Under the pieces are notes generated by a model, which was given only the letters and a program-made list of their open reading frames with translations, searched no databases and was not told the DNA's origin. Positions 1 through 64,000 of a stretch of DNA of 64,000 nucleotides are shown here, one piece after another. Source of the DNA: Sphingomonas sp. CL5.1 (GTDB lineage Bacteria; Pseudomonadota; Alphaproteobacteria; Sphingomonadales; Sphingomonadaceae). Positions within the stretch are counted from its first letter, which is position 1; every line of letters starts with the position of its first letter. The stretch covers positions 248,001 through 312,000 of the forward strand of contig NZ_CP050137.1 of NCBI RefSeq assembly GCF_013344685.1. Reading direction: 5' to 3'. The translations under genes and the position numbers were made by a program.

Positions 1-359
1 GTGACGACGATGCGCTCCCCGGCATGTTGCAGCAATATCTGCGCCGATCCGAGCACATGGCCCGCCGGCGCGAAGGTCGCGGTGACACCGCCCGCGAGCT
101 CCACCGTCGCGCCATAGCGGACCGGCACGGATTCGCCCGCCTCGCCGTAACGCAGCGCCATGATCGCCAGCGTCTCCGGCGTCGCGAAGACGCGGGCGTG
201 CCCGCCGCGCGCGTGATCGCCGTGCCCGTGCGTGACGAGCGCGCGCTCCACCGGCGCGCCGGGATCGATCCAGCAATCGGCCGGTGCCACATACAGCCCC
301 GCGTCGCCCGGCCGTACCCACGAGAAATCGCGCAAGCGCCTCTCCGTCCTCGCCCCCAT
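1..359 (-). CDS. Ligase-associated DNA exonuclease (metallo-beta-lactamase fold), 5' part
   Basis: The gene runs off the left edge, so only the first ~119 residues are visible. The reverse strand encodes a metallo-beta-lactamase-type metal site at residues ~44-51, reading THGHGDHA, the HxHxDH signature. It is followed by GGHARVF and, further on, AGHVLGSAQ, both typical of the SNM1/CPSF-like exonucleases encoded beside an ATP-dependent DNA ligase and an Lhr-type helicase. Family members are thought to process DNA ends in a repair cluster. The ATG at 359 opens the conserved N-terminus (RLRDFSWVRP, then LYVAPADCWIDPG). The partner ligase would lie left of the window and cannot be checked. The MBL assignment is firm; the precise subfamily is likely. 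Confidence 0.8.
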   Translation of the reverse strand, partial: MGARTERRLRDFSWVRPGDAGLYVAPADCWIDPGAPVERALVTHGHGDHARGGHARVFATPETLAIMALRYGEAGESVPVRYGATVELAGGVTATFAPAGHVLGSAQILLQHAGERIVV

Positions 360-624
360 GCGTAACCGACAGCGGCGGGCGCCGGTTCCGGCGAGATCAT
401 GTGACGAGCGGCTTCGCGTCACGACGGATCGCACAAAACTCGTCCACCGCGCGGAAGAGGTGGAAAGGCCGATACCGCTGCTGGTAAGGGCACCGCGAAC
501 GGAGGCTTCGCCGCCGCCGGTCAGGACCCGGACCTTCACGAACGACGAGGTGCCCAGCGAGACGTATCAGCCACTCGCCCTTTCTTTCCCGCGCCCTCCC
601 CGTTCTCCCGTCGCCACCCTATCT

Positions 625-1707
625 ATGCGGATGCCAGCCCGGCCGCCGCGCCAGCCCGATACGGATAAAGATGTGAATTCACGCCGCTTTCCCCTTCCGC
701 GCTGGATCAAGGACGATGAGGCCCGGCGCCGGCTCGGCCGGTGGCTGATGGGGCTGCTGATGCTGGCGGTGGTGGCGCTGGCGGTGGGCGCGCTGCGCCA
801 CATCCTCAACGACACGAGCTGGGACGACATCCGCGCGGCGGTGCGGCGAATCGGGCCGGCGCGGCTGCTGCTGTCGCTGGGGATCACCGCGATCAGCTAT
901 TTCGTGCTGACGGGATATGACGTGATCGCGCAACGCATCATCGGGCGCCGGACGCGATATCCGGTCGCCGCGCTCGCCTCGTTCACCAGCTATATCTTCA
1001 GCCATAATTTCGGCTTCGCGGTGCTGACCGGCGGGACGGCGCGCTGGCGCGTCTATCGCCATGCCGGGCTGACGCTAGGCGAGGTGGCGCAGATCATGGT
1101 GCTGGCCGGCGTCACCTTCTGGTGCGGCGTGTTCCTGCTGCTCGGCATCGGGCTGGTGCTGCGTCCCGGCGCGCTGACGATCGGCACGCTGGAGATCAGC
1201 GCGGCGACCCGCGTGACGACCGGGCTGATGCTGCTCGGCGCCATCGCGGTGACGCTGTTCGCGCTCCACCGCGCCGCCGGCCGCTCGCTGAAGCTGTTCG
1301 GCTGGACCCTGGTGCTGCCGACCGTCTCGCTGGCGCTCGGCCAGCTCGCGCTGGCGGCGATCGACATCGCGCTCGCCACCGCCGCGCTGTTCGTACTGGT
1401 GCCGAACCTGTCGCTGGCCGCCTTCCCGGAGCTGATCCTGGGCTATGTGGTGGCGTTCGTGTCCGGGTTGCTCGCCCACGCGCCGGGCGGTGTCGGGGTG
1501 TTCGAGGCGGTGATGCTGGTCGCATTGCCGCGTATCGACCGGGCGACGCTGTTCGCCGCGCTGCTGGTCTATCGCTGCGTCTATTATCTCGTGCCGCTGG
1601 CGGTGGGGCTGGTACTGTTCGTGCTGCACGAAACCGGCTGGCTGCGGCCGCATACCGGGCCGCGCGAGGCGGAAGGGCTGCTGCCGGCGGCCCCGCCGGC
1701 GACCTGA
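625..1707 (+). CDS. UPF0104 / lysylphosphatidylglycerol synthase-like membrane protein
   Basis: This is a polytopic inner-membrane protein of about 360 residues with roughly seven or eight hydrophobic segments. Family hallmarks are the SHNFGF segment and GGTARWRVYRHAGL in the first third, and AHAPGGVGVFEAVML in the last third. UPF0104 proteins resemble the flippase half of MprF, but most stand-alone members have no proven substrate. The reading frame is open far upstream, but that part is shadow of the neighbouring exonuclease. I chose ATG 625; ATG 631 and GTG 673 (just before NSRRFPLPRW) are alternatives, and none has a strong ribosome binding site. The 3' end overlaps the convergent amidohydrolase gene by 124 bases. 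Confidence 0.75.
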   Translation: MRMPARPPRQPDTDKDVNSRRFPLPRWIKDDEARRRLGRWLMGLLMLAVVALAVGALRHILNDTSWDDIRAAVRRIGPARLLLSLGITAISYFVLTGYDVIAQRIIGRRTRYPVAALASFTSYIFSHNFGFAVLTGGTARWRVYRHAGLTLGEVAQIMVLAGVTFWCGVFLLLGIGLVLRPGALTIGTLEISAATRVTTGLMLLGAIAVTLFALHRAAGRSLKLFGWTLVLPTVSLALGQLALAAIDIALATAALFVLVPNLSLAAFPELILGYVVAFVSGLLAHAPGGVGVFEAVMLVALPRIDRATLFAALLVYRCVYYLVPLAVGLVLFVLHETGWLRPHTGPREAEGLLPAAPPAT

Positions 1708-4664
1708 TGCCCGGCGAACGGCTTTAGCAGCTCCTCCACCGTGAAATAGCGCCCGGCCTTCATCACGCCGCGCACCTTCATCAGGTCGCGCACGTCGGCG
1801 TCGGGCCGCCCCTCGACCAGCACGAGGTCGGCGAGCTTGCCCGGCTCGATGCTGCCGAGATCGGCCTCCACCCCCTGCGCCCGCGCCGGCACGATCGTCG
1901 CCGCGCGCAACGCCTCGAAAGGGCCAAGGCCGAATTTCTGCAAGGTGTAGAGGTTCTGGAAGGTGCTGATCGTGAAGCTGTCGAGCGGCGCGTCGGAGCC
2001 GATCATCACCTTGCCCCCGCCCCGGATCACGCGGATCAGGTCCTGCGCGGTGAGGCGCGACTGCTCCTCGTTCGGGGTGAGGAAGAAATCGCACGGCCCG
2101 GTCTTCGCCGCGCAGCCCATGAACTCCTTGAGCGACGCCTGCTCCCATCCCGGATAGAGCGCCGCGATGCGCGGATCACCGGGCAGTCCGGGCAGCTCCA
2201 GCAGTTCCTGCCGCCCGGCGAAATTGGTCGTCGTAAGCTCGACCCCGGATTTCTCCAGCGCCTGGAACACGTCGTCATAGACATTGCCGCGGAACAGGTG
2301 CGGGAAGCCGTAGCTCCAGCGCGTTGGGCCGACGAAATGCTCCTCCCCGTCCACGCCGTGCGCGATGCCGGGATAGGCGAAATGCGAAGTGACCGAGACG
2401 CCCATCCGCCGATGCGCCTCGTCCGCCACTTCCGCCTGCCAGTCCGAGCGGAAGCGCATATAGGTCTTGATGACGTCATAGCCGAGCGCCGCCGCGCGCG
2501 ACAATTCGAGCCGAAGCTGCGCCGCATCCTCGATCGGGCGCGAGAAGGACCATAACGGGCGCGAGCCTTCGAACATCTCGCCGGTCATGAAATGGCGCGG
2601 GCCGATCCGCGCCCCGGCGGCGAGCGATTCCTTGTCCTCCAGCGCGCGATAGGCCGGGTCGCCGGTCGAGCGCGTCGAGGTGATGCCATAGGCGAGCCAC
2701 ATCCGCCCCTGCCGGTCGCCGAGATATTTCGAGCGGAGCTGCTGGTGGTTGTGCATCTCGAACAGACCGGGCGTGACGGTGAGGTCCGATGCGTCGATCA
2801 CCCGCGCCGCGCCGTCATGCGCGCCGTGCGGCACGATCCGCGCGATGCGGTTGCCGTCGATCAGGATATCGACGTTCCGCCGCACCTCGGGATGCACGCC
2901 GTCCCACAGCCGCCCGGCGTGGACCAGCACGCGCCCCGTCACGCGCGCCGGCCGCCAGTCGAGCCTGAGCGGCACCGAGCGGCCGCGCCCCGCCTCGCGA
3001 TCGACCAGCTTCAGCGCGCCGTTGGCGAGATAGAGGATCGTGCGCGAATCCCCTGCCCAGCTCGGCGCGTCGCTCGCCTCGTCGGTCAGCGCCTTCGCCG
3101 CGCCGGTCGGCGTGCCGTCCGGCGCGACGGGCAGCGCCCAGATGCGGCTCATCATGCTGAAGGCGAGCCATTTGCCGTCCGGCGACCAGACCGGCCCGTC
3201 GTCGCCGCGCGTCGAGACGGAGCGGTCAGGCGCCGGGTCGATCCAGCGCTGCCTGCCGCTCGCGACGTCGACCAGCAGAATGCGGTTGCGGCTTTCATTG
3301 AGCGCGGTGAAGGCGATCGTGCGGCCGTCCGCCGACCATGTCGGCCGGCTCGGGAAATCGAGCGCGGGGACCAATGCGCGATCGCCGTCGCCCGAGACCT
3401 CGACGATGCGCGTCTCGCCCGTCTCGGTCTGATAGGCGAGCCGCCGCCCGTCTGGCGACCATGACGGCGCGACATTGGCGTGGGCGGACCGGCTCACCCG
3501 CCGCTTCGCCCCGCTCGCCACCTCCATCGTCCAGAGCTGCGCGATCCCCGAGGCGTCGGTGACATAGGCGATCGAGCGGCCGTCGGGCGACCAGACCGGA
3601 TCGTTCTCGTAGCAGGCGTCGTCGGTCAGCCGCCGCGCCGTGCCGTCGAGATCGGCGAGCCACAGGTCGTTGAGCGCCTTGAACACGATATGCCGGCCGT
3701 CCGGCGACAGCGCGGGCGCGACGATGCCCTTCACCGGCCGCGCGACGGTATCGTCGAAATCGTAATGCTTGCGCCGATAGCCGGCGCGCTGGAGGCTGAA
3801 CGCCGCGCGGAACGGCACGACCGCGTCCGCGCCGGTCGCGATGTCGAGCGCGTGGATCTTGCCGCTGCCGCTGTAGAGCAGGCGGTCGTCCGATCGCCAC
3901 GCCGGCGCGACCGGGAAGACGTCGGTCGCCGCGCCGATCACCCGCGCCGCGCCGCCCTCCGTCAGCATCAGCCGGCCGTATTGCGCGCCCGCGCAGACAT
4001 AGGCGAGGCGCTTGCCGGAGGGCGACAGCGCCGGGGCGGTCGCCGCGCCCTGCTCGCATGTCGCGTCGAGCGTCGTGACCTTGCCGTCGAGCGACACGCG
4101 TTTCAGCCGCCCCATGTCGGACAACAGCAGCGACGCCCCGTCCGCCGCCCAGTTCAGCGCCTGCGGCATGGCGAGGCCGCTCGCGGGGATCTCGTCCAGC
4201 GCGCCGCCGCGCGGATCGGCGAGCCATATCCCCGGCTTGCCGCCGCGCGCCGAGAGGAAGGCGATCCGCCCGCCGTCCGGCGACCAGCGCGGGAAGGTGT
4301 CGTCGAACGCGCCGGTGGTAAGCTGGCGGCGCTGTTTCCCGTCCGCCGAGACGATCCACACATGCCACATGCCGTCGGCATAGGATTGCACCGCGACCTG
4401 CCGCCCGTCCGGCGACCAGCTCGGATGCATCGCCTCGAACAGGTCGGGGGTCAGCCGCCGCGCGTCGCCGCCCTTGCCGGGGATGCTCCACAGGCTGCCC
4501 TGAAGGTCGATCAGCAGCGCGCCGTCGGCGGGCGACGGATTGACCGAGAAATCGGTCCCCTCGTCGGTGATGAACGAGACGGTGCGCGCTTCCCGCACCT
4601 GCGCGGGGGCCGCGAGACCGCCCGATCCGAGCAGCACCGCCGTCAGCAGCCACGCGCGCATCAT
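1584..4664 (-). CDS. Secreted TolB-like beta-propeller / amidohydrolase fusion (copy 1)
   Basis: This 1026-residue protein starts with a signal peptide (MMRAWLLTAVLLGSGG). Residues ~40-560 carry repeated WSPDG/LSPDG blades of the TolB/PD40 beta-propeller type. The last ~430 residues are a metal-dependent amidohydrolase: HNH after TPGLFEM, a lysine in VIKTY, a histidine in TSHFAYPG and an aspartate in IGSDAPLD. Together these are the expected metal ligands. Family members hydrolyse amide or cyclic-amide bonds; the substrate cannot be read from sequence. The gene lies 66 bases downstream of a TonB-dependent receptor on the same strand, so receptor and hydrolase probably form an operon. The last ~40 residues are low-complexity Ser/Pro/Gly and are encoded opposite the UPF0104 gene, so they may be a read-on tail. 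Confidence 0.85.
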   Translation of the reverse strand: MMRAWLLTAVLLGSGGLAAPAQVREARTVSFITDEGTDFSVNPSPADGALLIDLQGSLWSIPGKGGDARRLTPDLFEAMHPSWSPDGRQVAVQSYADGMWHVWIVSADGKQRRQLTTGAFDDTFPRWSPDGGRIAFLSARGGKPGIWLADPRGGALDEIPASGLAMPQALNWAADGASLLLSDMGRLKRVSLDGKVTTLDATCEQGAATAPALSPSGKRLAYVCAGAQYGRLMLTEGGAARVIGAATDVFPVAPAWRSDDRLLYSGSGKIHALDIATGADAVVPFRAAFSLQRAGYRRKHYDFDDTVARPVKGIVAPALSPDGRHIVFKALNDLWLADLDGTARRLTDDACYENDPVWSPDGRSIAYVTDASGIAQLWTMEVASGAKRRVSRSAHANVAPSWSPDGRRLAYQTETGETRIVEVSGDGDRALVPALDFPSRPTWSADGRTIAFTALNESRNRILLVDVASGRQRWIDPAPDRSVSTRGDDGPVWSPDGKWLAFSMMSRIWALPVAPDGTPTGAAKALTDEASDAPSWAGDSRTILYLANGALKLVDREAGRGRSVPLRLDWRPARVTGRVLVHAGRLWDGVHPEVRRNVDILIDGNRIARIVPHGAHDGAARVIDASDLTVTPGLFEMHNHQQLRSKYLGDRQGRMWLAYGITSTRSTGDPAYRALEDKESLAAGARIGPRHFMTGEMFEGSRPLWSFSRPIEDAAQLRLELSRAAALGYDVIKTYMRFRSDWQAEVADEAHRRMGVSVTSHFAYPGIAHGVDGEEHFVGPTRWSYGFPHLFRGNVYDDVFQALEKSGVELTTTNFAGRQELLELPGLPGDPRIAALYPGWEQASLKEFMGCAAKTGPCDFFLTPNEEQSRLTAQDLIRVIRGGGKVMIGSDAPLDSFTISTFQNLYTLQKFGLGPFEALRAATIVPARAQGVEADLGSIEPGKLADLVLVEGRPDADVRDLMKVRGVMKAGRYFTVEELLKPFAGHQVAGGAAGSSPSASRGPVCGRSQPVSCSTNSTSPTASGTR

Positions 4665-4730
4665 TCCCCTCCACCGAAAGAAACCGGAGCCGCGCGGGCG
4701 GGCGCGGCCCCGTCATGGGTCACGCCGCGA

Positions 4731-7100
4731 TCAGTAGCGATAGACGCCGGTGATGCCGAAGGTGACCGGCCGCACCGTGACCGCGCGGTAATTGTAGGTC
4801 GTCAGCGAATCCCGGTAGATGCCGTATTCCGGGTGCTGGTTCAGGATGTTCTGCCCGAAGATCGACAGGTCGAGCCGGTCGAACTTCATGCCGATGCGGA
4901 AATCGACATTGTTCGAGGCCGGCGCGCGCGGGATCGTCGGGTCCACGCTCGGTACGTTGGGCAACGGCGTATTGTTGTGTGACAGATATTGATAATCGGC
5001 ATGGAGATAGGCGTCGCGACCGAATGCCTGGAAATCATACTGGCCGTTGAGCGACACCTGCCACGGCGCGATCGGCAGCGGCTCGCCCTTCGGACGGACC
5101 ACGATGCCGCCCGCGCCGACCGTGCTGGTGGTGTAATGCGCGTCGGAATAACCGACCGACGCGCCCAGCGTGAAGCCGTCGCCGACCTTGGCGTTGATCT
5201 GGAGATCGAAGCCCTGACTGCGCGCGTTGCCGAAATTGGCGGCGAACGGCGTGTTGCAGTTCGGCAAGGTCACGCCCGACTGGATATCGGTCCAGTCGAT
5301 GCGATAGACGCTGCCGTCCATCACCAGCCGGCCGCCGAACATCTTGGTCTTGGCGCCGGCCTCATAGCTCCATACCGAGTCCGGCTTGATCTGACGCGGC
5401 GCCGAGGTGAAGCCGAGCGCGGCGAGGTCGGCATCGCACTGGGCCGAAACCTGACTGGTCGAGGAGCCGGGGCGGAAGCCCTTGGAGGCGGAGGCGTAGA
5501 TCAACGTGTCGGGTGTCGCCTGCCACGACACGCCGAACTTCGGCGTCACCGGCTTGGCCGAGGCGTGGGAAACATTGTAGGTGCCCGCGCCGCCCGCGAC
5601 CGGGCCGGCGGAGAAGGTGTTGTTGTTATAGGTCAGCTTCGAGGCGCGCGCGCCGGCGGTCAGCGTCAGCGTGTCGGTCAGCTTGAAATTGACCTGACCG
5701 AACGCCGCCAGTTCCTCATCCACCAGCGAGCCCTGCGAATAGAGCAGATAGCGCCCGTTATAGAGGTTGGTGCCGAAAATCTGCCCGATCGTGAGCGGAG
5801 CGCCGGCCGCGAAGCTCAGGATCTGGTTGATGAACGTGCTCTGCACGTCATAGGAGCTCGTTTGCTTGGCATGCTGGTAATAGGCGCCGAGCACCCAGGT
5901 GATCCGCGCCGCGGGATTGTTGCTCTGCAATCGGAATTCCTGCGTGAAGGTGCGCTGCCCCGCCGTCAGATAGGCGGGGGAATAGACGTTGCGCAGCGCC
6001 TCGGGCGGCGGGATCGTGTCGACCGGATGGCCGAAGATCGACGTGAAGGACGAGATGTCCAGTGTGGTCGAATCGTAGATATTGTTGTTGTCGCGGTGCA
6101 GGAACGAGCTGTCCGACACGAACGTCACCGCGCCGACATCGACGTTCACCTTCAGCGACGGCAGCCAGAAGGTGTCGTCGTTGGGCGCGCGCACCTGATT
6201 GGCGGTGACGAACTGGTTCTGGCCGGGATTGGAATAGGCCTTCCAGAACACCGACGAATCGTTGGCGTGCGATTTCTGGTAGAAGATCGACGGCGTGATC
6301 GTGACGTTCGGGGCGGGCTGCCATTTCAGCGCGGCGCGCGCGACGAGCGCGTTGTTCCAGTCGACGTTCTTCGCCACGTCCTTGCGGTCGAACCAGTCGA
6401 CCTTGTCGACATAGCCGCCGTCGTGCCGCGCCCAGACGCTGACGCGGAAGCCCAGCTTGTCCTCGATGATCGGCCCGCCGACCGCGACGCCCGCCTCGTA
6501 GCTGGGGTCGCCGCCCTTGGTCATCGCCATCTCGCTGCGGCCATAGACGCTATACTGGGTCAGGCTTGGCTCGGGCGTGATGAAGCGGATCGTGCCGCCC
6601 TCCGATCCCGCGCCGAACAGCGTGCCCTGCGGCCCGCGCAGGATCTCCACGCGGTCGAGGTCGAAGATGCGCGGATAGGGGTTGCTCGAATCGTAATTGC
6701 CGCTGGGGCGCACCTGCACCGGCGTCTCGTCGATATAGACGCCGACCGTCGCGGTGCCCGAGCCGGAGGAGATGCCGCGGATCGACACGTCGCTCGCCGC
6801 GCCGTTGCCGTGCGATCCCGGCGTGAAGGTGACGCCCGGCGTCAGCGTCGCGATGTCGCGGAAGGTGCGGACCGATTGCTGGTCGAGCTGCTCCTGCGAC
6901 AGCGCCGAAATGCTGATCGGCACCTTGCTGAGCGCCTCCGCCTGCTTGGTGGCGGTGACGATGATGTCCGGGATGCCGCCGTTCTGCGCCGACGCGCCCT
7001 GTGGCTGGGCATCATTGCCCGATTGCGCGAAGGCCGGAACGGCCGACACGAGCGCCAGGGCCGATGCGGTGGCCCGGAGCGCGGAATGGATATGCCGCAT
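4731..7100 (-). CDS. TonB-dependent outer-membrane receptor
   Basis: A 789-residue outer-membrane active transporter. It has an N-terminal signal peptide ending near VSAVPAFAQ and a TonB-box-like segment (DIIVTATKQ). A plug domain follows with VEILRGPQGTLFG, then a long 22-strand-type barrel ending in tyrosine (GVYRY), as is usual for BAM substrates. A good Shine-Dalgarno (GGGAGGA) precedes the ATG at 7100. The gene is divergent from the second propeller-amidohydrolase and upstream of the first on its own strand. It therefore probably imports the substrate, or a product, of these hydrolases. The barrel does not reveal the ligand; nothing specific to siderophores or vitamin B12 was seen. Confidence 0.9.
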   Translation of the reverse strand: MRHIHSALRATASALALVSAVPAFAQSGNDAQPQGASAQNGGIPDIIVTATKQAEALSKVPISISALSQEQLDQQSVRTFRDIATLTPGVTFTPGSHGNGAASDVSIRGISSGSGTATVGVYIDETPVQVRPSGNYDSSNPYPRIFDLDRVEILRGPQGTLFGAGSEGGTIRFITPEPSLTQYSVYGRSEMAMTKGGDPSYEAGVAVGGPIIEDKLGFRVSVWARHDGGYVDKVDWFDRKDVAKNVDWNNALVARAALKWQPAPNVTITPSIFYQKSHANDSSVFWKAYSNPGQNQFVTANQVRAPNDDTFWLPSLKVNVDVGAVTFVSDSSFLHRDNNNIYDSTTLDISSFTSIFGHPVDTIPPPEALRNVYSPAYLTAGQRTFTQEFRLQSNNPAARITWVLGAYYQHAKQTSSYDVQSTFINQILSFAAGAPLTIGQIFGTNLYNGRYLLYSQGSLVDEELAAFGQVNFKLTDTLTLTAGARASKLTYNNNTFSAGPVAGGAGTYNVSHASAKPVTPKFGVSWQATPDTLIYASASKGFRPGSSTSQVSAQCDADLAALGFTSAPRQIKPDSVWSYEAGAKTKMFGGRLVMDGSVYRIDWTDIQSGVTLPNCNTPFAANFGNARSQGFDLQINAKVGDGFTLGASVGYSDAHYTTSTVGAGGIVVRPKGEPLPIAPWQVSLNGQYDFQAFGRDAYLHADYQYLSHNNTPLPNVPSVDPTIPRAPASNNVDFRIGMKFDRLDLSIFGQNILNQHPEYGIYRDSLTTYNYRAVTVRPVTFGITGVYRY

Positions 7101-7427
7101 AGTTTTTCCTCCCCATTCTGACGGCGCCCGATCGGGTCGCCGGCATCCTGTTCCCGCTCACGATGCTATGCGCGACGCAAATCACCGTCAATAAAAAATC
7201 GTTTGTTGACCAACTTGTTTTGCGCGAAATTTTGCCAGAGAAAATACTTCATGTGAATCAGCATGTTACCTTGAATTAACACAGACCTTTTATGCATCGT
7301 CATACGAAACGTAACGCACGGCCTTATCCAAGGTTATGATTTGACAGCAAACGATATCCATGCTGTCAAACACCCGAGTCCCCGGCGCGCCGGAGGGCGC
7401 AGGAAAGATGGCGAAGGGGCGGATTCG
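7101..7427. other. Divergent intergenic region between TonB receptor and amidohydrolase
   Basis: This 327-base stretch is much richer in A and T than the flanking genes, as expected for back-to-back promoters. It contains a perfect 10-base inverted repeat (entered separately at 7340-7370) and a weaker TGTTA...TAACA pair near 7264-7281. No convincing small gene was seen. Confidence 0.7.
7340..7370. promoter_or_regulatory. Candidate operator: perfect 10-bp inverted repeat
   Basis: TTTGACAGCA at 7340-7349 and its exact reverse complement TGCTGTCAAA at 7361-7370 are separated by 11 bases, giving a centre-to-centre distance of 21 bases, two helical turns. Each arm also contains TTGACA, the -35 consensus, pointing in opposite directions. 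It lies 58 bases upstream of the amidohydrolase start in the divergent region. It could be a dimeric regulator site, back-to-back -35 elements, or both. The cognate regulator is not in the window. Confidence 0.5.
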
Positions 7428-10418
7428 ATGAAGCCACATGCGATGATCGGGGCGAGCCTGCTCGCGCTGGCGACGCTGACCACGGGCGGCCTCGCGCCGG
7501 CGGCGCAAGCGGCCGCGCCGATATCGATCACGGTTTCCGAGGGCACCCACCTCGCCTTCGCGCTGTCGCCGGACGGACGGCGCATCGTGTTCGATCTGCA
7601 GGGCGTGCTCTATGTCATGCCCGCGAGCGGCGGCGCGGCGACCGCGATCACCGACGCGCTCTATGACGGGCGCCAGCCGAGCTGGTCGCCGGACGGCAAA
7701 TGGATCGCCTTCCAGTCGAACCGCGACGGCCATTACTGCATCTGGCTGATCGCGCCGGACGGCACGCAGGCGCACCCGGCCGCGAAAGAGCCTTATGAGG
7801 AGCGCGAGCCGGCATGGTCGCCGGACGGCAAATGGCTCGCCTTCACCTCCAGCCGCGACGGCAAGTTCGACATCTGGGCGCGCAACATCGTCGACGGCAA
7901 AGTCAGGAAGCTCAGCAACGGCCCCGGTGGTAACAGCCGCGCGAGCTGGTCGCCGGACGGCACGCGCATCGCCTATGTCTCGGACCGGATGGGCGCGACC
8001 GGCATCTATGTCGCGGACATGCAGGGGCATGAGACGCTCGCTGCGAAGGCGAACGTGATGGCGTTCGGCATGAACGTGCCGATGGGCACCCCGACGTGGA
8101 CGACGGACGGCAGGCATGTGCTGTGGGCGCGCATCGCGGATGGCAAGGCGGTGCTGATGAAGGACGACCAGCCCTTCATCGAGGGGCAGGACATCCATCC
8201 GTTCCGCGCCGCGTGGCTGCCGGGCGGCGACCTGCTCTATGCCGCCAACGGCAAGCTCAACCGGCGCGGGGCGGACGGCGGCGAGACGGTCGTGCCCTTC
8301 GCCGCCGCGCTGAAGGTGCGCCGCCCCGACTATGCCAAGCGCCATGCCGTGCTCGATTCGCCCACCGCGCGCCCGGTGACCGGCGTGCAGCGCGCGGTGC
8401 TGTCGCCGGACGGCCGGCAGGTGGCGTTCACCGCGCTCGGCGACCTCTATGTCATGCCGATCGGCGGCAAGCCCCGCCGGCTGACCGACGGCGGCCCTTA
8501 TGTGGTGGTCGACCCCGCCTGGTCCCCAAAGGGCGACAGGCTGGCTTATGCCAGCGACCGCGAAGGCTCGCTCGACCTGTGGACGGTCGATCTCGCCACC
8601 GGCAGGCACGAGCGGCTGACCGATGCGCCGGGCGCGGAGATGCGCCCGTCATGGTCGCCGGACGGCAAGAGCATCGTCTATGTCGACGCGACCGGCGCCT
8701 ATACCGAGCTGGCCCATGTCCTCGATCTCGCGACGAAGCAGGATCGCCAGATCAAGGAGGCCGGCTCCAGCCCCGGCTATCCGGCCTTCACGCCGGACGG
8801 GAAGTCGCTGATCGTCTCGACGCTGCGCAACGCGTCGGATTCGCAATCCTATGTCGTCGGCGGCTATAACGAGCTGTCGATCGTCCCGGTGGACGGCGGC
8901 GGCAAGGCGCGCGCGGTGTCGCTGGTGCCGGGCCGCTCGGTCGGCAACCGCTCGGGCGACGGGCCGGTGCTGTCGCCGGACGGCAAGCTCTACGCCTATC
9001 AGATGGACAGCGCGCTCTATGTCCAGCCCGCCGCGCCCGACGGCGGCCCGGCGGGCGCGCCGCGCAAGCTTTCCGACACGATCCCGACCGGGCTGAGCTG
9101 GAGCGCAGATTCGCGGACGCTGCTGGTCGCCACCGGCGGCTATCTGCAACTGATCCCGGCGGCGGGCGGCGCGGCGCGCAAGGTGGCGCTGCCGCTGCAA
9201 TGGACCGCCGCGCGCGGCGAGGGCGTGACGACGATCCGCGCCGGGATGCTGGTCGACGGCGTGACCGACAAGGCGCGCCGCGACATGGACATCGTGATCG
9301 ACGGCAGCCGCATCCGCTCGATCGCGCCGCACGGCGAACGGCCGGTGCAGGGCCGCTTCGTCGACGCATCGAACCTGACGGTCATGCCCGGCCTGATGGA
9401 CATGCACGTTCATCTCATCAAGGAATATGGATCGAGCTTCGGGCGGCTCTACCTTGCCTGGGGCATCACCACGGTCCGCAGCCCCGGCAACGTGCCCGGC
9501 GACGTCATCGAGGAAAAGGAGGCGATCGCCGCGGGCCGCAGGCCCGGCCCGAACATGTTCGTGACCGGCTATATCCTCGACGGCGAGCGCACCGTCTGGG
9601 AAATGGGCACGCCGGTCGCCAATCGCGCGGAGGTGGACCGGCAGATCGGGCTGGCGAAGCTGCTCGGCTACGACATGATAAAAAGCTACGTCCACACCGC
9701 CGAGCCGGTGCGGCAGGAGATCGTCGCCGCCGCGCATGCCGCCGGCCTCCCCGTCACCAGCCACGAAATCTATCCCGCCGCGCTGTTCGGCAGCGACAGC
9801 GTCGAGCATCTCGACGGCAACGGTGCCGGGCGCGGCTATTCGGCGAAGGCGAGCCAGCTCAACATCGCCTATCAGGATGCGGTCGATATCATCGCGAAAT
9901 CCGGGATGACGGTGACGCCGACGATCTCGCTGTTCACGCCCACCGCCGAGCTGGTCGATCACGATCCGACGATCGCCAGGGCGCGCGAGGCGCTGCAACC
10001 CATATGGGTGCGTGAGGGGCCGATCATGAGCTTCGCCAATGGGCCGGGCGCGGAGGTGCTGGCGAACAACATCCGCCAGTCGATCGCCAGGATCTTCCAC
10101 GCCGGCGGCAAGATCGTGGTGGGGACGGATTCGCCCTTCACCCCGATCGGCATCAACACCCACAACGAGCTGGTGCAGGAGGTGAAGGCCGGCCTCACGC
10201 CGTTCGAGGCGCTGCGCAGCGCGACCGCCGTGCCGGCCGAGCTGCTCGGCGAGGGTGCGGACCTCGGCACGGTCGAGCCGGGCAAGATCGCCGATCTCGT
10301 CTTCGTCGAGGGCAACCCGCTGGAGGACATCACCAACGCCAGCAAGGTCCGCAAGGTGATGAAGACCGGGAAGCTCTACACGATCGGACAGTTGCTGACG
10401 CGCGACGGGGCGAAATAA
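7428..10418 (+). CDS. Secreted TolB-like beta-propeller / amidohydrolase fusion (copy 2)
   Basis: This 996-residue paralogue of the protein at 1584-4664 has the same order: signal peptide (about residues 1-26, ending QAAA), PD40/TolB propeller with many WSPDGKW and LSPDG blades to about residue 570, then an amidohydrolase domain. Metal-site motifs are HVH after MPGLMDM, lysine in DMIKSY, histidine in VTSHEIYPA and aspartate in VGTDSPFTP. The ATG at 7428 is preceded by AAGGGGCGG and opens the signal peptide; upstream in-frame codons run into the operator and are rejected. It is divergent from the TonB receptor. The propeller may bind peptide-like or oligomeric substrate in the periplasm while the C-terminal domain hydrolyses it. 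Substrate unknown. Confidence 0.87.
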   Translation: MKPHAMIGASLLALATLTTGGLAPAAQAAAPISITVSEGTHLAFALSPDGRRIVFDLQGVLYVMPASGGAATAITDALYDGRQPSWSPDGKWIAFQSNRDGHYCIWLIAPDGTQAHPAAKEPYEEREPAWSPDGKWLAFTSSRDGKFDIWARNIVDGKVRKLSNGPGGNSRASWSPDGTRIAYVSDRMGATGIYVADMQGHETLAAKANVMAFGMNVPMGTPTWTTDGRHVLWARIADGKAVLMKDDQPFIEGQDIHPFRAAWLPGGDLLYAANGKLNRRGADGGETVVPFAAALKVRRPDYAKRHAVLDSPTARPVTGVQRAVLSPDGRQVAFTALGDLYVMPIGGKPRRLTDGGPYVVVDPAWSPKGDRLAYASDREGSLDLWTVDLATGRHERLTDAPGAEMRPSWSPDGKSIVYVDATGAYTELAHVLDLATKQDRQIKEAGSSPGYPAFTPDGKSLIVSTLRNASDSQSYVVGGYNELSIVPVDGGGKARAVSLVPGRSVGNRSGDGPVLSPDGKLYAYQMDSALYVQPAAPDGGPAGAPRKLSDTIPTGLSWSADSRTLLVATGGYLQLIPAAGGAARKVALPLQWTAARGEGVTTIRAGMLVDGVTDKARRDMDIVIDGSRIRSIAPHGERPVQGRFVDASNLTVMPGLMDMHVHLIKEYGSSFGRLYLAWGITTVRSPGNVPGDVIEEKEAIAAGRRPGPNMFVTGYILDGERTVWEMGTPVANRAEVDRQIGLAKLLGYDMIKSYVHTAEPVRQEIVAAAHAAGLPVTSHEIYPAALFGSDSVEHLDGNGAGRGYSAKASQLNIAYQDAVDIIAKSGMTVTPTISLFTPTAELVDHDPTIARAREALQPIWVREGPIMSFANGPGAEVLANNIRQSIARIFHAGGKIVVGTDSPFTPIGINTHNELVQEVKAGLTPFEALRSATAVPAELLGEGADLGTVEPGKIADLVFVEGNPLEDITNASKVRKVMKTGKLYTIGQLLTRDGAK

Positions 10419-10439
10419 CCGCCGCCGCGCGTCGCCGGG

Positions 10440-12422
10440 TCACTCGCCGCAGCAGCCCCCTTCCCGCCCGTGGCGGACGCTCGCCGCGTCGCGGTCGGAG
10501 GGGACGTCGATCCCCGCGTTCGCCGCGAAGAAGCCGTTCGGCTTGAGCATGAAGCCGGCATATTCGACCGGCATCACCGGAAAGTCCTCCGGCTTGCAGA
10601 CGTGCGTGTGGCCGAAGCTGTGCCACAGCACGATATCGGTGTTGTCGATGCCGCGATTGGCCTCGACGTAGCGCGGCAGGCCGTCGCCGCCCTGGTGCTG
10701 GTTGGGATAGTCGCCGCTGGCATAGCGCTCCGCCGGATCATAGGGCGTGACCCAGATGTGCTTCGTCGCGAAGCCGCCGCGCGCGTGGACGTAGCTGCCC
10801 GGCTGCGCCAGCATCAGGGGCGTCGGCTGGACGACCACCTTATAGGCCGGCGCGCCGCCGACGGAATTGACGCGGTTGGGATTGGACACCTTCCAGTAGC
10901 GCCCCGCCCGCCCGTCCGCCTCGCGCGCCGCGTCGCGCTCGCGCAGCAACGGGCGGCTGACCAGATCGAAGACGTTGCCGTGCGGATTGTCCGTCCCCCA
11001 CGGGCGCGGATGGAATTCATGCTCCGAGACGCTGTTGCCCTCGTCGCCGTCCACCATCATGTGCATCCGCACGTTGAAGAAATGCTGGTGCGTCGGCCCG
11101 CCCAGCCCCTCGTCGACCATCCCGCCCCACGGATAGGGCTTACCCGGCGCGACCGCCGCCGTCTGGATGATCCCGGTCAGCTTCGCCTCGAGCTGGATCG
11201 TGCCGTCCTGATAGAGATACCAGTAGAAGCCGTAATCGTAATTGCCGACCGTCGCGAAGAAGCTGATGACCAGCCGCCGCGAGCGCCGCGTCTCGTGCAC
11301 GCCAGTGCGGAACTCGTTGTGCTTCCACAGGATGCCATAATCCTCCTCGTGCATGCAGATGGCGTTCCTCATCACCATCGGCCGCCCGAGATCGTCCACC
11401 GCCGGCACGTCGAAATAATGGATGTGGCCGAGGCAGTCGCAGCCCAGCTCCAGCGCGTTGGCCAGCCGCCCCAGCCCATATTCGCCGGCGTCGAACGCGC
11501 TTTTCCAATAATGGTTGGCGGTGGGATCGGCATAGGGCACGACCATCTCGGTGACGCTGGCGCGATAGATGATCGGCCGCACCCGCCCGCCATCCTCGTA
11601 ACCGAGCTGATGCAGCACCAGCCCCTCGCGCGGCGTGAAGCCGACGCGGAACGACCATTTCTGCCATTCGACCTTCCATCCGTCGACGGTGAAGCTCGGC
11701 CCTTCCGGCTGGAGGATGTGCAGCGGCTTCAGCCCGGTGCGCGGCGGGGGCAGGTCCTTCGCCTCGTAATTGCGCTTCTTCCTCGGGATCGGCACGATCT
11801 CCGGCTCGTCGACCAGGGTGACGATCTCCTCGCGGTTGAGATCGACCACCGCGACCAGCCCCTCGATCGGATGGGCATAGCCGTTGTCGTTGGGCTGCTC
11901 GCGATAATAAGAGACCGCGCGGACGCAGCGCTTCCCCGCCTCCTCCGCATAGCCGAAATGGCCGGCGGAGAAGGGATCGACCTGCACCAGATCGATCTCC
12001 GCCTCGCTCAGCCCGCGCCGCGCGACCGCCGCGCGCCACGCAAGATCCTTCTTCACCGCGCGCTCGACGGCCTGGAACTCCTCCAGCATCACCGCCGGCT
12101 GGCCGAACGGCGCCGCGTCCTGCGCCAGCGCGCGCCATTCGGTGACCACCCCGCGCGCGAGATCGACCCGCGCCTCGAACGCCGCGCCGGTGTCGCGGCG
12201 CAGCACCACCGCGAAGGCGACGCGCGGGATCGGCTCGCCGACGCGCCACGCCATCACGCGATCCTTGTGCGGCTCGTCCAACTCGACGTTGACGAAGCGC
12301 AGGTGCAGGCCGGCATCGTCATGCGCGCGCACCGCCGCGCAGGCCGCCGCGATCTCGCGCGCGTCGAGCGGATCGAGCGGGTGGCGCACGCCGGACGGAT
12401 TGAACGCGGATTCGGTCATCAT
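10440..12422 (-). CDS. Copper-containing primary amine oxidase
   Basis: About 660 residues, the normal size for a bacterial copper/topaquinone amine oxidase. It converts primary amines to aldehydes with release of ammonia and hydrogen peroxide. The cofactor tyrosine lies in the NYDY motif (about residue 395), the catalytic aspartate in SAFDAGEYGLG, and two copper histidines in the HQHFF motif. A third histidine is in WHSFGHTHVCKPEDFPVMP. No signal peptide is visible, so it is probably cytoplasmic. The frame extends to 12524, but the start is taken at the tandem ATGs 12422/12419, which follow GGAGAG. It is divergent from the cupin/deacetylase operon across a shared promoter region with matching operator-like sites. 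The exact amine (phenethylamine, histamine, tyramine or a polyamine) cannot be inferred. Confidence 0.92.
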   Translation of the reverse strand: MMTESAFNPSGVRHPLDPLDAREIAAACAAVRAHDDAGLHLRFVNVELDEPHKDRVMAWRVGEPIPRVAFAVVLRRDTGAAFEARVDLARGVVTEWRALAQDAAPFGQPAVMLEEFQAVERAVKKDLAWRAAVARRGLSEAEIDLVQVDPFSAGHFGYAEEAGKRCVRAVSYYREQPNDNGYAHPIEGLVAVVDLNREEIVTLVDEPEIVPIPRKKRNYEAKDLPPPRTGLKPLHILQPEGPSFTVDGWKVEWQKWSFRVGFTPREGLVLHQLGYEDGGRVRPIIYRASVTEMVVPYADPTANHYWKSAFDAGEYGLGRLANALELGCDCLGHIHYFDVPAVDDLGRPMVMRNAICMHEEDYGILWKHNEFRTGVHETRRSRRLVISFFATVGNYDYGFYWYLYQDGTIQLEAKLTGIIQTAAVAPGKPYPWGGMVDEGLGGPTHQHFFNVRMHMMVDGDEGNSVSEHEFHPRPWGTDNPHGNVFDLVSRPLLRERDAAREADGRAGRYWKVSNPNRVNSVGGAPAYKVVVQPTPLMLAQPGSYVHARGGFATKHIWVTPYDPAERYASGDYPNQHQGGDGLPRYVEANRGIDNTDIVLWHSFGHTHVCKPEDFPVMPVEYAGFMLKPNGFFAANAGIDVPSDRDAASVRHGREGGCCGE

Positions 12423-12440
12423 TCTCTCCAGCCCCCGCGC

Positions 12441-12452
12441 TGAATCGCGATT
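12441..12452. promoter_or_regulatory. Candidate operator half A (TGAATCGCGATT)
   Basis: This site contains the perfect palindrome AATCGCGATT (12443-12452), 19-20 bases upstream of the amine oxidase start. Its 11 bases TGAATCGCGAT are repeated in inverted orientation at 12562-12572 beside the opposite gene. The symmetric placement suggests one regulator acting on both divergent promoters. Confidence 0.5.
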
Positions 12453-12561
12453 GCGCGGCAATTTAGATTGATATAAAACTATTATCGCTTCGATGGAAGC
12501 GCAATACGCTCTATAATTCTTCATTGCCGCTTGCGCCTTATTAAATTTGTCGTCAAACTTT

Positions 12562-12572
12562 ATCGCGATTCA
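12562..12572. promoter_or_regulatory. Candidate operator half B (ATCGCGATTCA)
   Basis: Exact reverse complement of the site at 12441-12451, placed 17 bases upstream of the cupin start and just before its purine-rich ribosome binding region (AAAAGGGGAGAGGG). The intervening DNA is A/T-rich, fitting divergent promoters. Confidence 0.5.
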
Positions 12573-12589
12573 AAAGGGGAGAGGGTGCG

Positions 12590-13171
12590 ATGCCGCATGG
12601 CATGAAGAGCGGGCTGGCCGCCGCCGCGATCGTGGCGCTCGGCGCGGCGGGCCTCGCCGCCGGATACGGGTGGGCGCAGGACGAGCAGCCGCGCGCGACC
12701 GTCAACGCCGGCCGCCCGCACGGCTATTATTTCTCGCTCGATGGCAAGCGCCGCACCTTCCAGGAGGATGGGGTGGCGAACGTCGAGGTCGTCGTGCCCA
12801 ACAATGTCAGCGAGGGGCGCTACAACGTCATCACCTCGGACTGGAACGCCGATTTCAAGGTGCCGCCGCATTTCCACCGGCACCATGCCGAAACCTTCTA
12901 CGTGCTCGGCGGCGAGGTGGAATGGACGGTCGAGGGCGAGACGCATGTGCTGCATCGGGGCGAGGCGATCTTCATCCCGCCCAACACGGTGCACAGCGTC
13001 CGCGTCGTCGGCGGCAAGCCGATGAGGAACCTGCTGATCTACGAGCCGGGCGGCTACGAGGATCAGGTCGATTTCAAGATGAACTACAGCGCGGCGGAGC
13101 TGAAGGACCCCAGGATCGTCGCGCGCATCCGCGCCGCCGGCGACTTCAACCTCGCGACCGACGGGAAATAG
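12590..13171 (+). CDS. Cupin-domain protein with N-terminal signal/anchor
   Basis: A 193-residue protein. Residues ~1-30 form a hydrophobic signal or membrane anchor (AAAAIVALGAAGLAAG), followed by one cupin barrel. The metal-binding cupin motif is visible as PPHFHRHHAETFYVLGGEVE, and the second motif as IPPNTVHSVRVVGG. Cupins of this kind can be small dioxygenases, isomerases or binding proteins; nothing fixes the reaction. A strong Shine-Dalgarno (GGGGAGAGGG) precedes ATG 12590; ATG 12602 is an alternative. It is the first gene of a probable operon with the deacetylase 7 bases downstream, the MFS transporter and the NTF2-like gene, and it is divergent from the amine oxidase. Confidence 0.8.
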   Translation: MPHGMKSGLAAAAIVALGAAGLAAGYGWAQDEQPRATVNAGRPHGYYFSLDGKRRTFQEDGVANVEVVVPNNVSEGRYNVITSDWNADFKVPPHFHRHHAETFYVLGGEVEWTVEGETHVLHRGEAIFIPPNTVHSVRVVGGKPMRNLLIYEPGGYEDQVDFKMNYSAAELKDPRIVARIRAAGDFNLATDGK

Positions 13172-13178
13172 CGGCGCG

Positions 13179-14297
13179 ATGGCAACCGGCTTCTTCCACG
13201 ACGAGCGCACCTTGTGGCATTTCGGCGCGATCCACACCGGGAACATCCCGGCGGGCGGCTGGGTGCAACCCTCCAACGGCAATTTCATGGCCGAGGCGCC
13301 CGATCCCAAGCGGCGCATCGTCTCGCTGCTCGAAGTGTCGGGGGTGATGGCGAAGCTCGACCGGCGCGGCGCCGAGCCCGCCGACGATGAGGCGCTGCGC
13401 CGCGTCCACCCGCGCGACTATCTCGATCGCTTCGCGGCGATGAGCGCGGGCGGCGGCGGCAGCGTCGGGCCGGACGGCAGCTTCGGCCCCGGCGGCTATG
13501 ACATCGCCCGGCTATCCACCGGCCTCGCCGTCGCGGCGGTGGAGGCGGTGCTGACCGGCGCGCTCGACAATGCCTATGCGATGACGCGCCCGCCGGGGCA
13601 TCATTGCCTGCCCGATCAGGGCTATGGCTTCTGCCTGCTCGCCAATGGCGCGATCGCGGTGGAGGCGGCGATCGCGCGCCACCAATTGTCGCGCGTCGCG
13701 ATCCTCGACTGGGACGTGCATCACGGCAACGGCACGGAGGCGATCTTCCGCGACCGGCCGGACGTGCTGACGATCTCGCTCCATCAGGACAATTGCTATC
13801 CGATCAACTCCGGCGCGGCGTCGGAACGCGGCAGCGGGCGCGGCGAGGGCTATAATCTCAACGTGCCGCTGCTGCCCGGCGGCGGCGACCAGGCCTATCT
13901 CAACGCGCTCGACCTGATCGTCGCGCCGGCGCTGCGCCGCTACCGGCCCGAACTGATCGTGATCGCCAGCGGGGTGGACGCCAACGCGCTCGATCCGCTC
14001 GCCCGGATGCTGGCGCACAGCGAGACGTTCCGCGCGATGATGGCGCGGGCGAAGGCGCTGGCCGACGAATTGTGCGGCGGCCGGCTCGTCGCGATCCACG
14101 AGGGCGGCTATTCGGAGGTCTATGTCCCGTTCTGCGCCCATGCGCTGATCGAGGAACTGGCCGGCGTGCGTTCCGCCGTGGCCGATCCGGTGCTCGAGTT
14201 CGTCCGCGCGCAGCAGCCCGGCGACGCGATGCGCGCGCTCCAGCGCCGGCTGCTCGTCGAGCAGGCCGAGACGCTGGATTTCGCCGCGCGGGCCTGA
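13179..14297 (+). CDS. Class II histone deacetylase-like amidohydrolase
   Basis: This 372-residue zinc enzyme belongs to the arginase/deacetylase fold. It has the active-site pair HH141-142 in RPPGHH, zinc ligands D179 and H181 in DWDVHHGNG, a third zinc ligand D267 in SGVDANALDPL, and the transition-state tyrosine in HEGGYSE. Bacterial members act on small acetylated molecules such as acetylpolyamines or on acyl-lysine side chains, not on histones. It follows the cupin by 7 bases and precedes the MFS gene by 15. With an amine oxidase divergent from the operon, a plausible role is to release a free amine from an N-acyl amine before oxidation. That role is inferred from context. Confidence 0.9.
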   Translation: MATGFFHDERTLWHFGAIHTGNIPAGGWVQPSNGNFMAEAPDPKRRIVSLLEVSGVMAKLDRRGAEPADDEALRRVHPRDYLDRFAAMSAGGGGSVGPDGSFGPGGYDIARLSTGLAVAAVEAVLTGALDNAYAMTRPPGHHCLPDQGYGFCLLANGAIAVEAAIARHQLSRVAILDWDVHHGNGTEAIFRDRPDVLTISLHQDNCYPINSGAASERGSGRGEGYNLNVPLLPGGGDQAYLNALDLIVAPALRRYRPELIVIASGVDANALDPLARMLAHSETFRAMMARAKALADELCGGRLVAIHEGGYSEVYVPFCAHALIEELAGVRSAVADPVLEFVRAQQPGDAMRALQRRLLVEQAETLDFAARA

Positions 14298-14312
14298 AGG
14301 GAGGGAGCGTCC

Positions 14313-15503
14313 ATGTCGACCGCGATCGATTCCTTGCTGCCGCCGCCCTCCGCCGATACCGGCCCGGCGCCGGAAAGCCGGGGCATGGTGGCGCGCATCG
14401 TGATCTTCAGCGCGATCGTGCCGCTGGCGCTGCTCGTCGCGCCGGTGCTGACGACGCAGCTCATCGCCGAGCGCGGACTGACGCCGGCCAATGTCGGCAA
14501 CTACTTCCTGTTCGAGCTGGGGGGCATCAGCCTCGCCTCCCTGCCCGCCTTGTGGTGGATGCGCCGCTTCACGTCGCGCAAGATCGCGACCGTCGCGGCG
14601 GCGGTGTTCGTCGCGGGCAATCTGCTGTCGACCGTCGCGCCGGGCATCGCGCTCCTGTTCGCGACGCGGCTGGTGACGGCGATGGCGGGCGGCGCGCTGA
14701 TGCTGCTGTGCCTCAATGCCGCCGGGGCGTCGGCCAATCGCGACCGGCTGTTCGGCTGGTGGATCGCGGGGCAATTGGTGCTCGGGGCGATCGGCCTGTC
14801 GCTGCTACCGCGCCTGTTCGCCGGTTTCGGGCTGAATGCCTTCTACCTGCTGATGGCGGCGATGATGGCCACCGCCTTTCCACTCGCCTTCCGCTTCGAC
14901 GCGCCGACGATCGAGCCGACGCACGGCGATGGGCGCCGGGGCGGCCTGCTGCTCCCCGCCGTGGCGATGATCGCGGTGCTGGCTTTCTATATCGGGCTGG
15001 GCGGAAGCTGGGCGTTCATGTCGGTGATCGCCGCGCGCTCCGGGCTGAAGCCGCTGCCGGTGGCGGACACGATAGCGATCGCCTCGCTGCTCGGCATCGC
15101 GGGGGCGCTGCTGGCGACTTTCCTCGGCGGACGGGCGAAGCGGTGGATGGCGCTATCGGCCGGCTATGCCCTGCTGTTCGGCGCGGTGCTGATGCTGCTC
15201 GGGCGGCTCGACATGACCGCCTTCGCCGGCGCGGCCTATGCCTTCAAATTCTCCTGGACCTTCACCCTGCCCTTCATCCTCGCCGCGATCGCCGCCCGTG
15301 ACACGAGCGGCGGGATCATGGCGTGGATCAACATGGTGATCGGCTTCGGCACCTCGATCGGGCCGGTCATCACCGGGCGGATATTGGGGAGCGCGGGCGC
15401 GGGGGTGATGCTCGCCTTCTGCGCGGCGATGATCGCGGCGAGCTTCGTCCTGCTGCTGCTGATCGAAAGCGGCGCGGTGACGCGTGGAAAGAACATGCGA
15501 TGA
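14313..15503 (+). CDS. MFS transporter
   Basis: A 396-residue major-facilitator protein with about twelve hydrophobic segments. There is a charged loop after the sixth (RFDAPTIEPTHGDGRR) and a positively charged cytoplasmic stretch WMRRFTSRK between the second and third. A strong Shine-Dalgarno (AGGGAGGG) lies 7 bases before the ATG. It sits between the deacetylase and the NTF2-like gene, and its stop codon overlaps the next start (ATGA). It probably imports or exports a small substrate or product of this operon. The family does not specify which. Confidence 0.88.
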   Translation: MSTAIDSLLPPPSADTGPAPESRGMVARIVIFSAIVPLALLVAPVLTTQLIAERGLTPANVGNYFLFELGGISLASLPALWWMRRFTSRKIATVAAAVFVAGNLLSTVAPGIALLFATRLVTAMAGGALMLLCLNAAGASANRDRLFGWWIAGQLVLGAIGLSLLPRLFAGFGLNAFYLLMAAMMATAFPLAFRFDAPTIEPTHGDGRRGGLLLPAVAMIAVLAFYIGLGGSWAFMSVIAARSGLKPLPVADTIAIASLLGIAGALLATFLGGRAKRWMALSAGYALLFGAVLMLLGRLDMTAFAGAAYAFKFSWTFTLPFILAAIAARDTSGGIMAWINMVIGFGTSIGPVITGRILGSAGAGVMLAFCAAMIAASFVLLLLIESGAVTRGKNMR

Positions 15504-15862
15504 GTTTCACCACGCCGCGCGATGTGCTTGATGCCTATGCCGAGGGTTGCAGGCGGCTCGACCGCGAGCTGCTCGCGCGCTGCTTCCACCCGCGCGCGGT
15601 GATGGCGGGCGACCTCGACGGCAAGTTGCTGGTCGGCGGGCCGGAGCCGTTTCTCGACGACGTGGCCGGGATCGCCGCCGCCGGGATCGACCATGCCGGC
15701 TTCGCCGCGCAGGTGATCGAGCTGACGGTCAACGGCCGCGTCGCCGCCGGGGCGGTGCATTCGACCGGGTTCGCTGGCCGCTTCGCCTTCCTCGATCGCT
15801 TCCATCTGATCGAGGACGAAAGCGGCTGGCTCATCACCAGCAAGAGCTTCACGACGCTGTAG
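15500..15862 (+). CDS. NTF2-like (SnoaL-type) small protein
   Basis: A 120-residue protein with the cone-shaped NTF2-like pattern: an N-terminal helix (FTTPRDVLDAYAEGCRRLD), a short strand with FHPRAVMAG, and late strands ending in GRFAFLDRFHLIEDESGWLITSKSF. Such proteins are small-molecule isomerases, cyclases, hydrolases or binding proteins. Its start overlaps the MFS stop as ATGA, indicating translational coupling, so it is the last gene of the cupin-deacetylase-MFS operon. The reaction is unknown. Confidence 0.75.
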   Translation: MSFTTPRDVLDAYAEGCRRLDRELLARCFHPRAVMAGDLDGKLLVGGPEPFLDDVAGIAAAGIDHAGFAAQVIELTVNGRVAAGAVHSTGFAGRFAFLDRFHLIEDESGWLITSKSFTTL

Positions 15863-15863
15863 T

Positions 15864-15938
15864 CCCCGACATTTTTCGCTCGCCGGGGTAGGGTTCCCCG
15901 CTACTTCTCCGTCTAGAAAGACGAACGAGAGCGAAAAA
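15864..15938 (+). promoter_or_regulatory. Leader with nested inverted repeats before the M14 peptidase gene
   Basis: TTTTTCGCTC at 15872-15881 is the exact reverse complement of GAGCGAAAAA at 15929-15938, immediately before the ribosome binding site of the peptidase. Inside it, CGGGG (15884-15888) can pair with CCCCG on either side (15864-15868 or 15896-15900), so alternative folds are possible. It could act as an RNA switch or simply be a weak terminator plus leader. No known riboswitch class was recognised. Confidence 0.35.
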
Positions 15939-15948
15939 GGGGCTGGAG

Positions 15949-18735
15949 ATGAAGACGAGCTATCTGATCGGCGCGGCGCTGATCGCGGTCGCGCCGCCGC
16001 AGGCGGGCGCGGCGCCGGCGGCGGCGATCACGGCAAAGGCGGGCGCGCTCCCCTCGCCGGCGGAAGCGTTCCCGACCGAGCCGGGCAGCGATTATTATCT
16101 CGCCAATTACGACGCCTATGAAAAATATCTGAAGACGCTCGCCGCGCAGTCCGACCGGATGAAGCTGATCGACATCGGCAAGTCCGCCGAGGGGCGCACG
16201 ATGTGGGTGGCGATCGTCTCCTCCCCCGCCAACCTCGCGAAGCTCGACCATTATCGCGAGATCGCGCGCAAGCTCGCCAAGGCGGAAGGGGTGGACGAGG
16301 CGCAGGCGAAGGCGCTCGCCGCCGAGGGCCGCGCGGTGGTGTGGATCGACGCCGGCCTTCACGCCACCGAGACGGTGACGACGCAGAGCCAGATCCATGT
16401 GCTCTACCGGATGCTCACCGGGCAGGACGCCGAGACGAAGCGCCTGCTGGACGACACGATCATCCTGTTCGGCCACGACAATCCCGACGGGCTGCAACTC
16501 GTCGCCGACTGGTACATGCGCAACGCCGATCCGGCGAAGCGCGAGTTCAAATCGCTCCCGCGCCTCTACCAGAAGTATGTCGGCCACGATAACAACCGCG
16601 ACAGCTTCATGGCGCAGATGCCGGAGACGGTGGCGGTCAACCGGATGCTGTTCCGGGAATGGTTCCCGCAGATCATCTTCAACCAGCACCAGACCGGGCC
16701 GGCCGGGATGGTGGTGTTCGTCCCGCCGTTCCGCGATCCGTTCAACTATAATTACTCCCCGATCATCATGACCGAGCTTCAGGAGCTTGGCGCGACGATG
16801 CACAGCCGGCTCGTCTCGGAGGAGAAGGCGGGATCGGGGATGCGCAGCGCCGCGCCTTATTCCACCTGGCATAACGGGATGGAGCGATCGGTCGCCTATT
16901 TCCACAATTCGATCGGCCTGTTGACCGAGATCATCGGCGGTCCGACGCCGGAGAAGATCCCGCTCGTCCCCGACACGCAGCTCGCGCGCAACGACGAGCC
17001 GATGCCGATCGGCCCGCGCGACTGGCATCTGAAAGACAGCCTCGAATACCAATGGTCGCTCGATCGCGCGGTGCTCGACTATGCCTCGCGCAACCGCGAG
17101 CGGCTGCTGATGAACTTCTGGCGCATGGGCCATCAGGCGATCGAGCGCGGCAAGCGCGATAGCTGGACGATCACGCCGAAGGACGTCGACGCGGTGAAGG
17201 CCGCCGCTGGAGACAAGTCGCAGGAAGCGGACGAATATGTGCGCGGCGCGAAGGCGGTCGATCCCCGCCTCTACAAGACGATCCTCAACGATCCGGCCAA
17301 GCGCGATCCGCGCGGCTATATCCTGCCGCCCGACCAGCAGCGCGACATGCCGACGACGATCGCCTTCCTCAACGCGCTGCTGAAGAACGGCGTCGATATC
17401 GAGCGCGCCACCGCGCCCTTCACCGCAGGGGGCAAAAGCTATCCGGCCGGCTCCTATGTGGTGAAGACGGCGCAGGCGTATCGCCCGCACGTGCTCGACA
17501 TGTTCGAGCCGCAGGACCATCCGCACGATGCCGAATATCCCGGCGGCCCGCCCAAGGCGCCCTATGACATCACCGGCTATACGCTGGCGTGGCAGATGGG
17601 CGTGCAGTTCGATCGCGTGCTGGACGGCTTCGACGGGCCGTTCGAGCGCGTCACCGCCGACCTGCTGACCACGCCGCCGGGCAAGGTGATCGGTTCGGGC
17701 AATGCCGGCTGGATCGTCGGGCATGAGGCGAACAACAGCTTCATCCTCACCAACCGGCTGCTCAAGGCCGGCGTGAAGGTGCGATGGCTGACCGGCGCGA
17801 CGAAGGTGGCGGGCAAGGCGCTCGCCCCCGGCGCGATCTGGATTCCCGCCTCGCCCGAGGCGGCGCGGATCGTCGCGGAATCGGCGCCGCTCGGCATCGA
17901 CGCATACCGTATGGCCAAGGCCCCGGCCGGCGCGAATATCGCGCTCCGGCCGGTCCGCGTCGGACTGGTCGATCGCTATGGCGGGGTGATCCCGGCGGGC
18001 TGGACCCGCTGGCTGCTCGAACAGTACGAATTCCCCTTCACGGTCGTCTATCCGAAGGAACTGGACGCCGGGAACCTCAACGCGAAATATGACGTGCTGC
18101 TGTTCGCCGACGGCACCTTCACCGGCCCGCGCGGCGGCCCGTACAAGGCCGGCTACGCCAGCGCCCAGCCGAAGCCGGAGGATATCCCGGCCGAATATCG
18201 CGACTGGCTCGGCAATGCGACGGCGGACAAGACCGCGCCGCAGGTCGAGGCCTTTGCCAAGGCGGGCGGCACCGTCATCACCGTGGGCGGTGCCAACGCG
18301 CTCGCCACCTTGCTCGCGCCGACGATCCAGCCCGCGCTGGTGAAGAAGAAGGCGGACGGCTCGACCGGCGCGCTCGACAGCCGCGATTTCTACATTCCCG
18401 GCTCGCTCGTGCAGGCAAGCGTCGATCCGACCAAGCCGCTCGCCTTCGGCATGACGCCGAAGGTCGATATGTTCTTCGACAAGAACCAGCCCTTCACGCT
18501 CGGCGCGGGGGCGACCTCGATCGCATGGTTCGATTCGGCAACGCCGCTGCGCAGCGGCTGGGCGGTCGGGCAGGACAAGCTCAAGGGGACAGTCGCGATC
18601 GCCGACGCCGATCTCGGGCGCGGCAAGCTGTTCGCGATGGGCACGGAAGTGACGCAGCGCGCGCAGCCTTATGCAACGTTCAAGCTGCTGTTCAACGGCA
18701 TCCTCTACGGCCCAGCGGTCGCGGCGGGACGCTAG
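15949..18735 (+). CDS. Secreted M14-family zinc metallopeptidase
   Basis: A 928-residue protein with an N-terminal signal peptide (to about AGAAPA) and a carboxypeptidase-A-type catalytic domain. Zinc ligands are H138 and E141 in GLHATE and H247 in FNQHQTGP. The motif FGHDNPDG and a substrate-side NNRD segment also fit M14. The last ~450 residues form an additional module containing glutamine-amidotransferase-like stretches (VLLFADGTF, GGTVITVGGANALATLL), seen in large bacterial M14 proteins. It probably trims peptides or amino-acid conjugates in the periplasm, consistent with the nearby receptor and amidohydrolases. A clear terminator follows at 18744-18775, so it is transcribed alone or ends the preceding operon. 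Confidence 0.88.
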   Translation: MKTSYLIGAALIAVAPPQAGAAPAAAITAKAGALPSPAEAFPTEPGSDYYLANYDAYEKYLKTLAAQSDRMKLIDIGKSAEGRTMWVAIVSSPANLAKLDHYREIARKLAKAEGVDEAQAKALAAEGRAVVWIDAGLHATETVTTQSQIHVLYRMLTGQDAETKRLLDDTIILFGHDNPDGLQLVADWYMRNADPAKREFKSLPRLYQKYVGHDNNRDSFMAQMPETVAVNRMLFREWFPQIIFNQHQTGPAGMVVFVPPFRDPFNYNYSPIIMTELQELGATMHSRLVSEEKAGSGMRSAAPYSTWHNGMERSVAYFHNSIGLLTEIIGGPTPEKIPLVPDTQLARNDEPMPIGPRDWHLKDSLEYQWSLDRAVLDYASRNRERLLMNFWRMGHQAIERGKRDSWTITPKDVDAVKAAAGDKSQEADEYVRGAKAVDPRLYKTILNDPAKRDPRGYILPPDQQRDMPTTIAFLNALLKNGVDIERATAPFTAGGKSYPAGSYVVKTAQAYRPHVLDMFEPQDHPHDAEYPGGPPKAPYDITGYTLAWQMGVQFDRVLDGFDGPFERVTADLLTTPPGKVIGSGNAGWIVGHEANNSFILTNRLLKAGVKVRWLTGATKVAGKALAPGAIWIPASPEAARIVAESAPLGIDAYRMAKAPAGANIALRPVRVGLVDRYGGVIPAGWTRWLLEQYEFPFTVVYPKELDAGNLNAKYDVLLFADGTFTGPRGGPYKAGYASAQPKPEDIPAEYRDWLGNATADKTAPQVEAFAKAGGTVITVGGANALATLLAPTIQPALVKKKADGSTGALDSRDFYIPGSLVQASVDPTKPLAFGMTPKVDMFFDKNQPFTLGAGATSIAWFDSATPLRSGWAVGQDKLKGTVAIADADLGRGKLFAMGTEVTQRAQPYATFKLLFNGILYGPAVAAGR

Positions 18736-18743
18736 AACAAGGC

Positions 18744-18775
18744 AAAGCCCTTCCCTATCAGGGGAGGGGCTTTTT
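18744..18775 (+). terminator. Rho-independent terminator after the M14 peptidase gene
   Basis: A 12-base stem, AAAGCCCTTCCC paired with GGGAGGGGCTTT (one G-T pair), with a short loop and ending in a run of five T. It starts 9 bases after the peptidase stop codon. Confidence 0.85.
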
Positions 18776-18806
18776 ACCCGTCGTGCTTCCCGCTACGACC
18801 CCGCCC

Positions 18807-19802
18807 ATGCAATTCTTCTCCGACAATGTGGCGCCGGTGCATCCGGCGGTGTTCGCGGCGATGCAGGCCGCCGATGCGGTCGATTCCGGCTATGACGGGG
18901 ACCGGCTGAGCAAGGCGCTCGACGCGCGTTTCTCCGCGTTGTTCGGGCGCGAGGCGGTGGCGCTGTGGCTGCCGACCGGCACCGTCGCCAATGCGATCGC
19001 GCTGGCGACGATCTGCCCGCCCTATGGCGGGGTGATCTGCCATCATGAGGCACATATCCAGAACGACGAATGCGGCGCGCCGGAATTCTATACCCATGGC
19101 GCGAAGCTGCTGCTCGCCGGCGGCGCGGATGCGAAGATGACGCCGGAGACGGCCGCGGTGGTCGCGGACGCGATTCCGAACGACGTCCACCGCGTGCAGC
19201 CGCGCGCGCTGTCGCTGACCAATGCGACCGAACTCGGCACGGTCTATACGCCCGCCGAGGTGCGGGCGCTGGCCACGCTGGCCGCAACGCGCGGCTGGCG
19301 CGTGCATATGGACGGCGCGCGGCTGGCCAACGCGGCGGTCCATCTCGGCTGCTCCCCGGCCGATCTGACGCGCGGCGTGGACGTGCTGAGCTTCGGCTTC
19401 GTCAAGAACGGCGGGCTGTCGGCGGAGGCGCTGGTGTTCTTCGACCCCGCGCTGGCCGACGACGCGCTGCGGCGGCGCAAGCGCGGTGGGCACCTGCTGT
19501 CGAAGGGCCGCTATCTCGCCGCGCAGATCCACGCGATGCTGGACGGCGACCTGTGGCTCGCCAACGCCCGCGCGGCCAATACGGCGGCGGCGCGGCTGGC
19601 GCGGGCGGCGAGCGGGCGGCTGGTCCATCCGGTCGAGGCGAACGAGCTGTTCCTGCGCATGACGCCCGACGAGGCGGCGGCACTACGCGCCAAGGGTTAC
19701 GGCTTCTACGACTGGAGCGCGGGGGTGATCCGCCTAGTCACCCATTGGGCCAGCCGCCCGGACGAGGTGGACGCGCTGGCGACGGCGATCGCCGCGCTCT
19801 GA
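18807..19802 (+). CDS. Low-specificity L-threonine aldolase / beta-eliminating lyase family
   Basis: A 331-residue fold-type I PLP enzyme that cleaves L-threonine or allo-threonine to glycine and acetaldehyde, or a related beta-hydroxy amino acid. Visible motifs are FFSDNVAPVHPAV at the N-terminus, the substrate/PLP segment LWLPTGTVANAIAL, HMDGARLANA with the conserved aspartate, and the PLP lysine in FGFVKNGG. The ATG at 18807 opens the conserved N-terminus; upstream in-frame codons overlap the terminator. The stop abuts the stop of the convergent yjbQ gene with no gap. A glycine-producing enzyme is notable given the glycine riboswitch at 56.4 kb, but the two are far apart. Confidence 0.85.
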   Translation: MQFFSDNVAPVHPAVFAAMQAADAVDSGYDGDRLSKALDARFSALFGREAVALWLPTGTVANAIALATICPPYGGVICHHEAHIQNDECGAPEFYTHGAKLLLAGGADAKMTPETAAVVADAIPNDVHRVQPRALSLTNATELGTVYTPAEVRALATLAATRGWRVHMDGARLANAAVHLGCSPADLTRGVDVLSFGFVKNGGLSAEALVFFDPALADDALRRRKRGGHLLSKGRYLAAQIHAMLDGDLWLANARAANTAAARLARAASGRLVHPVEANELFLRMTPDEAAALRAKGYGFYDWSAGVIRLVTHWASRPDEVDALATAIAAL

Positions 19803-20225
19803 TTATTCGCCGATCAGATGCGCCGCCACCCGCCGCTGGTGGGGCGCACGGCGATGCTCGAACAGATACACCCCCTGCCACGTCCCCAGGGCGGGCCGAC
19901 CGCCGACCACCGGGATCGACAGGCTGGTCTGGGTGAGCGCGGCGCGGAGATGCGCGGGCATGTCGTCCGGCCCCTCGTCGTCATGTTCGTAATCGGCGCT
20001 CTCCGGCGCGATCCGCGCGAAATAGCGCTCCAGATCGCGCCGCGCGGCGGGGGCGGCGTTCTCCTGCACCAGCAGCGAAGCGGAGGTGTGCCGCACGAAC
20101 AGGGTGAGCAGCCCGGTGGCGATCCCGCTCCCCGCCACCCAGCGGCAGAGCGCGTCGGTGAACGCGTGCAGCCCCTGCCCCGGCGTGTCGATCCGCAATT
20201 CGGTGCTGGCCTGACGCATGACCAT
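19803..20225 (-). CDS. YjbQ/UPF0047 family protein
   Basis: A 140-residue single-domain protein with the family signature HTSASLLVQENA, the segment HDDEGPDDMPAHLRAAL, and LGTWQGVYLFEHR near the C-terminus. The conserved histidines suggest metal or phosphate binding. Family members can show weak thiamine-phosphate synthase activity, but the physiological role is unsettled. The frame extends further upstream, but the conserved domain begins at the ATG at 20225 or 20219. It is convergent with and directly abuts the threonine aldolase gene. Confidence 0.88.
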   Translation of the reverse strand: MVMRQASTELRIDTPGQGLHAFTDALCRWVAGSGIATGLLTLFVRHTSASLLVQENAAPAARRDLERYFARIAPESADYEHDDEGPDDMPAHLRAALTQTSLSIPVVGGRPALGTWQGVYLFEHRRAPHQRRVAAHLIGE

Positions 20226-20265
20226 GGCTTGCCCGAAACCCCGCCTCGACGCTAGGGCGGCGCGC

Positions 20266-21294
20266 ATGACGACGAACTCCACCGGCGCCGGGCGCCTCGA
20301 ACGGCGCATGGCGCGCGGCGCCGCTTTCCTCGGATCGGAAGTCGCGATCCTCGGCGGTGCGATGTCCTGGGTGTCGGAGCGGCATCTGGTCGCGGCGATC
20401 TCCAATGCCGGCGGCTTCGGCGTGATCGCCTGCGGCGCGATGACGCCCGAGCTGCTCGACGCGGAGATCGCGGGCACGAAGGGGCTGACCGGCAAGCCGT
20501 TTGGCGTGAACCTCATCACCATGCACCCGCAACTGACCGAACTGATCGAGGTCTGCGCGAAGCACAAGGTGAGCCATGTCGTCCTCGCCGGCGGCCTGCC
20601 GCCCAAGGGCAGCCTGGAGGCGATCAAGGCGTCCGGCGCGAAATGCATCTGCTTCGCTCCCACGCTGGCGCTGGCGAAGAAGCTGATCCGCTCCGGCGTC
20701 GACGCGCTGGTGATCGAGGGGATGGAGGCCGGCGGGCATATCGGCCCTGTCTCCACCAGCGTGCTGGCGCAGGAGATGCTGCCGGAGATCGCGAACGACG
20801 TGCCCGTGTTCGTCGCCGGCGGGATCGGGCGCGGGCAGGCGATCGCGGGCTATCTCGACATGGGCGCGGCGGGCGTGCAGCTCGGCACGCGCTTCGTCTG
20901 CGCGACCGAGAGCATCGCGCATCCCAACTTCAAGAAGGCGTTCATCCGCGCCAGCGCGCGCGACGCGGTCGCCTCGGTGCAGATCGACCCGCGCCTCCCC
21001 GTCATTCCGGTGCGCGCGCTGAAGAATGCCGGCGGCGAATTGTTCACCCAGAAGCAGCGCGAGGTGGCGCAGGCGCTGGACGAGGGCCGAGTGGCGATGG
21101 CCGAGGCGCAGCTTCAGATCGAGCATTACTGGGCCGGCGCGCTGCGCCGCGCGGTGATCGACGGCGATGTCGAGCATGGCAGCGTGATGGCCGGCCAGTC
21201 GGTCGGCATGGTGACGAAGGAGGAGCCGGTCGCCGACATCATCGCGACGCTGATGGCCGAGGCGGCGCAGGCGCTGGAGAAGAAGGCGGCCTGA
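20266..21294 (+). CDS. NAD(P)H-dependent flavin oxidoreductase (nitronate monooxygenase family)
   Basis: A 342-residue FMN-dependent TIM-barrel enzyme. Diagnostic segments are GGAMSWVSERHLVAAISNAGGFGVIA at the N-terminus (split by the substrate pocket), VIEGMEAGGHIG for the flavin/substrate site, and FVAGGIGRGQAI plus GAAGVQLGTRF for phosphate binding. Family members oxidise propionate-3-nitronate and other nitronates or act as enoyl reductase-like enzymes; the substrate here is unknown. ATG 20266 was chosen over an upstream ATG at 20218 that would overlap yjbQ, with which this gene is divergent. Confidence 0.83.
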   Translation: MTTNSTGAGRLERRMARGAAFLGSEVAILGGAMSWVSERHLVAAISNAGGFGVIACGAMTPELLDAEIAGTKGLTGKPFGVNLITMHPQLTELIEVCAKHKVSHVVLAGGLPPKGSLEAIKASGAKCICFAPTLALAKKLIRSGVDALVIEGMEAGGHIGPVSTSVLAQEMLPEIANDVPVFVAGGIGRGQAIAGYLDMGAAGVQLGTRFVCATESIAHPNFKKAFIRASARDAVASVQIDPRLPVIPVRALKNAGGELFTQKQREVAQALDEGRVAMAEAQLQIEHYWAGALRRAVIDGDVEHGSVMAGQSVGMVTKEEPVADIIATLMAEAAQALEKKAA

Positions 21295-21384
21295 TTCCCG
21301 TTCATTTCCGATCGCTTCGCCGCGCCGGTAACCTTTTGTTAACCATTTGAGTGCCGAATCCCGCGCACAGAGGGAGAAAGCGCC

Positions 21385-22128
21385 ATGAAAAGGGCCGCCA
21401 TATCCGTTGCGACCGCCGCGCTGGCGGTGTCGCTCGCGGGATGCGCCTCGCATCCGAAATCGCAGGTGGCGGCCACCCCGCCGCCGCCGGCCAAGGCCAT
21501 CCCGGCCGCACCGATGCCGGCGGGCGGACGGCCCGGCATGACCATCCCGACGCGGCTGTCGGACGGCAGCTACCTCACCCCCAACCGCAATCTCAGCGCG
21601 GCGGCGGCGATATGGCACCTGCGCGCCGCGCTGAACGTCGCCGCGCTCGCCTGTCGCGGCGCGGAACAGGCGGCGATCGTTCAGGGCTACAACAACCTGC
21701 TCACCCGGCAGAAGGCGGCGTTCGCGCAGGCGCAGGCGACGCTCGCGGCGGAATATCGCGCGACCGGCGGCGACTGGCAGGCGCGCGAGGACGACGCGAT
21801 GACGCGGCTCTACAATTATTTCTCGCAGGATTTCGCACGCGACGCCTTCTGCGCCCGCGCCGCGCAGGTGCTGGGCCAGGCGGACGGCATCGCTCCGGCT
21901 ACGTTCGAGACGTTCGCGGGTGAGCAACTGCCGGCGCTCGACCGGCCGTTCGTCGATTTTTTTCGCGCCTATGACGCATGGCGCACCGGAGAGGCGACGC
22001 GGCCGGTGATCGCCTATGCCGCCCCCGCCCCGGTGCCGGTCGCGGCGAGGCCGGCGAAGGTCGCCAAGCCGCCCCGCCTGCGCGTCGACATGAGCGCATT
22101 GCAGGATCAATCGCTCGCCGGCGGCTGA
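21385..22128 (+). CDS. Hypothetical lipoprotein
   Basis: A 247-residue protein with a lipoprotein signal peptide and lipobox LAGC (about residues 17-20), followed by a Pro/Ala-rich linker. The mature part is alpha-helical in composition and has paired cysteines (LACRG and AFCARAAQ), with no recognisable catalytic motif. It ends in a Lys/Pro/Arg-rich tail. It lies directly upstream of the ybgC-tol cluster on the same strand, so an envelope role is plausible, but no function can be assigned. A GAGGGAGAAAG Shine-Dalgarno supports the start. Confidence 0.75.
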   Translation: MKRAAISVATAALAVSLAGCASHPKSQVAATPPPPAKAIPAAPMPAGGRPGMTIPTRLSDGSYLTPNRNLSAAAAIWHLRAALNVAALACRGAEQAAIVQGYNNLLTRQKAAFAQAQATLAAEYRATGGDWQAREDDAMTRLYNYFSQDFARDAFCARAAQVLGQADGIAPATFETFAGEQLPALDRPFVDFFRAYDAWRTGEATRPVIAYAAPAPVPVAARPAKVAKPPRLRVDMSALQDQSLAGG

Positions 22129-22182
22129 TCCAGCCCGCGTGGGGGTTACACAAGCCGCGAGGTTCGGTTAACAGCCCAAGGC

Positions 22183-22647
22183 ATGACGACCGGCCGGGAC
22201 CAACCCGTCGAGGGGCGCTTCGACGGGTCGACACATCGCTTCCCCGTGCGGGTCTATTTCGAGGACACCGACCTGTCGGGCGTCGTCTATCACGCCAATT
22301 ACCTGCGCTTCATGGAGCGCGCGCGATCGGACATGCTGCGGCTCGCCGGAGTCGACCAGCGCGCCGCGCACGAGGCGGGTGATGGCGCCTATGCCGTCGC
22401 CAGCCTCACGATCCGCTACGCCGCGCCCGCCCGGCTCGACGATGCGCTGATCGTGGAGACGGAAGTCACCGAAGTGCGCGCCGCATCGGTATCCATTCAT
22501 CAGAGAGTCATGCGCGGCGATATCTTGCTGGCCGAGGCGGACGTCGTCGCGGCGCTGGTCGCTCCTTCCGGGCGGCCGCGGCGGCAGCCGGGTGCGTGGA
22601 TCGATCGTTTCAACTCCTTACTGGCCAAGAAGGACCAGACGCCTTGA
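22183..22647 (+). CDS. ybgC: Tol-Pal-associated acyl-CoA thioesterase YbgC
   Basis: A 154-residue hot-dog-fold thioesterase. The catalytic segment FEDTDLSGVVYHANYLRFMERAR contains the conserved aspartate. YbgC hydrolyses short-chain acyl-CoA or acyl-ACP and is usually encoded first in tol-pal operons, as here. Its TGA stop overlaps the TTG start of tolQ (TTGA), implying translational coupling. The N-terminal ~18 residues are less conserved, so a slightly later start is possible. Confidence 0.93.
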   Translation: MTTGRDQPVEGRFDGSTHRFPVRVYFEDTDLSGVVYHANYLRFMERARSDMLRLAGVDQRAAHEAGDGAYAVASLTIRYAAPARLDDALIVETEVTEVRAASVSIHQRVMRGDILLAEADVVAALVAPSGRPRRQPGAWIDRFNSLLAKKDQTP

Positions 22648-23336
22648 ACCTGTTCTTCAATTCCGACGCCGCCACGCTTTCGCCGGTCGCGCTGTTCATC
22701 CAGGCGGATTGGGTGGTGAAGCTGGTGATGCTTGGGCTGCTCGCCGCGAGCATCTGGACCTGGGCGATCATCTTCATGTTCTGGCGTCGCATCGGCCGCA
22801 CCCGGCGCGCGGCCGAGGCGTTCGAGCGCGATTTCTGGAAGGCGGACGATATCGACGCCTTCTACAAGGCGCATGTCGACGACGACCAGCCCGCCGCGAA
22901 GGTGTTCATCGCCGGGGTCGCCGAATGGCGACGATCGACGCAGGGCGCCGCGATCGACCGCGCCGGCACGCGCGAGCGGCTGGCGACGGCGATGGGCGCG
23001 GCGGTGGCAAACGAAATCGACCGCCTGTCGGATCGGCTCAACATCCTCGCGACGGTCGGCTCGGTCGCGCCGTTCGTCGGGCTGTTCGGCACGGTATGGG
23101 GCATCATGCGCAGCTTCACCTCGATCGCCAGCCAGCAGAACACCAGCCTCGCGGTGGTCGCGCCGGGCATCGCGGAGGCGCTGTTCGCCACCGCGATCGG
23201 CCTGTTCGCGGCGATCCCGGCGGTGATCGCGTACAATCGCTTCAGCCACGGCATCAACCGGATCGAGGCGCGGCTGAACCGCTTCGCCGACGGTTTCCAC
23301 GCCACGCTGAGCCGCCAGCTCGATCGCGAGCGCTGA
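22644..23336 (+). CDS. tolQ: Tol-Pal inner-membrane proton channel subunit TolQ
   Basis: A 230-residue inner-membrane protein of the TolQ/ExbB/MotA family. It has a first membrane segment near VVKLVMLGLLAASIWTWAI and two later segments around NILATVGSVAPFVGLFGTVWG and VAPGIAEALFATAIGLFAAIP. With TolR it uses the proton gradient to energise TolA and constrict the outer membrane at division. The most likely start is TTG 22644, overlapping the ybgC stop and giving the usual NLFFNSDAATLS N-terminus; the in-frame ATG 22596 lies inside ybgC. tolR follows 4 bases after the stop. Confidence 0.93.
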   Translation: MNLFFNSDAATLSPVALFIQADWVVKLVMLGLLAASIWTWAIIFMFWRRIGRTRRAAEAFERDFWKADDIDAFYKAHVDDDQPAAKVFIAGVAEWRRSTQGAAIDRAGTRERLATAMGAAVANEIDRLSDRLNILATVGSVAPFVGLFGTVWGIMRSFTSIASQQNTSLAVVAPGIAEALFATAIGLFAAIPAVIAYNRFSHGINRIEARLNRFADGFHATLSRQLDRER

Positions 23337-23340
23337 GCCG

Positions 23341-23775
23341 ATGTCGATGCAACTCCCCTCGCAGCGAAGCGGCCGGCGGCGCGCGCCGATGGCGGACATC
23401 AACGTCACGCCACTGGTCGACGTGATGCTGGTGCTGCTCATCATCTTCATGGTGACGGCGCCGCTGCTGACGGCGGGCGTGCCGGTCAACCTGCCGGACA
23501 GCCGCGCCAAGCCGCTCGACCAGGAGCAGCAGCCGACCGAGATATCGATCGACACGATGGGCCGCATCTTCATCGCCAAGGAGGAGGTGAGCGAGCAGCA
23601 GCTTCCCCAGCGGCTGGAGGCGATCGCCGCGCACGCGCCGGCCGGCGGCCAGCCGCCGCAGGTGTTCCTGCGCGCGGACAAGGCACTGGACTATGGCCGG
23701 GTGATGCGCGTGATGGGCGAGCTGAACCGGGCGGGGCTGAACCGCGTTGCGCTGGTGACGGTCGGCGAGGATTGA
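23341..23775 (+). CDS. tolR: Tol-Pal protein TolR (ExbD family)
   Basis: A 144-residue single-span protein. The family motif MADINVTPLVDVMLVLLIIFMVTAP holds the conserved membrane aspartate (split here as ADINVTPLVDVMLV, then LLIIFMV). The periplasmic part contains a short dimerisation domain ending in GLNRVALVTVGED. It forms the stator unit with TolQ. Spacing to tolQ and tolA is only a few bases, consistent with one operon. Confidence 0.93.
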   Translation: MSMQLPSQRSGRRRAPMADINVTPLVDVMLVLLIIFMVTAPLLTAGVPVNLPDSRAKPLDQEQQPTEISIDTMGRIFIAKEEVSEQQLPQRLEAIAAHAPAGGQPPQVFLRADKALDYGRVMRVMGELNRAGLNRVALVTVGED

Positions 23776-23779
23776 CCTG

Positions 23780-24724
23780 GTGGATCGGGCGGAGAAAATC
23801 GGGCTGGGGCTGGCCGTCGCCGGGCACATCGTGCTGTTCGGCCTGCTGTCGGTCGGCTTCCTCGCCACGCCCAACCCGCTCAAGCTGAAGCAGGAGCCGG
23901 TCGAGGTCAGTCTGGTCAAGGACGTCGGGCTGGAAGCCGCCGCGCCGCAGGCCAAGACCCCGCCGGCCCAGTCGGTCGCCCCCGATCAGGGCGAGCCGGA
24001 GGACGCCGCTCCCCCTGCCCCGGTCGAGGCCGCGCCCGAGCCGAAGCCGGAACCCAAGCCGCAGCCGGCGCCCAGGCCGGAGCCGAAACCCGCCCCGGTA
24101 AAACCCGCGCCGAAGCCGGCTCCCGCGCCCAAGCCGGAACCAAAGCCCCAGCCGAAGCCTAGGAAGGAGCCGCCGGCCGTCGAAAAGACCGCCGCGAAAC
24201 CCGAGCCGAAGAAGCATGAGACGGCCGCGGCCGCCAGGCCGGAGAAGACCCCGCCCGCCAAGGCGCAGGGCACCGGCAAGACGGCCGAGTCCAAGGCGGC
24301 GCGCCCGCGCGGCAGCCGGCTCGGCCCCGACTTCCTCAAGGGGCTGACCAGCGACGCGACCAGATCGACCAGCCAGACGCCGCAGGCCGCGAAGATCGAC
24401 TCCGCCGCGCTCGCCTCGATCGTTCAGGCGATCGCGCGACAGATCCAGCCGTGCGCCGACCGGCAGGTCGATCCCGGCCCCGGCGCGAACGAGATCGTCA
24501 CCACGCTGAACCTCAGGCTCAACCCGGATGGCACGCTCGCCGCCACGCCCACCGTGGTGCGCCAGACGGGGATCAACGACGAGAACCGGCGCTACGCGCA
24601 GCGCGTCCACGATCTGGGCGTCGCCGCGTTCAAGGGCTGCTCGCCGCTGAAGCTGCCGCCGCAATTCTATTCCACGCCAAACGGGGGGTGGAACAACATC
24701 AATTATCAGTGGAAGCTCCGGTGA
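23780..24724 (+). CDS. tolA: TolA-like cell envelope protein
   Basis: A 314-residue protein starting at GTG 23780. It has one N-terminal membrane anchor (LGLAVAGHIVLFGLLSVGFLA), then a long Pro/Lys/Glu/Ala-rich spacer with repeated EPKP and PAPKP units (about residues 45-170), and a C-terminal TolA/TonB-like domain with cysteines in QPCADRQ and KGCSPLKLP. It links TolQR to TolB/Pal across the periplasm. The extended proline-rich spacer replaces the coiled coil of the E. coli protein, as in many alphaproteobacteria. Confidence 0.87.
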   Translation: MDRAEKIGLGLAVAGHIVLFGLLSVGFLATPNPLKLKQEPVEVSLVKDVGLEAAAPQAKTPPAQSVAPDQGEPEDAAPPAPVEAAPEPKPEPKPQPAPRPEPKPAPVKPAPKPAPAPKPEPKPQPKPRKEPPAVEKTAAKPEPKKHETAAAARPEKTPPAKAQGTGKTAESKAARPRGSRLGPDFLKGLTSDATRSTSQTPQAAKIDSAALASIVQAIARQIQPCADRQVDPGPGANEIVTTLNLRLNPDGTLAATPTVVRQTGINDENRRYAQRVHDLGVAAFKGCSPLKLPPQFYSTPNGGWNNINYQWKLR

Positions 24725-24769
24725 TCGCGCCGAGCTTTCGCGAACCAGCCGCGCCGGGAGAAGCGGGGC

Positions 24770-26185
24770 ATGAAATTGAAAGGAAAGGCCCTGTCCATGC
24801 GTAGCATCGCCCTTCTCTCCGTCATGTTGCTGGCCAGCGCAGCGCCAGCGCAGGATGTGCCGCCCACGCCGCTCAATCCGCCTGCGCAGCCGCCGGCGGC
24901 GCAGCAGCCGGGCGCCACGCCGCCGCCGCTCGAAGTATCGGTGACCGGGGGCATCTCCGCGCCGATGCCGATCGCCATCCCGGCGATGCCGACGACACAG
25001 GTGATGAACACCCCGGCCGGATCGACCGACGCGCTCGGCCGCCAGCTCGCCGACATCGTCACCAACGACCTCAAGAGTTCCGGCCTGTTCACCCCGCTGC
25101 CGCCCGCGCAGCTTCGCACCGTGATGTATCCCGAGGTGACGCAGCCCGCCTTCTCCTATTGGGGCGGGTCGGGCGCGCAGGCGCTGGTGCAGGGCTTCAT
25201 TCGCGCCAACGGCGACGGCACGCTGACGGTCGGCTGTTATCTCTACGACGTGTCGGCGCAGACCGAGCTGATGCGACAGGGCTTCGTCGTGCCGCCGTCC
25301 GAATGGCGGCGCGCGGGGCACAAATGCGCCGACATGGTCTATACCCGGCTCACCGGCGAGGGGCCGTATTTCGACAGTCGCGTCGTCTATGTATCCGAAA
25401 CCGGGCCGAAGGCGCACCGCACCAAGCGGCTCGCGATCATGGATCAGGACGGCGCCAACCACCGCTTCCTCACCAACGGCCAGTCGATCGTGCTGACGCC
25501 GCGCTTCGCGCCGAACCAGCAGTCGATCGTCTATATGAGCTTCATCAACGACAAGCCGGCGATCTACGTCTATAATATCGGCTCCGGCACGCAGCATCTG
25601 GTGACCAGCCCCGAGCGGCTGACGTTCGCGCCGCGTTTCTCGCCGGACGGGCGGTGGATCATCTTCTCGATGTCGACGGGCGCGAACACCAATATCTATC
25701 GCGTGCCGACGAGCGGCGGCACGCCGCAGCGGCTGACCAATTCGCCGGGCATCAGCACCGGCGGCAGCTATTCGCCCGACGGGTCGAAGATCGTGTTCGA
25801 GAGCGATCGTTCGGGCACGCAGCAGCTCTACGTGATGAACGCCGACGGATCGGACCAGCATCGCATCAGCTTCGGCGGCGGTCGCTATGCGACGCCGGTA
25901 TGGAGTCCGCGCGGCGACCTCATCGCCTTCACCAGGATCGGCGGCGCTTTCCGCATCGGCATCATGAGCCCGAACGGATCGGGCGAGAAACTGCTGACCA
26001 ATTCCTGGCAGGACGAAGGGCCGAGCTGGTCGCCCAACGGGCGCGTGCTGATGTTCTTCCGGCAAGGGCGCGGCAATGCCGGCAAGGCAGATTTGTGGTC
26101 GGTTGACCTGACGGGCGTGAACGAGCGGCGCATTCCGACCCCGCTCGACGGCTCCGATCCGGGCTGGGGTCCGCTTCGGCCTTGA
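24770..26185 (+). CDS. tolB: Tol-Pal translocation protein TolB
   Basis: A 471-residue periplasmic protein with an N-terminal signal peptide, a TolB N-terminal domain (residues ~80-220) and a six-bladed beta-propeller with FSPDGRWI, YSPDGSKIVFESDRSG and WSPRGDLIAFTR blades. It binds Pal and TolA. The start may be ATG 24770 or ATG 24797; the second gives a shorter signal peptide. pal follows 46 bases downstream. Its blades resemble those fused to the amidohydrolases at 1.6-10.4 kb, but no hydrolase domain is attached. Confidence 0.93.
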   Translation: MKLKGKALSMRSIALLSVMLLASAAPAQDVPPTPLNPPAQPPAAQQPGATPPPLEVSVTGGISAPMPIAIPAMPTTQVMNTPAGSTDALGRQLADIVTNDLKSSGLFTPLPPAQLRTVMYPEVTQPAFSYWGGSGAQALVQGFIRANGDGTLTVGCYLYDVSAQTELMRQGFVVPPSEWRRAGHKCADMVYTRLTGEGPYFDSRVVYVSETGPKAHRTKRLAIMDQDGANHRFLTNGQSIVLTPRFAPNQQSIVYMSFINDKPAIYVYNIGSGTQHLVTSPERLTFAPRFSPDGRWIIFSMSTGANTNIYRVPTSGGTPQRLTNSPGISTGGSYSPDGSKIVFESDRSGTQQLYVMNADGSDQHRISFGGGRYATPVWSPRGDLIAFTRIGGAFRIGIMSPNGSGEKLLTNSWQDEGPSWSPNGRVLMFFRQGRGNAGKADLWSVDLTGVNERRIPTPLDGSDPGWGPLRP

Positions 26186-26231
26186 ACTTTGCGGGGGCGC
26201 GGGGAACAAGGGATTTTCAGGAGAAGAACTC

Positions 26232-26756
26232 ATGGCAAGACTGACGACCACGCTGCTGATGGCGACCGCGCTGGTGGCGACCGCCGCCTGCTCGAAGAAG
26301 CACCCCGACGTGCTGCCCCCCGCCCCCGGCGCGGCGCCGGAGCAGACCCAGCCGACCGGCCCGCAAGGCCCGGTGGGCGACGCCGTGGTCCCCGGCTCGT
26401 CGGCCGATTTCAAGCGCTCGGTGACGAGTGACACGGTGCATTTCGGGCTCGACCAGTCCGACATCGACGACACCGCGCGCGGCATCCTCGATACGCAGGT
26501 GACGTGGCTCGCCCGCTATCCCAACGTGCGCATCACGATCGAGGGCCATTGCGACGAGCGCGGCACGCGCGAATACAACCTCGCGCTCGGCGACCGCCGC
26601 GCCAATGCGGCGAAGAACTATCTCGCCAGCCGCGGCGTGGACGCCTCGCGCATCACCACGATCAGCTACGGCAAGGAACGCCCGATCGCGCTCGGCTCGG
26701 ACGAGGAAGCCTGGGCGCAGAACCGCCGCGCCGTGACGGTGGTGCTGAGCCAGTAA
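26232..26756 (+). CDS. pal: Peptidoglycan-associated lipoprotein Pal
   Basis: A 174-residue outer-membrane lipoprotein with lipobox TAAC (cysteine about residue 19), a Pro/Gln-rich linker, then an OmpA-like peptidoglycan-binding domain. The meso-diaminopimelate-binding motif is IEGHCDERGTREYNLALGDRRA (aspartate and arginine conserved). It is the last gene of the Tol-Pal cluster. A strong Shine-Dalgarno (CAGGAGAAG) precedes the ATG. Confidence 0.95.
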   Translation: MARLTTTLLMATALVATAACSKKHPDVLPPAPGAAPEQTQPTGPQGPVGDAVVPGSSADFKRSVTSDTVHFGLDQSDIDDTARGILDTQVTWLARYPNVRITIEGHCDERGTREYNLALGDRRANAAKNYLASRGVDASRITTISYGKERPIALGSDEEAWAQNRRAVTVVLSQ

Positions 26757-26774
26757 CGCGTGATGCCGCTCCCT

Positions 26775-26801
26775 GTCATCCCGGCCGCACGCCGGGGTGA
26801 C
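26775..26801. repeat. Inverted repeat GTCATCCCGGC / GCCGGGGTGAC
   Basis: An 11-base stem with one G-T pair and a 5-base loop lies 18 bases after the pal stop. It has no T-run, so it is not a classic terminator. The arm sequence looks like a dispersed palindromic element; other copies in the genome would be needed to show this. Confidence 0.45.
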
Positions 26802-26852
26802 GGCGGCGAGAAGACCGCTTACTCTCCCCGGCCGGATCAGGGGGAGTGCGGC

Positions 26853-27641
26853 ATGAAGGCGATTTTCATCACCGGCGGCGCATCGGGGATCGGGCGCGCG
26901 GTGGCGCTTCTGTTCTCCGCGCGCGGCTGGCGCGTCGGGCTGGCGGATATCGATGACGGGGGGCTGGCCGCCACCGCCGCGATGCTGCCGGCGGAGCGCA
27001 CTTCCACCTATCATCTCGATGTGCGCGACATGGCCGGGTGGGAGGAGGCGCTCGCCGCGTTCACCACGACCAGCGGTGGGCGACTCGACGTGTTGTTCAA
27101 CAACGCCGGCATCGGCCAGGGTGGCGCATTCGGCACGATCGACCGCGCCGCGCTGGATCGCGTGATCGACATCAATTTCCGCGGCGTCGCTTATGGCGCG
27201 CGCGTTGCTTATCCCTGGCTCAGGGCGACGCCGGGGTCATGCCTGCTCAACACCGCTTCGGCCTCCGCGATCTACGGCTCGGCGGGGCTGGCGCTTTATT
27301 CCGCCACCAAGTTCGCGGTGCGGGGGTTGACCGAGGCGCTGGACGGTGAATGGGCCGCCGACGGCATCAAGGTGCGCGACCTGCTGCCGGGCTTCATCGA
27401 CACCGCTATCCTGAGCACGCCGATCCCCGACACGAACCGCACCGCGCGCGACGCGGTGGTCGATGCCGGGCTGGAGTTCACGCCGGTCGAGACGGTCGCG
27501 CAAGCCGCATGGGATGCGGTGCACGGCGACCGCGTTCATGCCGTGATCGGCAAGACCGCCCGCCGCCTCGCCTTCGCCGCGCGCTGGATGCCCGGCCGCC
27601 TGCGCAGGATGATGCGCTCAGGCGCGCTGGGACGGGAATAA
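26853..27641 (+). CDS. Short-chain dehydrogenase/reductase
   Basis: A 262-residue NAD(P)-binding oxidoreductase. The cofactor motif is TGGASGIGRAVA at the N-terminus, NNAGIG is present near residue 86, and the catalytic serine-tyrosine-lysine set is seen in LNTASASAIYGSAGLALYSATKFA. The C-terminal KTARRLAFAARWMPGRLRRMM fits SDRs that act on lipids or steroids, but the substrate is open. The ATG at 26853 begins the Rossmann fold. It is convergent with the pterin dehydratase gene 3 bases away. Confidence 0.85.
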   Translation: MKAIFITGGASGIGRAVALLFSARGWRVGLADIDDGGLAATAAMLPAERTSTYHLDVRDMAGWEEALAAFTTTSGGRLDVLFNNAGIGQGGAFGTIDRAALDRVIDINFRGVAYGARVAYPWLRATPGSCLLNTASASAIYGSAGLALYSATKFAVRGLTEALDGEWAADGIKVRDLLPGFIDTAILSTPIPDTNRTARDAVVDAGLEFTPVETVAQAAWDAVHGDRVHAVIGKTARRLAFAARWMPGRLRRMMRSGALGRE

Positions 27642-27644
27642 CTC

Positions 27645-27941
27645 CTATCCGTCCAAAATCGAATCGATCGCTTCCGCCAGTTCGACATCGCGTGAGGAAA
27701 GGCCGCCCGCGTCATGGGTGGTGAGCAATATCTCCACCCGGTTCCACACGTTGGTCCATTCGGGATGGTGGTCCATCTTCTCCGCGATCAGCGCGACCTG
27801 CGTCATGAAGCCGAACGCCTCGGCGAAATCGGTGAACACGATCGAGCGAGTGATCGCGTCGCGCCCCTCGTCATAATCCCAGTCCGGCAGGCCATCGAGC
27901 GCATCCGCCCGTTCCGCCTCGCTCAGCGCCTCGATCATCAT
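27645..27941 (-). CDS. 4a-hydroxytetrahydrobiopterin dehydratase (PCD/DCoH family)
   Basis: A 98-residue protein matching pterin-4a-carbinolamine dehydratases. These regenerate the pterin cofactor after aromatic amino acid hydroxylation and occur more widely in pterin salvage. The signature [E]KMDHHPEW with conserved histidines and the following [19 protein letters not shown] segment are clear. No phenylalanine hydroxylase is adjacent. It starts at tandem ATGs 27941/27938 after GGAGAG and is divergent from the metallopeptidase gene by 32 bases. Confidence 0.9.
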
Positions 27942-27973
27942 GCTCTCCTTGCCGCCTTGGCCGCCTCACGGGT

Positions 27974-28396
27974 ATGGCGATCGGCATGGACGGGCAAGAG
28001 GCTATGGGGGAGGCGCCCTCGGCGGACGCGATCGAGGCGCATGCGCGCAGCGTGATCGCGCGCCTGCCGGCCGCGTTCCGCGCGCATCTCGGCGATATCG
28101 TGCTCGCGGTCGAGGAATATGCCGACGACGAGACGCTCGCCGCGATGGGCATCGAGCATCCGCTCGACCTGACCGGCCTTTATCACGGCCGCCCGCTGGG
28201 GGAGAAATCCTCGCTCGATTCGGGGATACTGCCCGATCGCATCTTCCTCTATCGCCAGGCGATCCTGGCCGAATGGTGCGAGACGGGGGTACGGCTCGAC
28301 GATCTCGTCACGCATGTCACGATCCACGAGATCGGGCACCATTTCGGCCTGTCCGACGACGACATGCACGCGCTGGAAGACGCGGTGGCGGATTGA
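27974..28396 (+). CDS. Small zincin-like metallopeptidase family protein
   Basis: A 140-residue protein with the zinc protease motif HEIGHHFG near the C-terminus (TIHEIGHHFGLSDDDM), typical of the one-domain metallopeptidase family often found near cytochrome c or respiratory genes. No signal peptide is visible; the role is unknown. ATG 27974 or 27986 can be used. Its TGA overlaps the TTG start of ccmA, so the two are translationally coupled. Confidence 0.83.
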   Translation: MAIGMDGQEAMGEAPSADAIEAHARSVIARLPAAFRAHLGDIVLAVEEYADDETLAAMGIEHPLDLTGLYHGRPLGEKSSLDSGILPDRIFLYRQAILAEWCETGVRLDDLVTHVTIHEIGHHFGLSDDDMHALEDAVAD

Positions 28397-28971
28397 GCGC
28401 GCGGCTGGCGTTCGATCGCGTGGCCTGCGCCCGGCGCGGGCGGACGCTGTTCGAGGAATTGTCCTTCGCGCTGGAAGCAGGCGAGGCGCTGGTCGTCACC
28501 GGCCCGAACGGCATCGGCAAGTCCAGCCTGATCCGCGTCGCCGCCGGCCTGCTCCCGCCCGCCGCCGGCGCGGTGACGCATGACGGGGCGCGCGCCTTGC
28601 TGGCCGAGGCCGCCGCGCTGGATGGGGAACGGAGCGTCGCCGCCGCGCTCGGCTTCTGGGCGGGGCTGGATGACCGGCCCGCGCCGGAGACGCGCGTCGC
28701 CGCCGCGCTGGAGGCGCTCGACCTCGCTCCGCTGGCCGACGTGCCGGTGCGCCTGCTCTCGACCGGCCAGCGCCGCCGCGTCGGCTTCGCGCGGGTGCTG
28801 GCGAGCGAGGCGGCGATCTGGCTGCTCGACGAGCCGGCCAACGGCCTCGATAGTGCCGCCGTCACGCGGCTGGAGGCGCTGGTCGCCGGCCATCGCGCGC
28901 GCGGCGGCATCGCGCTGGTCGCGACGCATCAGCCACTCGCGCTCGCCGACGCGCGGGAGATGCGGCTGTGA
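28393..28971 (+). CDS. ccmA: Heme exporter ATPase CcmA (cytochrome c maturation)
   Basis: A 192-residue ABC ATPase: Walker A GPNGIGKSS, signature LSTGQRRR, Walker B IWLLDEP with the downstream histidine in VATHQPL. Size and the LSTGQRRR variant fit CcmA, which with CcmB powers heme handling for c-type cytochrome assembly. The start is TTG 28393 within the previous stop codon (TTGA); no ATG is available near the N-terminus. The stop overlaps the GTG start of ccmB. Confidence 0.88.
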   Translation: MSARLAFDRVACARRGRTLFEELSFALEAGEALVVTGPNGIGKSSLIRVAAGLLPPAAGAVTHDGARALLAEAAALDGERSVAAALGFWAGLDDRPAPETRVAAALEALDLAPLADVPVRLLSTGQRRRVGFARVLASEAAIWLLDEPANGLDSAAVTRLEALVAGHRARGGIALVATHQPLALADAREMRL

Positions 28972-29603
28972 TCGCGCTGGTCCTGCGCGACCTGCGCCGC
29001 GCCTATGCCTCGGGCGGGGCGACGCTGATCGTCGCCTTCTTCCTGCTCGTCGCGATCCTGTTCCCCTTCGCGGTGGGACCGGACCAGAAACTGCTCGCGC
29101 GGATCGGCGGCGGCGTGATCTGGGCGGCGGCGCTGCTCGCCGCGCTGCTGCCGGTCGAGCGGCTGGTCGCGCCGGACATGGATTCGGGCGCGCTCGACCA
29201 GCTCGCGCTGCGCGGCTTCTCCGCCACCACGGTCGCCGCCGCCAAGATCGCCGCGCACTGGCTCGCCTTCGCGCCGCCGCTGATGGCGGCGACGATCGCC
29301 GCCGCCGGCCTGCTCGACTTGCCGGGCGAGGCGCTGCTGACGGTCGAGATCGGGCTGGCGCTCGGTACGCCGGGCCTCGCCGCGCTGGCGGTCGCGACGG
29401 GCGCGCTGGTCGCGGGGCTGCGCGGCGCGGGCGCGATCGCCGGCCTCGTCATGCTGCCGCTCGCCATCCCGCTGCTGATCTTCGGCGCGGGCGCGATCGA
29501 GGGCGGCGCGGGCGGCCTCAAGCTGCTCGCGGCGACCAGCCTGCTGCTGGTGGCCGGCGCGCCGTTCGTCGCGGGCGTGGCGATCCGCGCGGGAACGGAA
29601 TGA
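28968..29603 (+). CDS. ccmB: Heme exporter permease CcmB
   Basis: A 211-residue membrane protein with about six hydrophobic segments and the CcmB features LRDLRRAYASGG at the N-terminus, FPFAVGPDQKLLARIGGGVIW, and LPLAIPLLIFGAGA. It starts at GTG 28968, overlapping the ccmA stop. The next gene is not ccmC, so the remaining ccm genes must be elsewhere. Confidence 0.9.
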   Translation: MIALVLRDLRRAYASGGATLIVAFFLLVAILFPFAVGPDQKLLARIGGGVIWAAALLAALLPVERLVAPDMDSGALDQLALRGFSATTVAAAKIAAHWLAFAPPLMAATIAAAGLLDLPGEALLTVEIGLALGTPGLAALAVATGALVAGLRGAGAIAGLVMLPLAIPLLIFGAGAIEGGAGGLKLLAATSLLLVAGAPFVAGVAIRAGTE

Positions 29604-29662
29604 TGCCGATTGCCGTTTGCAAGCCGCCTTGCCTGCCGCGGTTCGATCGTTAGTCTGGTCCC

Positions 29663-30904
29663 ATGTCCCTGATCGATATGTTCCTTTCGCGCGCGGTGAA
29701 GCGCGGCCGCCTGACCCTCCTCCGCCCCGGCGCGCAGCCGGCCACGTTCGGCACGCCGGAGCCGGGTTTTCCCGAGGTGACGATCCGCTTCGCCGACAGG
29801 CGCGTCGCGATGGCGATCGCGCGCAACCCGGCGCTGGGCGCGGGCGAATGCTTCATGCACGGCCGGCTGATCGTCGAGCAGGGCGATATCCGCGACCTCG
29901 TCAACCTGCTGACCGCCAACGACAAGTGGGAATCCGGGCAGGACAATCTCGATCCGAGCTGGTTCGCGCGCGCCGCCGGGGCGGTGAAGCACCGCCTCGA
30001 CCGCATCAACATGGAGCGCCGTTCGAAGAAGAACGTCGCGCATCATTACGATTTGTCGGGCCGGCTCTACGATCTGTTTCTCGACCGCGACAAGCAATAT
30101 AGCTGCGCCTATTTCACCGATCCCGCGAACGGGCTGGAGCAGGCGCAGCTCGACAAGCTCGCGCATATCGCCGCCAAGCTGGCGCTGAAGCCGGGCATGC
30201 GCGTGCTCGACATCGGCTGCGGCTGGGGCGGGATGGCGCTCTATCTCAATCGCCATTTCGGGGTGGAGGCGCTGGGCGTCACCTTGTCCGAGGAGCAGCT
30301 CAAGGTCGCGCGCGGGCGGGCCAAGGCGGCGGGCGTCGCCGACAAGGTGCGCTTCGAGCTGATCGACTATCGCCGCGTGACGGGCAACTTCGACCGCATC
30401 GTCTCGGTCGGCATGTTCGAGCATGTCGGCCCGCCGCAATATCGCACCTTCTTCAAGAAATGCCGCGACCTGCTGGCCGACGACGGGGTGATGCTGCTCC
30501 ATTCGATCGGCCGGATGGGCGAGCCGGGCGTCACCGACGACTGGACGACGAAGTACATCTTCCCCGGCGGCTACAATCCCGCGCTGTCGGAGATCGTGCG
30601 CGCTTATGAGGGGCTGCGGCTGTTTCCCACCGATGTGGAGGTGCTGCGGCTGCATTATTCGTGGACGCTCGATCACTGGTACGACCGCACCGTCGCCGTG
30701 AAGGACGAGATCGTCGCGCTGTACGACGAGAAATTCTATCGCATGTGGACCTTCTATCTCGCCGGCGCGGCGGCCGCGTTCCGTTATGGCGGGCTGTGCA
30801 ACTATCAGGTGCAGCTCTGCAAGAGCCGCACCGCCGTGCCCGTGACGCGCGATTACATGTTCGAGGGCGAACGGGCCTTGCGCGAATCCGCTCCCCCCGC
30901 TTAG
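29663..30904 (+). CDS. Cyclopropane-fatty-acyl-phospholipid synthase-type SAM methyltransferase
   Basis: A 413-residue protein. The first ~100 residues form the lipid-binding N-terminal region of CFA synthases. The catalytic domain has the SAM motif VLDIGCGWGGMALYL (about residue 180), SVGMFEHVGPPQYRTFF and the C-terminal HYSWTLDHWYDR segment. It would transfer a methylene group from SAM to unsaturated acyl chains in the membrane; related enzymes make other lipid modifications. argG follows by 9 bases, and it lies 59 bases after ccmB. Confidence 0.88.
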   Translation: MSLIDMFLSRAVKRGRLTLLRPGAQPATFGTPEPGFPEVTIRFADRRVAMAIARNPALGAGECFMHGRLIVEQGDIRDLVNLLTANDKWESGQDNLDPSWFARAAGAVKHRLDRINMERRSKKNVAHHYDLSGRLYDLFLDRDKQYSCAYFTDPANGLEQAQLDKLAHIAAKLALKPGMRVLDIGCGWGGMALYLNRHFGVEALGVTLSEEQLKVARGRAKAAGVADKVRFELIDYRRVTGNFDRIVSVGMFEHVGPPQYRTFFKKCRDLLADDGVMLLHSIGRMGEPGVTDDWTTKYIFPGGYNPALSEIVRAYEGLRLFPTDVEVLRLHYSWTLDHWYDRTVAVKDEIVALYDEKFYRMWTFYLAGAAAAFRYGGLCNYQVQLCKSRTAVPVTRDYMFEGERALRESAPPA

Positions 30905-30913
30905 GGGCGGCGC

Positions 30914-32137
<1,224 letters not shown>

Positions 32138-32219
32138 CCAACCACTCGATACGCGGCATTAACCAGCCTTAAACCACGATCCGCCATGCCGTCCCGATCG
32201 AACGGGGGATGGCAGCGGG

Positions 32220-33734
32220 ATGGACGACAGGATGGGCGCGGTGGACGTCGCCATCATCGGCGCGGGGCCGGCGGGGCTGACGGCCGCCTATCTGCTCGGC
32301 AAGGCGGGCTATTCGGTCGCCGTGATCGAGAAGGACCCGCGATATGTCGGCGGCATCAGCCGCACCGTGGAGCACGAGGGCTTCCGCTTCGACATCGGCG
32401 GGCACCGCTTCTTCTCGAAATCGCAGGACGTGGTGGACCTGTGGAACGAGATTCTGCCGGACGATTTCATCGAACGCCCGCGCATGAGCCGCATCTATTA
32501 CGAGGGCAAGTTCTACAGCTATCCGCTGCGCGCGTTCGAGGCGCTGGGCAATCTCGGCCTGATCCGCTCGGCCCTGTGCATGGCGAGCTTCGCCAAGGCA
32601 AAACTCTTTCCGAACCGCGAGGTAAAAAGCTTCGAGGACTGGACGGTAAACGCCTTCGGGCGGAAGCTCTATTCGATCTTCTTCAAGACCTATACGGAGA
32701 AGGTGTGGGGGATGCCGTGCGACGAAATGTCGGCGGACTGGGCGGCGCAGCGCATCAAGGGGCTTTCGCTATGGGGCGCGGTGACGGACGGGCTGAAGCG
32801 TAGCCTGGGTCTCAACAGGCACCCCAATGACGGCATGGCGGTGAAGACCTTGCTGGAGAGCTTCCGCTATCCCCGCCTCGGCCCAGGCATGATGTGGGAG
32901 GCCGCGCGCGACAAAGTGCTTGGCCACGGCAACAGCGTGTTGATGGGCCATGCGCTCAAGCAATTGAGCTTCAACGACGCGACGCAGCGCTGGACGGTCG
33001 CCGCCACGGATCAGATGGGCGAGACGGCGACGATCAGCGCCGCGCATGTCATCTCCTCCGCGCCGATGCGCGAGCTGGCGACGCGGCTCCATCCGCTGCC
33101 CGCGACGCTGCCGGAAGCGGCAAACCTGAAATATCGTGACTTCCTCACCGTCGCGCTGATGATCCGCTCCGCAGACCTGTTCCCCGACAACTGGATCTAC
33201 ATCCACGATTCGAAGGTGAAGGTCGGTCGCGTACAGAATTTCCGCTCATGGTCGCCGGAGATGGTTCCCGATACGGACATCGCCTGCGTCGGCCTCGAAT
33301 ATTTCTGCTTCGAGGGCGACGGCCTGTGGTCGTCCAGCGACGCCGATCTGGTCGCGCTCGCGACGGCCGAGATGGCGCAGCTCGGCCTTTGCGGCGCAGA
33401 TCAGGTGGTCGGCGGCACGGTAGTGCGGCAGGAGAAGGCCTATCCGGTCTATGACGAGGATTATGCCGCCAACGTCGACGCGCTGCGCCGCGAGATCGAG
33501 GCGCGCTATCCCACGCTCCATTGCGTCGGCCGCAACGGGATGCATCGCTACAACAATCAGGATCACGCGATGATGACGGCGATGCTCACCGTCCGCAACA
33601 TCGAGACCGGCGCGCGCATCTACGATATCTGGGCGGTCAACGAGGACGCTGAATATCACGAGAGCGGCCACGAGGGCGAGCGGGCCGCGCTTGCCAGCGT
33701 GCGGCAGGTGCCCGAACGGCTCAAGGCGGCCTGA
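32220..33734 (+). CDS. NAD(P)/FAD-dependent oxidoreductase (UDP-galactopyranose mutase / protoporphyrinogen oxidase-like)
   Basis: A 504-residue flavoprotein with an N-terminal dinucleotide-binding motif (IIGAGPAGLTAAYLL) and GGHRFFSKS, which is typical of a group close to UDP-galactopyranose mutase. The C-terminal NGMHRYNNQDHAMMTAM binds FAD. These proteins often accompany glycan genes, and here two large glycosyltransferase-like membrane proteins follow at 5-9 base spacing. A role in modifying a sugar or polyprenyl intermediate is plausible but not shown. Confidence 0.8.
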   Translation: MDDRMGAVDVAIIGAGPAGLTAAYLLGKAGYSVAVIEKDPRYVGGISRTVEHEGFRFDIGGHRFFSKSQDVVDLWNEILPDDFIERPRMSRIYYEGKFYSYPLRAFEALGNLGLIRSALCMASFAKAKLFPNREVKSFEDWTVNAFGRKLYSIFFKTYTEKVWGMPCDEMSADWAAQRIKGLSLWGAVTDGLKRSLGLNRHPNDGMAVKTLLESFRYPRLGPGMMWEAARDKVLGHGNSVLMGHALKQLSFNDATQRWTVAATDQMGETATISAAHVISSAPMRELATRLHPLPATLPEAANLKYRDFLTVALMIRSADLFPDNWIYIHDSKVKVGRVQNFRSWSPEMVPDTDIACVGLEYFCFEGDGLWSSSDADLVALATAEMAQLGLCGADQVVGGTVVRQEKAYPVYDEDYAANVDALRREIEARYPTLHCVGRNGMHRYNNQDHAMMTAMLTVRNIETGARIYDIWAVNEDAEYHESGHEGERAALASVRQVPERLKAA

Positions 33735-33739
33735 CGCCG

Positions 33740-35524
33740 GTGGAGCAGGACGAACCGGCCGCGCGCGAAAGGCTCTGGCCGATACTGCTGACCTATTGGC
33801 TGATCGCATCGACCATCCTGATCCTCGTCTCCAAGACGACGATCCAGATGCTGGATTTCGGCGATCCGGACGATGCGATGCGCCTGCTGGAGGTGCACGA
33901 CTGGCTGGCCGGACAAAGCTGGTGGGACGTATCGCAGCATCGCCTGTGGGGCGGGCATTTCGCGATGCACTGGTCGCGGCTGGTCGATCTGCCGCTGGCG
34001 GGCGGGATGGCGCTGCTCGATCCGCTTGTCGGCAAGGAATTGTCCAACCGGATCACCCTGACGGCGATACCGCTCCTTTCCCTGCTCGGCATCATGGCGC
34101 TGGTCGGCCTCATAACGCGACGGCTGGCAGGGACCGGCGTCGCGAGGCTCGCCATCCTCCTCTCCCCACTGACGATCCCGTTGATGGCGCAGATCCGCCC
34201 GACGCGGATCGATCATCACGCATGGCAAGTGATCCTCGCGCTGGCGGCGGTAGCGGCACTGCTCGCCCGGCCCACGGCGCGATCGGGCGCCATCGCAGGT
34301 GCGGCGCTCGCGGCGCTGCTGACCATCTCGCTGGAAGGGATGCCGATCACCGCCGCGATCCTTGGCACGGCCTCGCTGACGTGGGCGCTGATTCCAGCGC
34401 GCCGCGCGCAGCTTGTCGCGATGGCGGCGAGCTTGCCTGTCGTCTTGCTGTTGCTTCATGTCACGACACGCGGGCCCGGTGCGTTGCTCCCCGCCTGCGA
34501 CGCGATCGCGCCCGCCTGGCTAGCCGCGATCGGCATCGGAGTCGGTGGCATCCTCCTCACCGCGGCAATCGCGCCGCGCTCCCTCATCGCGCGGCTGGCA
34601 TTGCTCGGCGCGGCCGGACTGGCAGCGGCGGCAGCACTCCGCGGGCTTGCGCCGCTTTGCACGCGAGGCCCCTTCGCCACGCTCGACCCGCTGGTCTATC
34701 GCTATTGGTATCTCCGCGTCGAAGAGGGCCTGCCAATCTGGGACCAGAGCGTGTTGAAAGCGGTGGTGATGCTGGTCCTGCCCGTGATCGGGCTGGTCGG
34801 AAGCACGCTGGCATGGCGCGCCAGTCGGGGCGAGACACGAATTTGTTGGGCGATGCTGATCGGTCTTACGCTGTCCGCGCTTGCCTTGTGCCTCCTCGTG
34901 CTGCGTGCGGGCGTGACCGCAAATGCGCTGGCGTTGCCCGGCGCGGCGTGGCTGGTGGCGCAGTTGGTCGATCGCACACGCAACGGCTCCACGCCGGCCA
35001 GGCGCATTGCCGCCGGCGCCGGCGCGCTCGTCGCGCTGACGCCGGCATGGCTTGGCAGCACCCTGATCGGCTCGCTGACGCCGGCTGGACATGCCGTGGC
35101 GGTCACGCGGATGGAGCGTCCGACTTGCCTTTTCCTCGATGAAGTGCCGCATTTGACCCGCCTGCCCGCCGCCATCATGTTCACTCCGCTGGATCTCGCG
35201 CCAAGCCTGCTCGCCCATACGGCGCACAGCGCGATCGCGGCTGGCTATCATCGCAACGATCGCGCGATGCATGATGTGATCGCCGGGTTCATGGACCCGC
35301 CGGACGAGGCAAAGTCGATCATCCTCGCCTCGGACGCAAGCTATCTCGTCGCCTGTCCCGGTGCTGACGAAACGGAACGTTACAAGCGCGTCGCGCCAAC
35401 CGGCCTGTGGGCGCGGCTGGAGCGCGGCGAACGCTTCGACTGGCTCCAGCCCGTGGACCTGCACGGCACGATACTGGTATGGCGTGTCCTTCGTCGCTTG
35501 CCTAGCGGGAGTCATGGCCGGTAA
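33740..35524 (+). CDS. Large polytopic membrane protein, GT-C glycosyltransferase-like
   Basis: A 594-residue protein starting at GTG 33740, with about eleven or twelve hydrophobic segments and a ~150-residue soluble C-terminus. The first outer loop holds DFGDPDDAMRLLEV, an acidic pair placed as in GT-C transferases, followed by HWSRLVDLP and RIDHHAWQ. It may transfer a sugar from a lipid carrier in the periplasm. No closer assignment is possible. It forms an operon with the flavoprotein upstream and another membrane protein 9 bases downstream. Confidence 0.7.
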   Translation: MEQDEPAARERLWPILLTYWLIASTILILVSKTTIQMLDFGDPDDAMRLLEVHDWLAGQSWWDVSQHRLWGGHFAMHWSRLVDLPLAGGMALLDPLVGKELSNRITLTAIPLLSLLGIMALVGLITRRLAGTGVARLAILLSPLTIPLMAQIRPTRIDHHAWQVILALAAVAALLARPTARSGAIAGAALAALLTISLEGMPITAAILGTASLTWALIPARRAQLVAMAASLPVVLLLLHVTTRGPGALLPACDAIAPAWLAAIGIGVGGILLTAAIAPRSLIARLALLGAAGLAAAAALRGLAPLCTRGPFATLDPLVYRYWYLRVEEGLPIWDQSVLKAVVMLVLPVIGLVGSTLAWRASRGETRICWAMLIGLTLSALALCLLVLRAGVTANALALPGAAWLVAQLVDRTRNGSTPARRIAAGAGALVALTPAWLGSTLIGSLTPAGHAVAVTRMERPTCLFLDEVPHLTRLPAAIMFTPLDLAPSLLAHTAHSAIAAGYHRNDRAMHDVIAGFMDPPDEAKSIILASDASYLVACPGADETERYKRVAPTGLWARLERGERFDWLQPVDLHGTILVWRVLRRLPSGSHGR

Positions 35525-35533
35525 GGACATCGC

Positions 35534-37216
35534 ATGGAAGGTCCGGGAGCCCCCCTGCGCTGGTGGCAGACACGCTGGTTCGTGGTGGTGGCGACCCTGG
35601 TCGCGCTCGTGCCGCTCCTCTGGCCGACGATTCCGCCGCTGGTCGACCTGCCCGGCCATATGGGGCGCTACCGCGTCCAGCTCTCGCTCGATTCCGCGCC
35701 GTGGCTGAGCCAATGGTATGATTTCCACTGGTCGCTGATCGGCAATCTCGGCATCGATCTGCTCATCATCCCCTTCGCCAAGGTCTTCGGGCTGGAGCTG
35801 GGGGTGAAGCTGATCGTGATGGCGATCCCCGCGCTCACCGTCGCGGGCCTGCTGTGGATCGCGCGCGAGGTGCACGGGCGCATCCCGCCGACCGCGCTGT
35901 TCGCGCTGCCGCTGGCCTATTGCTACCCCTTCCAGTTCGGCTTCGCGAACTTCGCGCTGTCGATGGCGCTGGCGCTCAACCTGTTCGCCTTGTGGCTGCG
36001 GCTGGGGCGGCAGCGCCGCTTCGGGCTGCGCGCCGCGCTGTTCGTGCCGCTCTCCTGCCTGCTGTGGCTATGCCATACCTTCGGCTGGGGCGTGCTGGGC
36101 GTGCTGGCTTTCTCCGCCGAGATGGTCCGCGAGCATGACCGGCGCAAGGACGCGGGCTCCGGCCATTGGGTGGCGAGCTGGTTCCGCGCCGGGCTGCACT
36201 GCGCGCCGCTGGCGCTGCCGATGCTGCTGATGGTGTTCTGGCGCACCGGCGATCATGTCACCGGGCAGACCACCGACTGGTTCAACTGGCGGCGCAAGGC
36301 GGCGTGGATGCTGATGGCGCTGCGCGACCGCTGGCTGGCGTGGGACGTCGCGGGCATCGCCGTACTCTATCTCATCATCCTCAAGGGGCTGCGCGATCCG
36401 GCGATTGAATATTCGCGCAACCTCGCGCTTTCCGCGCTGTTCCTCACCGCCGTCTATCTGCTGCTGCCGCGGATCGTGTTCGGCTCCGCCTATGCCGACA
36501 TGCGGCTGGCGCCGTTCGTAATCGCGATCGCGGTGATCGCGATCCGTCCGCGCGCGCGGATGACGACGCGCCACGCCGGCACGCTCGCGGCGCTCGGGCT
36601 GGTCTTCTTCCTCGCGCGGATCGGGGGAACGACGATCAGCTACTGGATGTTCGCGCAGGATTATCGCACCGAACTGGCCGCGCTGAAGCATCTGCCGGTC
36701 GGCGCGAAGGTGGTGAGCTTCGTCGGCTACCGCTGCGACGATCCGTGGCGGATGTCGCGGCTGGAGCATCTGCCCGCGCTCGCGCTGGTGCGGCGGCTGG
36801 CCTATACCAACGATCAATGGTCGATGGCTGGCGCGCAGCTTCTCACCGCGCGCTATTTCGCCGCCGGCGGGTTCGCGCACGATTCGTCGCAGATCGTCAC
36901 GGCGAAATGGTGTCCGCGCGAGTGGTGGCGGCCGGTCGGATTCGCGATCGCGCGCTTCCCGCGCGGCGCTTTCGATTACGTCTGGCAGATCCGCACGCCG
37001 CCCTATGACCCGCGCTACGCCAGCGATCTGGTGCCGATCTGGCGCTCGCCCGACGGGACCAGCACCCTGTTCAAGGTGGATCATACGCGGCCGGTGCCGC
37101 AGATTGAGGATTCGGAGCTGATCCCGCCGCTGTTGCTCGAACTGCGCGACCGCATCCGCCGCCGCCGCGCCGCCGAGGCGGAGGCGCGGGTGAAAGCGGA
37201 GGCTACCCCTTCCTGA
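35534..37216 (+). CDS. Large polytopic membrane protein of unknown function
   Basis: A 560-residue protein with about ten hydrophobic segments and a conserved first loop, IPPLVDLPGHMGRYRVQL, and a long charged C-terminal domain rich in basic residues (RDRIRRRRAAEAEARVKAEA). The layout (membrane bundle plus periplasmic or cytoplasmic tail) resembles the GT-C-like gene upstream, but no catalytic pair is evident. Its 3' end overlaps the convergent FemAB-like gene by 14 bases. Confidence 0.7.
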   Translation: MEGPGAPLRWWQTRWFVVVATLVALVPLLWPTIPPLVDLPGHMGRYRVQLSLDSAPWLSQWYDFHWSLIGNLGIDLLIIPFAKVFGLELGVKLIVMAIPALTVAGLLWIAREVHGRIPPTALFALPLAYCYPFQFGFANFALSMALALNLFALWLRLGRQRRFGLRAALFVPLSCLLWLCHTFGWGVLGVLAFSAEMVREHDRRKDAGSGHWVASWFRAGLHCAPLALPMLLMVFWRTGDHVTGQTTDWFNWRRKAAWMLMALRDRWLAWDVAGIAVLYLIILKGLRDPAIEYSRNLALSALFLTAVYLLLPRIVFGSAYADMRLAPFVIAIAVIAIRPRARMTTRHAGTLAALGLVFFLARIGGTTISYWMFAQDYRTELAALKHLPVGAKVVSFVGYRCDDPWRMSRLEHLPALALVRRLAYTNDQWSMAGAQLLTARYFAAGGFAHDSSQIVTAKWCPREWWRPVGFAIARFPRGAFDYVWQIRTPPYDPRYASDLVPIWRSPDGTSTLFKVDHTRPVPQIEDSELIPPLLLELRDRIRRRRAAEAEARVKAEATPS

Positions 37217-38333
37217 ACGGCGTAAGCTGTTCGAGGAAGGCCCGGTCCTCCTCGATCGCGGCACGCTCGCGCACGAGGAAATCGGCAACCGCGCGGCGGA
37301 AGCCCGCGTCCGGCAGGTAATGCGCGGAAAAGGTCGGCACCGGCACGTAGCCGCGCGCCAGCTTGTGCTCGCCCTGCGCCCCCGCCTCCACGGTGGCGAG
37401 GCCGCGGGCGATGGCGGCGTCGATGGCCTGATAATAGCACAACTCGAAATGGAGGAACGGCACCTCCTCCACGCAGCCCCAATAGCGGCCGTAGAGCGCG
37501 TCCGCGCCGATCAGGTTGAGCGCGCCGGCGATCGGCCGCCCGTCGCGCTCGGCGAGGATCAGCAGCACCTTATCCCCCATCCGCTCGCCGAGCAGCGGGA
37601 AGAAGCCGTGCGTGAGGTACGGGCGGCCCCATTTGCGGCTGCCGGTGTCCTGGTAAAAGGTCCAGAACGCCTCCCATTCGCGCGGGCCGATCTCCGCCCC
37701 GGTCAGGTGGCGGATCGTCAGCCCCGCCACCGCCGCCGCGCGCTCCTTGCGGATCACCTTGCGCTTGCGGCTGGAGAGGCGGGCGAGGAAATCGTCGAAG
37801 TCGCGATAACCCTCGTTGCGCCAGTGATATTGCGTGCCCTGCCGGATCAGCCAGCCGGCCGCATCGAACAGCGGCACCTGATCGGGGGCGATGAAGGTGG
37901 CATGCGCCGATGAAAGCTCGTGCCGGTCGGTCACCGTCTCCAGCGCGGCGATCAGCGCCGGGGCGACGGCGGCGTCGCGCAGCAGCAGGCGCGGCCCCGG
38001 CACCGGCGTGACCGGCACCGCGATCTGGAGCTTGGGATAATAAGCGCCGCCCGCCCGCTGCCACGCATCGGCCCAGGCGTGATCGAAGACATATTCGCCC
38101 TGGCTGTGGCTCTTTGCGTAGCTCGGCGCGATCCCGGCGGGGCGGCCGTCCGCGCCGTCCACCACCACCGGCAGTGGCTGCCACCCGCTCCGCCCGCCGA
38201 CGCTGCCCGATTCCTCCAGCGCGGAGAGGAAGGCGTGGCTGACGAAGGGATTGGCGCTGCCGGCGCAAGCGTCCCAATCCTCGCGCGCGATCGCGGAGAC
38301 GCCCTCCACCATGCGCGCCGTGACCGCCGTCAC
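37203..38333 (-). CDS. FemAB-related GNAT-fold acyltransferase
   Basis: A 376-residue protein of the COG3146-type family, with two GNAT-like halves. Recognisable segments are NPFVSHAFLSALEESGSVG, SYAKSHSQGEYVFDHAWADA, YYPKLQIAVPVTPVPGPRLL, and KVLLILAERDGRPIAGALNLIG in the second half. Relatives are annotated as peptidoglycan-biosynthesis or aminoacyl-transfer proteins; the acyl donor is unknown. The start may be 38333 or the ATG at 38312. It is convergent with the membrane protein at 35.5-37.2 kb and 92 bases downstream of ridA. Confidence 0.85.
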   Translation of the reverse strand: MTAVTARMVEGVSAIAREDWDACAGSANPFVSHAFLSALEESGSVGGRSGWQPLPVVVDGADGRPAGIAPSYAKSHSQGEYVFDHAWADAWQRAGGAYYPKLQIAVPVTPVPGPRLLLRDAAVAPALIAALETVTDRHELSSAHATFIAPDQVPLFDAAGWLIRQGTQYHWRNEGYRDFDDFLARLSSRKRKVIRKERAAAVAGLTIRHLTGAEIGPREWEAFWTFYQDTGSRKWGRPYLTHGFFPLLGERMGDKVLLILAERDGRPIAGALNLIGADALYGRYWGCVEEVPFLHFELCYYQAIDAAIARGLATVEAGAQGEHKLARGYVPVPTFSAHYLPDAGFRRAVADFLVRERAAIEEDRAFLEQLTPFRKG

Positions 38334-38425
38334 CGGCGTGACCCCGGACGGGCGATATCGGGAAACGTGGAGGGAAGCGCCATCAGCCCCAATCTAGGGT
38401 GCGCGGCGCTCCACTCAAGCGGCGA

Positions 38426-38896
38426 TCAGAGCGGTTCGCCAACCTCGACGATCGCATCGACCTCCACCGCCGCGCCGAGCGGCAGCACCGGCACGCCGAC
38501 CGCCGAGCGGGCATGCTTGCCGGCGTCGCCGAACAACGTGACCATCAGCTCGCTCGCGCCATTGGCGACCTTCGGCTGGTCGGTGAAATCGCCGTGCGAG
38601 TTGACGAACACGCCGAGCTTCACGATCCGCTTCACGCGCGCGAGATCGCCGAGCGCCGCCTTCACCTGCGCAATCAGCATCAGCGCGCAGCGCCGGGCGG
38701 CGTCCTGCCCCTCCTCGACGCTGACATTCTCGCCGAGCCGGCCGGTGACGAGCTTGCCGTCCCTGAACGGAAGCTGCCCGGAAACGTGGAGCAGGTTGCC
38801 GGCCAGCACCGTCGGCACATAAGCGGCGACGGGCGCGGCGGCTTCGGGAAGGGAAAGGCCAAGCTCGGCCAGCTTGCGATCAATCATCTCGGTCAT
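38426..38896 (-). CDS. RidA/YjgF/Rid family protein
   Basis: A 156-residue trimeric-type Rid protein, which hydrolyses reactive enamine/imine intermediates made by PLP enzymes. The family segments LLHVSGQLPFRDGKLVTGRLG and LMIAQVKAALGDLARVKRIVKLGVFV are clear, and the C-terminal AVGVPVLPLGAAVEVDAIVEV is complete. This longer subgroup (about 150 residues) may lack the catalytic arginine of RidA, so activity is uncertain. It lies 33 bases downstream of a truncated open frame on the same strand. Confidence 0.88.
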   Translation of the reverse strand: MTEMIDRKLAELGLSLPEAAAPVAAYVPTVLAGNLLHVSGQLPFRDGKLVTGRLGENVSVEEGQDAARRCALMLIAQVKAALGDLARVKRIVKLGVFVNSHGDFTDQPKVANGASELMVTLFGDAGKHARSAVGVPVLPLGAAVEVDAIVEVGEPL

Positions 38897-38929
38897 GGCG
38901 GGAGCTTCAACACCCGCGCGCCGCTCCGG

Positions 38930-39118
38930 TCAATCCTCCGCGTGCCGGCCGGCGTCGAAACGCGCCGCTATCCACCTTTCCGCCTCGCGCCAGTCGTCGA
39001 TCCGGGCATGGGCCTGCGCGGCGGCGGGGACGCCGGGGGCGAGCAGCGGCTCCGCCACCATGTGCAGCCGGTGGACGCGCGGGGCGTGTTCGGCGACCGA
39101 GGCGTGATGGTGCCCCAA
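38930..39118 (-). pseudogene. 3' remnant of a gene cut at the accessory-region junction
   Basis: About 62 codons with the same composition as the core genome end 33 bases before ridA, in operon-like spacing. The peptide (HHASVAEHAPRVHRLHMVAE, then PLLAPGVPAAAQAHARIDDW and EAERWIAARF) looks like the natural C-terminus of a larger protein. Upstream the frame reads into unrelated A/T-richer sequence and meets a stop near 39165. No proper start codon or ribosome binding site exists; the only initiator is TTG at 39118. I do not recognise the parent family. Confidence 0.5.
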
Positions 39119-39454
39119 GCAGGACGAAAGCGATGAGTATGAATCGCCGCTACTACTACGCTAGAACCGTCATAAGCCGCCAAACAGCGAAATAGGCCGC
39201 CGCTACATGCTGTTCGGCGCTACTTTCCGCATGAAAAGATGAACAAAAAGGACGAGAACCCGACAGATCGTTGCCCCCCGCAAGCCGAAATTCATCATTT
39301 TGGGCAGACCGTCGTGGCTAGGTTGATCGGCTCTCAAAGGACCGTCAAGGCCCGGAGCCCTACACTCGGCCACAACCTGACTCACAACCGGAACTTAACG
39401 TCGTGTTGACGTTGACCATGGTTGAGTATAGTTGAAGGCAGTCGGGAGGGCGGC
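39119..39454. other. Junction region: shift from core-type to accessory-type DNA
   Basis: Gene-less stretch of 336 bases in which GC visibly falls. It contains a 9-base direct repeat CGCCGCTAC (39145-39153 and 39198-39206), stop codons in all frames, and at its right end the promoter-like region of the HTH gene. No tRNA, integrase or inverted terminal repeat was seen, so the mechanism of insertion is unknown. Confidence 0.5.
39405..39435 (+). promoter_or_regulatory. Promoter with helically phased GTTGA repeats
   Basis: GTTGA occurs at 39405, 39411, 39421 and 39431; the last three are spaced exactly 10 bases apart, one helical turn. A promoter overlaps them: TTGACG (39406-39411) as -35 and TATAGT (39427-39432) as -10, with a 15-base gap. 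The HTH gene starts at 39455. This arrangement is what a small autoregulator would bind, but binding is inferred. Confidence 0.5.
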
Positions 39455-39658
39455 ATGAGCGAAACTGGCGATCTACACATTGCCGAGACGGCGGCGGCGG
39501 CCGGCATCTCGAAACCGACCCTTCTTCGGTGGATTAAAGACGGCAAAGTTAAGGATGCGCAGCGGCGCGACCGGAATGGTTGGCGGATATTCTCACCCGC
39601 CGAGGTAACCGCAATTCGGACACTTGCCGCGTCCACGAAGCCGACGAAAAACTCATGA
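39455..39658 (+). CDS. Small MerR/AlpA-type helix-turn-helix protein
   Basis: A 67-residue protein consisting of almost only a winged MerR-like DNA-binding domain: LHIAETAAAAGISKPTLLRW (helix-turn-helix), then KDGKVKDAQRRDRNGWRIFS and PAEVTAI. No effector domain. ATG 39455 follows a good Shine-Dalgarno (GGGAGGG); an upstream TTG lies in the repeat region. Its stop overlaps the start of the methyltransferase gene (ATGA), so the two are co-translated. It most likely controls expression of the modification locus, as C-proteins do, but belongs to a different HTH family. Confidence 0.85.
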   Translation: MSETGDLHIAETAAAAGISKPTLLRWIKDGKVKDAQRRDRNGWRIFSPAEVTAIRTLAASTKPTKNS

Positions 39659-40890
39659 CCGCACCGTCCATGAGCGCCGCGCGTCGGCAGCGGCCCGCGT
39701 TCTTGGCGGTCGATTTTTTCTGCGGTGCGGGCGGGACCACGCGCGGTCTGATCGATGCTGGGGGCTACGTCATCGCCGGTGTCGATAAGGACAATCGCTG
39801 CCGGCAGACCTATGTCGAGAACAATCCCAATACGACCATTGATTTCTCGACCCCGCGGTTCATCAGGCGGGATATCTTCCCCGCAACCGATGCCTATCCG
39901 GATGGCGAGCAGGCAGAACTGTTCGACGATCTTGAGAAGCTGATCGAGAAATATAGGGCGGAAGCACCCGGTGCGCCTCTCATGTTCGCGATCTGCGCGC
40001 CATGCCAGCCCTTCACAAAGCTTTCCCGCAAGGAACTCAGCAACGCCCGGAAGGAAGGTCGCGAACGCGATAGCAATCTGCTGCGTGAAGCGGCAAAATT
40101 TGTTGCGCGGTTTCGCCCGGAGATGATCCTGTCGGAAAACGTCCAAGGCATCGGCGATCCGAAATATGGTGGCGTCTGGAACGATTTTCGTAGTCAGCTC
40201 AGGAAGCTTGGTTATGCGACCGGCTCGAATGTCGTCTGCACGTCCGATTTCGGCGTTCCGCAGTTTCGCCGTCGTTCGATCCTCATTGCTGCTCCACGGG
40301 AGCTGGCGCGGCCGGAGTTTCTGGAGCCGGGCCACGACGGTGATCTGGTGGTCCCTCTCGAGGACACGGCGGCTGCGGTCCGATCGGTCCGTTCGGCAAT
40401 CGGTCATCTGCCGTCGCTTCCCGCCGGGGCGCAGCACGCAACAATCCCGAACCACAAGACCCGGACTCTGAGCGACCTCAACTTGAAGCGTCTGGCTTCG
40501 GCTAAACCCGGCGAGTCAAATGTCTATCTCGACAACACCCCTCACGGCGACCTCTCGCTGGCGTGCCACCGGAAGGTGAACGCGAAGCTCAAGGTGCGTT
40601 GCTTTACCGATGTCTATACGCGAATGGACCCGGATCGACCGTCTCCCACGATTACGACGAAATGCCATAGCATCTCGAATGGACGCTTCGGCCATTTTGA
40701 CACGAGTCAGGTGCGCGGAATTTCGCTGAGGGAAGCCGCAATCCTCCAGTCTTTCCCGCAGGACTATGTCTTCTATCCAACCGACATGATCGAACCGGTC
40801 GCGCGCATGATCGGCAACGCAGTGCCGCCCAGGCTGGCCGAATATTTTTCGCGTTATCTCTCTGACGCCCTTGTGTCGGCCGATGGCTGA
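39655..40890 (+). CDS. DNA (cytosine-5) methyltransferase
   Basis: A 411-residue C5 methyltransferase. Motif I is DFFCGAGGTTRGL (from residue 20), motif IV holds the nucleophile C117 in APCQPF, motif VI is ENVQGI, motif VIII is RRRSILIA, and motifs IX/X appear as TITTKCHSISNGRFGHF and IGNAVPP. All catalytic motifs are intact, so it should methylate a specific sequence; the target cannot be predicted. It is co-translated with the HTH gene. No restriction endonuclease gene of a classic type is adjacent; instead a Vsr gene overlaps its 3' end by 37 bases on the other strand. Confidence 0.95.
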   Translation: MTAPSMSAARRQRPAFLAVDFFCGAGGTTRGLIDAGGYVIAGVDKDNRCRQTYVENNPNTTIDFSTPRFIRRDIFPATDAYPDGEQAELFDDLEKLIEKYRAEAPGAPLMFAICAPCQPFTKLSRKELSNARKEGRERDSNLLREAAKFVARFRPEMILSENVQGIGDPKYGGVWNDFRSQLRKLGYATGSNVVCTSDFGVPQFRRRSILIAAPRELARPEFLEPGHDGDLVVPLEDTAAAVRSVRSAIGHLPSLPAGAQHATIPNHKTRTLSDLNLKRLASAKPGESNVYLDNTPHGDLSLACHRKVNAKLKVRCFTDVYTRMDPDRPSPTITTKCHSISNGRFGHFDTSQVRGISLREAAILQSFPQDYVFYPTDMIEPVARMIGNAVPPRLAEYFSRYLSDALVSADG

Positions 40891-41279
40891 AGTCGGCGCA
40901 CTATCCGCTCCACTCCAAGGTCGAGCGCACATTCCCATACTGTTTCGACGTGCCAACCGAGCGCTTCCAGGCGTATTCGCGTGCTGTGATCGCGGTCGAT
41001 GTTGCGATCGAGCTTCGCCGCCCAAAACTCCTGGTTTGATTGAGGCCGAGCACCTCGCGGGCAGTCATGGCCATGCCAAAAGCATCCATGGACCAAGACG
41101 ACGGTGCGATGCCGCGGGAGGACCATATCGGGCTTTCCGGGAAGGTCGCGACGATGAAGGCGAAAGCGGAGCCCGACGGCATGCAACGCGCGTCGAACAT
41201 ATAATTCGGGCGCCGTATCCTTGCCGCCGACGCGTGACATTGCGCGCGAACGCTGTTCCGGTGTCATATGGTCCGCCAT
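40854..41279 (-). CDS. vsr: Very-short-patch-repair (Vsr) endonuclease
   Basis: A 141-residue PD-(D/E)XK-type nickase that initiates repair of T:G mismatches left by deamination of 5-methylcytosine. Family segments are MTPEQRSRAMSRVGGKDTAPE at the N-terminus (here split), LPGKPDMVLPRHRTVVLVHG with the catalytic aspartate, and the zinc-site motif CFWHGHDCPRGARP, followed by LGWHVETVWECAL. The start is ATG 41279 or 41267. It is convergent with the methyltransferase gene (37-base overlap) and divergent from the GHKL gene by about 20-34 bases. Reversed orientation relative to its methyltransferase partner is unusual. Confidence 0.95.
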   Translation of the reverse strand: MADHMTPEQRSRAMSRVGGKDTAPELYVRRALHAVGLRFRLHRRDLPGKPDMVLPRHRTVVLVHGCFWHGHDCPRGARPQSNQEFWAAKLDRNIDRDHSTRIRLEALGWHVETVWECALDLGVERIVRRLQPSADTRASER

Positions 41280-41313
41280 GCTGCGGTTATAGCAACGGGT
41301 GGCCCCACAAACC

Positions 41314-44268
41314 ATGACCGATACGGATCAAACCGGCCGGTCGCTGGAACGGGCTGCGGAGAACGTTTCCTTCCGAACGCGTGCGCGAACGATCGATCAT
41401 CTCGGGCGCGGTCAGATCGCCGACGCTCCGACGGCGGTCAGCGAGCTTTGGAAGAATGCGTGGGATGCCTACGCGACACAGGTATCGCTCAATATCTTCG
41501 ACGGTGACCCGGCCGTTGCCGCAGTCTTCGACGACGGTATCGGCATGTCGGCGCAGGATTTCGTCGAGAAGTGGCTCGTCATCGGTACCGAATCAAAGAT
41601 TGATGGCCCACCGCCGGCGCCACCGGCCGATTTCACCGGCTCCGCACGCGAGCGGCAGGGCGAAAAAGGAATCGGACGTCTGTCGGCCGCTTTTCTCGCG
41701 CCGGCGACTCTTGTTTTGTCACAACAGGCAGATGGTCCGATTTCGGCGGTTCTGGTCGATTGGCGCCTTTTCGAAAACCCGTTCCTGTCACTTGATCAGA
41801 TCACATTGCCTGTACGTACATTCGGCAAGCGCGGCGAAGTGGCCGTTGGGCTGCGGGCGATGGCAACGGCGATACTCGACAATCTCGGGGAGAGATCTGC
41901 CACAGGCGACTTGATCCTGTCACCCGATTGGCAGCGTTACACCGCCGCCGAACAGGCGGCGGGTGCACGATCGACCGCAGAGGCCATGATCGACTTCTGG
42001 TCGGAGATGCCGATTTCCGCCCGACACCTCGAAGAGTGGCCCGTCTTCGCGGATTTGGCCTCACATGGTACCGCACTGTATCTACTTGGTGCCCACCATG
42101 AACTGTCGGTCTGGCTTGGCTCCGCGCCGGACGACGATGAAGCGAAGGAGGTCAAGCAAAGGCTCAAGGATATTTTGACCGGCTTCACCGACACGCTGTC
42201 GGCTGCGCCGGTCGTGTTCGATTATGAGGTTCTCGCCTATCATGGAGATGTTCCGCGTCGTATCCTTGCTTCCTCGGATGTGTTCGATCTCTCCGATTTC
42301 CGAGAACTTGAACATAGCGTCGAGGGCGCCTTCGACGAGGCCGGAGTTTTCCGCGGCAAAATCCGGGCGTTCGGTGAGGATTTAGGCGAACGCATCATTC
42401 CGCCCCCGCGGTCGTTGCCCCCGGCAAGATCGGATCGGCCGGGTCCCTTTGCATTTGCGATCGGTACGTTCGAGCAGGTCGCGATGGCCTCAACGCACAA
42501 TGCCAAGCGGCATCAGGATCTAATGGAACTCGTCGACCGGTACGGTGGGGTTCGGGTGTATCGCGACGGCTTGCGCGTGATGCCATACGGCTCAGCCGAC
42601 GCCGACTTCTTTTCACTGGAAGAAACTCGCCAGAAGCACGCTGGACGCTACTTTTGGGCCCACCGACGGAGTTTCGGACGACTTGCCTTCACGCGCGCCG
42701 GAAATCCCGCGCTAAAGGACAAGGCTGGCCGCGAAGGCCTGGTCGAGAACCGAGCGAGCCGCGAGCTTCGTCTCCTCGTCCAGGCCCTGCTCATCAAACT
42801 GGCCAGAGATTATTTCGGAACAGACTCTCCGGAACGCGAAGAGCGCATCGCGGAGACCAAGAAGCGAAACATCAAGGGTCGCAAGGCGGCCGAGCAGGCG
42901 CGTAAACGTCGGCGGGGCGAATTCAGGACTTACCTCGCCGACGCGATCAAACGCATGCCGCAATTGGCTGAGCGAGCGAAGAGCATCTCTTCACGATTGG
43001 AAGATGTGAAACAGCCGGCTTCGAAGGACACGGTCGCGATGATGCGCGCCGAGGTCGAGTTGGCTCGCGCGGAATTAGCCGCGCTGACGCCTCTCGACGT
43101 CCCGAACACGTTGGGCGACGCTGAATCGCGCTACCGAACGTTCAGGGACGAACTGGATGAAGCCAGCGATCTTATCCTGCTGTCCGACCAAGCGCTCCGC
43201 GAGATGGAGGCCACGGTCGGTGCGTCTTCGCCTCGTGAGGTCGCTGCAGCCGCCAGGGATCGGCACGAGAAAGCACTGAACGAACTTCTCTCGGGGTTCC
43301 AAGGTGACATCCGTGAGGGTATCAAGGCGATCACATCCAATTGGACATCCAATCTTGAGGACGACCGGACGCGATACGAGCGAGCGACGACTCCCCTGTT
43401 GCGCAAGCTGTCGCAAGACACCGATCTGAACGATCTTCTCGGCCTGTTGGAAACGGTGCGGCGCGAGCTGGAAGACGAATTCAACGACCGGTACCGGCCG
43501 ATTGTCCGTAATATCCGGACCATAATCGAAGGCGTGGACGCGGAGATGGCGCTCGCCACGATTGACGAGGATCGGGAAGAACTCGATCGCCGGGTTCGTG
43601 ACCTGAACGCGGTCGCACAGCTCGGAATCACGGTCGAGATCATCGGACATGAGCTTGAAGCGCTCGACAGTGAGGTGAGCCGTAACTTGGAGAAGCTGCC
43701 GGACACGGCCAAGAAGACGCTGGCCTTCACCCGGGCGATGGACGCGCATCGGTCACTCACCGAAAAGCTACGCTTCCTCTCACCTCTCCAACTGGCCGGC
43801 GCCCGGTTGCGAGAGACGATCACCGGCAAGGCTATCGTTGATTATGTCCGCGATTTCTTCGGGCCGGTCTTCACGGACGGGGGCATCCGGCTTGAGAGTA
43901 CGCCAGCTTTCGACTCGATCCGCTTCACCGAACTCAAATCACGCATCTACCCGGTGTTCATCAACCTCGTGAACAACGCCGTTTATTGGGTCGGACGGTC
44001 GGAAGAGCGAGTGATCCGCTTCGATTTTGTCGATGGCAAGATCGTTGTCGGTGACACCGGCCCCGGTATCGACCGGGATGACGTCTGGCGTCTTTTTCAG
44101 CTGTTCTACACGCGCCGCTCTTCCGGTCGCGGCGTCGGACTGTATCTGTCCCGGGTGAACCTTGAGGCTGGCCGCCATGCGATCCGTTACGCGACCGAGG
44201 AAGATCCGCACATTCTGCCCGGCGCAAACTTCATAATTGAGATGAGGGGGCTGGAAGGTGGAGCTTGA
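41314..44268 (+). CDS. Double-GHKL protein: MORC/Hsp90-like ATPase plus C-terminal histidine-kinase module
   Basis: About 984 residues. The N-terminal GHKL ATPase has ELWKNAWDAY (N-box), DDGIGM (G1) and GEKGIGRLS (G2) within residues ~44-125, as in MutL/MORC/Hsp90-type proteins linked to modification systems. A long charged, helical, probably coiled-coil region follows (about residues 520-760). The last ~220 residues form a second, histidine-kinase-type module: H779 in IIGHELEALDSEV, N-box INLVNNAVYW (N887/N888), G1 VGDTGPGI (D914), F-box LFQLFYTRR, and G2 GRGVGLYLSR. No membrane segment is present. The next gene encodes a receiver domain and overlaps by 11 bases, so a phosphorelay is likely. 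GTG 41299 is an alternative start. Confidence 0.88.
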   Translation: MTDTDQTGRSLERAAENVSFRTRARTIDHLGRGQIADAPTAVSELWKNAWDAYATQVSLNIFDGDPAVAAVFDDGIGMSAQDFVEKWLVIGTESKIDGPPPAPPADFTGSARERQGEKGIGRLSAAFLAPATLVLSQQADGPISAVLVDWRLFENPFLSLDQITLPVRTFGKRGEVAVGLRAMATAILDNLGERSATGDLILSPDWQRYTAAEQAAGARSTAEAMIDFWSEMPISARHLEEWPVFADLASHGTALYLLGAHHELSVWLGSAPDDDEAKEVKQRLKDILTGFTDTLSAAPVVFDYEVLAYHGDVPRRILASSDVFDLSDFRELEHSVEGAFDEAGVFRGKIRAFGEDLGERIIPPPRSLPPARSDRPGPFAFAIGTFEQVAMASTHNAKRHQDLMELVDRYGGVRVYRDGLRVMPYGSADADFFSLEETRQKHAGRYFWAHRRSFGRLAFTRAGNPALKDKAGREGLVENRASRELRLLVQALLIKLARDYFGTDSPEREERIAETKKRNIKGRKAAEQARKRRRGEFRTYLADAIKRMPQLAERAKSISSRLEDVKQPASKDTVAMMRAEVELARAELAALTPLDVPNTLGDAESRYRTFRDELDEASDLILLSDQALREMEATVGASSPREVAAAARDRHEKALNELLSGFQGDIREGIKAITSNWTSNLEDDRTRYERATTPLLRKLSQDTDLNDLLGLLETVRRELEDEFNDRYRPIVRNIRTIIEGVDAEMALATIDEDREELDRRVRDLNAVAQLGITVEIIGHELEALDSEVSRNLEKLPDTAKKTLAFTRAMDAHRSLTEKLRFLSPLQLAGARLRETITGKAIVDYVRDFFGPVFTDGGIRLESTPAFDSIRFTELKSRIYPVFINLVNNAVYWVGRSEERVIRFDFVDGKIVVGDTGPGIDRDDVWRLFQLFYTRRSSGRGVGLYLSRVNLEAGRHAIRYATEEDPHILPGANFIIEMRGLEGGA

Positions 44269-46135
44269 AGCGTTCGAGGCGCGCTTTGCCGATGCGGTCG
44301 AAAGGAGCTTTCGCGACGACGCAATCCGCACCGCCGTCCTGATCGATGATCAGTTTCCGGACTATCTCCGGATGAGCGATGCCACTGACGAAGAGTTCAG
44401 CGAGATCGCGCGCGCAAAGCACATATATGGCTTCATGCACGCCAAGGGTCTCATCTGCGATATCCAGAACTGGCGCGTCCCGGACGACATGGACGTGCAT
44501 CTTCTCGATAAGGCGCGAAAGAGCGACCTAATTCTCCTTGATTACCAGCTCGGTGCAGCCGGATCGAAGACGGCGCTCAAGATTCTGCGCCATCTCGCGG
44601 TGTCGTCGCACTTCAATCTGGTGGTGCTGTATACCGCCGAGGCTAACGCCAACACGGCGCTGACTGTGGCGACCGCAATGCGCGGGCTTGCCCCGGTTCA
44701 GGACGACACGGCGCCGTCTCCGGAAATTCTCGAAGCGGCCGAGGATATCCTTGCAGAGGAGCGCTTTTATGAAATCGACGCACCGGGGCTGCGTGACTAT
44801 TTGACCGACGGCAAGATCGGCTGGAACAACGACCTGCGCCAGTCCATGCAGACCGCCGGAATCCATCTCTCCAACCTCAAGAGTTTGGCTGATTATGTTG
44901 CCCGGCAATGGATCGCGACCCTCGTTGACGACTATGAGCCTGATGCAAGTGAGCTTCCTCTCGGTCTGAACATCGGGCCCGACCAGCCTATGTGGGTGCA
45001 TTGCGGAAGCTGCTTCGTAGCGATCGTCCAGAAGCTGCCATCGAGTTCCGAGGAGGACGAGGGAGAATACGTTTGGGGGCGGCTGGGTTCGGCGCTGCGT
45101 GCGTGGAAGCCGAACATTTACCGCCTGATTCTGTCCGAAATCCAGAATGCGCTGGAGTTGGAGGCCGTCGCGCATCACGAGAACTGGCTGGACGATGACC
45201 TGTCACTCGGGCTCGGACTTTATCTCTTGGAGAGCGACGAGGCCGCAAGCGGAGTATTGTCGCCGTCGGATATCGAGGGCTCGGCACAAAGTCTGATCGA
45301 CCGCTTCGTAGACATCATCAGGCGGCGGCTTGCGACCCACGACGGTATATCCAGGACCGCCAACGATCTTCTCAGCGCCCGGCTTTCCACGACGCTTGGC
45401 ACGGCGCCGGCCGGCGAGAGCGCCCGACGTATCCGTGCCCGCGAGCTGGCACATATCGCGGCGGATCGAAGCATCGATTGGCAGCAGAAGGTCGTGCCGG
45501 CCGTAAATGCCTTCATGGTATCGGATGCCTTCAGGGGCGGTCACGTTACGACGGGAACCGTCCTGCGGGACGCGGATGACGCCTTTTGGCTGTGCGCGTC
45601 ACCGGCATGTGACCTCGTCCCGCGCGAGGACGGGCCGATCGTCGTCCAGCTAATCAAGCTGGAGAAGACCGGGGCACCGCCCGAAAGGTTCACGCCTGGG
45701 GAATTTGTCGTGGTCGGAAGCACGCGTGAGATCACGATCTTGCGTGCGCTCGACAAGAAGGGACGGCAGCCGGCATTGACGATGCTCGTCCTTCCCGGCG
45801 GCACGAGGGTAAGCCGCGACGGCGGGCGTGCAACCACCAGCGGTTGGTTCGCTACTGAGGCTGGCCTTCGCGCTGCCTCCGCGGCGCAGGGATTCCCAGC
45901 CGCAGCCGCCCCCGAGGCTGCAGCACCAGCGCAGGAGATCCCCGCTCCGGTCGGGGAAAATGCAAATGCGTTGGACATCGAAGCTCTGCCCGAACTTCCG
46001 GGCGAGGCGGCGCAAGCAGACGCGCCTTTTGTCCTCGAAATTGTTGCACAGTTAAGGAGTGCGTTCGCGACACGCTTCCTGATGGCGGCGGGGCAGCATC
46101 AATCCCGCATCGGCGTCGACTACGTCGATCCCTGA
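44258..46135 (+). CDS. Receiver-domain protein with unknown C-terminal effector region
   Basis: A 625-residue protein starting at GTG 44258. The N-terminus is a receiver-like domain: acidic pair D30/D31 in LIDDQFP, likely phospho-acceptor D95 in DLILLDYQL, and the switch threonine T126 in VVLYTAEAN. The gap between the acidic pair and D95 (about 64 residues) is longer than in usual receivers. Residues ~130-520 are helical and of no family I recognise, with a conserved-looking WLCASPACDLVPRE segment near residue 450. An Ala/Pro-rich linker (about residues 540-575) leads to a short C-terminal helix. It has no DNA-binding domain of known type, so it is probably an effector or scaffold controlled by the upstream kinase module. 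Confidence 0.75.
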   Translation: MELEAFEARFADAVERSFRDDAIRTAVLIDDQFPDYLRMSDATDEEFSEIARAKHIYGFMHAKGLICDIQNWRVPDDMDVHLLDKARKSDLILLDYQLGAAGSKTALKILRHLAVSSHFNLVVLYTAEANANTALTVATAMRGLAPVQDDTAPSPEILEAAEDILAEERFYEIDAPGLRDYLTDGKIGWNNDLRQSMQTAGIHLSNLKSLADYVARQWIATLVDDYEPDASELPLGLNIGPDQPMWVHCGSCFVAIVQKLPSSSEEDEGEYVWGRLGSALRAWKPNIYRLILSEIQNALELEAVAHHENWLDDDLSLGLGLYLLESDEAASGVLSPSDIEGSAQSLIDRFVDIIRRRLATHDGISRTANDLLSARLSTTLGTAPAGESARRIRARELAHIAADRSIDWQQKVVPAVNAFMVSDAFRGGHVTTGTVLRDADDAFWLCASPACDLVPREDGPIVVQLIKLEKTGAPPERFTPGEFVVVGSTREITILRALDKKGRQPALTMLVLPGGTRVSRDGGRATTSGWFATEAGLRAASAAQGFPAAAAPEAAAPAQEIPAPVGENANALDIEALPELPGEAAQADAPFVLEIVAQLRSAFATRFLMAAGQHQSRIGVDYVDP

Positions 46136-46558
46136 CGCTGGCGCGCGGCAGCTTTTTGGGGCCGAGGAGTCGCGCTCCAAACAACCAAGACGAGGCGCGA
46201 TCCAGCCATCTCACGAAACGGACTCGAACTTCCTGCCGTCATACACTGCCGTGGCTACGCTATTGAGTACCGAGGGTAGCGCAAACGAGTCAGCGCACGA
46301 CGTAGTGCGCGCCATGCGTCGATTGCCCTTAAGGGAGTGCAGATCCATTCAGACTTGGCATTTACTGACCCGGGCTGGAGGAATACACCGAAGCGCATGT
46401 CGGAAAGTCGGGCGCCTTCAGCAATCACCTCGAATTTGACGATGCTGTCATTGAGGAGCCGGTCACGTCATCGCGCAAATCGGCGAGGATACGGCGCGGT
46501 AGGTGCTGCGGAACGCAGGGATCGACGGCGGAAACACTGAGGGTGCCTGCGGCACGCA
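46136..46558. other. Gene-less, probably decayed segment
   Basis: This 423-base stretch lies between the end of the receiver gene and the convergent end of malate synthase. It has short open frames only, without ribosome binding sites. One frame contains HSDLAFTDPGWRNTPKR followed in another frame by SGAFSNHLEFDDAVIEEPV, as if a coding sequence had been frameshifted. No terminator or RNA gene was seen. Confidence 0.4.
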
Positions 46559-48676
46559 TTATGCGGGGGAACCTCCCGCCTGCTGCTGCTTGTATCGAGC
46601 ACGGTATGAATGAAGCAGTGGCTCGGTGTAGCCGTTGGGCTGCACCCGTCCCTCGAATATCAACGAACGCGCAGCTTCGAATGCCAAGCTTACTTTTTCA
46701 CCGCTGATCAACGGCAGATATATCCGATCACCGGCATTCTGCCTGTCCACCTTTACGGCCATCCGGCGAAGCGAGTTTTCAACGTCGTCGGCGCTGACGA
46801 CGCCGTGCAGCAGCCAGTTTGCGATATGCTGCGAGGATATCCGGAGCGTCGCCCTATCCTCCATCAGGCCAACGTCGTGAATATCAGGGACCTTCGAACA
46901 GCCAACACCTTGGTCAATCCATCGGACGACGTAACCGAGAATGCCTTGGGTATTGTTATCAAGCTCCTCTCGCAACTCGTCCTCTTGCCAGTTTCGCCCC
47001 CCCGCCAAGGGCAGGGCTAGCAACCGCTCTAGGGGCGCCACCGGTTCACCGCGTCGCTCCGCCTGGCGGACTGAGACATTGACTGCATGATAATGGGTGG
47101 CGTGCAGCGTTGCGGCGGTAGGCGACGGAACCCACGCCGTGCTGGCGCCGGCCTGGGGGTGCGCGATCTTCTGCGCAATCATATCCGCCATCATGTCAGG
47201 GGCGGCCCACATGCCCTTGCCGATCTGTGCTCGGCCCCCGAGCCCGCACGCTAGTCCGATCTGGACGTTGCGATCTTCATAAGCGCCGATCCAATCGGCC
47301 GCCTTCATCTCGCTTTTCCGAACCATCGGCCCAGCGAGCATCGAAGTATGAATCTCGTCGCCCGTACGATCGAGAAATCCCGTATTTATGAAAACGATCC
47401 GGTTCCTCACAGCGTAGATGCAGGCAGCAAGATTGGCGGACGTACGGCGCTCCTCGTCCATGATCCCGACTTTGATCGTATAGCGAGGGAGGCTGAGCAT
47501 ATCCTCTATCGCATCGAAGAGCCGATCGGTAAAAGCGGCCTCATCGGGTCCGTGCATTTTCGGCTTCACGATATAGAGCGAGCCTCGCCGGCTATTGCCC
47601 TTTCGACCCTTCAGATCATGCAGGGCGATGACCGCAGTCAGGACGCCGTCCAATATGCCCTCGGGAGCCTCCGAGCCATCGGGCAGGCGCACCGCTGGAG
47701 TTGTCATCAAGTGACCCACATTGCGGACAAGAAGAAGGCTGCGGCCGGAAAGAGCGAATGTGCTTCCATCTGACGCTGTATATGCGCGATCGGGATTCAG
47801 GCGGCGGGTGACCATTCGGCCATTCTTCTGAAAGCTGTCCTCGAGGGTGCCCTTCATCAGACCGAGCCAGTTGCGATAGGCCGCGATCTTGTCTGCCGCA
47901 TCGATTGCGGCAACCGAATCCTCAAGATCGCATATGGTCGACACTGCAGATTCGAGAATAATGTCGGCGATGCCTGCCGGGTCATCCCGGCCGATGGGGT
48001 GATCGTGATCAATGACGACCTCGATATGGAGGCCATTATGCCGAAAGAGCAGATTGTCGCCATTTCGTCCCGCCAACAACGCCGGGTCGGACAACGACAA
48101 TTCCCCGCCTTTCCAGCGCCGCCAACTCCCATTTGCAAGCGGTATCGCCCTGTCGAGGAAGCGCTTGGCCCAATCGACGACTTTTTCGCCGCGCTTGGCG
48201 TCATAACCGCCGGCCTCGACCTTCGTACCGACGACGTCGCTCCCGTAGAGTGCGTCGTACAAGCTGCCCCAGCGCGCGTTCGCAGCGTTGAGAAGAAAGC
48301 GCGCATTCAAGATCGGCACAACCAGCTGCGGACCCGATATCGCGGACAGTTCTTCGTCGACATTGTCAGCGCCAACAAGGAAAGGCGCCGGCTCGTCGAC
48401 CAGGTATCCGATCGATCGAAGGAAGCTTAGATAGGCTTTCTGGTCTATAGGCTCGCTTGCACGAGCGTCGTACCAGCCATCGAGTTGCTCCTGGATACGG
48501 TCGCGCACTCGAAGCAACTGAGCGTTCTCTTGCGCAAAAGCGGAATAGATCGCTTCCAGTCCTCGCCAGAATACCGAAGCGCTGATGTCGGTGCCGGGAA
48601 GAACCTCTTGTTCGACGAAATCCACAAGCGCGCCGGAGACCGACAGCCTACCTATTTCAGTCATAGCCTTTGTCAT
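46559..48676 (-). CDS. glcB: Malate synthase G
   Basis: A 705-residue cytosolic enzyme that condenses glyoxylate and acetyl-CoA to malate. Motifs are complete: [33 protein letters not shown] sequence ([14 protein letters not shown] here), [36 protein letters not shown], and [22 protein letters not shown] with the catalytic aspartate. The frame extends to 48757, but the natural start is ATG 48676 (or 48664). It faces away from the dehalogenase gene across a 383-base A/T-rich region. Its usual partners (glycolate oxidase) are not adjacent; likely glyoxylate sources are suggested by genes at 49-64 kb. Confidence 0.95.
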
Positions 48677-48847
48677 CGATACCGTCTCCGCACTATTTCT
48701 CGGACAGGCGCACTCGGGAAAATGCAACGAAGCGGCCCGCGCACCGGCCTTCGCCATTGGCCCACATCTTCCAAGCCTGCGAATCTGTCGATTACCGAAA
48801 ATTCGCGCTTTCTGATGTGAATATCATTCAATACGGAAATTGAGATG

Positions 48848-48864
48848 GATCATATTATGTGATC
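48848..48864. promoter_or_regulatory. Candidate operator GATCATATTATGTGATC
   Basis: A 17-base palindrome with eight paired positions (one G-T) around a central T, in the region shared by malate synthase G and the dehalogenase. The form resembles sites of GntR-type regulators that control lactate/glycolate genes, but that is only resemblance. Confidence 0.4.
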
Positions 48865-48896
48865 GAGCATTAGTTTTGACAAAATCGATCTTTGAT

Positions 48897-48910
48897 TTGC
48901 ACCTGTGCAA
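48897..48910. promoter_or_regulatory. Candidate operator TTGCACCTGTGCAA
   Basis: Perfect 6-base arms with a 2-base centre, 33 bases after the preceding palindrome. It may be a second regulator site in this divergent region. Confidence 0.35.
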
Positions 48911-49059
48911 TTCCCTGTCGATATCATACTATTACAGTTGCTACCCGATACGTCGCGGTGATAGGATGTTCGACAACGGCGCCTCGATACCACTTAGATG
49001 TTATTATCGAGTCATCCGTGAATTTCCACTTCAACATAGTCGAGATAGGGCGAGCGATC

Positions 49060-49716
49060 ATGAAGCCGGCATATCTGTTCGATGCATATGGTACTGTCCT
49101 CGATGTCCATGCAGCCGTGCGTCGCCACTCCGAATCCATCGGCCCGGATTTCCAGGCCTTCTCAGATCTATGGCGCGCGAAGCAGCTGGAATATTCGTGG
49201 GTGCGTACCTTGATGGGCAACTACGAAAATTTCTGGCAGCTGACGCAGGATGCCTTGGACCATGTCCTGCGTTTATTCGGATCCGTCGATCCGGCAATTC
49301 GCAAGGAGCTTCTGGATGCATATCTGCGACTTGAACCCCACGACGGGGCGCTGGAGGCCCTGACAGACCTCAAAGCCAAGGGCGCTCGGCTGGCGTTTCT
49401 GTCAAATGGCACGTCGACAATGCTTCGGACGGCGACGGTGGCCGCCGGCCTTGACGAGATACTCGAGGCACCGTTCTCAATTGATGCGGTTGGAAATTTC
49501 AAGACGCATCCGCTGGCTTATTCCGTCTACTCGTCGCGGTGGGCACTGGATCGTGCGGAGATCGCCTTTGTTTCGTCGAACCGCTGGGATATCGCAGGAG
49601 CTACCAAGGCCGGATTTTACACAATTTGGGTTAACCGCAGCGGCATGCCAGACGAATATCTCGACGCGGCTCCCAAGCGCGTCATCGGCTCGCTTGTCGA
49701 GCTTCTAAGCGACTAA
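49060..49716 (+). CDS. L-2-haloacid dehalogenase (HAD superfamily)
   Basis: A 218-residue hydrolase of the haloacid dehalogenase type II family. The nucleophile D8 is in FDAYGTVLD, motif II is LSNGTSTML, the lysine is in GNFKTHPLAYSVY, and motif III is VSSNRWDIAGATKAGF; together these match L-2-haloacid dehalogenases rather than phosphatases. Such enzymes convert L-2-chloropropionate to D-lactate or haloacetate to glycolate. The ATG at 49060 opens the conserved strand. It is next to malate synthase G, so a route haloacetate, glycolate, glyoxylate, malate is conceivable, though no glycolate oxidase is visible. Confidence 0.87.
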   Translation: MKPAYLFDAYGTVLDVHAAVRRHSESIGPDFQAFSDLWRAKQLEYSWVRTLMGNYENFWQLTQDALDHVLRLFGSVDPAIRKELLDAYLRLEPHDGALEALTDLKAKGARLAFLSNGTSTMLRTATVAAGLDEILEAPFSIDAVGNFKTHPLAYSVYSSRWALDRAEIAFVSSNRWDIAGATKAGFYTIWVNRSGMPDEYLDAAPKRVIGSLVELLSD

Positions 49717-49900
49717 GTCGCGAGCGTTGACGAAATTATTGCCCTCTTGGCTATTTCGATGGGCCAGAACCCAGACCGCTCCGTTGCAGTGCAGTCTCGG
49801 CGCAGGTCCACCGGGCTCGCGATCCTGAAGCCCACCCCATCCGCAAGCGGGCCGATCCATAGGAGTTCGCGGGGCAGGCTCGTTTCCAATGTTCCTACCC

Positions 49901-51070
49901 TCACCGGTCTTGCGCATGGCGACGGTGAGATTGAAGCGCCGTGAGGCCGAGCAGCAACGACACTATCACGGCCGACGCACTCAGGATGCCAAGCGATTCA
50001 AATGATCCGCCGCCTACGATATTGCCGCCGACGGCAGGGCCGATTGCGGCGCCAAGAGACTGCACGGCGCCGGCGCCGGTAATCGCCCTTCCCGATCGAT
50101 CGACCACGGCGATCAGGGACATCCCGATTACGACAGAAAATCCATAGAAGAACGACCACCCAAAGATCGCGATCGCGAAATATGGGAGGCCTGCGTGCCC
50201 ATATGCCAGAAGCAAGCAAAAAGCGCTCAGGCAGAATTGAACGACGATCAGGAGCGGCCCTCGACCTAGACGGCGACTGATCCACGACGCCGCGATGCAT
50301 CCAGCGGCGTTGGCAATGAGGGCAAAAGAAAGAACATACCCCGTCGCCGAAAGGGAGTTGCCGTGCGAAACTCCGATCTGCTGCGCAAAGATCCAGATGC
50401 TCGTTCCACCGCCGAACAGGAAGAGCATGGCAAGCAGGCTTAGAATACTGGCCAAGCTGCCGTCATGCCTGTGCGCGGCGGGTTCGTCGAAGGACTGCGT
50501 GATGCGGCCGGGCAGGAAAGGCACGCACGACAAGAAGAGAAGCATGGCGATCGCGGTCAGGAAAGTCAGGCCTGGCATGCCCGCCGAAGGAATGGCCCAA
50601 GCTGTCGCCGTGGCCATGACGATAGCCACCGTTGCGACCTGGCCTCCAGTCCCAAATCCGAAGTTTCGGTCCGGATCACCAGAGCTTCCGATTATGCGGC
50701 ACGCGATAGCATAGATCACGCCGGAGCCGAGGCCGGCTGCAAAAAGCGAGGGGTAAAGAACGGCAACATCGGTGATAAGCCCGCTCGTGCCTATCAGGGC
50801 GAGCGATATCATACCGGCGATAGCGGACAGTTTGCGGATTCCGAACCGTGGAATCCACCAGACGGCTGAAGCGGTGCTCGCCACAAACCCACAGAGGTAA
50901 GCCGTCCCGATATATCCTGCCATATTGGGGGACAAGGCCAATCGTGGCGCCTGCGTGCCGATGTAGAGTGGCAGGATCCCATAAACCATTGTTCCAAACC
51001 AGAAGAGGATTACGCCAGCGGCCACCTCCCTTCCGGAGTTCAATGCGTCCTTCCGATCGTTTCTCTGCAT
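49901..51070 (-). CDS. MFS transporter, possible aromatic-acid carrier
   Basis: A 389-residue major-facilitator protein with about twelve hydrophobic segments (for example VILFWFGTMVYGILPLYIG and AGYIGTAYLCGFVAS). It lies 126 bases downstream of the pca operon on the same strand, so it may import protocatechuate or a related acid, but it is shorter than PcaK-type carriers and lacks an obvious DGXD aromatic-acid motif. Its frame overlaps nothing else real. The substrate remains uncertain. Confidence 0.82.
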   Translation of the reverse strand: MQRNDRKDALNSGREVAAGVILFWFGTMVYGILPLYIGTQAPRLALSPNMAGYIGTAYLCGFVASTASAVWWIPRFGIRKLSAIAGMISLALIGTSGLITDVAVLYPSLFAAGLGSGVIYAIACRIIGSSGDPDRNFGFGTGGQVATVAIVMATATAWAIPSAGMPGLTFLTAIAMLLFLSCVPFLPGRITQSFDEPAAHRHDGSLASILSLLAMLFLFGGGTSIWIFAQQIGVSHGNSLSATGYVLSFALIANAAGCIAASWISRRLGRGPLLIVVQFCLSAFCLLLAYGHAGLPYFAIAIFGWSFFYGFSVVIGMSLIAVVDRSGRAITGAGAVQSLGAAIGPAVGGNIVGGGSFESLGILSASAVIVSLLLGLTALQSHRRHAQDR

Positions 51071-51196
51071 GTTTCCCAGCGCGCTGATTTTTCCGAGCGG
51101 GTTAGCCCGTGGGCTTCGGTCAGTCCTCTTCCAAACGAGATAGATGTTATTCGATCGTCTTCGTTCATGAGAACAGATCGTTCTCGATACGTCTGG

Positions 51197-52369
51197 CTAA
51201 ACGATCTCGGAAATGATCTTGGTAGCTTCACCAAATGCGGTATTGGCGACGGGGACCCCTGCGTAGATGGCGATTTGCATCAGCACTTCTTTGAGTTCGT
51301 CCTGCGTGAACCCTCCTTGAGCCAGCCCCGCGCGCACGTGAAGGGCATATTCTTCCCATCTTCCGAGACTCGCAGTTGTGGCTACAACGATCAATCGCCG
51401 CGTCCGCTCGTCAAGGCCGGGACGACTCCATATTTCGTTCCAAGCGATACGGGTGATCATAGCCTGAAAGTCTTCGTTGAAAGAAGTGCGTCCGGCGAGC
51501 GATCTGTCTACCCATTCGTCGCCAAGAATTGCGCGCCGTGTCACCAGACCGGCCTCGAAAAGGATGTCTCTGGCGGATGTCACAGTCGATTTGGTGCCGA
51601 AGAATCGAACGATTGCCGATGCCAATGCTGCTGGATCCTCGATAGCGGGAAGATGCCCGGTCTTGAGGCGCACCGCTTTTGCATCGGGAATGCTTGCTGC
51701 CAGGAATTCCCCATGTCCAAGAAACGGTGTGGAGATATCATCGTCTCCGGTGATGACGAGCGTTGGCACGGCGATGGCGCCGAGACGGTCCGCGATATCC
51801 ATGTCGCGAATTGCTGCGGCACAGCCGGCATATCCGGTGTCGGAGCTGTTCACGAGCGCCCGCCACGCCGAGCTCACCTCTGCGGCACGGTTCTCGATGA
51901 ACTTCGGCGAGAAGAAGCGATTTATCGCGGCATCTGCGATGGCTTCCGTGCCGTTGGACCGGACGGCTGCGACCCTGTCTGTCCAAATCGCCTTGTCCAT
52001 CGTGGCGGAGGTACAGATCAATGCAAGGCCTGCCACTCTCCGAGGATGGTTGATCGCCATATCCATGGCGATCATCCCGCCGAGAGAAATCCCAGCAATG
52101 ATCGCCTTTTCTACATTCGCTGCGTCCATCACCGCGACGGTGTCTGAACCGAGCACATCAAGGCTGTAGTCGCCCCCCGGCGCGTCCGAAGCGCCATGAC
52201 CACGGTTGTCAAGGCGTATAAGCCGATAATGCGGCAGGAGATGAGGAAGCGCCTTGTCCCACAAGCTCATGTCGGTACCGATTGAGTTTATCAGGACGAT
52301 GGCTGGCAACTCTGCGGAGCCTTGCTCCTTCCAGTATAACCGGACCCCGTTATGCTTTGTGAACGGCAT
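51197..52369 (-). CDS. pcaL: Fused 3-oxoadipate enol-lactonase / 4-carboxymuconolactone decarboxylase
   Basis: A 390-residue bifunctional protein. Residues ~1-255 form an alpha/beta-hydrolase (PcaD) with nucleophile GISLGG, the aspartate in ITGDDDIS, and histidine in KTGHLPAIEDP. Residues ~265-390 are a carboxymuconolactone decarboxylase domain (PcaC) with EIWSRPGLDERTRRLIVVA and EYALHVRAGLAQGGFT. It performs two successive steps of the 3-oxoadipate pathway to 3-oxoadipate. This fusion is known in other bacteria. It is the last recognised pca gene; pcaB ends 12 bases upstream. Confidence 0.95.
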   Translation of the reverse strand: MPFTKHNGVRLYWKEQGSAELPAIVLINSIGTDMSLWDKALPHLLPHYRLIRLDNRGHGASDAPGGDYSLDVLGSDTVAVMDAANVEKAIIAGISLGGMIAMDMAINHPRRVAGLALICTSATMDKAIWTDRVAAVRSNGTEAIADAAINRFFSPKFIENRAAEVSSAWRALVNSSDTGYAGCAAAIRDMDIADRLGAIAVPTLVITGDDDISTPFLGHGEFLAASIPDAKAVRLKTGHLPAIEDPAALASAIVRFFGTKSTVTSARDILFEAGLVTRRAILGDEWVDRSLAGRTSFNEDFQAMITRIAWNEIWSRPGLDERTRRLIVVATTASLGRWEEYALHVRAGLAQGGFTQDELKEVLMQIAIYAGVPVANTAFGEATKIISEIV

Positions 52370-52381
52370 CGATATCCCTCG

Positions 52382-53515
52382 TCAGAGGTTTAGAAGTTCG
52401 CGGACGATGCCTTCGCTTTCGCCTATGTCATTCCCCAAGGCGGAAGCCGCGAGATTGCAAGCTATGGCATCTCCATCGATTTGGAGGCCTTCGATCGTAA
52501 CGACCATCGAGCCTATTGCTCCGGCGGCGATGGAAAAGAGATCCGCCAGAATTGAAGCCTCTGTCTGCCATCCACCGAGCCCCCGCTCCTGTTCCTGGGG
52601 AAGGCCCCCCAGCAATGTGGCAACCAGTCCGGGCGCGCGATGCGCAGCGGATAGAGCGACTTGGCAGCCTGTCGGGTTCCGTTTGTGCGGCATCGCAGAG
52701 GACCCGCCACGGCCCGGGACGACCGGCTCAAGAGCTTCCCGAATATGGTCCTGCGACAGCAAGGCGATATCCTTTGCCATTTTGCCAACGGTGCCAACCA
52801 GGATGCCGACGCTCGTGCCGATCGCGGCCACGGCGATTCTGCGGCTATGCCAAGGAGGCGCAGGTTTCAGCTGCAACGCGCTGGATAGCCGGCGCGCGAC
52901 CGCAGAGCCTCTGCCCGACATGCCTGCCCGCGTCCCCGAGGCCCCGCCAAGCTGAACGCATATGTACGCGCCGGCGTCGGCTCGCATGCGCGCCGCTGCC
53001 TCGGCGATCCCCGCACGCCATTGGGCGATCCGCAGTCCAAAAGATATTGGCATCGCATTCTGCATCAACGTCCTGCCTACGGCAGGCACGCGGCGATAGT
53101 TTTCCGCCAAGGCTGTCAGGGCAAGGTCGAGACGATCGGCATCGTCGATCAGCAATGCGGAGGCTTCTCTCGCCTGCATCATCATCACCGTGTCAGCCAG
53201 GTCCTGACTGGTCGCGCCCTTGTGGACCGCCATCGCCGTCTCTGGCGCCATCGCCGAACGGATCCTGCCGATCAGCGGTATCGCGAGCGTACCTGCGAAC
53301 GCAGCCTCGTCGGCGAGGATTTGAGGGTCGATGGCGAGCGACGCGCAGACGGCGCCGATCTCATCGGCGACGCGTTCCTCGATGATCGCTTCTGCGGCTT
53401 GAGCCTGCGCCAATGCAGCCTCAAATTCCAGGGCGTGTTTGACGGTCGAGCGGTCGTCATAGACCGCCAGCATCGCCGGCGTTGTCGCTGAACGATCGTG
53501 AAGGAGCCTGCTCAC
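52382..53515 (-). CDS. pcaB: 3-carboxy-cis,cis-muconate cycloisomerase
   Basis: A 377-residue protein of the fumarase/aspartase superfamily. The signature SSAMPHKRNPTGCQVALSAA is clear, along with VHKGATSQDLADTVMMMQ and GRTLMQNAMPISFG. It converts carboxymuconate to 4-carboxymuconolactone. It is at the short end for the family, but the active-site regions are present. It overlaps pcaG by 4 bases, and pcaL follows. Confidence 0.93.
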   Translation of the reverse strand: MSRLLHDRSATTPAMLAVYDDRSTVKHALEFEAALAQAQAAEAIIEERVADEIGAVCASLAIDPQILADEAAFAGTLAIPLIGRIRSAMAPETAMAVHKGATSQDLADTVMMMQAREASALLIDDADRLDLALTALAENYRRVPAVGRTLMQNAMPISFGLRIAQWRAGIAEAAARMRADAGAYICVQLGGASGTRAGMSGRGSAVARRLSSALQLKPAPPWHSRRIAVAAIGTSVGILVGTVGKMAKDIALLSQDHIREALEPVVPGRGGSSAMPHKRNPTGCQVALSAAHRAPGLVATLLGGLPQEQERGLGGWQTEASILADLFSIAAGAIGSMVVTIEGLQIDGDAIACNLAASALGNDIGESEGIVRELLNL

Positions 53516-54207
53516 AGCGAAAAGAAGACCGTCTCTGCATCACCTTGGATGTGAATATCGAGCCACCAGACTCCATCATCGCGCTGGCGCGCAACAAGCG
53601 TCGATCGACGGTCCGATGGCACAAGGGAGAGGATGGCATCTGTGTCGTTGCCTTCTGCGCCGTCGAAATACAGGCGTGTGCAAAGTCTTCGCAGCACCCC
53701 TCTCGCGAAGATCGATAACGCGATGTGGGGAGCTTGGAGCGAATTGCCTGGTCCGGGCACGCGGCCCGGGAAAACAGTGCGGAAGCGATACACGCCGGAT
53801 TCGTCGGTAGCGCATCGGCCGAACCCTATGAACTCCGGATCGAGTGGAATTTCGGCTCGCTTATCCGCCCCTCCGGAATATCTTCCCGACGCGTTGGCTT
53901 GCCAACTTTCTACCAATGCGTCTGAAATCGGGTCGCCATTTCCGTCGAGAATCTGGCCAGCAATGTCTATCACATCCCCTCTGGGAGCGCCCGTTCGCGT
54001 CGGGCGATTCAGAACATAGTGATCATCCGCGAAGAGCTCCGGTCGGGCTCCCAGATCTGACAGTCCCACCAAGTCAGCGCCGCCTTTCCAAGGCAGACCG
54101 TAGTGGAAGAAGGGGCCTACAGTCTGCCAAGGAGTTTGACCGAATAATCGAGGATCCTGGTTATCGAACCGCGCAGACGCTTTACGCTTTTCCAAGTCGT
54201 TATCCAT
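53512..54207 (-). CDS. pcaG: Protocatechuate 3,4-dioxygenase alpha subunit
   Basis: A 231-residue intradiol dioxygenase subunit with LFGQTPWQTVGPFFHYGLPW near the N-terminus, GDVIDIAGQILDGNGDPISD, and the C-terminal TRLYFDGAEGNDTDAILSLVP. The alpha subunit lacks the iron ligands but shapes the active site with the beta subunit. It overlaps pcaH by 8 bases, so the two are co-translated. Starts inside the frame are possible, but the full length is typical with a short extra N-terminus. Confidence 0.93.
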   Translation of the reverse strand: MDNDLEKRKASARFDNQDPRLFGQTPWQTVGPFFHYGLPWKGGADLVGLSDLGARPELFADDHYVLNRPTRTGAPRGDVIDIAGQILDGNGDPISDALVESWQANASGRYSGGADKRAEIPLDPEFIGFGRCATDESGVYRFRTVFPGRVPGPGNSLQAPHIALSIFARGVLRRLCTRLYFDGAEGNDTDAILSLVPSDRRSTLVARQRDDGVWWLDIHIQGDAETVFFSL

Positions 54208-54919
54208 TGGCAGTACCCTCGAAGGGCGTCTGCATTGCCCCCTTCAGCACGATGTCAAAACGGTATCCGAGCGCCCAGTTGGCGATGGTCGTGTCGATAT
54301 CAAACCGGCAGATGAGGCGATTGCGATACGGCATCGGAACCGCATTCGCGATCGGATCGATCTCGATCAATGGATCGTCAGGAAAGTAGATTTGGGTGAC
54401 GAGACGAGTGGCGAAGGCGGGGCCAAGCAACGACAGGTGAATATGAGCCGGGCGCCATGCATTGTGATGGTTACCCCAAGGGTAAGCTCCGGGCCGGATG
54501 GTCGTGAAGGAATACCAGCCCTGATCATCGGTAATCACCCGACCAGCTCCGGTGAAGTTCGGATCGAGCGGCGCGTCCCAATTATCGTTGCGATGGATAT
54601 ACCGCCCGGCCGCGTTCGCCTGCCAGATTTCGACGATGGTGTTTGGTACCGGACGACCACTGTCATCCAGCACCCTGCCAGAGATGCGGATGCGCTGGCC
54701 ATGGGGAGCAGATCCATGTTGCGACGTTAGGTCTACCTCGGCTTGACCCATAAGAGCGCTCCAGCAACCGCTGGGGCCGCTCACCTCAGTCAAAGTCTGC
54801 GGAGCGTTGACCAAGGGGTGACGCGGACTACGCAATCCGGTCGAGCGATACTCTGGGTAGAGGAGTGGTGGCAAGCCCGCGTCGTCAGGCGCATATGCGA
54901 TGTCCGTTGTCACAGGCAA
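54200..54919 (-). CDS. pcaH: Protocatechuate 3,4-dioxygenase beta subunit
   Basis: A 239-residue subunit carrying the iron site: tyrosine in [12 protein letters not shown], tyrosine in [16 protein letters not shown], and the histidine pair in AHIHLSLLG. It cleaves protocatechuate between the two hydroxyls to carboxymuconate with molecular oxygen. It overlaps pcaJ by 10 bases. A complete intradiol pathway is notable because many sphingomonads use the 4,5-cleavage (lig) route instead. Confidence 0.95.
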
Positions 54920-55572
54920 TTCTCCCGGAGCTTGCCCAGAAAGAGAGGGGCATTCGTCTTGGAAGCGATTTCCTCGACGCAGACGGATGGTGCCATGTCG
55001 AGCAGCGCAAGCACTCCGGCTTGCGGGTCTAACTCCATCACCCCGAGGTCCGTAATGATCAGATCAACCACCGACCTGCCGGTCAGGGGCAGAGTACATT
55101 TCTGGACGATCTTGGGCGCGCCATCCTTGGACGTATGATCCATGACGACCACCACCCGCTTGACGCCTGCAACCAGATCCATCGCTCCTCCGATCCCCTT
55201 CACCATCTTGCCCGGAATGGTCCAGTTGGCGAGGTCGCCATTCGACGCGACTTGCATGCCTCCCAGGATGGCCATGTCGATGTGCCCGCCCCTGATCATG
55301 GCGAAGCTGTCGGCAGACGAGAAAAAACTCGAAGTCGGCAGCGTGGTGACTGTCTCCTTGCCGGCATTGATCAAGTCTGCATCAGCTTCATCAGCGAACG
55401 GGTAAGGGCCCACTCCGAGCATGCCATTTTCGCTTTGCAGCGTGACGGTCACGTTTTCGGGGACATGGTTGGCAACCAGCGTAGGGATGCCGATTCCGAG
55501 ATTTACGTAAAATCCGTCCTTGAGTTCTCGAGCAGCGCGCGCTGCCATCTGATCGCGCGACCAAGCCATCAT
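54910..55572 (-). CDS. pcaJ: 3-oxoadipate CoA-transferase subunit B
   Basis: A 220-residue subunit of the succinyl-CoA:3-oxoacid CoA-transferase family. The catalytic glutamate lies in [28 protein letters not shown] and [18 protein letters not shown] are typical. It activates 3-oxoadipate to its CoA ester with PcaI. It overlaps pcaI by 4 bases. The context makes 3-oxoadipate more likely than acetoacetate as substrate. Confidence 0.9.
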
Positions 55573-56279
55573 GCAGGCTCCCGAGCGCGAATCGTCAGCT
55601 TTTCGATCTTCTTCTCGAGGCCCGTCGCTCGAACAATCCGATCGACGTAAATGCCGGGCGTATGCACTTCATCCGGGTCGATGGCGCCAGCTGGCACGAT
55701 CTCCTCGACCTCGGCGACCGTCACCCGTCCGGCTGTCGCCATGATCGGGTTGAAATTCCGCGCTGTCTTTCGAAAAACCAGATTGCCTTCGGGATCAGAC
55801 CGCCAAGCCTTGACTATCGAAAGATCAGCTTTCAGCCAGCGCTCTCGAATATATTCATCGCCGTCGAAAGTTTCGACAGGCTTGTCTTGCGCGACGACGG
55901 TTCCTACCCCGGTCCGGGTATAGAATGCCGCAATGCCGGCGCCGCCGGCGCGAATGCGCTCGGCTAACGTACCTTGCGGATTCAGCTCAAGTTCGATGTC
56001 ACCATCCAGGAACTGCCGCTCAAAAAGACGATTGTCGCCAATATACGATGCGATCATGCGACTGATCTGCCTGCTTTGCAGCAGCTGCCACAGACCAAAG
56101 CCTTCTGCGCCCGCGTTGTTCGAAATCACTGTAAGCCCTCGGGTACCGCTTCGATAAAGCTCCGCGATAAGGTTCTCCGGGTTTCCGCAAAGGCCAAAGC
56201 CACCCGACATGATCGACATTCCGTCGAACAGCAAACCCTCAAGCGCTTCGGACGCGCTGCCTCGAATTTTTGAAAGCAT
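55569..56279 (-). CDS. pcaI: 3-oxoadipate CoA-transferase subunit A
   Basis: A 236-residue subunit with the CoA-binding glycine motif [17 protein letters not shown] and [15 protein letters not shown], plus [19 protein letters not shown]. The frame continues to 56336, but ATG 56279 opens the conserved [15 protein letters not shown] start. It is the first gene of pcaIJHGBL, divergent from the riboswitch-controlled oxidoreductase. No pca regulator gene is adjacent, so the promoter in 56280-56440 must be controlled from elsewhere or be constitutive. Confidence 0.92.
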
Positions 56280-56440
56280 TATAAGCCTCGGAACTGTTCG
56301 GAATTTTCCTTCGAACCTTATCCTTCGCATCGGCATGGAGCTGCTGCTTTTGACGATATGTGAAGGACGTTTGCGGTTTCGTCATTCTCGGTCGTCCGAA
56401 TTGACTTGAGCGCACATTTCCAGGCAGGCCAGACTTGCCA

Positions 56441-56594
56441 TTGCGGGAGAGACCGTTCGCCGGCGCCGAAGGAGCAACCGCCCCGGAAACTCTCAGGCAA
56501 AAGGACCGCAGGGCATCAAGATATCTGGAGAGTGGCGCCCGCCTGGGTGCCCGCCGACGGGATAGCGATCTCAGGCACAGCGGACAGATGGGGC
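56441..56594 (+). ncRNA. Tandem glycine riboswitch (two aptamers)
   Basis: Aptamer 1 (about 56441-56512) shows GCGGGAGAG, CGCCGAAGGAGCAA and CTCTCAGGCAAAAGGACCGC, the hallmarks of the glycine (gcvT) riboswitch. Aptamer 2 (about 56522-56594) shows CTGGAGAG, CGCCGACGGGATAGCGATCTC (split), AGGCACAGCGGACAG and GGGG. The two are joined by a short linker. It lies in the 5' leader of the DadA-like gene and presumably senses glycine to raise its expression, as gcv riboswitches do. Confidence 0.93.
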
Positions 56595-56610
56595 GCATCC
56601 ACCACCTTTT

Positions 56611-56628
56611 GGGGAGCGGCTCCCAGTG
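56611..56628 (+). promoter_or_regulatory. Riboswitch expression platform: RBS-sequestering hairpin
   Basis: GGGAGC (56612-56617) pairs with GCTCCC (56619-56624) directly before the GTG start at 56626. The Shine-Dalgarno GGGGAG is inside the stem, so the hairpin would block translation. No T-run follows, which favours translational over transcriptional control. Confidence 0.65.
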
Positions 56629-57858
56629 GCACGTATTAGCATCATCGGCGCCGGCATTACCGGCGTAACAACCGCCTACAGCTTGGCTGTCCGCGGTCAT
56701 GAAGTCACCGTCTACGATCGTCGCCGCTATCCGGCGATGGTCACCTCATTTGCCAACGGTGGCCAGCTCTCCGCAAGCAATGCCGAAGTCTGGAACAGCT
56801 GGGCCACCATCGCAAAGGGTATGAGATGGCTCTTGAAAAATGACGCGCCGTTGTTGCTGAACCTCAAGCCCGGCCTTCACAAATACGGGTGGCTCGCCGA
56901 GTTTTGCGGCAATATCTTTCGGCACGAAAGAAACACGATCGCGACCGTTCGTCTCGCACTCGACGCGCGAAGGCATATGTTCACCATTGCGGAAGCAGAG
57001 GGCATCGATTTCGATCTGAAGCGATGCGGAATCCTTCATCTCTACCACAATGAACAGGAGTTTCGTGCTGCCGAAGTGGGCAACGCCCTCCTCCTCAAGG
57101 GCGGGCTCGAAAGGCACGCAGTGTCAGCTGGAGAAATGCGCGCGATCGAGCCGAGCCTGCAAGGCGCTCTTCACGCCGGATTCTTCACCCCGGGGGACGC
57201 CACGGGCGACATCCACAAGTTCACACGCGGGCTCGCAGATGCGTGTGCACGCCGAGGCGTGATTTTCAAGTTTGGAGCTGCTGTCCGGCGAGTGGAGATA
57301 CAGAACCGGATTTGTACCATCAGCTTGACCGATGACGAGAGTGGTCGGCCGATCGCCTCTCAGACAGCTGATGCCATCGTTGTCTGCGCAGGGGTTGAAA
57401 GCCGAGAAATCGCCAGAAAGCTCGGCGAGAAAGTAAACATTTATCCGGTGAAGGGCTATTCCATCACTGTAAACTTGAGAGACGAGCAGAGCCGAACAGC
57501 TGCACCGAGTGTCAGCCTGCTCGACGACGCTGCGAAGATCGTCACAAGCCGCCTCGGTCCAGATCGATTCCGGGTGGCCGGCACCGCAGAGTTCAATGGG
57601 TTCAACCTAGATATTCGCGCTGACCGGATCCGCCCGTTGCTGCGCTGGTCGGAACGCCTGTTCCCCAAAATGGATACTGACAGCGTCACCCCATGGGCAG
57701 GCCTGCGCCCCATGACGCCCGATATGCTGCCTGTTGTCAGGCCGGGGAGAGTGCGTGGCGTCTACTACAACACCGGCCACGGCCATCTTGGCTGGACGCT
57801 TTCCGCTGCAACTGCCGAGATGATCGCCATGCGCCTGGACAGCGACTTCGCCGCGTAG
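56626..57858 (+). CDS. DadA-like FAD-dependent amino-acid dehydrogenase
   Basis: A 410-residue flavoprotein of the D-amino-acid dehydrogenase (DadA) family. It begins with the FAD motif IIGAGITGVTTAYSL (from residue 6), has ANGGQLSASNAEVWNSW, the mid-region IYPVKGYSITV, and ends in TGHGHLGWTLS. Family members oxidise D-amino acids to 2-oxo acids and pass electrons to the respiratory chain. The glycine riboswitch in its leader suggests that glycine is substrate or signal, in which case the product would be glyoxylate. GTG 56626 is the only start that places the ribosome site in the leader hairpin. The heme-binding-like gene follows 36 bases downstream. Confidence 0.88.
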   Translation: MARISIIGAGITGVTTAYSLAVRGHEVTVYDRRRYPAMVTSFANGGQLSASNAEVWNSWATIAKGMRWLLKNDAPLLLNLKPGLHKYGWLAEFCGNIFRHERNTIATVRLALDARRHMFTIAEAEGIDFDLKRCGILHLYHNEQEFRAAEVGNALLLKGGLERHAVSAGEMRAIEPSLQGALHAGFFTPGDATGDIHKFTRGLADACARRGVIFKFGAAVRRVEIQNRICTISLTDDESGRPIASQTADAIVVCAGVESREIARKLGEKVNIYPVKGYSITVNLRDEQSRTAAPSVSLLDDAAKIVTSRLGPDRFRVAGTAEFNGFNLDIRADRIRPLLRWSERLFPKMDTDSVTPWAGLRPMTPDMLPVVRPGRVRGVYYNTGHGHLGWTLSAATAEMIAMRLDSDFAA

Positions 57859-57894
57859 CTTCGATCCACATTATTCATCAGAAGGATTTCGAGA

Positions 57895-58320
57895 ATGATC
57901 CTAAGCTTGAAGCAAGCCCAGAATATTGCACTTCGCACTCTCAAGGCCGGTGCCGAAAAAGGACTGAAGCCGCTATGCGTAGCCGTGCTCGATCCGGGAG
58001 GTCATACAATAGTCCTGCACCGAGCGGACGGCGCGTCGCATCTTCGACCAGCAATTGCTATCGCGAAGGCGGCCGGCGCCTTGAATCTCGGCGTCTCTTC
58101 CCGCTCGATCGCGGCGATCGCGGCCGAACGACCGACATTTTTCAACTCGCTCGTAGGCATAGCGCCTCTCGGTATGGTGCCGGCCGCCGGAGGAGTGATC
58201 GTGGTTGACAGCGACGGCCAGACACTGGGTGCCGTCGGCGTTACCGGCGACACCTCGGACAATGACGAAGCTTGTGCACTTGCGGGCATCGAAGAGGCAA
58301 ATCTGTTCGCGAAGGACTGA
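57895..58320 (+). CDS. GlcG/HbpS-family protein
   Basis: A 141-residue protein of the GlcG/HbpS-like fold: LSLKQAQNIALRTLKAGAEK at the N-terminus, VAVLDPGGHTIVLHRADGAS, and the glycine-rich end PAAGGVIVVDSDGQTLGAVG. Members occur next to glycolate or amino-alcohol catabolic genes; some bind heme, but the role is mostly unknown. It follows the DadA-like gene, probably in the same riboswitch-controlled unit. Association with glycolate-type genes fits the malate synthase G and dehalogenase at 46-50 kb. Confidence 0.85.
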   Translation: MILSLKQAQNIALRTLKAGAEKGLKPLCVAVLDPGGHTIVLHRADGASHLRPAIAIAKAAGALNLGVSSRSIAAIAAERPTFFNSLVGIAPLGMVPAAGGVIVVDSDGQTLGAVGVTGDTSDNDEACALAGIEEANLFAKD

Positions 58321-58477
58321 TCATTGCCCGCGCAACGCGGCAAAGGTATTTCACATAAGTGCAATGATTGAAGAGAGATTGGCAAAAGCAGCGAGGAGGA
58401 CGTTCGCCTTATGAAGTTGGACAGGCAGCTGGCGCGGCATGCGTACGGCTCCTTCCAGCAAATAATAAGGGGGGTTT

Positions 58478-60667
58478 ATGTCTCGGTCGAATAGAACGAA
58501 CGGGTCGGTAGCGGCCCTGCTTGCCGCTACTGTTCTGGCCGGATCGGCGACGCCAGCCTTCGGGCAGGCGACACCCGAGGCGCCTCAAGATTCTTCCGCG
58601 TCCTCATCGGGCGGATCGCTCGACATTGTCGTTACCGCCCGCAAGCGCGAAGAACGCCTCCAGGATATCCCGGTGGCGGTCTCGGCGATCGGCGGAGCTG
58701 CCCTCGAACAGAAGGGCATCGACAATGTGACAAACCTGATCGGGACGGTTCCGAGCCTCTTCACCAGCCAGAACCAGGCGTTCGGGCCGCTTCCCAACCA
58801 GACCTATCTCGTACTTCGCGGCGTCGGAGCGGCGGCATCCAACGATCCCGCTGTCGGAACCTTCGTCGATGGCGTCTATCAACCGAGCCTGGCATTCGAC
58901 ACTGGCTTCCTCGACTTGGAGCGCATCGAGGTTTTGCGTGGGCCGCAAGGTACCCTTTTTGGCAGAAACACCGAAGGCGGTGCACTGAACATTGTGACCG
59001 CGAAGCCCGACGGCACCTTTCGTGGGAAGCTGCGCGCAGAATATGCGGACTTCAATAGCGTTCGCCTCGGCGCGAGTTTCAGCGGCCCATTGGTGGAGGA
59101 CAAGCTCTTCGCTAGCCTTTCTGGTCAATATTACAGCACCGATGGCTACATCCACAACCTGACCATCGACAAGGATCAGGATACGCTTCGCAGCCTGGCC
59201 GGGCGCTTCGTGCTTCGCGCATTGCCCACCGAAGACTTCGAGATCATTCTCCGACTGGATGGTTCTCGCAACAGAAACGGTTATCTCGGTTACGGCGTCG
59301 TGGACGACGGCGCGAAGCGTTATGCCACACTCGATGATCGCAAGGTTGTCTCGCCCGACACGAGCTTTGGCGGCTCTCTAACCATGTCGTACGATCTTCC
59401 GGCGTTTACGATCAAGTCGATCACCGGATATCAGCACGTAAAGACCGAATTCTGGTACGACTTTGATGGATATTCGGACCCCGACAACTTTCAGGACCAG
59501 CGCACGACCCAGTCAGCACTCTCCGAAGAACTTCGTTTCGAGTCGAGGAGCGGCGGGTCTTTCACATGGCTTGGCGGATTGTACGCCTTTCAGGATATCC
59601 ACGAACAGAACCGCAATTTCGCCTTGTCTGGCTGTACGATCTGCGCCTTTCCGCCGATTTTCAATCCCGCCAACGACGTGCGGGAAGCGACGAGGTTGCG
59701 GCGTCGCGGCTGGGCCGCTTTCGGTCAAGTCGGCTACAAGTTCAACGATCGCTTCGAGCTGACTGTCGGCGGGCGATATGGCTGGGAGCGGACGCGGGCA
59801 TTCCAGCAGGGCGTCGTGATCGTGCCGGCTGTGGGCGCGAACGACGCGTTCAGCGGAGTCACGTCAAAAAGCTTCAGCAATTTCTCGCCGTCCGCTTCAT
59901 TCTCCGTTCACTGGACGCCTGATGTCATGACTTACGCGACTGTGTCGCGAGGTTATCGCTCAGGCGGCTTTGACAAATATCCGGGTAGCAGTGCAGCCGT
60001 TGGGATCGCTTTCGACAACGAAAAGTCGACCAATTATGAGGTGGGGCTGAAAGCGTCGCTCTTTGACCGACACCTGATCGCCAGCGTTGCTGGTTTCATC
60101 GTTCAGGTGGACGACATGCAGCTGGCTTCTGTTGCCATCAGCCCGGTCACCGGTCTCCCTGTCGGTGTCACTGCCAATGTCGGTGCCTCCCGTAACCGCG
60201 GGTTCGAGTTCGAAGCAACCGCCATGCCGTTCCGCGGATTCAAGATTCGCGGGAACGCTGCATATACCGACGCGCGCTTCACCTCTATTACGAGCCCGGT
60301 AGGATCCCATCTGACCGGCGATGCGTTGCCTTATGTCCCCAAGTGGACTGCTTCAGGCGGCGCAGATTACACTGTCTCGATCGGTGACACTGAACTCAAT
60401 CTCGCAGCCGACTATCGTTATGTGGGGCCGTATTATTCCGGTAACGGGGCTCCTCCGTTTGATCCGATCCTGCAGGTTCAATCCTATGACCAGCTCGACC
60501 TCCGCGCCAGTCTGAAGAGAGACCGATGGGAGCTGACCGTTTACGTCGACAATGTGACGGACAACTTCAACATTACACGCCGGTTCGCACCGCCGTTCCA
60601 ACCGTTCACCCGCGCCTCGGTGCTTCCACCTCGCAAGTTTGGCGTGAAGCTGAACTACAGCTGGTGA
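58478..60667 (+). CDS. TonB-dependent outer-membrane receptor
   Basis: A 729-residue transporter with a signal peptide ending near ATPAFGQA, a TonB box-like LDIVVTARKRE, a plug domain with IEVLRGPQGTLFGRNTEGG, and a barrel ending in an aromatic residue (KFGVKLNYSW). A strong Shine-Dalgarno (AAGGGGGG) precedes the ATG. It is followed by an aldehyde dehydrogenase and a GMC dehydrogenase, and a terminator lies just after its stop. This order recalls pegB-pegC-pegA of polyethylene-glycol degraders, so the ligand may be a polyether or another bulky alcohol, but aromatic compounds are equally possible. Confidence 0.9.
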   Translation: MSRSNRTNGSVAALLAATVLAGSATPAFGQATPEAPQDSSASSSGGSLDIVVTARKREERLQDIPVAVSAIGGAALEQKGIDNVTNLIGTVPSLFTSQNQAFGPLPNQTYLVLRGVGAAASNDPAVGTFVDGVYQPSLAFDTGFLDLERIEVLRGPQGTLFGRNTEGGALNIVTAKPDGTFRGKLRAEYADFNSVRLGASFSGPLVEDKLFASLSGQYYSTDGYIHNLTIDKDQDTLRSLAGRFVLRALPTEDFEIILRLDGSRNRNGYLGYGVVDDGAKRYATLDDRKVVSPDTSFGGSLTMSYDLPAFTIKSITGYQHVKTEFWYDFDGYSDPDNFQDQRTTQSALSEELRFESRSGGSFTWLGGLYAFQDIHEQNRNFALSGCTICAFPPIFNPANDVREATRLRRRGWAAFGQVGYKFNDRFELTVGGRYGWERTRAFQQGVVIVPAVGANDAFSGVTSKSFSNFSPSASFSVHWTPDVMTYATVSRGYRSGGFDKYPGSSAAVGIAFDNEKSTNYEVGLKASLFDRHLIASVAGFIVQVDDMQLASVAISPVTGLPVGVTANVGASRNRGFEFEATAMPFRGFKIRGNAAYTDARFTSITSPVGSHLTGDALPYVPKWTASGGADYTVSIGDTELNLAADYRYVGPYYSGNGAPPFDPILQVQSYDQLDLRASLKRDRWELTVYVDNVTDNFNITRRFAPPFQPFTRASVLPPRKFGVKLNYSW

Positions 60668-60673
60668 ACATCC

Positions 60674-60701
60674 GCCGCCGGCCTCACTGGCCGGCGGCTT
60701 T
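60674..60701 (+). terminator. Rho-independent terminator-like hairpin after TonB receptor
   Basis: A perfect 10-base stem GCCGCCGGCC / GGCCGGCGGC with a 5-base loop and three T, 6 bases after the receptor stop. It may lower transcription into the downstream dehydrogenase genes rather than end it completely. Confidence 0.7.
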
Positions 60702-60778
60702 GACCACTCAGGAATCGTGTCCTTGTTAAGGAGCGTCGGCCCGCAGCGAAACGCTGCTTCGCTGTCAAAGGATTTGCC

Positions 60779-62245
60779 GTGACCGAGATCGACATGACGA
60801 GCTTTGATGGAATTATCGGGAGCCTGACCCCGATGAGCGGCGAAGTCATCGACTGGACGAGCCCGACCGCTCCGGACAGAGCCCTTCAGTTTCGCGCCGG
60901 CGGACACGCTGATGTCGAGCGGGCCGTCGGTTCAGCGGGTCGAGCTGCTGGTTTGTGGCACCGGCTCGCGCCGAGTGAACGGCGAATGGCGATGCTGCGG
61001 TGGGGCGACGCAATAGAGGCCGCCGCCGAGCGCATCGGCATGCTCGACTGTGTCGACATGGGCAAACCGATAGCCGTTGCGACGATGGAAGCCTGCGTTG
61101 CCGCTCACATTGTGCGCTGGTACGCTCAGGCAATCGACAAGGCTTGCGGAGAAGTCATTGCGTCGTCGCGCGAGGCGATCTCTCTGTCGCTGAGAGTGCC
61201 CTACGGTGTCGTTGGCGCGATGGTCTCGTGGAATTACCCAAGTATAAACGCCGCCATGAAAGTTGGGCCAGCACTCGCGGCCGGCAATGGCATGGTGCTG
61301 AAACCGTCCGAGATTTCGCCCCGCTCCGCGATACTGATTGGCACCCTCGCCGAAGAGGCGGGCATCCCCGTCGGTCTGCTGTCTGTCCTCCCTGGCGGAG
61401 CGGCGACGGGCGCAGCGCTCTGCAGCCATCCCGGGGTTGCAATGCTTGCCTTCACGGGCTCGACCCAGACGGGCCGCTCTGTCGCCAAGCTCGCGGCCGA
61501 GCGGCTCGTGCCTGCTATCATCGAGGCCGGAGGAAAGAACGCGATCGTGGTTCTTGACGACATGACCGACTATCAGGGCATAGCCATCGACGCTGTAGCG
61601 GAAGCATATGCAAATAGCGGTCAGCTTTGCGTCGCCCGCTCAAAAATCCTCGTCCCAAGCGATCGTATTGACCAATTCTCGGACGCTCTCGTAGCCGCTG
61701 CAGCAGATTTCTTGCCGGGTGATCCTCTCGAGCCGAACACAAAATTCGGGCCCTTGGCGTCCAAGGCTCATTCGGACAGGATCCGATCGGCAGTCGACAT
61801 GGCCCTCGGTCGCGGCGAACAAGTCATCCGCGATGGTCGTCCCGTGCAGCACGACATGCTGAATCATTCGCTGACAGTGGTCAGAGCGGATGACCCAACA
61901 TCGCCGATATTGCGAGATGAATATTTCGGTCCGATCCTTGCAGTCGTTCCATATGATAGCATCTCCGATGCCGTGAGACTGGCCGGCCTCGGCGGCTACG
62001 GGTTGGCGATGACGCTCTGGACCGGCGAGTTGGCTCGAGCCAACATGTTACGGCAGGAACTCTGCGTCGGTCATTTGAAGATCAAGTCCGTCGCTGGTCA
62101 GGACTCGGCGACTGGTCTGGCGCTTCCACTGGAGCCTGCCGGTCAGTCCGGCTACGGAATCGAGTTCGGCGTTGACGCTCTCTCCAGCTACAGCCGTCGG
62201 ATGGCCGTGGAGCAAATTGGCTGCCTCGCGCCGCTGGATCGCTAG
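60779..62245 (+). CDS. NAD(P)-dependent aldehyde dehydrogenase
   Basis: A 488-residue ALDH. Motifs are VSWNYPSINAAMKVGPALAA, LKPSEISP, the cofactor motif FTGSTQTGRSV, the general-base glutamate in IIEAGGKNAIVVL (EAGGK in place of the usual ELGGK), and the catalytic cysteine in NSGQLCVARSKI. It starts at GTG 60779 (ATG 60794 possible). Located between a TonB receptor and a GMC dehydrogenase, it probably oxidises the aldehyde made by the latter to an acid. Substrate unknown. Confidence 0.92.
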   Translation: MTEIDMTSFDGIIGSLTPMSGEVIDWTSPTAPDRALQFRAGGHADVERAVGSAGRAAGLWHRLAPSERRMAMLRWGDAIEAAAERIGMLDCVDMGKPIAVATMEACVAAHIVRWYAQAIDKACGEVIASSREAISLSLRVPYGVVGAMVSWNYPSINAAMKVGPALAAGNGMVLKPSEISPRSAILIGTLAEEAGIPVGLLSVLPGGAATGAALCSHPGVAMLAFTGSTQTGRSVAKLAAERLVPAIIEAGGKNAIVVLDDMTDYQGIAIDAVAEAYANSGQLCVARSKILVPSDRIDQFSDALVAAAADFLPGDPLEPNTKFGPLASKAHSDRIRSAVDMALGRGEQVIRDGRPVQHDMLNHSLTVVRADDPTSPILRDEYFGPILAVVPYDSISDAVRLAGLGGYGLAMTLWTGELARANMLRQELCVGHLKIKSVAGQDSATGLALPLEPAGQSGYGIEFGVDALSSYSRRMAVEQIGCLAPLDR

Positions 62246-62339
62246 CCACCGCCGACATCGCAGATCGGCCCAAGCGCCAAATCTGTTTGCGACTACCGCA
62301 AAAGTCCAACTTTCCGAGGTGCGCTAGAGCGGCCTTCAC

Positions 62340-63956
62340 ATGGAGGGCATTGTGCAAGATATTAGAACTACGGACTTTATCGTCGTTGGGGGCGGTTCGA
62401 GTGGCGCGGTGGTCGCATCTCGGCTAAGCGAAGAGAAGCGTTTTGAGGTCGCGTTGCTCGAAGCCGGCGGGTGGGACAGCTCGCCTTTCATTCGGATTCC
62501 GGCGGGCTCGATCAAAGCGATCATGAATCCTGAGTACAACTGGTTCTATCAAGCGGAACCGGATGCCTCACGAAACGATCGAGCAGACATGTGGCCGGCC
62601 GGCAAAGTCCTCGGCGGCGGCTCGTCGATCAACGGGATGATGTATGTTCGCGGCAATCGCGGCGATTATGATCAATGGGCTCAGCTCGGCTGCAAGGGCT
62701 GGTCCTATGACGACGTGCTTCCGTTCTTTAACAAGGCCGAGACGAACGAAAACGGCGGCTCGCGCTTTCGCGGCGACAAGGGCCCTCTGCGCGTATCGAA
62801 TGCCCGCCTATCGACCACGTTGGCCGACGCATTCATCGCTTCTGGCGTACGTGCGGGGATTCCGCACAATCCGGATACCAACGGTGCCGAGCAAGAGGGT
62901 ATCGGCCCCTGCCAAGCCACCCAGAACAAGGGTTGGCGACATTCAACGGCACGCGCCTATCTGGCCAAGGCGAAGCGCCGATCCAATCTGAAGGTCGAGA
63001 CGCATTTCATGGTCAGTCGGGTACTGATCGAGAAAGGCCGCGCGATCGGCGTCGAAGGCGTTCAGAACGGGCGCACGGTTCGCTACTTGGCAAACAAGGA
63101 GGTCATTCTTTGCGGCGGCGCGTTGTCGTCGCCGAAAATATTGATGCTCTCGGGCATTGGCCCGGCAAAGCATCTTGGCGAGCATGGCATCCCTGTTGTC
63201 GTCGATTCCCCGGGAGTGGGGCAAAATCTGCAGGAACATCCCGGAGTGTTGATGTCGACCCATGTCGGCATCGATAGCCTCAATGTCGAAGTGCAAAGCG
63301 TCGCCAGGATAGTCAAGCATGGCTTGAACTTCGCTTTGTTTGGGCGAGGGCCAGCCACGGCATGCGTTGCCTCCGCTCTCGCGTTCATTCGCACGCGAGA
63401 CCATCTCGAGTGGCCCAACATCCAACTGTCGTTCTCGCCGATCGCGTACGACTTCACGCCGGACGGCGTACACCTGTACAAGCGTGCGGCAATTGGCGTT
63501 GCCATCAACATCTGCCGGCCCGAGACGCGCGGTCAGTTGCTGCTCCGCTCCACCGATCCAAGTGAGCGGCCGATTATCCAACATGAGCTGCTCGGCGGAG
63601 ATGATGAGATCAAGCAGCTCATCGAAGGATGCCGGATCGTGCGCAAGATTTTCCGTTCCAAGCCATTCAGTGAATATGACAAAGGTGAACGCTTACCCGG
63701 AAAGCAGGTCGAAACCGACGCTGATTGGATCGAGTATATCCGTCAGAGCGCCTTCCTGATGTACCACCCGACTGGCACTTGCGCGATGGGAATTGGGCCG
63801 ACAGCGGTTCTCGATCCGGAGTTGCGCGTCAAGGGCGTCACCGGTCTTCGCGTTGCGGATGCCTCGATCATGCCGACGCTGGTTAGCGCGAATACAAATG
63901 CACCGTGCATCATGATTGGCGAACGGGCGGCCGATCTGATCCGAAGAAGCCACTGA
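62340..63956 (+). CDS. GMC-family FAD-dependent alcohol dehydrogenase/oxidase
   Basis: A 538-residue glucose-methanol-choline oxidoreductase. The N-terminal FAD motif is VVGGGSSGAVVASRLSE (from residue 16), the GMC signatures are AGKVLGGGSSINGMMYVRGN and GGALSSPKILMLSGIGP, and the catalytic histidine is in YHPTGTCAMG with NTNAPCIMIGERAA at the C-terminus. No signal peptide is seen. Length and neighbours agree with dye-linked alcohol dehydrogenases such as those oxidising polyethylene glycol. It is the third gene of the receptor-ALDH-GMC series. Confidence 0.9.
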   Translation: MEGIVQDIRTTDFIVVGGGSSGAVVASRLSEEKRFEVALLEAGGWDSSPFIRIPAGSIKAIMNPEYNWFYQAEPDASRNDRADMWPAGKVLGGGSSINGMMYVRGNRGDYDQWAQLGCKGWSYDDVLPFFNKAETNENGGSRFRGDKGPLRVSNARLSTTLADAFIASGVRAGIPHNPDTNGAEQEGIGPCQATQNKGWRHSTARAYLAKAKRRSNLKVETHFMVSRVLIEKGRAIGVEGVQNGRTVRYLANKEVILCGGALSSPKILMLSGIGPAKHLGEHGIPVVVDSPGVGQNLQEHPGVLMSTHVGIDSLNVEVQSVARIVKHGLNFALFGRGPATACVASALAFIRTRDHLEWPNIQLSFSPIAYDFTPDGVHLYKRAAIGVAINICRPETRGQLLLRSTDPSERPIIQHELLGGDDEIKQLIEGCRIVRKIFRSKPFSEYDKGERLPGKQVETDADWIEYIRQSAFLMYHPTGTCAMGIGPTAVLDPELRVKGVTGLRVADASIMPTLVSANTNAPCIMIGERAADLIRRSH

Positions 63957-63980
63957 GGAGATATCGTACCGCAGGAGCCG

Positions 63981-64000
63981 ATGGCCCTCGTACGCACGAT
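63981..64000 (+). CDS. Possible start of a further gene (truncated by window end)
   Basis: An ATG at 63981 follows AGGAG with only three bases between, and reads MALVRT before the window ends. The short spacing makes this uncertain; it could be the next gene of the same operon. Confidence 0.25.

What the first reader, a model, noticed from the sequence alone, without database searches (positions are those of the whole stretch)
39455..46135. Candidate defence locus: HTH - cytosine methyltransferase - Vsr - double-GHKL sensor - receiver protein
A complete C5 methyltransferase and Vsr sit beside a soluble protein with two GHKL ATPase modules and a receiver-domain protein, with start/stop overlaps linking HTH to methyltransferase and sensor to receiver. 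MORC/MutL-like GHKL ATPases near modification genes, and histidine-kinase-type signalling in predicted immune systems, have both been proposed by comparative genomics (recalled from literature, not checked). The combination with Vsr and without a classic restriction enzyme suggests that self/non-self methylation status is sensed by the ATPase and passed on as a phosphorelay to an effector. That mechanism is inference.
Basis: partly seen in the sequence, partly recalled or inferred. Interest (0 to 1): 0.85.

Follow-up and report, generated by a model that had tools for sequence, protein, structure and literature searches.

The report
Methylase-linked kinase and receiver gene pair
A small mobile gene set joins a DNA-marking enzyme to a two-engine signalling kinase and its receiver partner; the pair was described from genomes in 2021, I found no test of what it does, and related sets suggest a DNA-defence circuit with swappable parts.

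Summary
In detail: all five genes lie where stated and the sensor carries two GHKL modules. The pair is not new. [quoted passage not shown] I found no functional test in print.

New evidence. In 92 kinase loci the receiver adjoins the kinase in 92, a C5 methylase lies within 9 kb of the pair in 88, Vsr in 43; no nuclease family recurs in more than a few. Phosphorelay residues are invariant (His784 89/89, Asp95 91/91). Kinase and receiver diverge together (r=0.94); the methylase follows less (r=0.48) and falls into seven groups: it has been exchanged while the pair stayed. The receiver's C-terminal domain recurs behind an ordinary receiver domain in a second class, on plasmids among others. More distant kinases in viral contigs carry adenine methylases or separate HNH or metallo-beta-lactamase genes.

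Best reading: a mobile, restriction-like epigenetic immune module. The kinase detects missing modification and switches the receiver protein's effector by phosphotransfer. Sensing, output chemistry and any effect on phage are inferred; structure prediction was never accepted (25 busy replies).

The parts
39455..39658 (+). Small HTH protein (67 aa, MerR/HTH_17-like), companion of this methylase group; probably a regulator (inference)
   Evidence: Pfam MerR_1 23.2 bits over cut-off 21.6; homologues in 6 of 92 relatives' loci at E<=1e-3: L016, L017, L018, L025, L053, L055
39655..40890 (+). C5 cytosine DNA methyltransferase (411 aa from ATG 39655; ORF open from TTG 39580)
   Evidence: PF00145 E 6e-38; PADLOC MTase_II 212 bits; cluster 1 of 7 at 40% identity
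40854..41315 (-). Vsr mismatch endonuclease, convergent on the methylase
   Evidence: PF03852 E 2e-31, TIGR00632 143.8 bits over cut-off 97.85
41314..44268 (+). Double-GHKL kinase-like sensor (984 aa): N-terminal HATPase_c_3, invariant KAGREG motif, coiled middle, HEF_HK with His784 (His779 from ATG), C-terminal HATPase_c
   Evidence: profile matches MutL/PMS2 at its N-terminus and histidine kinases at its C-terminus in the PDB
44258..46135 (+). Response_reg_2 receiver protein (625 aa) with phospho-acceptor Asp95 and a conserved unnamed C-terminal domain
   Evidence: PF19192 75.8 bits over cut-off 27; Asp95 in 91 of 91
45506..46126 (+). C-terminal output domain of the receiver protein (about residues 417-623), here called CDL after its motif N...TTG...C..SPxCDLVP...R.G
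   Evidence: C451 and R617 in 91 of 91, C446 and D452 in 87 of 91; core motif matches class-2 receivers; no Pfam match to residues 408-625
39113..39114 (.). Left border of the foreign region: homology to Sphingomonas relatives ends and GC falls from about 70% to 60%

Best explanation
A mobile, restriction-like epigenetic immune module whose minimal set is C5 methylase, double-GHKL kinase and receiver-effector. The methylase marks self DNA. The kinase's N-terminal MutL/MORC-type ATPase clamp engages DNA (or a DNA-protein complex) that lacks the mark and, on ATP-driven closure, lets the C-terminal kinase half phosphorylate His784; the phosphoryl group moves to Asp95 of the receiver protein, which frees or assembles its C-terminal CDL output domain to damage the invading DNA or stop the cell. 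Vsr, when present, repairs T:G mismatches left by deamination of 5-methylcytosine. Shown here by sequence: the domains, the intact catalytic and phosphorelay residues, the conserved gene set, its mobility, exchange of the methylase, and the recurrence of the output domain. Inferred: DNA sensing, direction of signal, the nature of the output, and any effect on phage or plasmids.
For: Receiver next to kinase in 92 of 92 loci, C5 methylase within 9 kb of the pair in 88 of 92. Both ATPase sites and the S5-like lysine are invariant (E49, N53, D56, K475, N889, N893 in 89 of 89), His784 89 of 89, Asp95 91 of 91. Kinase and receiver diverge together, r=0.94. The only recurrent neighbour family in more than 5 of 92 loci looks like tyrosine integrases (18 loci; identified by eye); members sit in viral contigs (12 loci) and on plasmids; presence is sparse: 5 of 385 class genomes, 3 of 396 order genomes. 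In the window's kinase the N-terminal module's best NCBIfam match is the BbrUII/HgiDII restriction-enzyme family (62.5 bits, far below its cut-off of 550). A second class with another receiver type keeps the methylase and the CDL motif. More distant kinases have adjoining HNH or metallo-beta-lactamase genes.
Against: No nuclease, DNA-binding or toxin domain was recognised in the receiver protein, so no effector is demonstrated. Four of 92 loci lack a detected C5 methylase; L088 and L090 have about 10 kb on each side. The Enterobacter class-2 plasmid locus has none in 12 kb. Weak methylase-kinase co-divergence (r=0.48) argues against a sensor built for one recognition sequence. PADLOC 2023 has no model for the pair beyond methylase and weak REase_II matches to the GHKL part. 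No phage or plasmid experiment was found.
Confidence: 0.55

Rival explanations
1. A type II restriction-modification system in disguise: kinase plus receiver protein are simply the two subunits of the restriction enzyme, with the CDL domain or the coiled middle of the kinase as an unrecognised nuclease; the phosphorelay is a safety catch rather than a signal.
For: The set is complete with a methylase and no other nuclease family shared by many loci; the N-terminal GHKL module matches restriction enzymes of PADLOC and NCBIfam best; neighbours in viral contigs include methylases followed directly by GHKL proteins without the full kinase match.
Against: No nuclease family found in either protein by Pfam, NCBIfam or PADLOC and none by PDB sequence profiles. 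Full histidine-kinase residues would be superfluous for a plain enzyme.
Confidence: 0.2
2. A regulatory two-component system that tunes expression of the methylase or of linked R-M genes, as PMC8011034 proposed.
For: Domain order is that of a soluble kinase and response regulator; the paper's authors suggest control of R-M systems (Discussion read).
Against: No DNA-binding output domain found in the receiver protein; in most loci there is no R-M enzyme besides the methylase to regulate; mobile, sparse distribution fits defence better.
Confidence: 0.15
3. A guard or addiction module: the pair monitors the methylase (or its methylation pattern) and kills or stalls the cell when a phage or plasmid loss removes it, with no recognition of foreign DNA.
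For: The pair stays while methylases of several groups are exchanged, which fits monitoring of a general state better than of one sequence; it lies on plasmids and in viral contigs.
Against: No toxin domain recognised; four loci without a detected methylase.
Confidence: 0.2

Closest known systems
HEF_HK / Response_reg_2 TCS-like elements (Bellieny-Rabelo, Pretorius and Moleleki 2021, PMC8011034)
   Same: Same two Pfam families, same group-1 architecture HATPase_c_3 + HEF_HK + HATPase_c, adjacent receiver protein, C5 methylase upstream, Vsr nearby; Sphingomonas is in the paper's own list of genera with Vsr.
   Different: In the parts I read (parts 1-4 of 7, incl. Results, and the Discussion) the paper treats the receiver protein as lacking other known domains and suggests control of R-M. 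Here I add the conserved C-terminal output domain, methylase exchange, a second class with canonical REC, and more distant relatives with other methylases and nuclease-type neighbours.
MORC / paraMORC ATPases of R-M operons (Iyer, Abhiman and Aravind 2008, PMC2292703; passages seen)
   Same: N-terminal GHKL module with intact motifs, neighbourhood with C5 methylase and Vsr.
   Different: The paper's families end in nuclease, TIR or other extensions; here the extension is a histidine-kinase half with its own receiver partner.
VcSduA, GHKL-type Shedu of Vibrio cholerae (PMC12137116; passages seen)
   Same: Soluble protein with N-terminal GHKL ATPase, shown there to restrict phages.
   Different: One protein ending in a DUF4263 nuclease, no methylase, kinase or receiver; no DUF4263 match in the window's kinase.
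BbrUII/HgiDII-family type II restriction enzymes (NCBIfam NF050001)
   Same: Similar N-terminal GHKL module over residues 30-151 (62.5 bits).
   Different: Far below the family cut-off of 550 bits; no match to the rest of that model.
Detocs (recalled: a defence system with a phosphorelay; not read)
   Same: Kinase and receiver used in phage defence (recalled).
   Different: No methylase and no double-GHKL sensor (recalled); not compared by sequence here.

Membership tests
HEF_HK / Response_reg_2 TCS-like elements, group 1 (PMC8011034) | Kinase-like protein with HATPase_c_3 + HEF_HK + HATPase_c | tested here: met
   51.6, 30.6 and 50.3 bits against cut-offs 25, 24.1 and 26.4
HEF_HK / Response_reg_2 TCS-like elements, group 1 (PMC8011034) | Adjacent Response_reg_2 protein with conserved acid pair and Asp | tested here: met
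   75.8 bits against 27; D30 and D95 in 91 of 91, D31 in 87 of 91
HEF_HK / Response_reg_2 TCS-like elements, group 1 (PMC8011034) | C5 methylase in the neighbourhood | tested here: met
   PF00145 E 6e-38 at 39655-40890
HEF_HK / Response_reg_2 TCS-like elements, group 1 (PMC8011034) | Phosphotransfer between the two proteins | not testable with these tools
   Only residue conservation and co-divergence could be measured
Type II restriction-modification system | DNA methyltransferase | tested here: met
Type II restriction-modification system | Cognate restriction endonuclease | tested here: inconclusive
   No nuclease family in kinase or receiver protein; only the GHKL part resembles REase_II models (33.1 and 31.8 bits). 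An unrecognised nuclease is not excluded
MORC/paraMORC GHKL + S5 ATPases | N-terminal GHKL with ATP-binding motifs followed by S5 with conserved lysine | tested here: inconclusive
   GHKL motifs and K475 of KAGREG invariant in 89 of 89, PDB profile matches to MutL and PMS2 for the GHKL part; the S5 fold itself could not be modelled (structure server busy)
Shedu with GHKL domain (VcSduA) | C-terminal DUF4263 PD-(D/E)XK nuclease | tested here: not met
   No DUF4263 match at E<=1 in the kinase
BbrUII/HgiDII restriction enzymes (NF050001) | Full-length model match over the curated cut-off | tested here: not met
   62.5 bits against 550, residues 30-151 only
MADS (methylation-associated defence system) | mad1 with the other mad genes | tested here: not met
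   Of five proteins only the HTH matches mad1, 25.9 bits; no other mad model among the rows shown (for the methylase 25 of 56 rows shown)
Detocs | Its kinase, receiver and effector families | not tested
   No Detocs sequence was compared; the PADLOC scan showed no such match for kinase or receiver, but I did not check that the 2023 library holds Detocs models

The most novel reading that the evidence does not exclude
A superfamily of plug-and-play epigenetic immunity by phosphorelay: a DNA methylase of any chemistry (C5-cytosine, N6-adenine) marks self; a two-engine GHKL kinase (MutL-like clamp plus histidine-kinase half) reads the missing mark; a receiver protein carries or controls an exchangeable effector (fused CDL domain, or adjoining HNH nuclease or metallo-beta-lactamase-fold hydrolase). 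The window is the class with Response_reg_2 and CDL. It would be restriction-modification run through a two-component signal instead of direct site recognition by the nuclease.
Probability: 0.35. Interest if true: 0.85.

Novelty: new member of a known kind. Interest (0 to 1): 0.6.

Why it matters
[quoted passage not shown] The shared C-terminal domain and invariant residues make the question directly testable with a few point mutants.
Full report
What is there. The five genes of the finding are real and intact. The window lies at G000:C1:248001-312000 of a 4.57-Mb genome. The nearest kinase relative in its genus, G730, sits on a contig of 502,853 bases, the length of a contig named Sphingomonas sp. 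HITSZ_GF, so I infer that the window is from Sphingomonas. The sensor protein combines HATPase_c_3, HEF_HK and HATPase_c, and the receiver protein is Response_reg_2 followed by about 470 residues without a Pfam name. A profile of 89 kinases matches MutL and PMS2 structures at its N-terminus and histidine-kinase structures at its C-terminus.

Already known. [quoted passage not shown] outline, parts 1-4 of 7 of the text and the Discussion read). That paper reports 91.6% linkage of the two across 644 regions, frequent upstream C5 methylases, and Vsr genes in 20 genera, Sphingomonas among them; it speculates about control of R-M systems. A search for the family names found that paper and one other paper (listing only). 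Further searches for functional or anti-phage work showed none among the papers listed; most were seen only as listings. The DefensePredictor paper (PMC13092281, passages) has a figure legend whose abbreviation list for predicted systems includes a histidine kinase-like ATPase and a receiver domain; whether that is this system I could not tell.

Conservation of the set. I searched genome contigs and viral contigs with an alignment of six kinases (in five of the six a C5 methylase was nearby, so the seed is not blind to methylases). 354 genome stretches encoded a relative, of which the best 80 were kept, plus 12 viral contigs. In these 92 loci the receiver adjoins the kinase in 92; a C5-methylase homologue lies within 9 kb of the pair in 88 and a Vsr homologue in 43 (85 and 42 of 89 after dropping the near-identical L100, L105, L107). 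Measured more strictly, the methylase ends within 300 bp upstream of the kinase on the same strand in 66 and adjoins the receiver downstream in another 13. Some methylase ORFs are split (L021) or partial (L072). Of the four without a methylase, L081 starts inside the kinase at a contig end, L043 has 8 kb upstream but ends just after the receiver, and L088 and L090 have about 10 kb on each side.

Catalytic residues. In 89 kinases His784, both N-boxes (N53; N889, N893) and K475 are invariant; in 91 receiver proteins Asp30, Asp90, Asp95, Cys451 and Arg617 are invariant and Thr126, Cys446 and Asp452 are in 87 (the window's own protein is counted, L105 and L107 are not, and L033 and L090 are left out of the kinase set for overlong ORFs). 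This is what a working phosphorelay needs, but it is not proof of one.

The methylase is exchangeable. Pairwise distances of kinase and receiver correlate at r=0.94 (84 loci with all three; 0.93 in 89), but kinase and methylase at 0.48 and receiver and methylase at 0.45; all exceed 999 permutations, so the methylase is not independent either. 87 methylases of 300-480 residues plus the window's fall into seven clusters at 40% identity: 62, 9, 8, 4, 3, 1 and 1 (near-identical loci not removed). The window's is in the cluster of nine, six of whose other members carry the same small HTH gene. The simplest reading is that an HTH-methylase unit displaced an older methylase beside a kept kinase/receiver pair. 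This argues against a sensor tied to one recognition sequence, or requires that different methylases share one target, which I could not test.

The output domain recurs. A profile of the receiver protein's C-terminal part found, in 289 class genomes, seven matches, two of them in proteins of a different kind (G267, G279). There the domain follows an ordinary receiver domain (PF00072 matches below cut-off: 17.3 and 22.7 bits), next to a shorter double-GHKL kinase of 723 residues and a C5 methylase, in one case with Vsr. Kinases of the two classes are homologous along their length (hhalign probability 100, E 7e-46, though His784 fell outside a reliable aligned part in the output shown). The receiver proteins share only the CDL core motif, 38 columns, probability 94, E 1e-7. 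The class-2 His505 is invariant in 5 of 5. On plasmids class 2 occurs in Enterobacter mori, Campylobacter, Hymenobacter and a Fusobacterium record; in six class-2 loci read, five have a C5 methylase and the Enterobacter one has none in 12 kb. Full-length class-2 receivers were listed for 3 of 398 phylum genomes; the other listed matches covered only the receiver part.

A wider circle. A scan of viral contigs with the class-2 kinase gave 59 loci. 37 hold a full-length kinase at 100 bits or more; two of these end at the contig edge. In 34 of the other 35 the next gene has an acid-pair pattern typical of receiver domains in its first 45 residues, against 18 of 227 other ORFs; the pattern was written after I had looked at the sequences and several loci are near-identical, so the contrast is inflated. 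Of these 35, 19 have a C5 methylase in the locus and 6 a CDL match in the next gene, some weak (19 bits). Pfam confirms both GHKL domains in the four kinases tested (L190, L193, L197, L208), N6-adenine methylases beside L193, L197 and L208, an HNH gene beside L197 and L205, and a metallo-beta-lactamase-fold gene beside L193; the methylase matches of L205 and L212 are below cut-off. Many receiver C-termini in this circle have no Pfam match (L190, L208, L215). Some loci have a methylase followed by a GHKL protein without the full kinase match (L224, L225, L242), which recalls GHKL-type restriction enzymes.

Setting in the genome. GC falls from about 70% to 60% at 39.1 kb and rises again about 10-12 kb past the window, so the set lies at the left edge of a roughly 36-kb foreign region whose other genes look, by my reading of their sequences, like malate synthase and aromatic-acid catabolism. 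Homology of the gene upstream of RidA to 27 same-genus loci stops at about 39113, so that gene seems cut by the junction.

Mechanism. I commit to a restriction-like immune module with a phosphorelay (0.55). Established by sequence: parts, intact residues, obligate kinase/receiver pairing, near-constant methylase, mobility. Inferred: sensing of missing modification by the N-terminal clamp, direction of signalling, effector function of CDL. The guard/addiction model (0.2) fits methylase exchange about as well; the plain two-subunit restriction enzyme (0.2) and the transcriptional regulator (0.15) remain open.

Verdict. As a locus it is a new member of a kind described in 2021. The extension to a second class, the shared output domain and the exchange of methylases go beyond what I read in that paper; I did not find them in the searches named above, which do not cover preprints or most subscription journals.

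Noticed in passing
window 39113 to 64000 and on to about G000:C1:323000 (L138): Roughly 36-kb region of 58-60% GC in a 68-70% GC chromosome, carrying genes that look like malate synthase, HAD hydrolase and aromatic-acid catabolism (my reading, no family search); the defence-like set sits at its left edge.
   Followed up: partly
window 38930-39118 -: 62-residue remnant homologous to a longer gene upstream of RidA in same-genus genomes; seems truncated by the island junction.
   Followed up: partly
[not shown]
   Followed up: no
L008 5840-14099: In G348 the kinase is in two ORFs and the receiver lies several kilobases away, with what looks like a recombinase gene between them: probably a decaying copy.
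   Followed up: no
L197, L205: Double-GHKL kinase, small receiver gene and separate HNH gene in viral contigs, with an N6 methylase in L197 (weak in L205).
   Followed up: partly
L193, L199, L200: Double-GHKL kinase, small receiver gene and metallo-beta-lactamase-fold gene (Pfam in L193; L199 and L200 by eye), with a methylase-like gene upstream.
   Followed up: partly
L152 (Campylobacter armoricus plasmid pCA639-1): Class-2 kinase and receiver with convergent C5 methylase on a conjugative plasmid; similar kinase matches in 41 Campylobacter plasmid records.
   Followed up: partly
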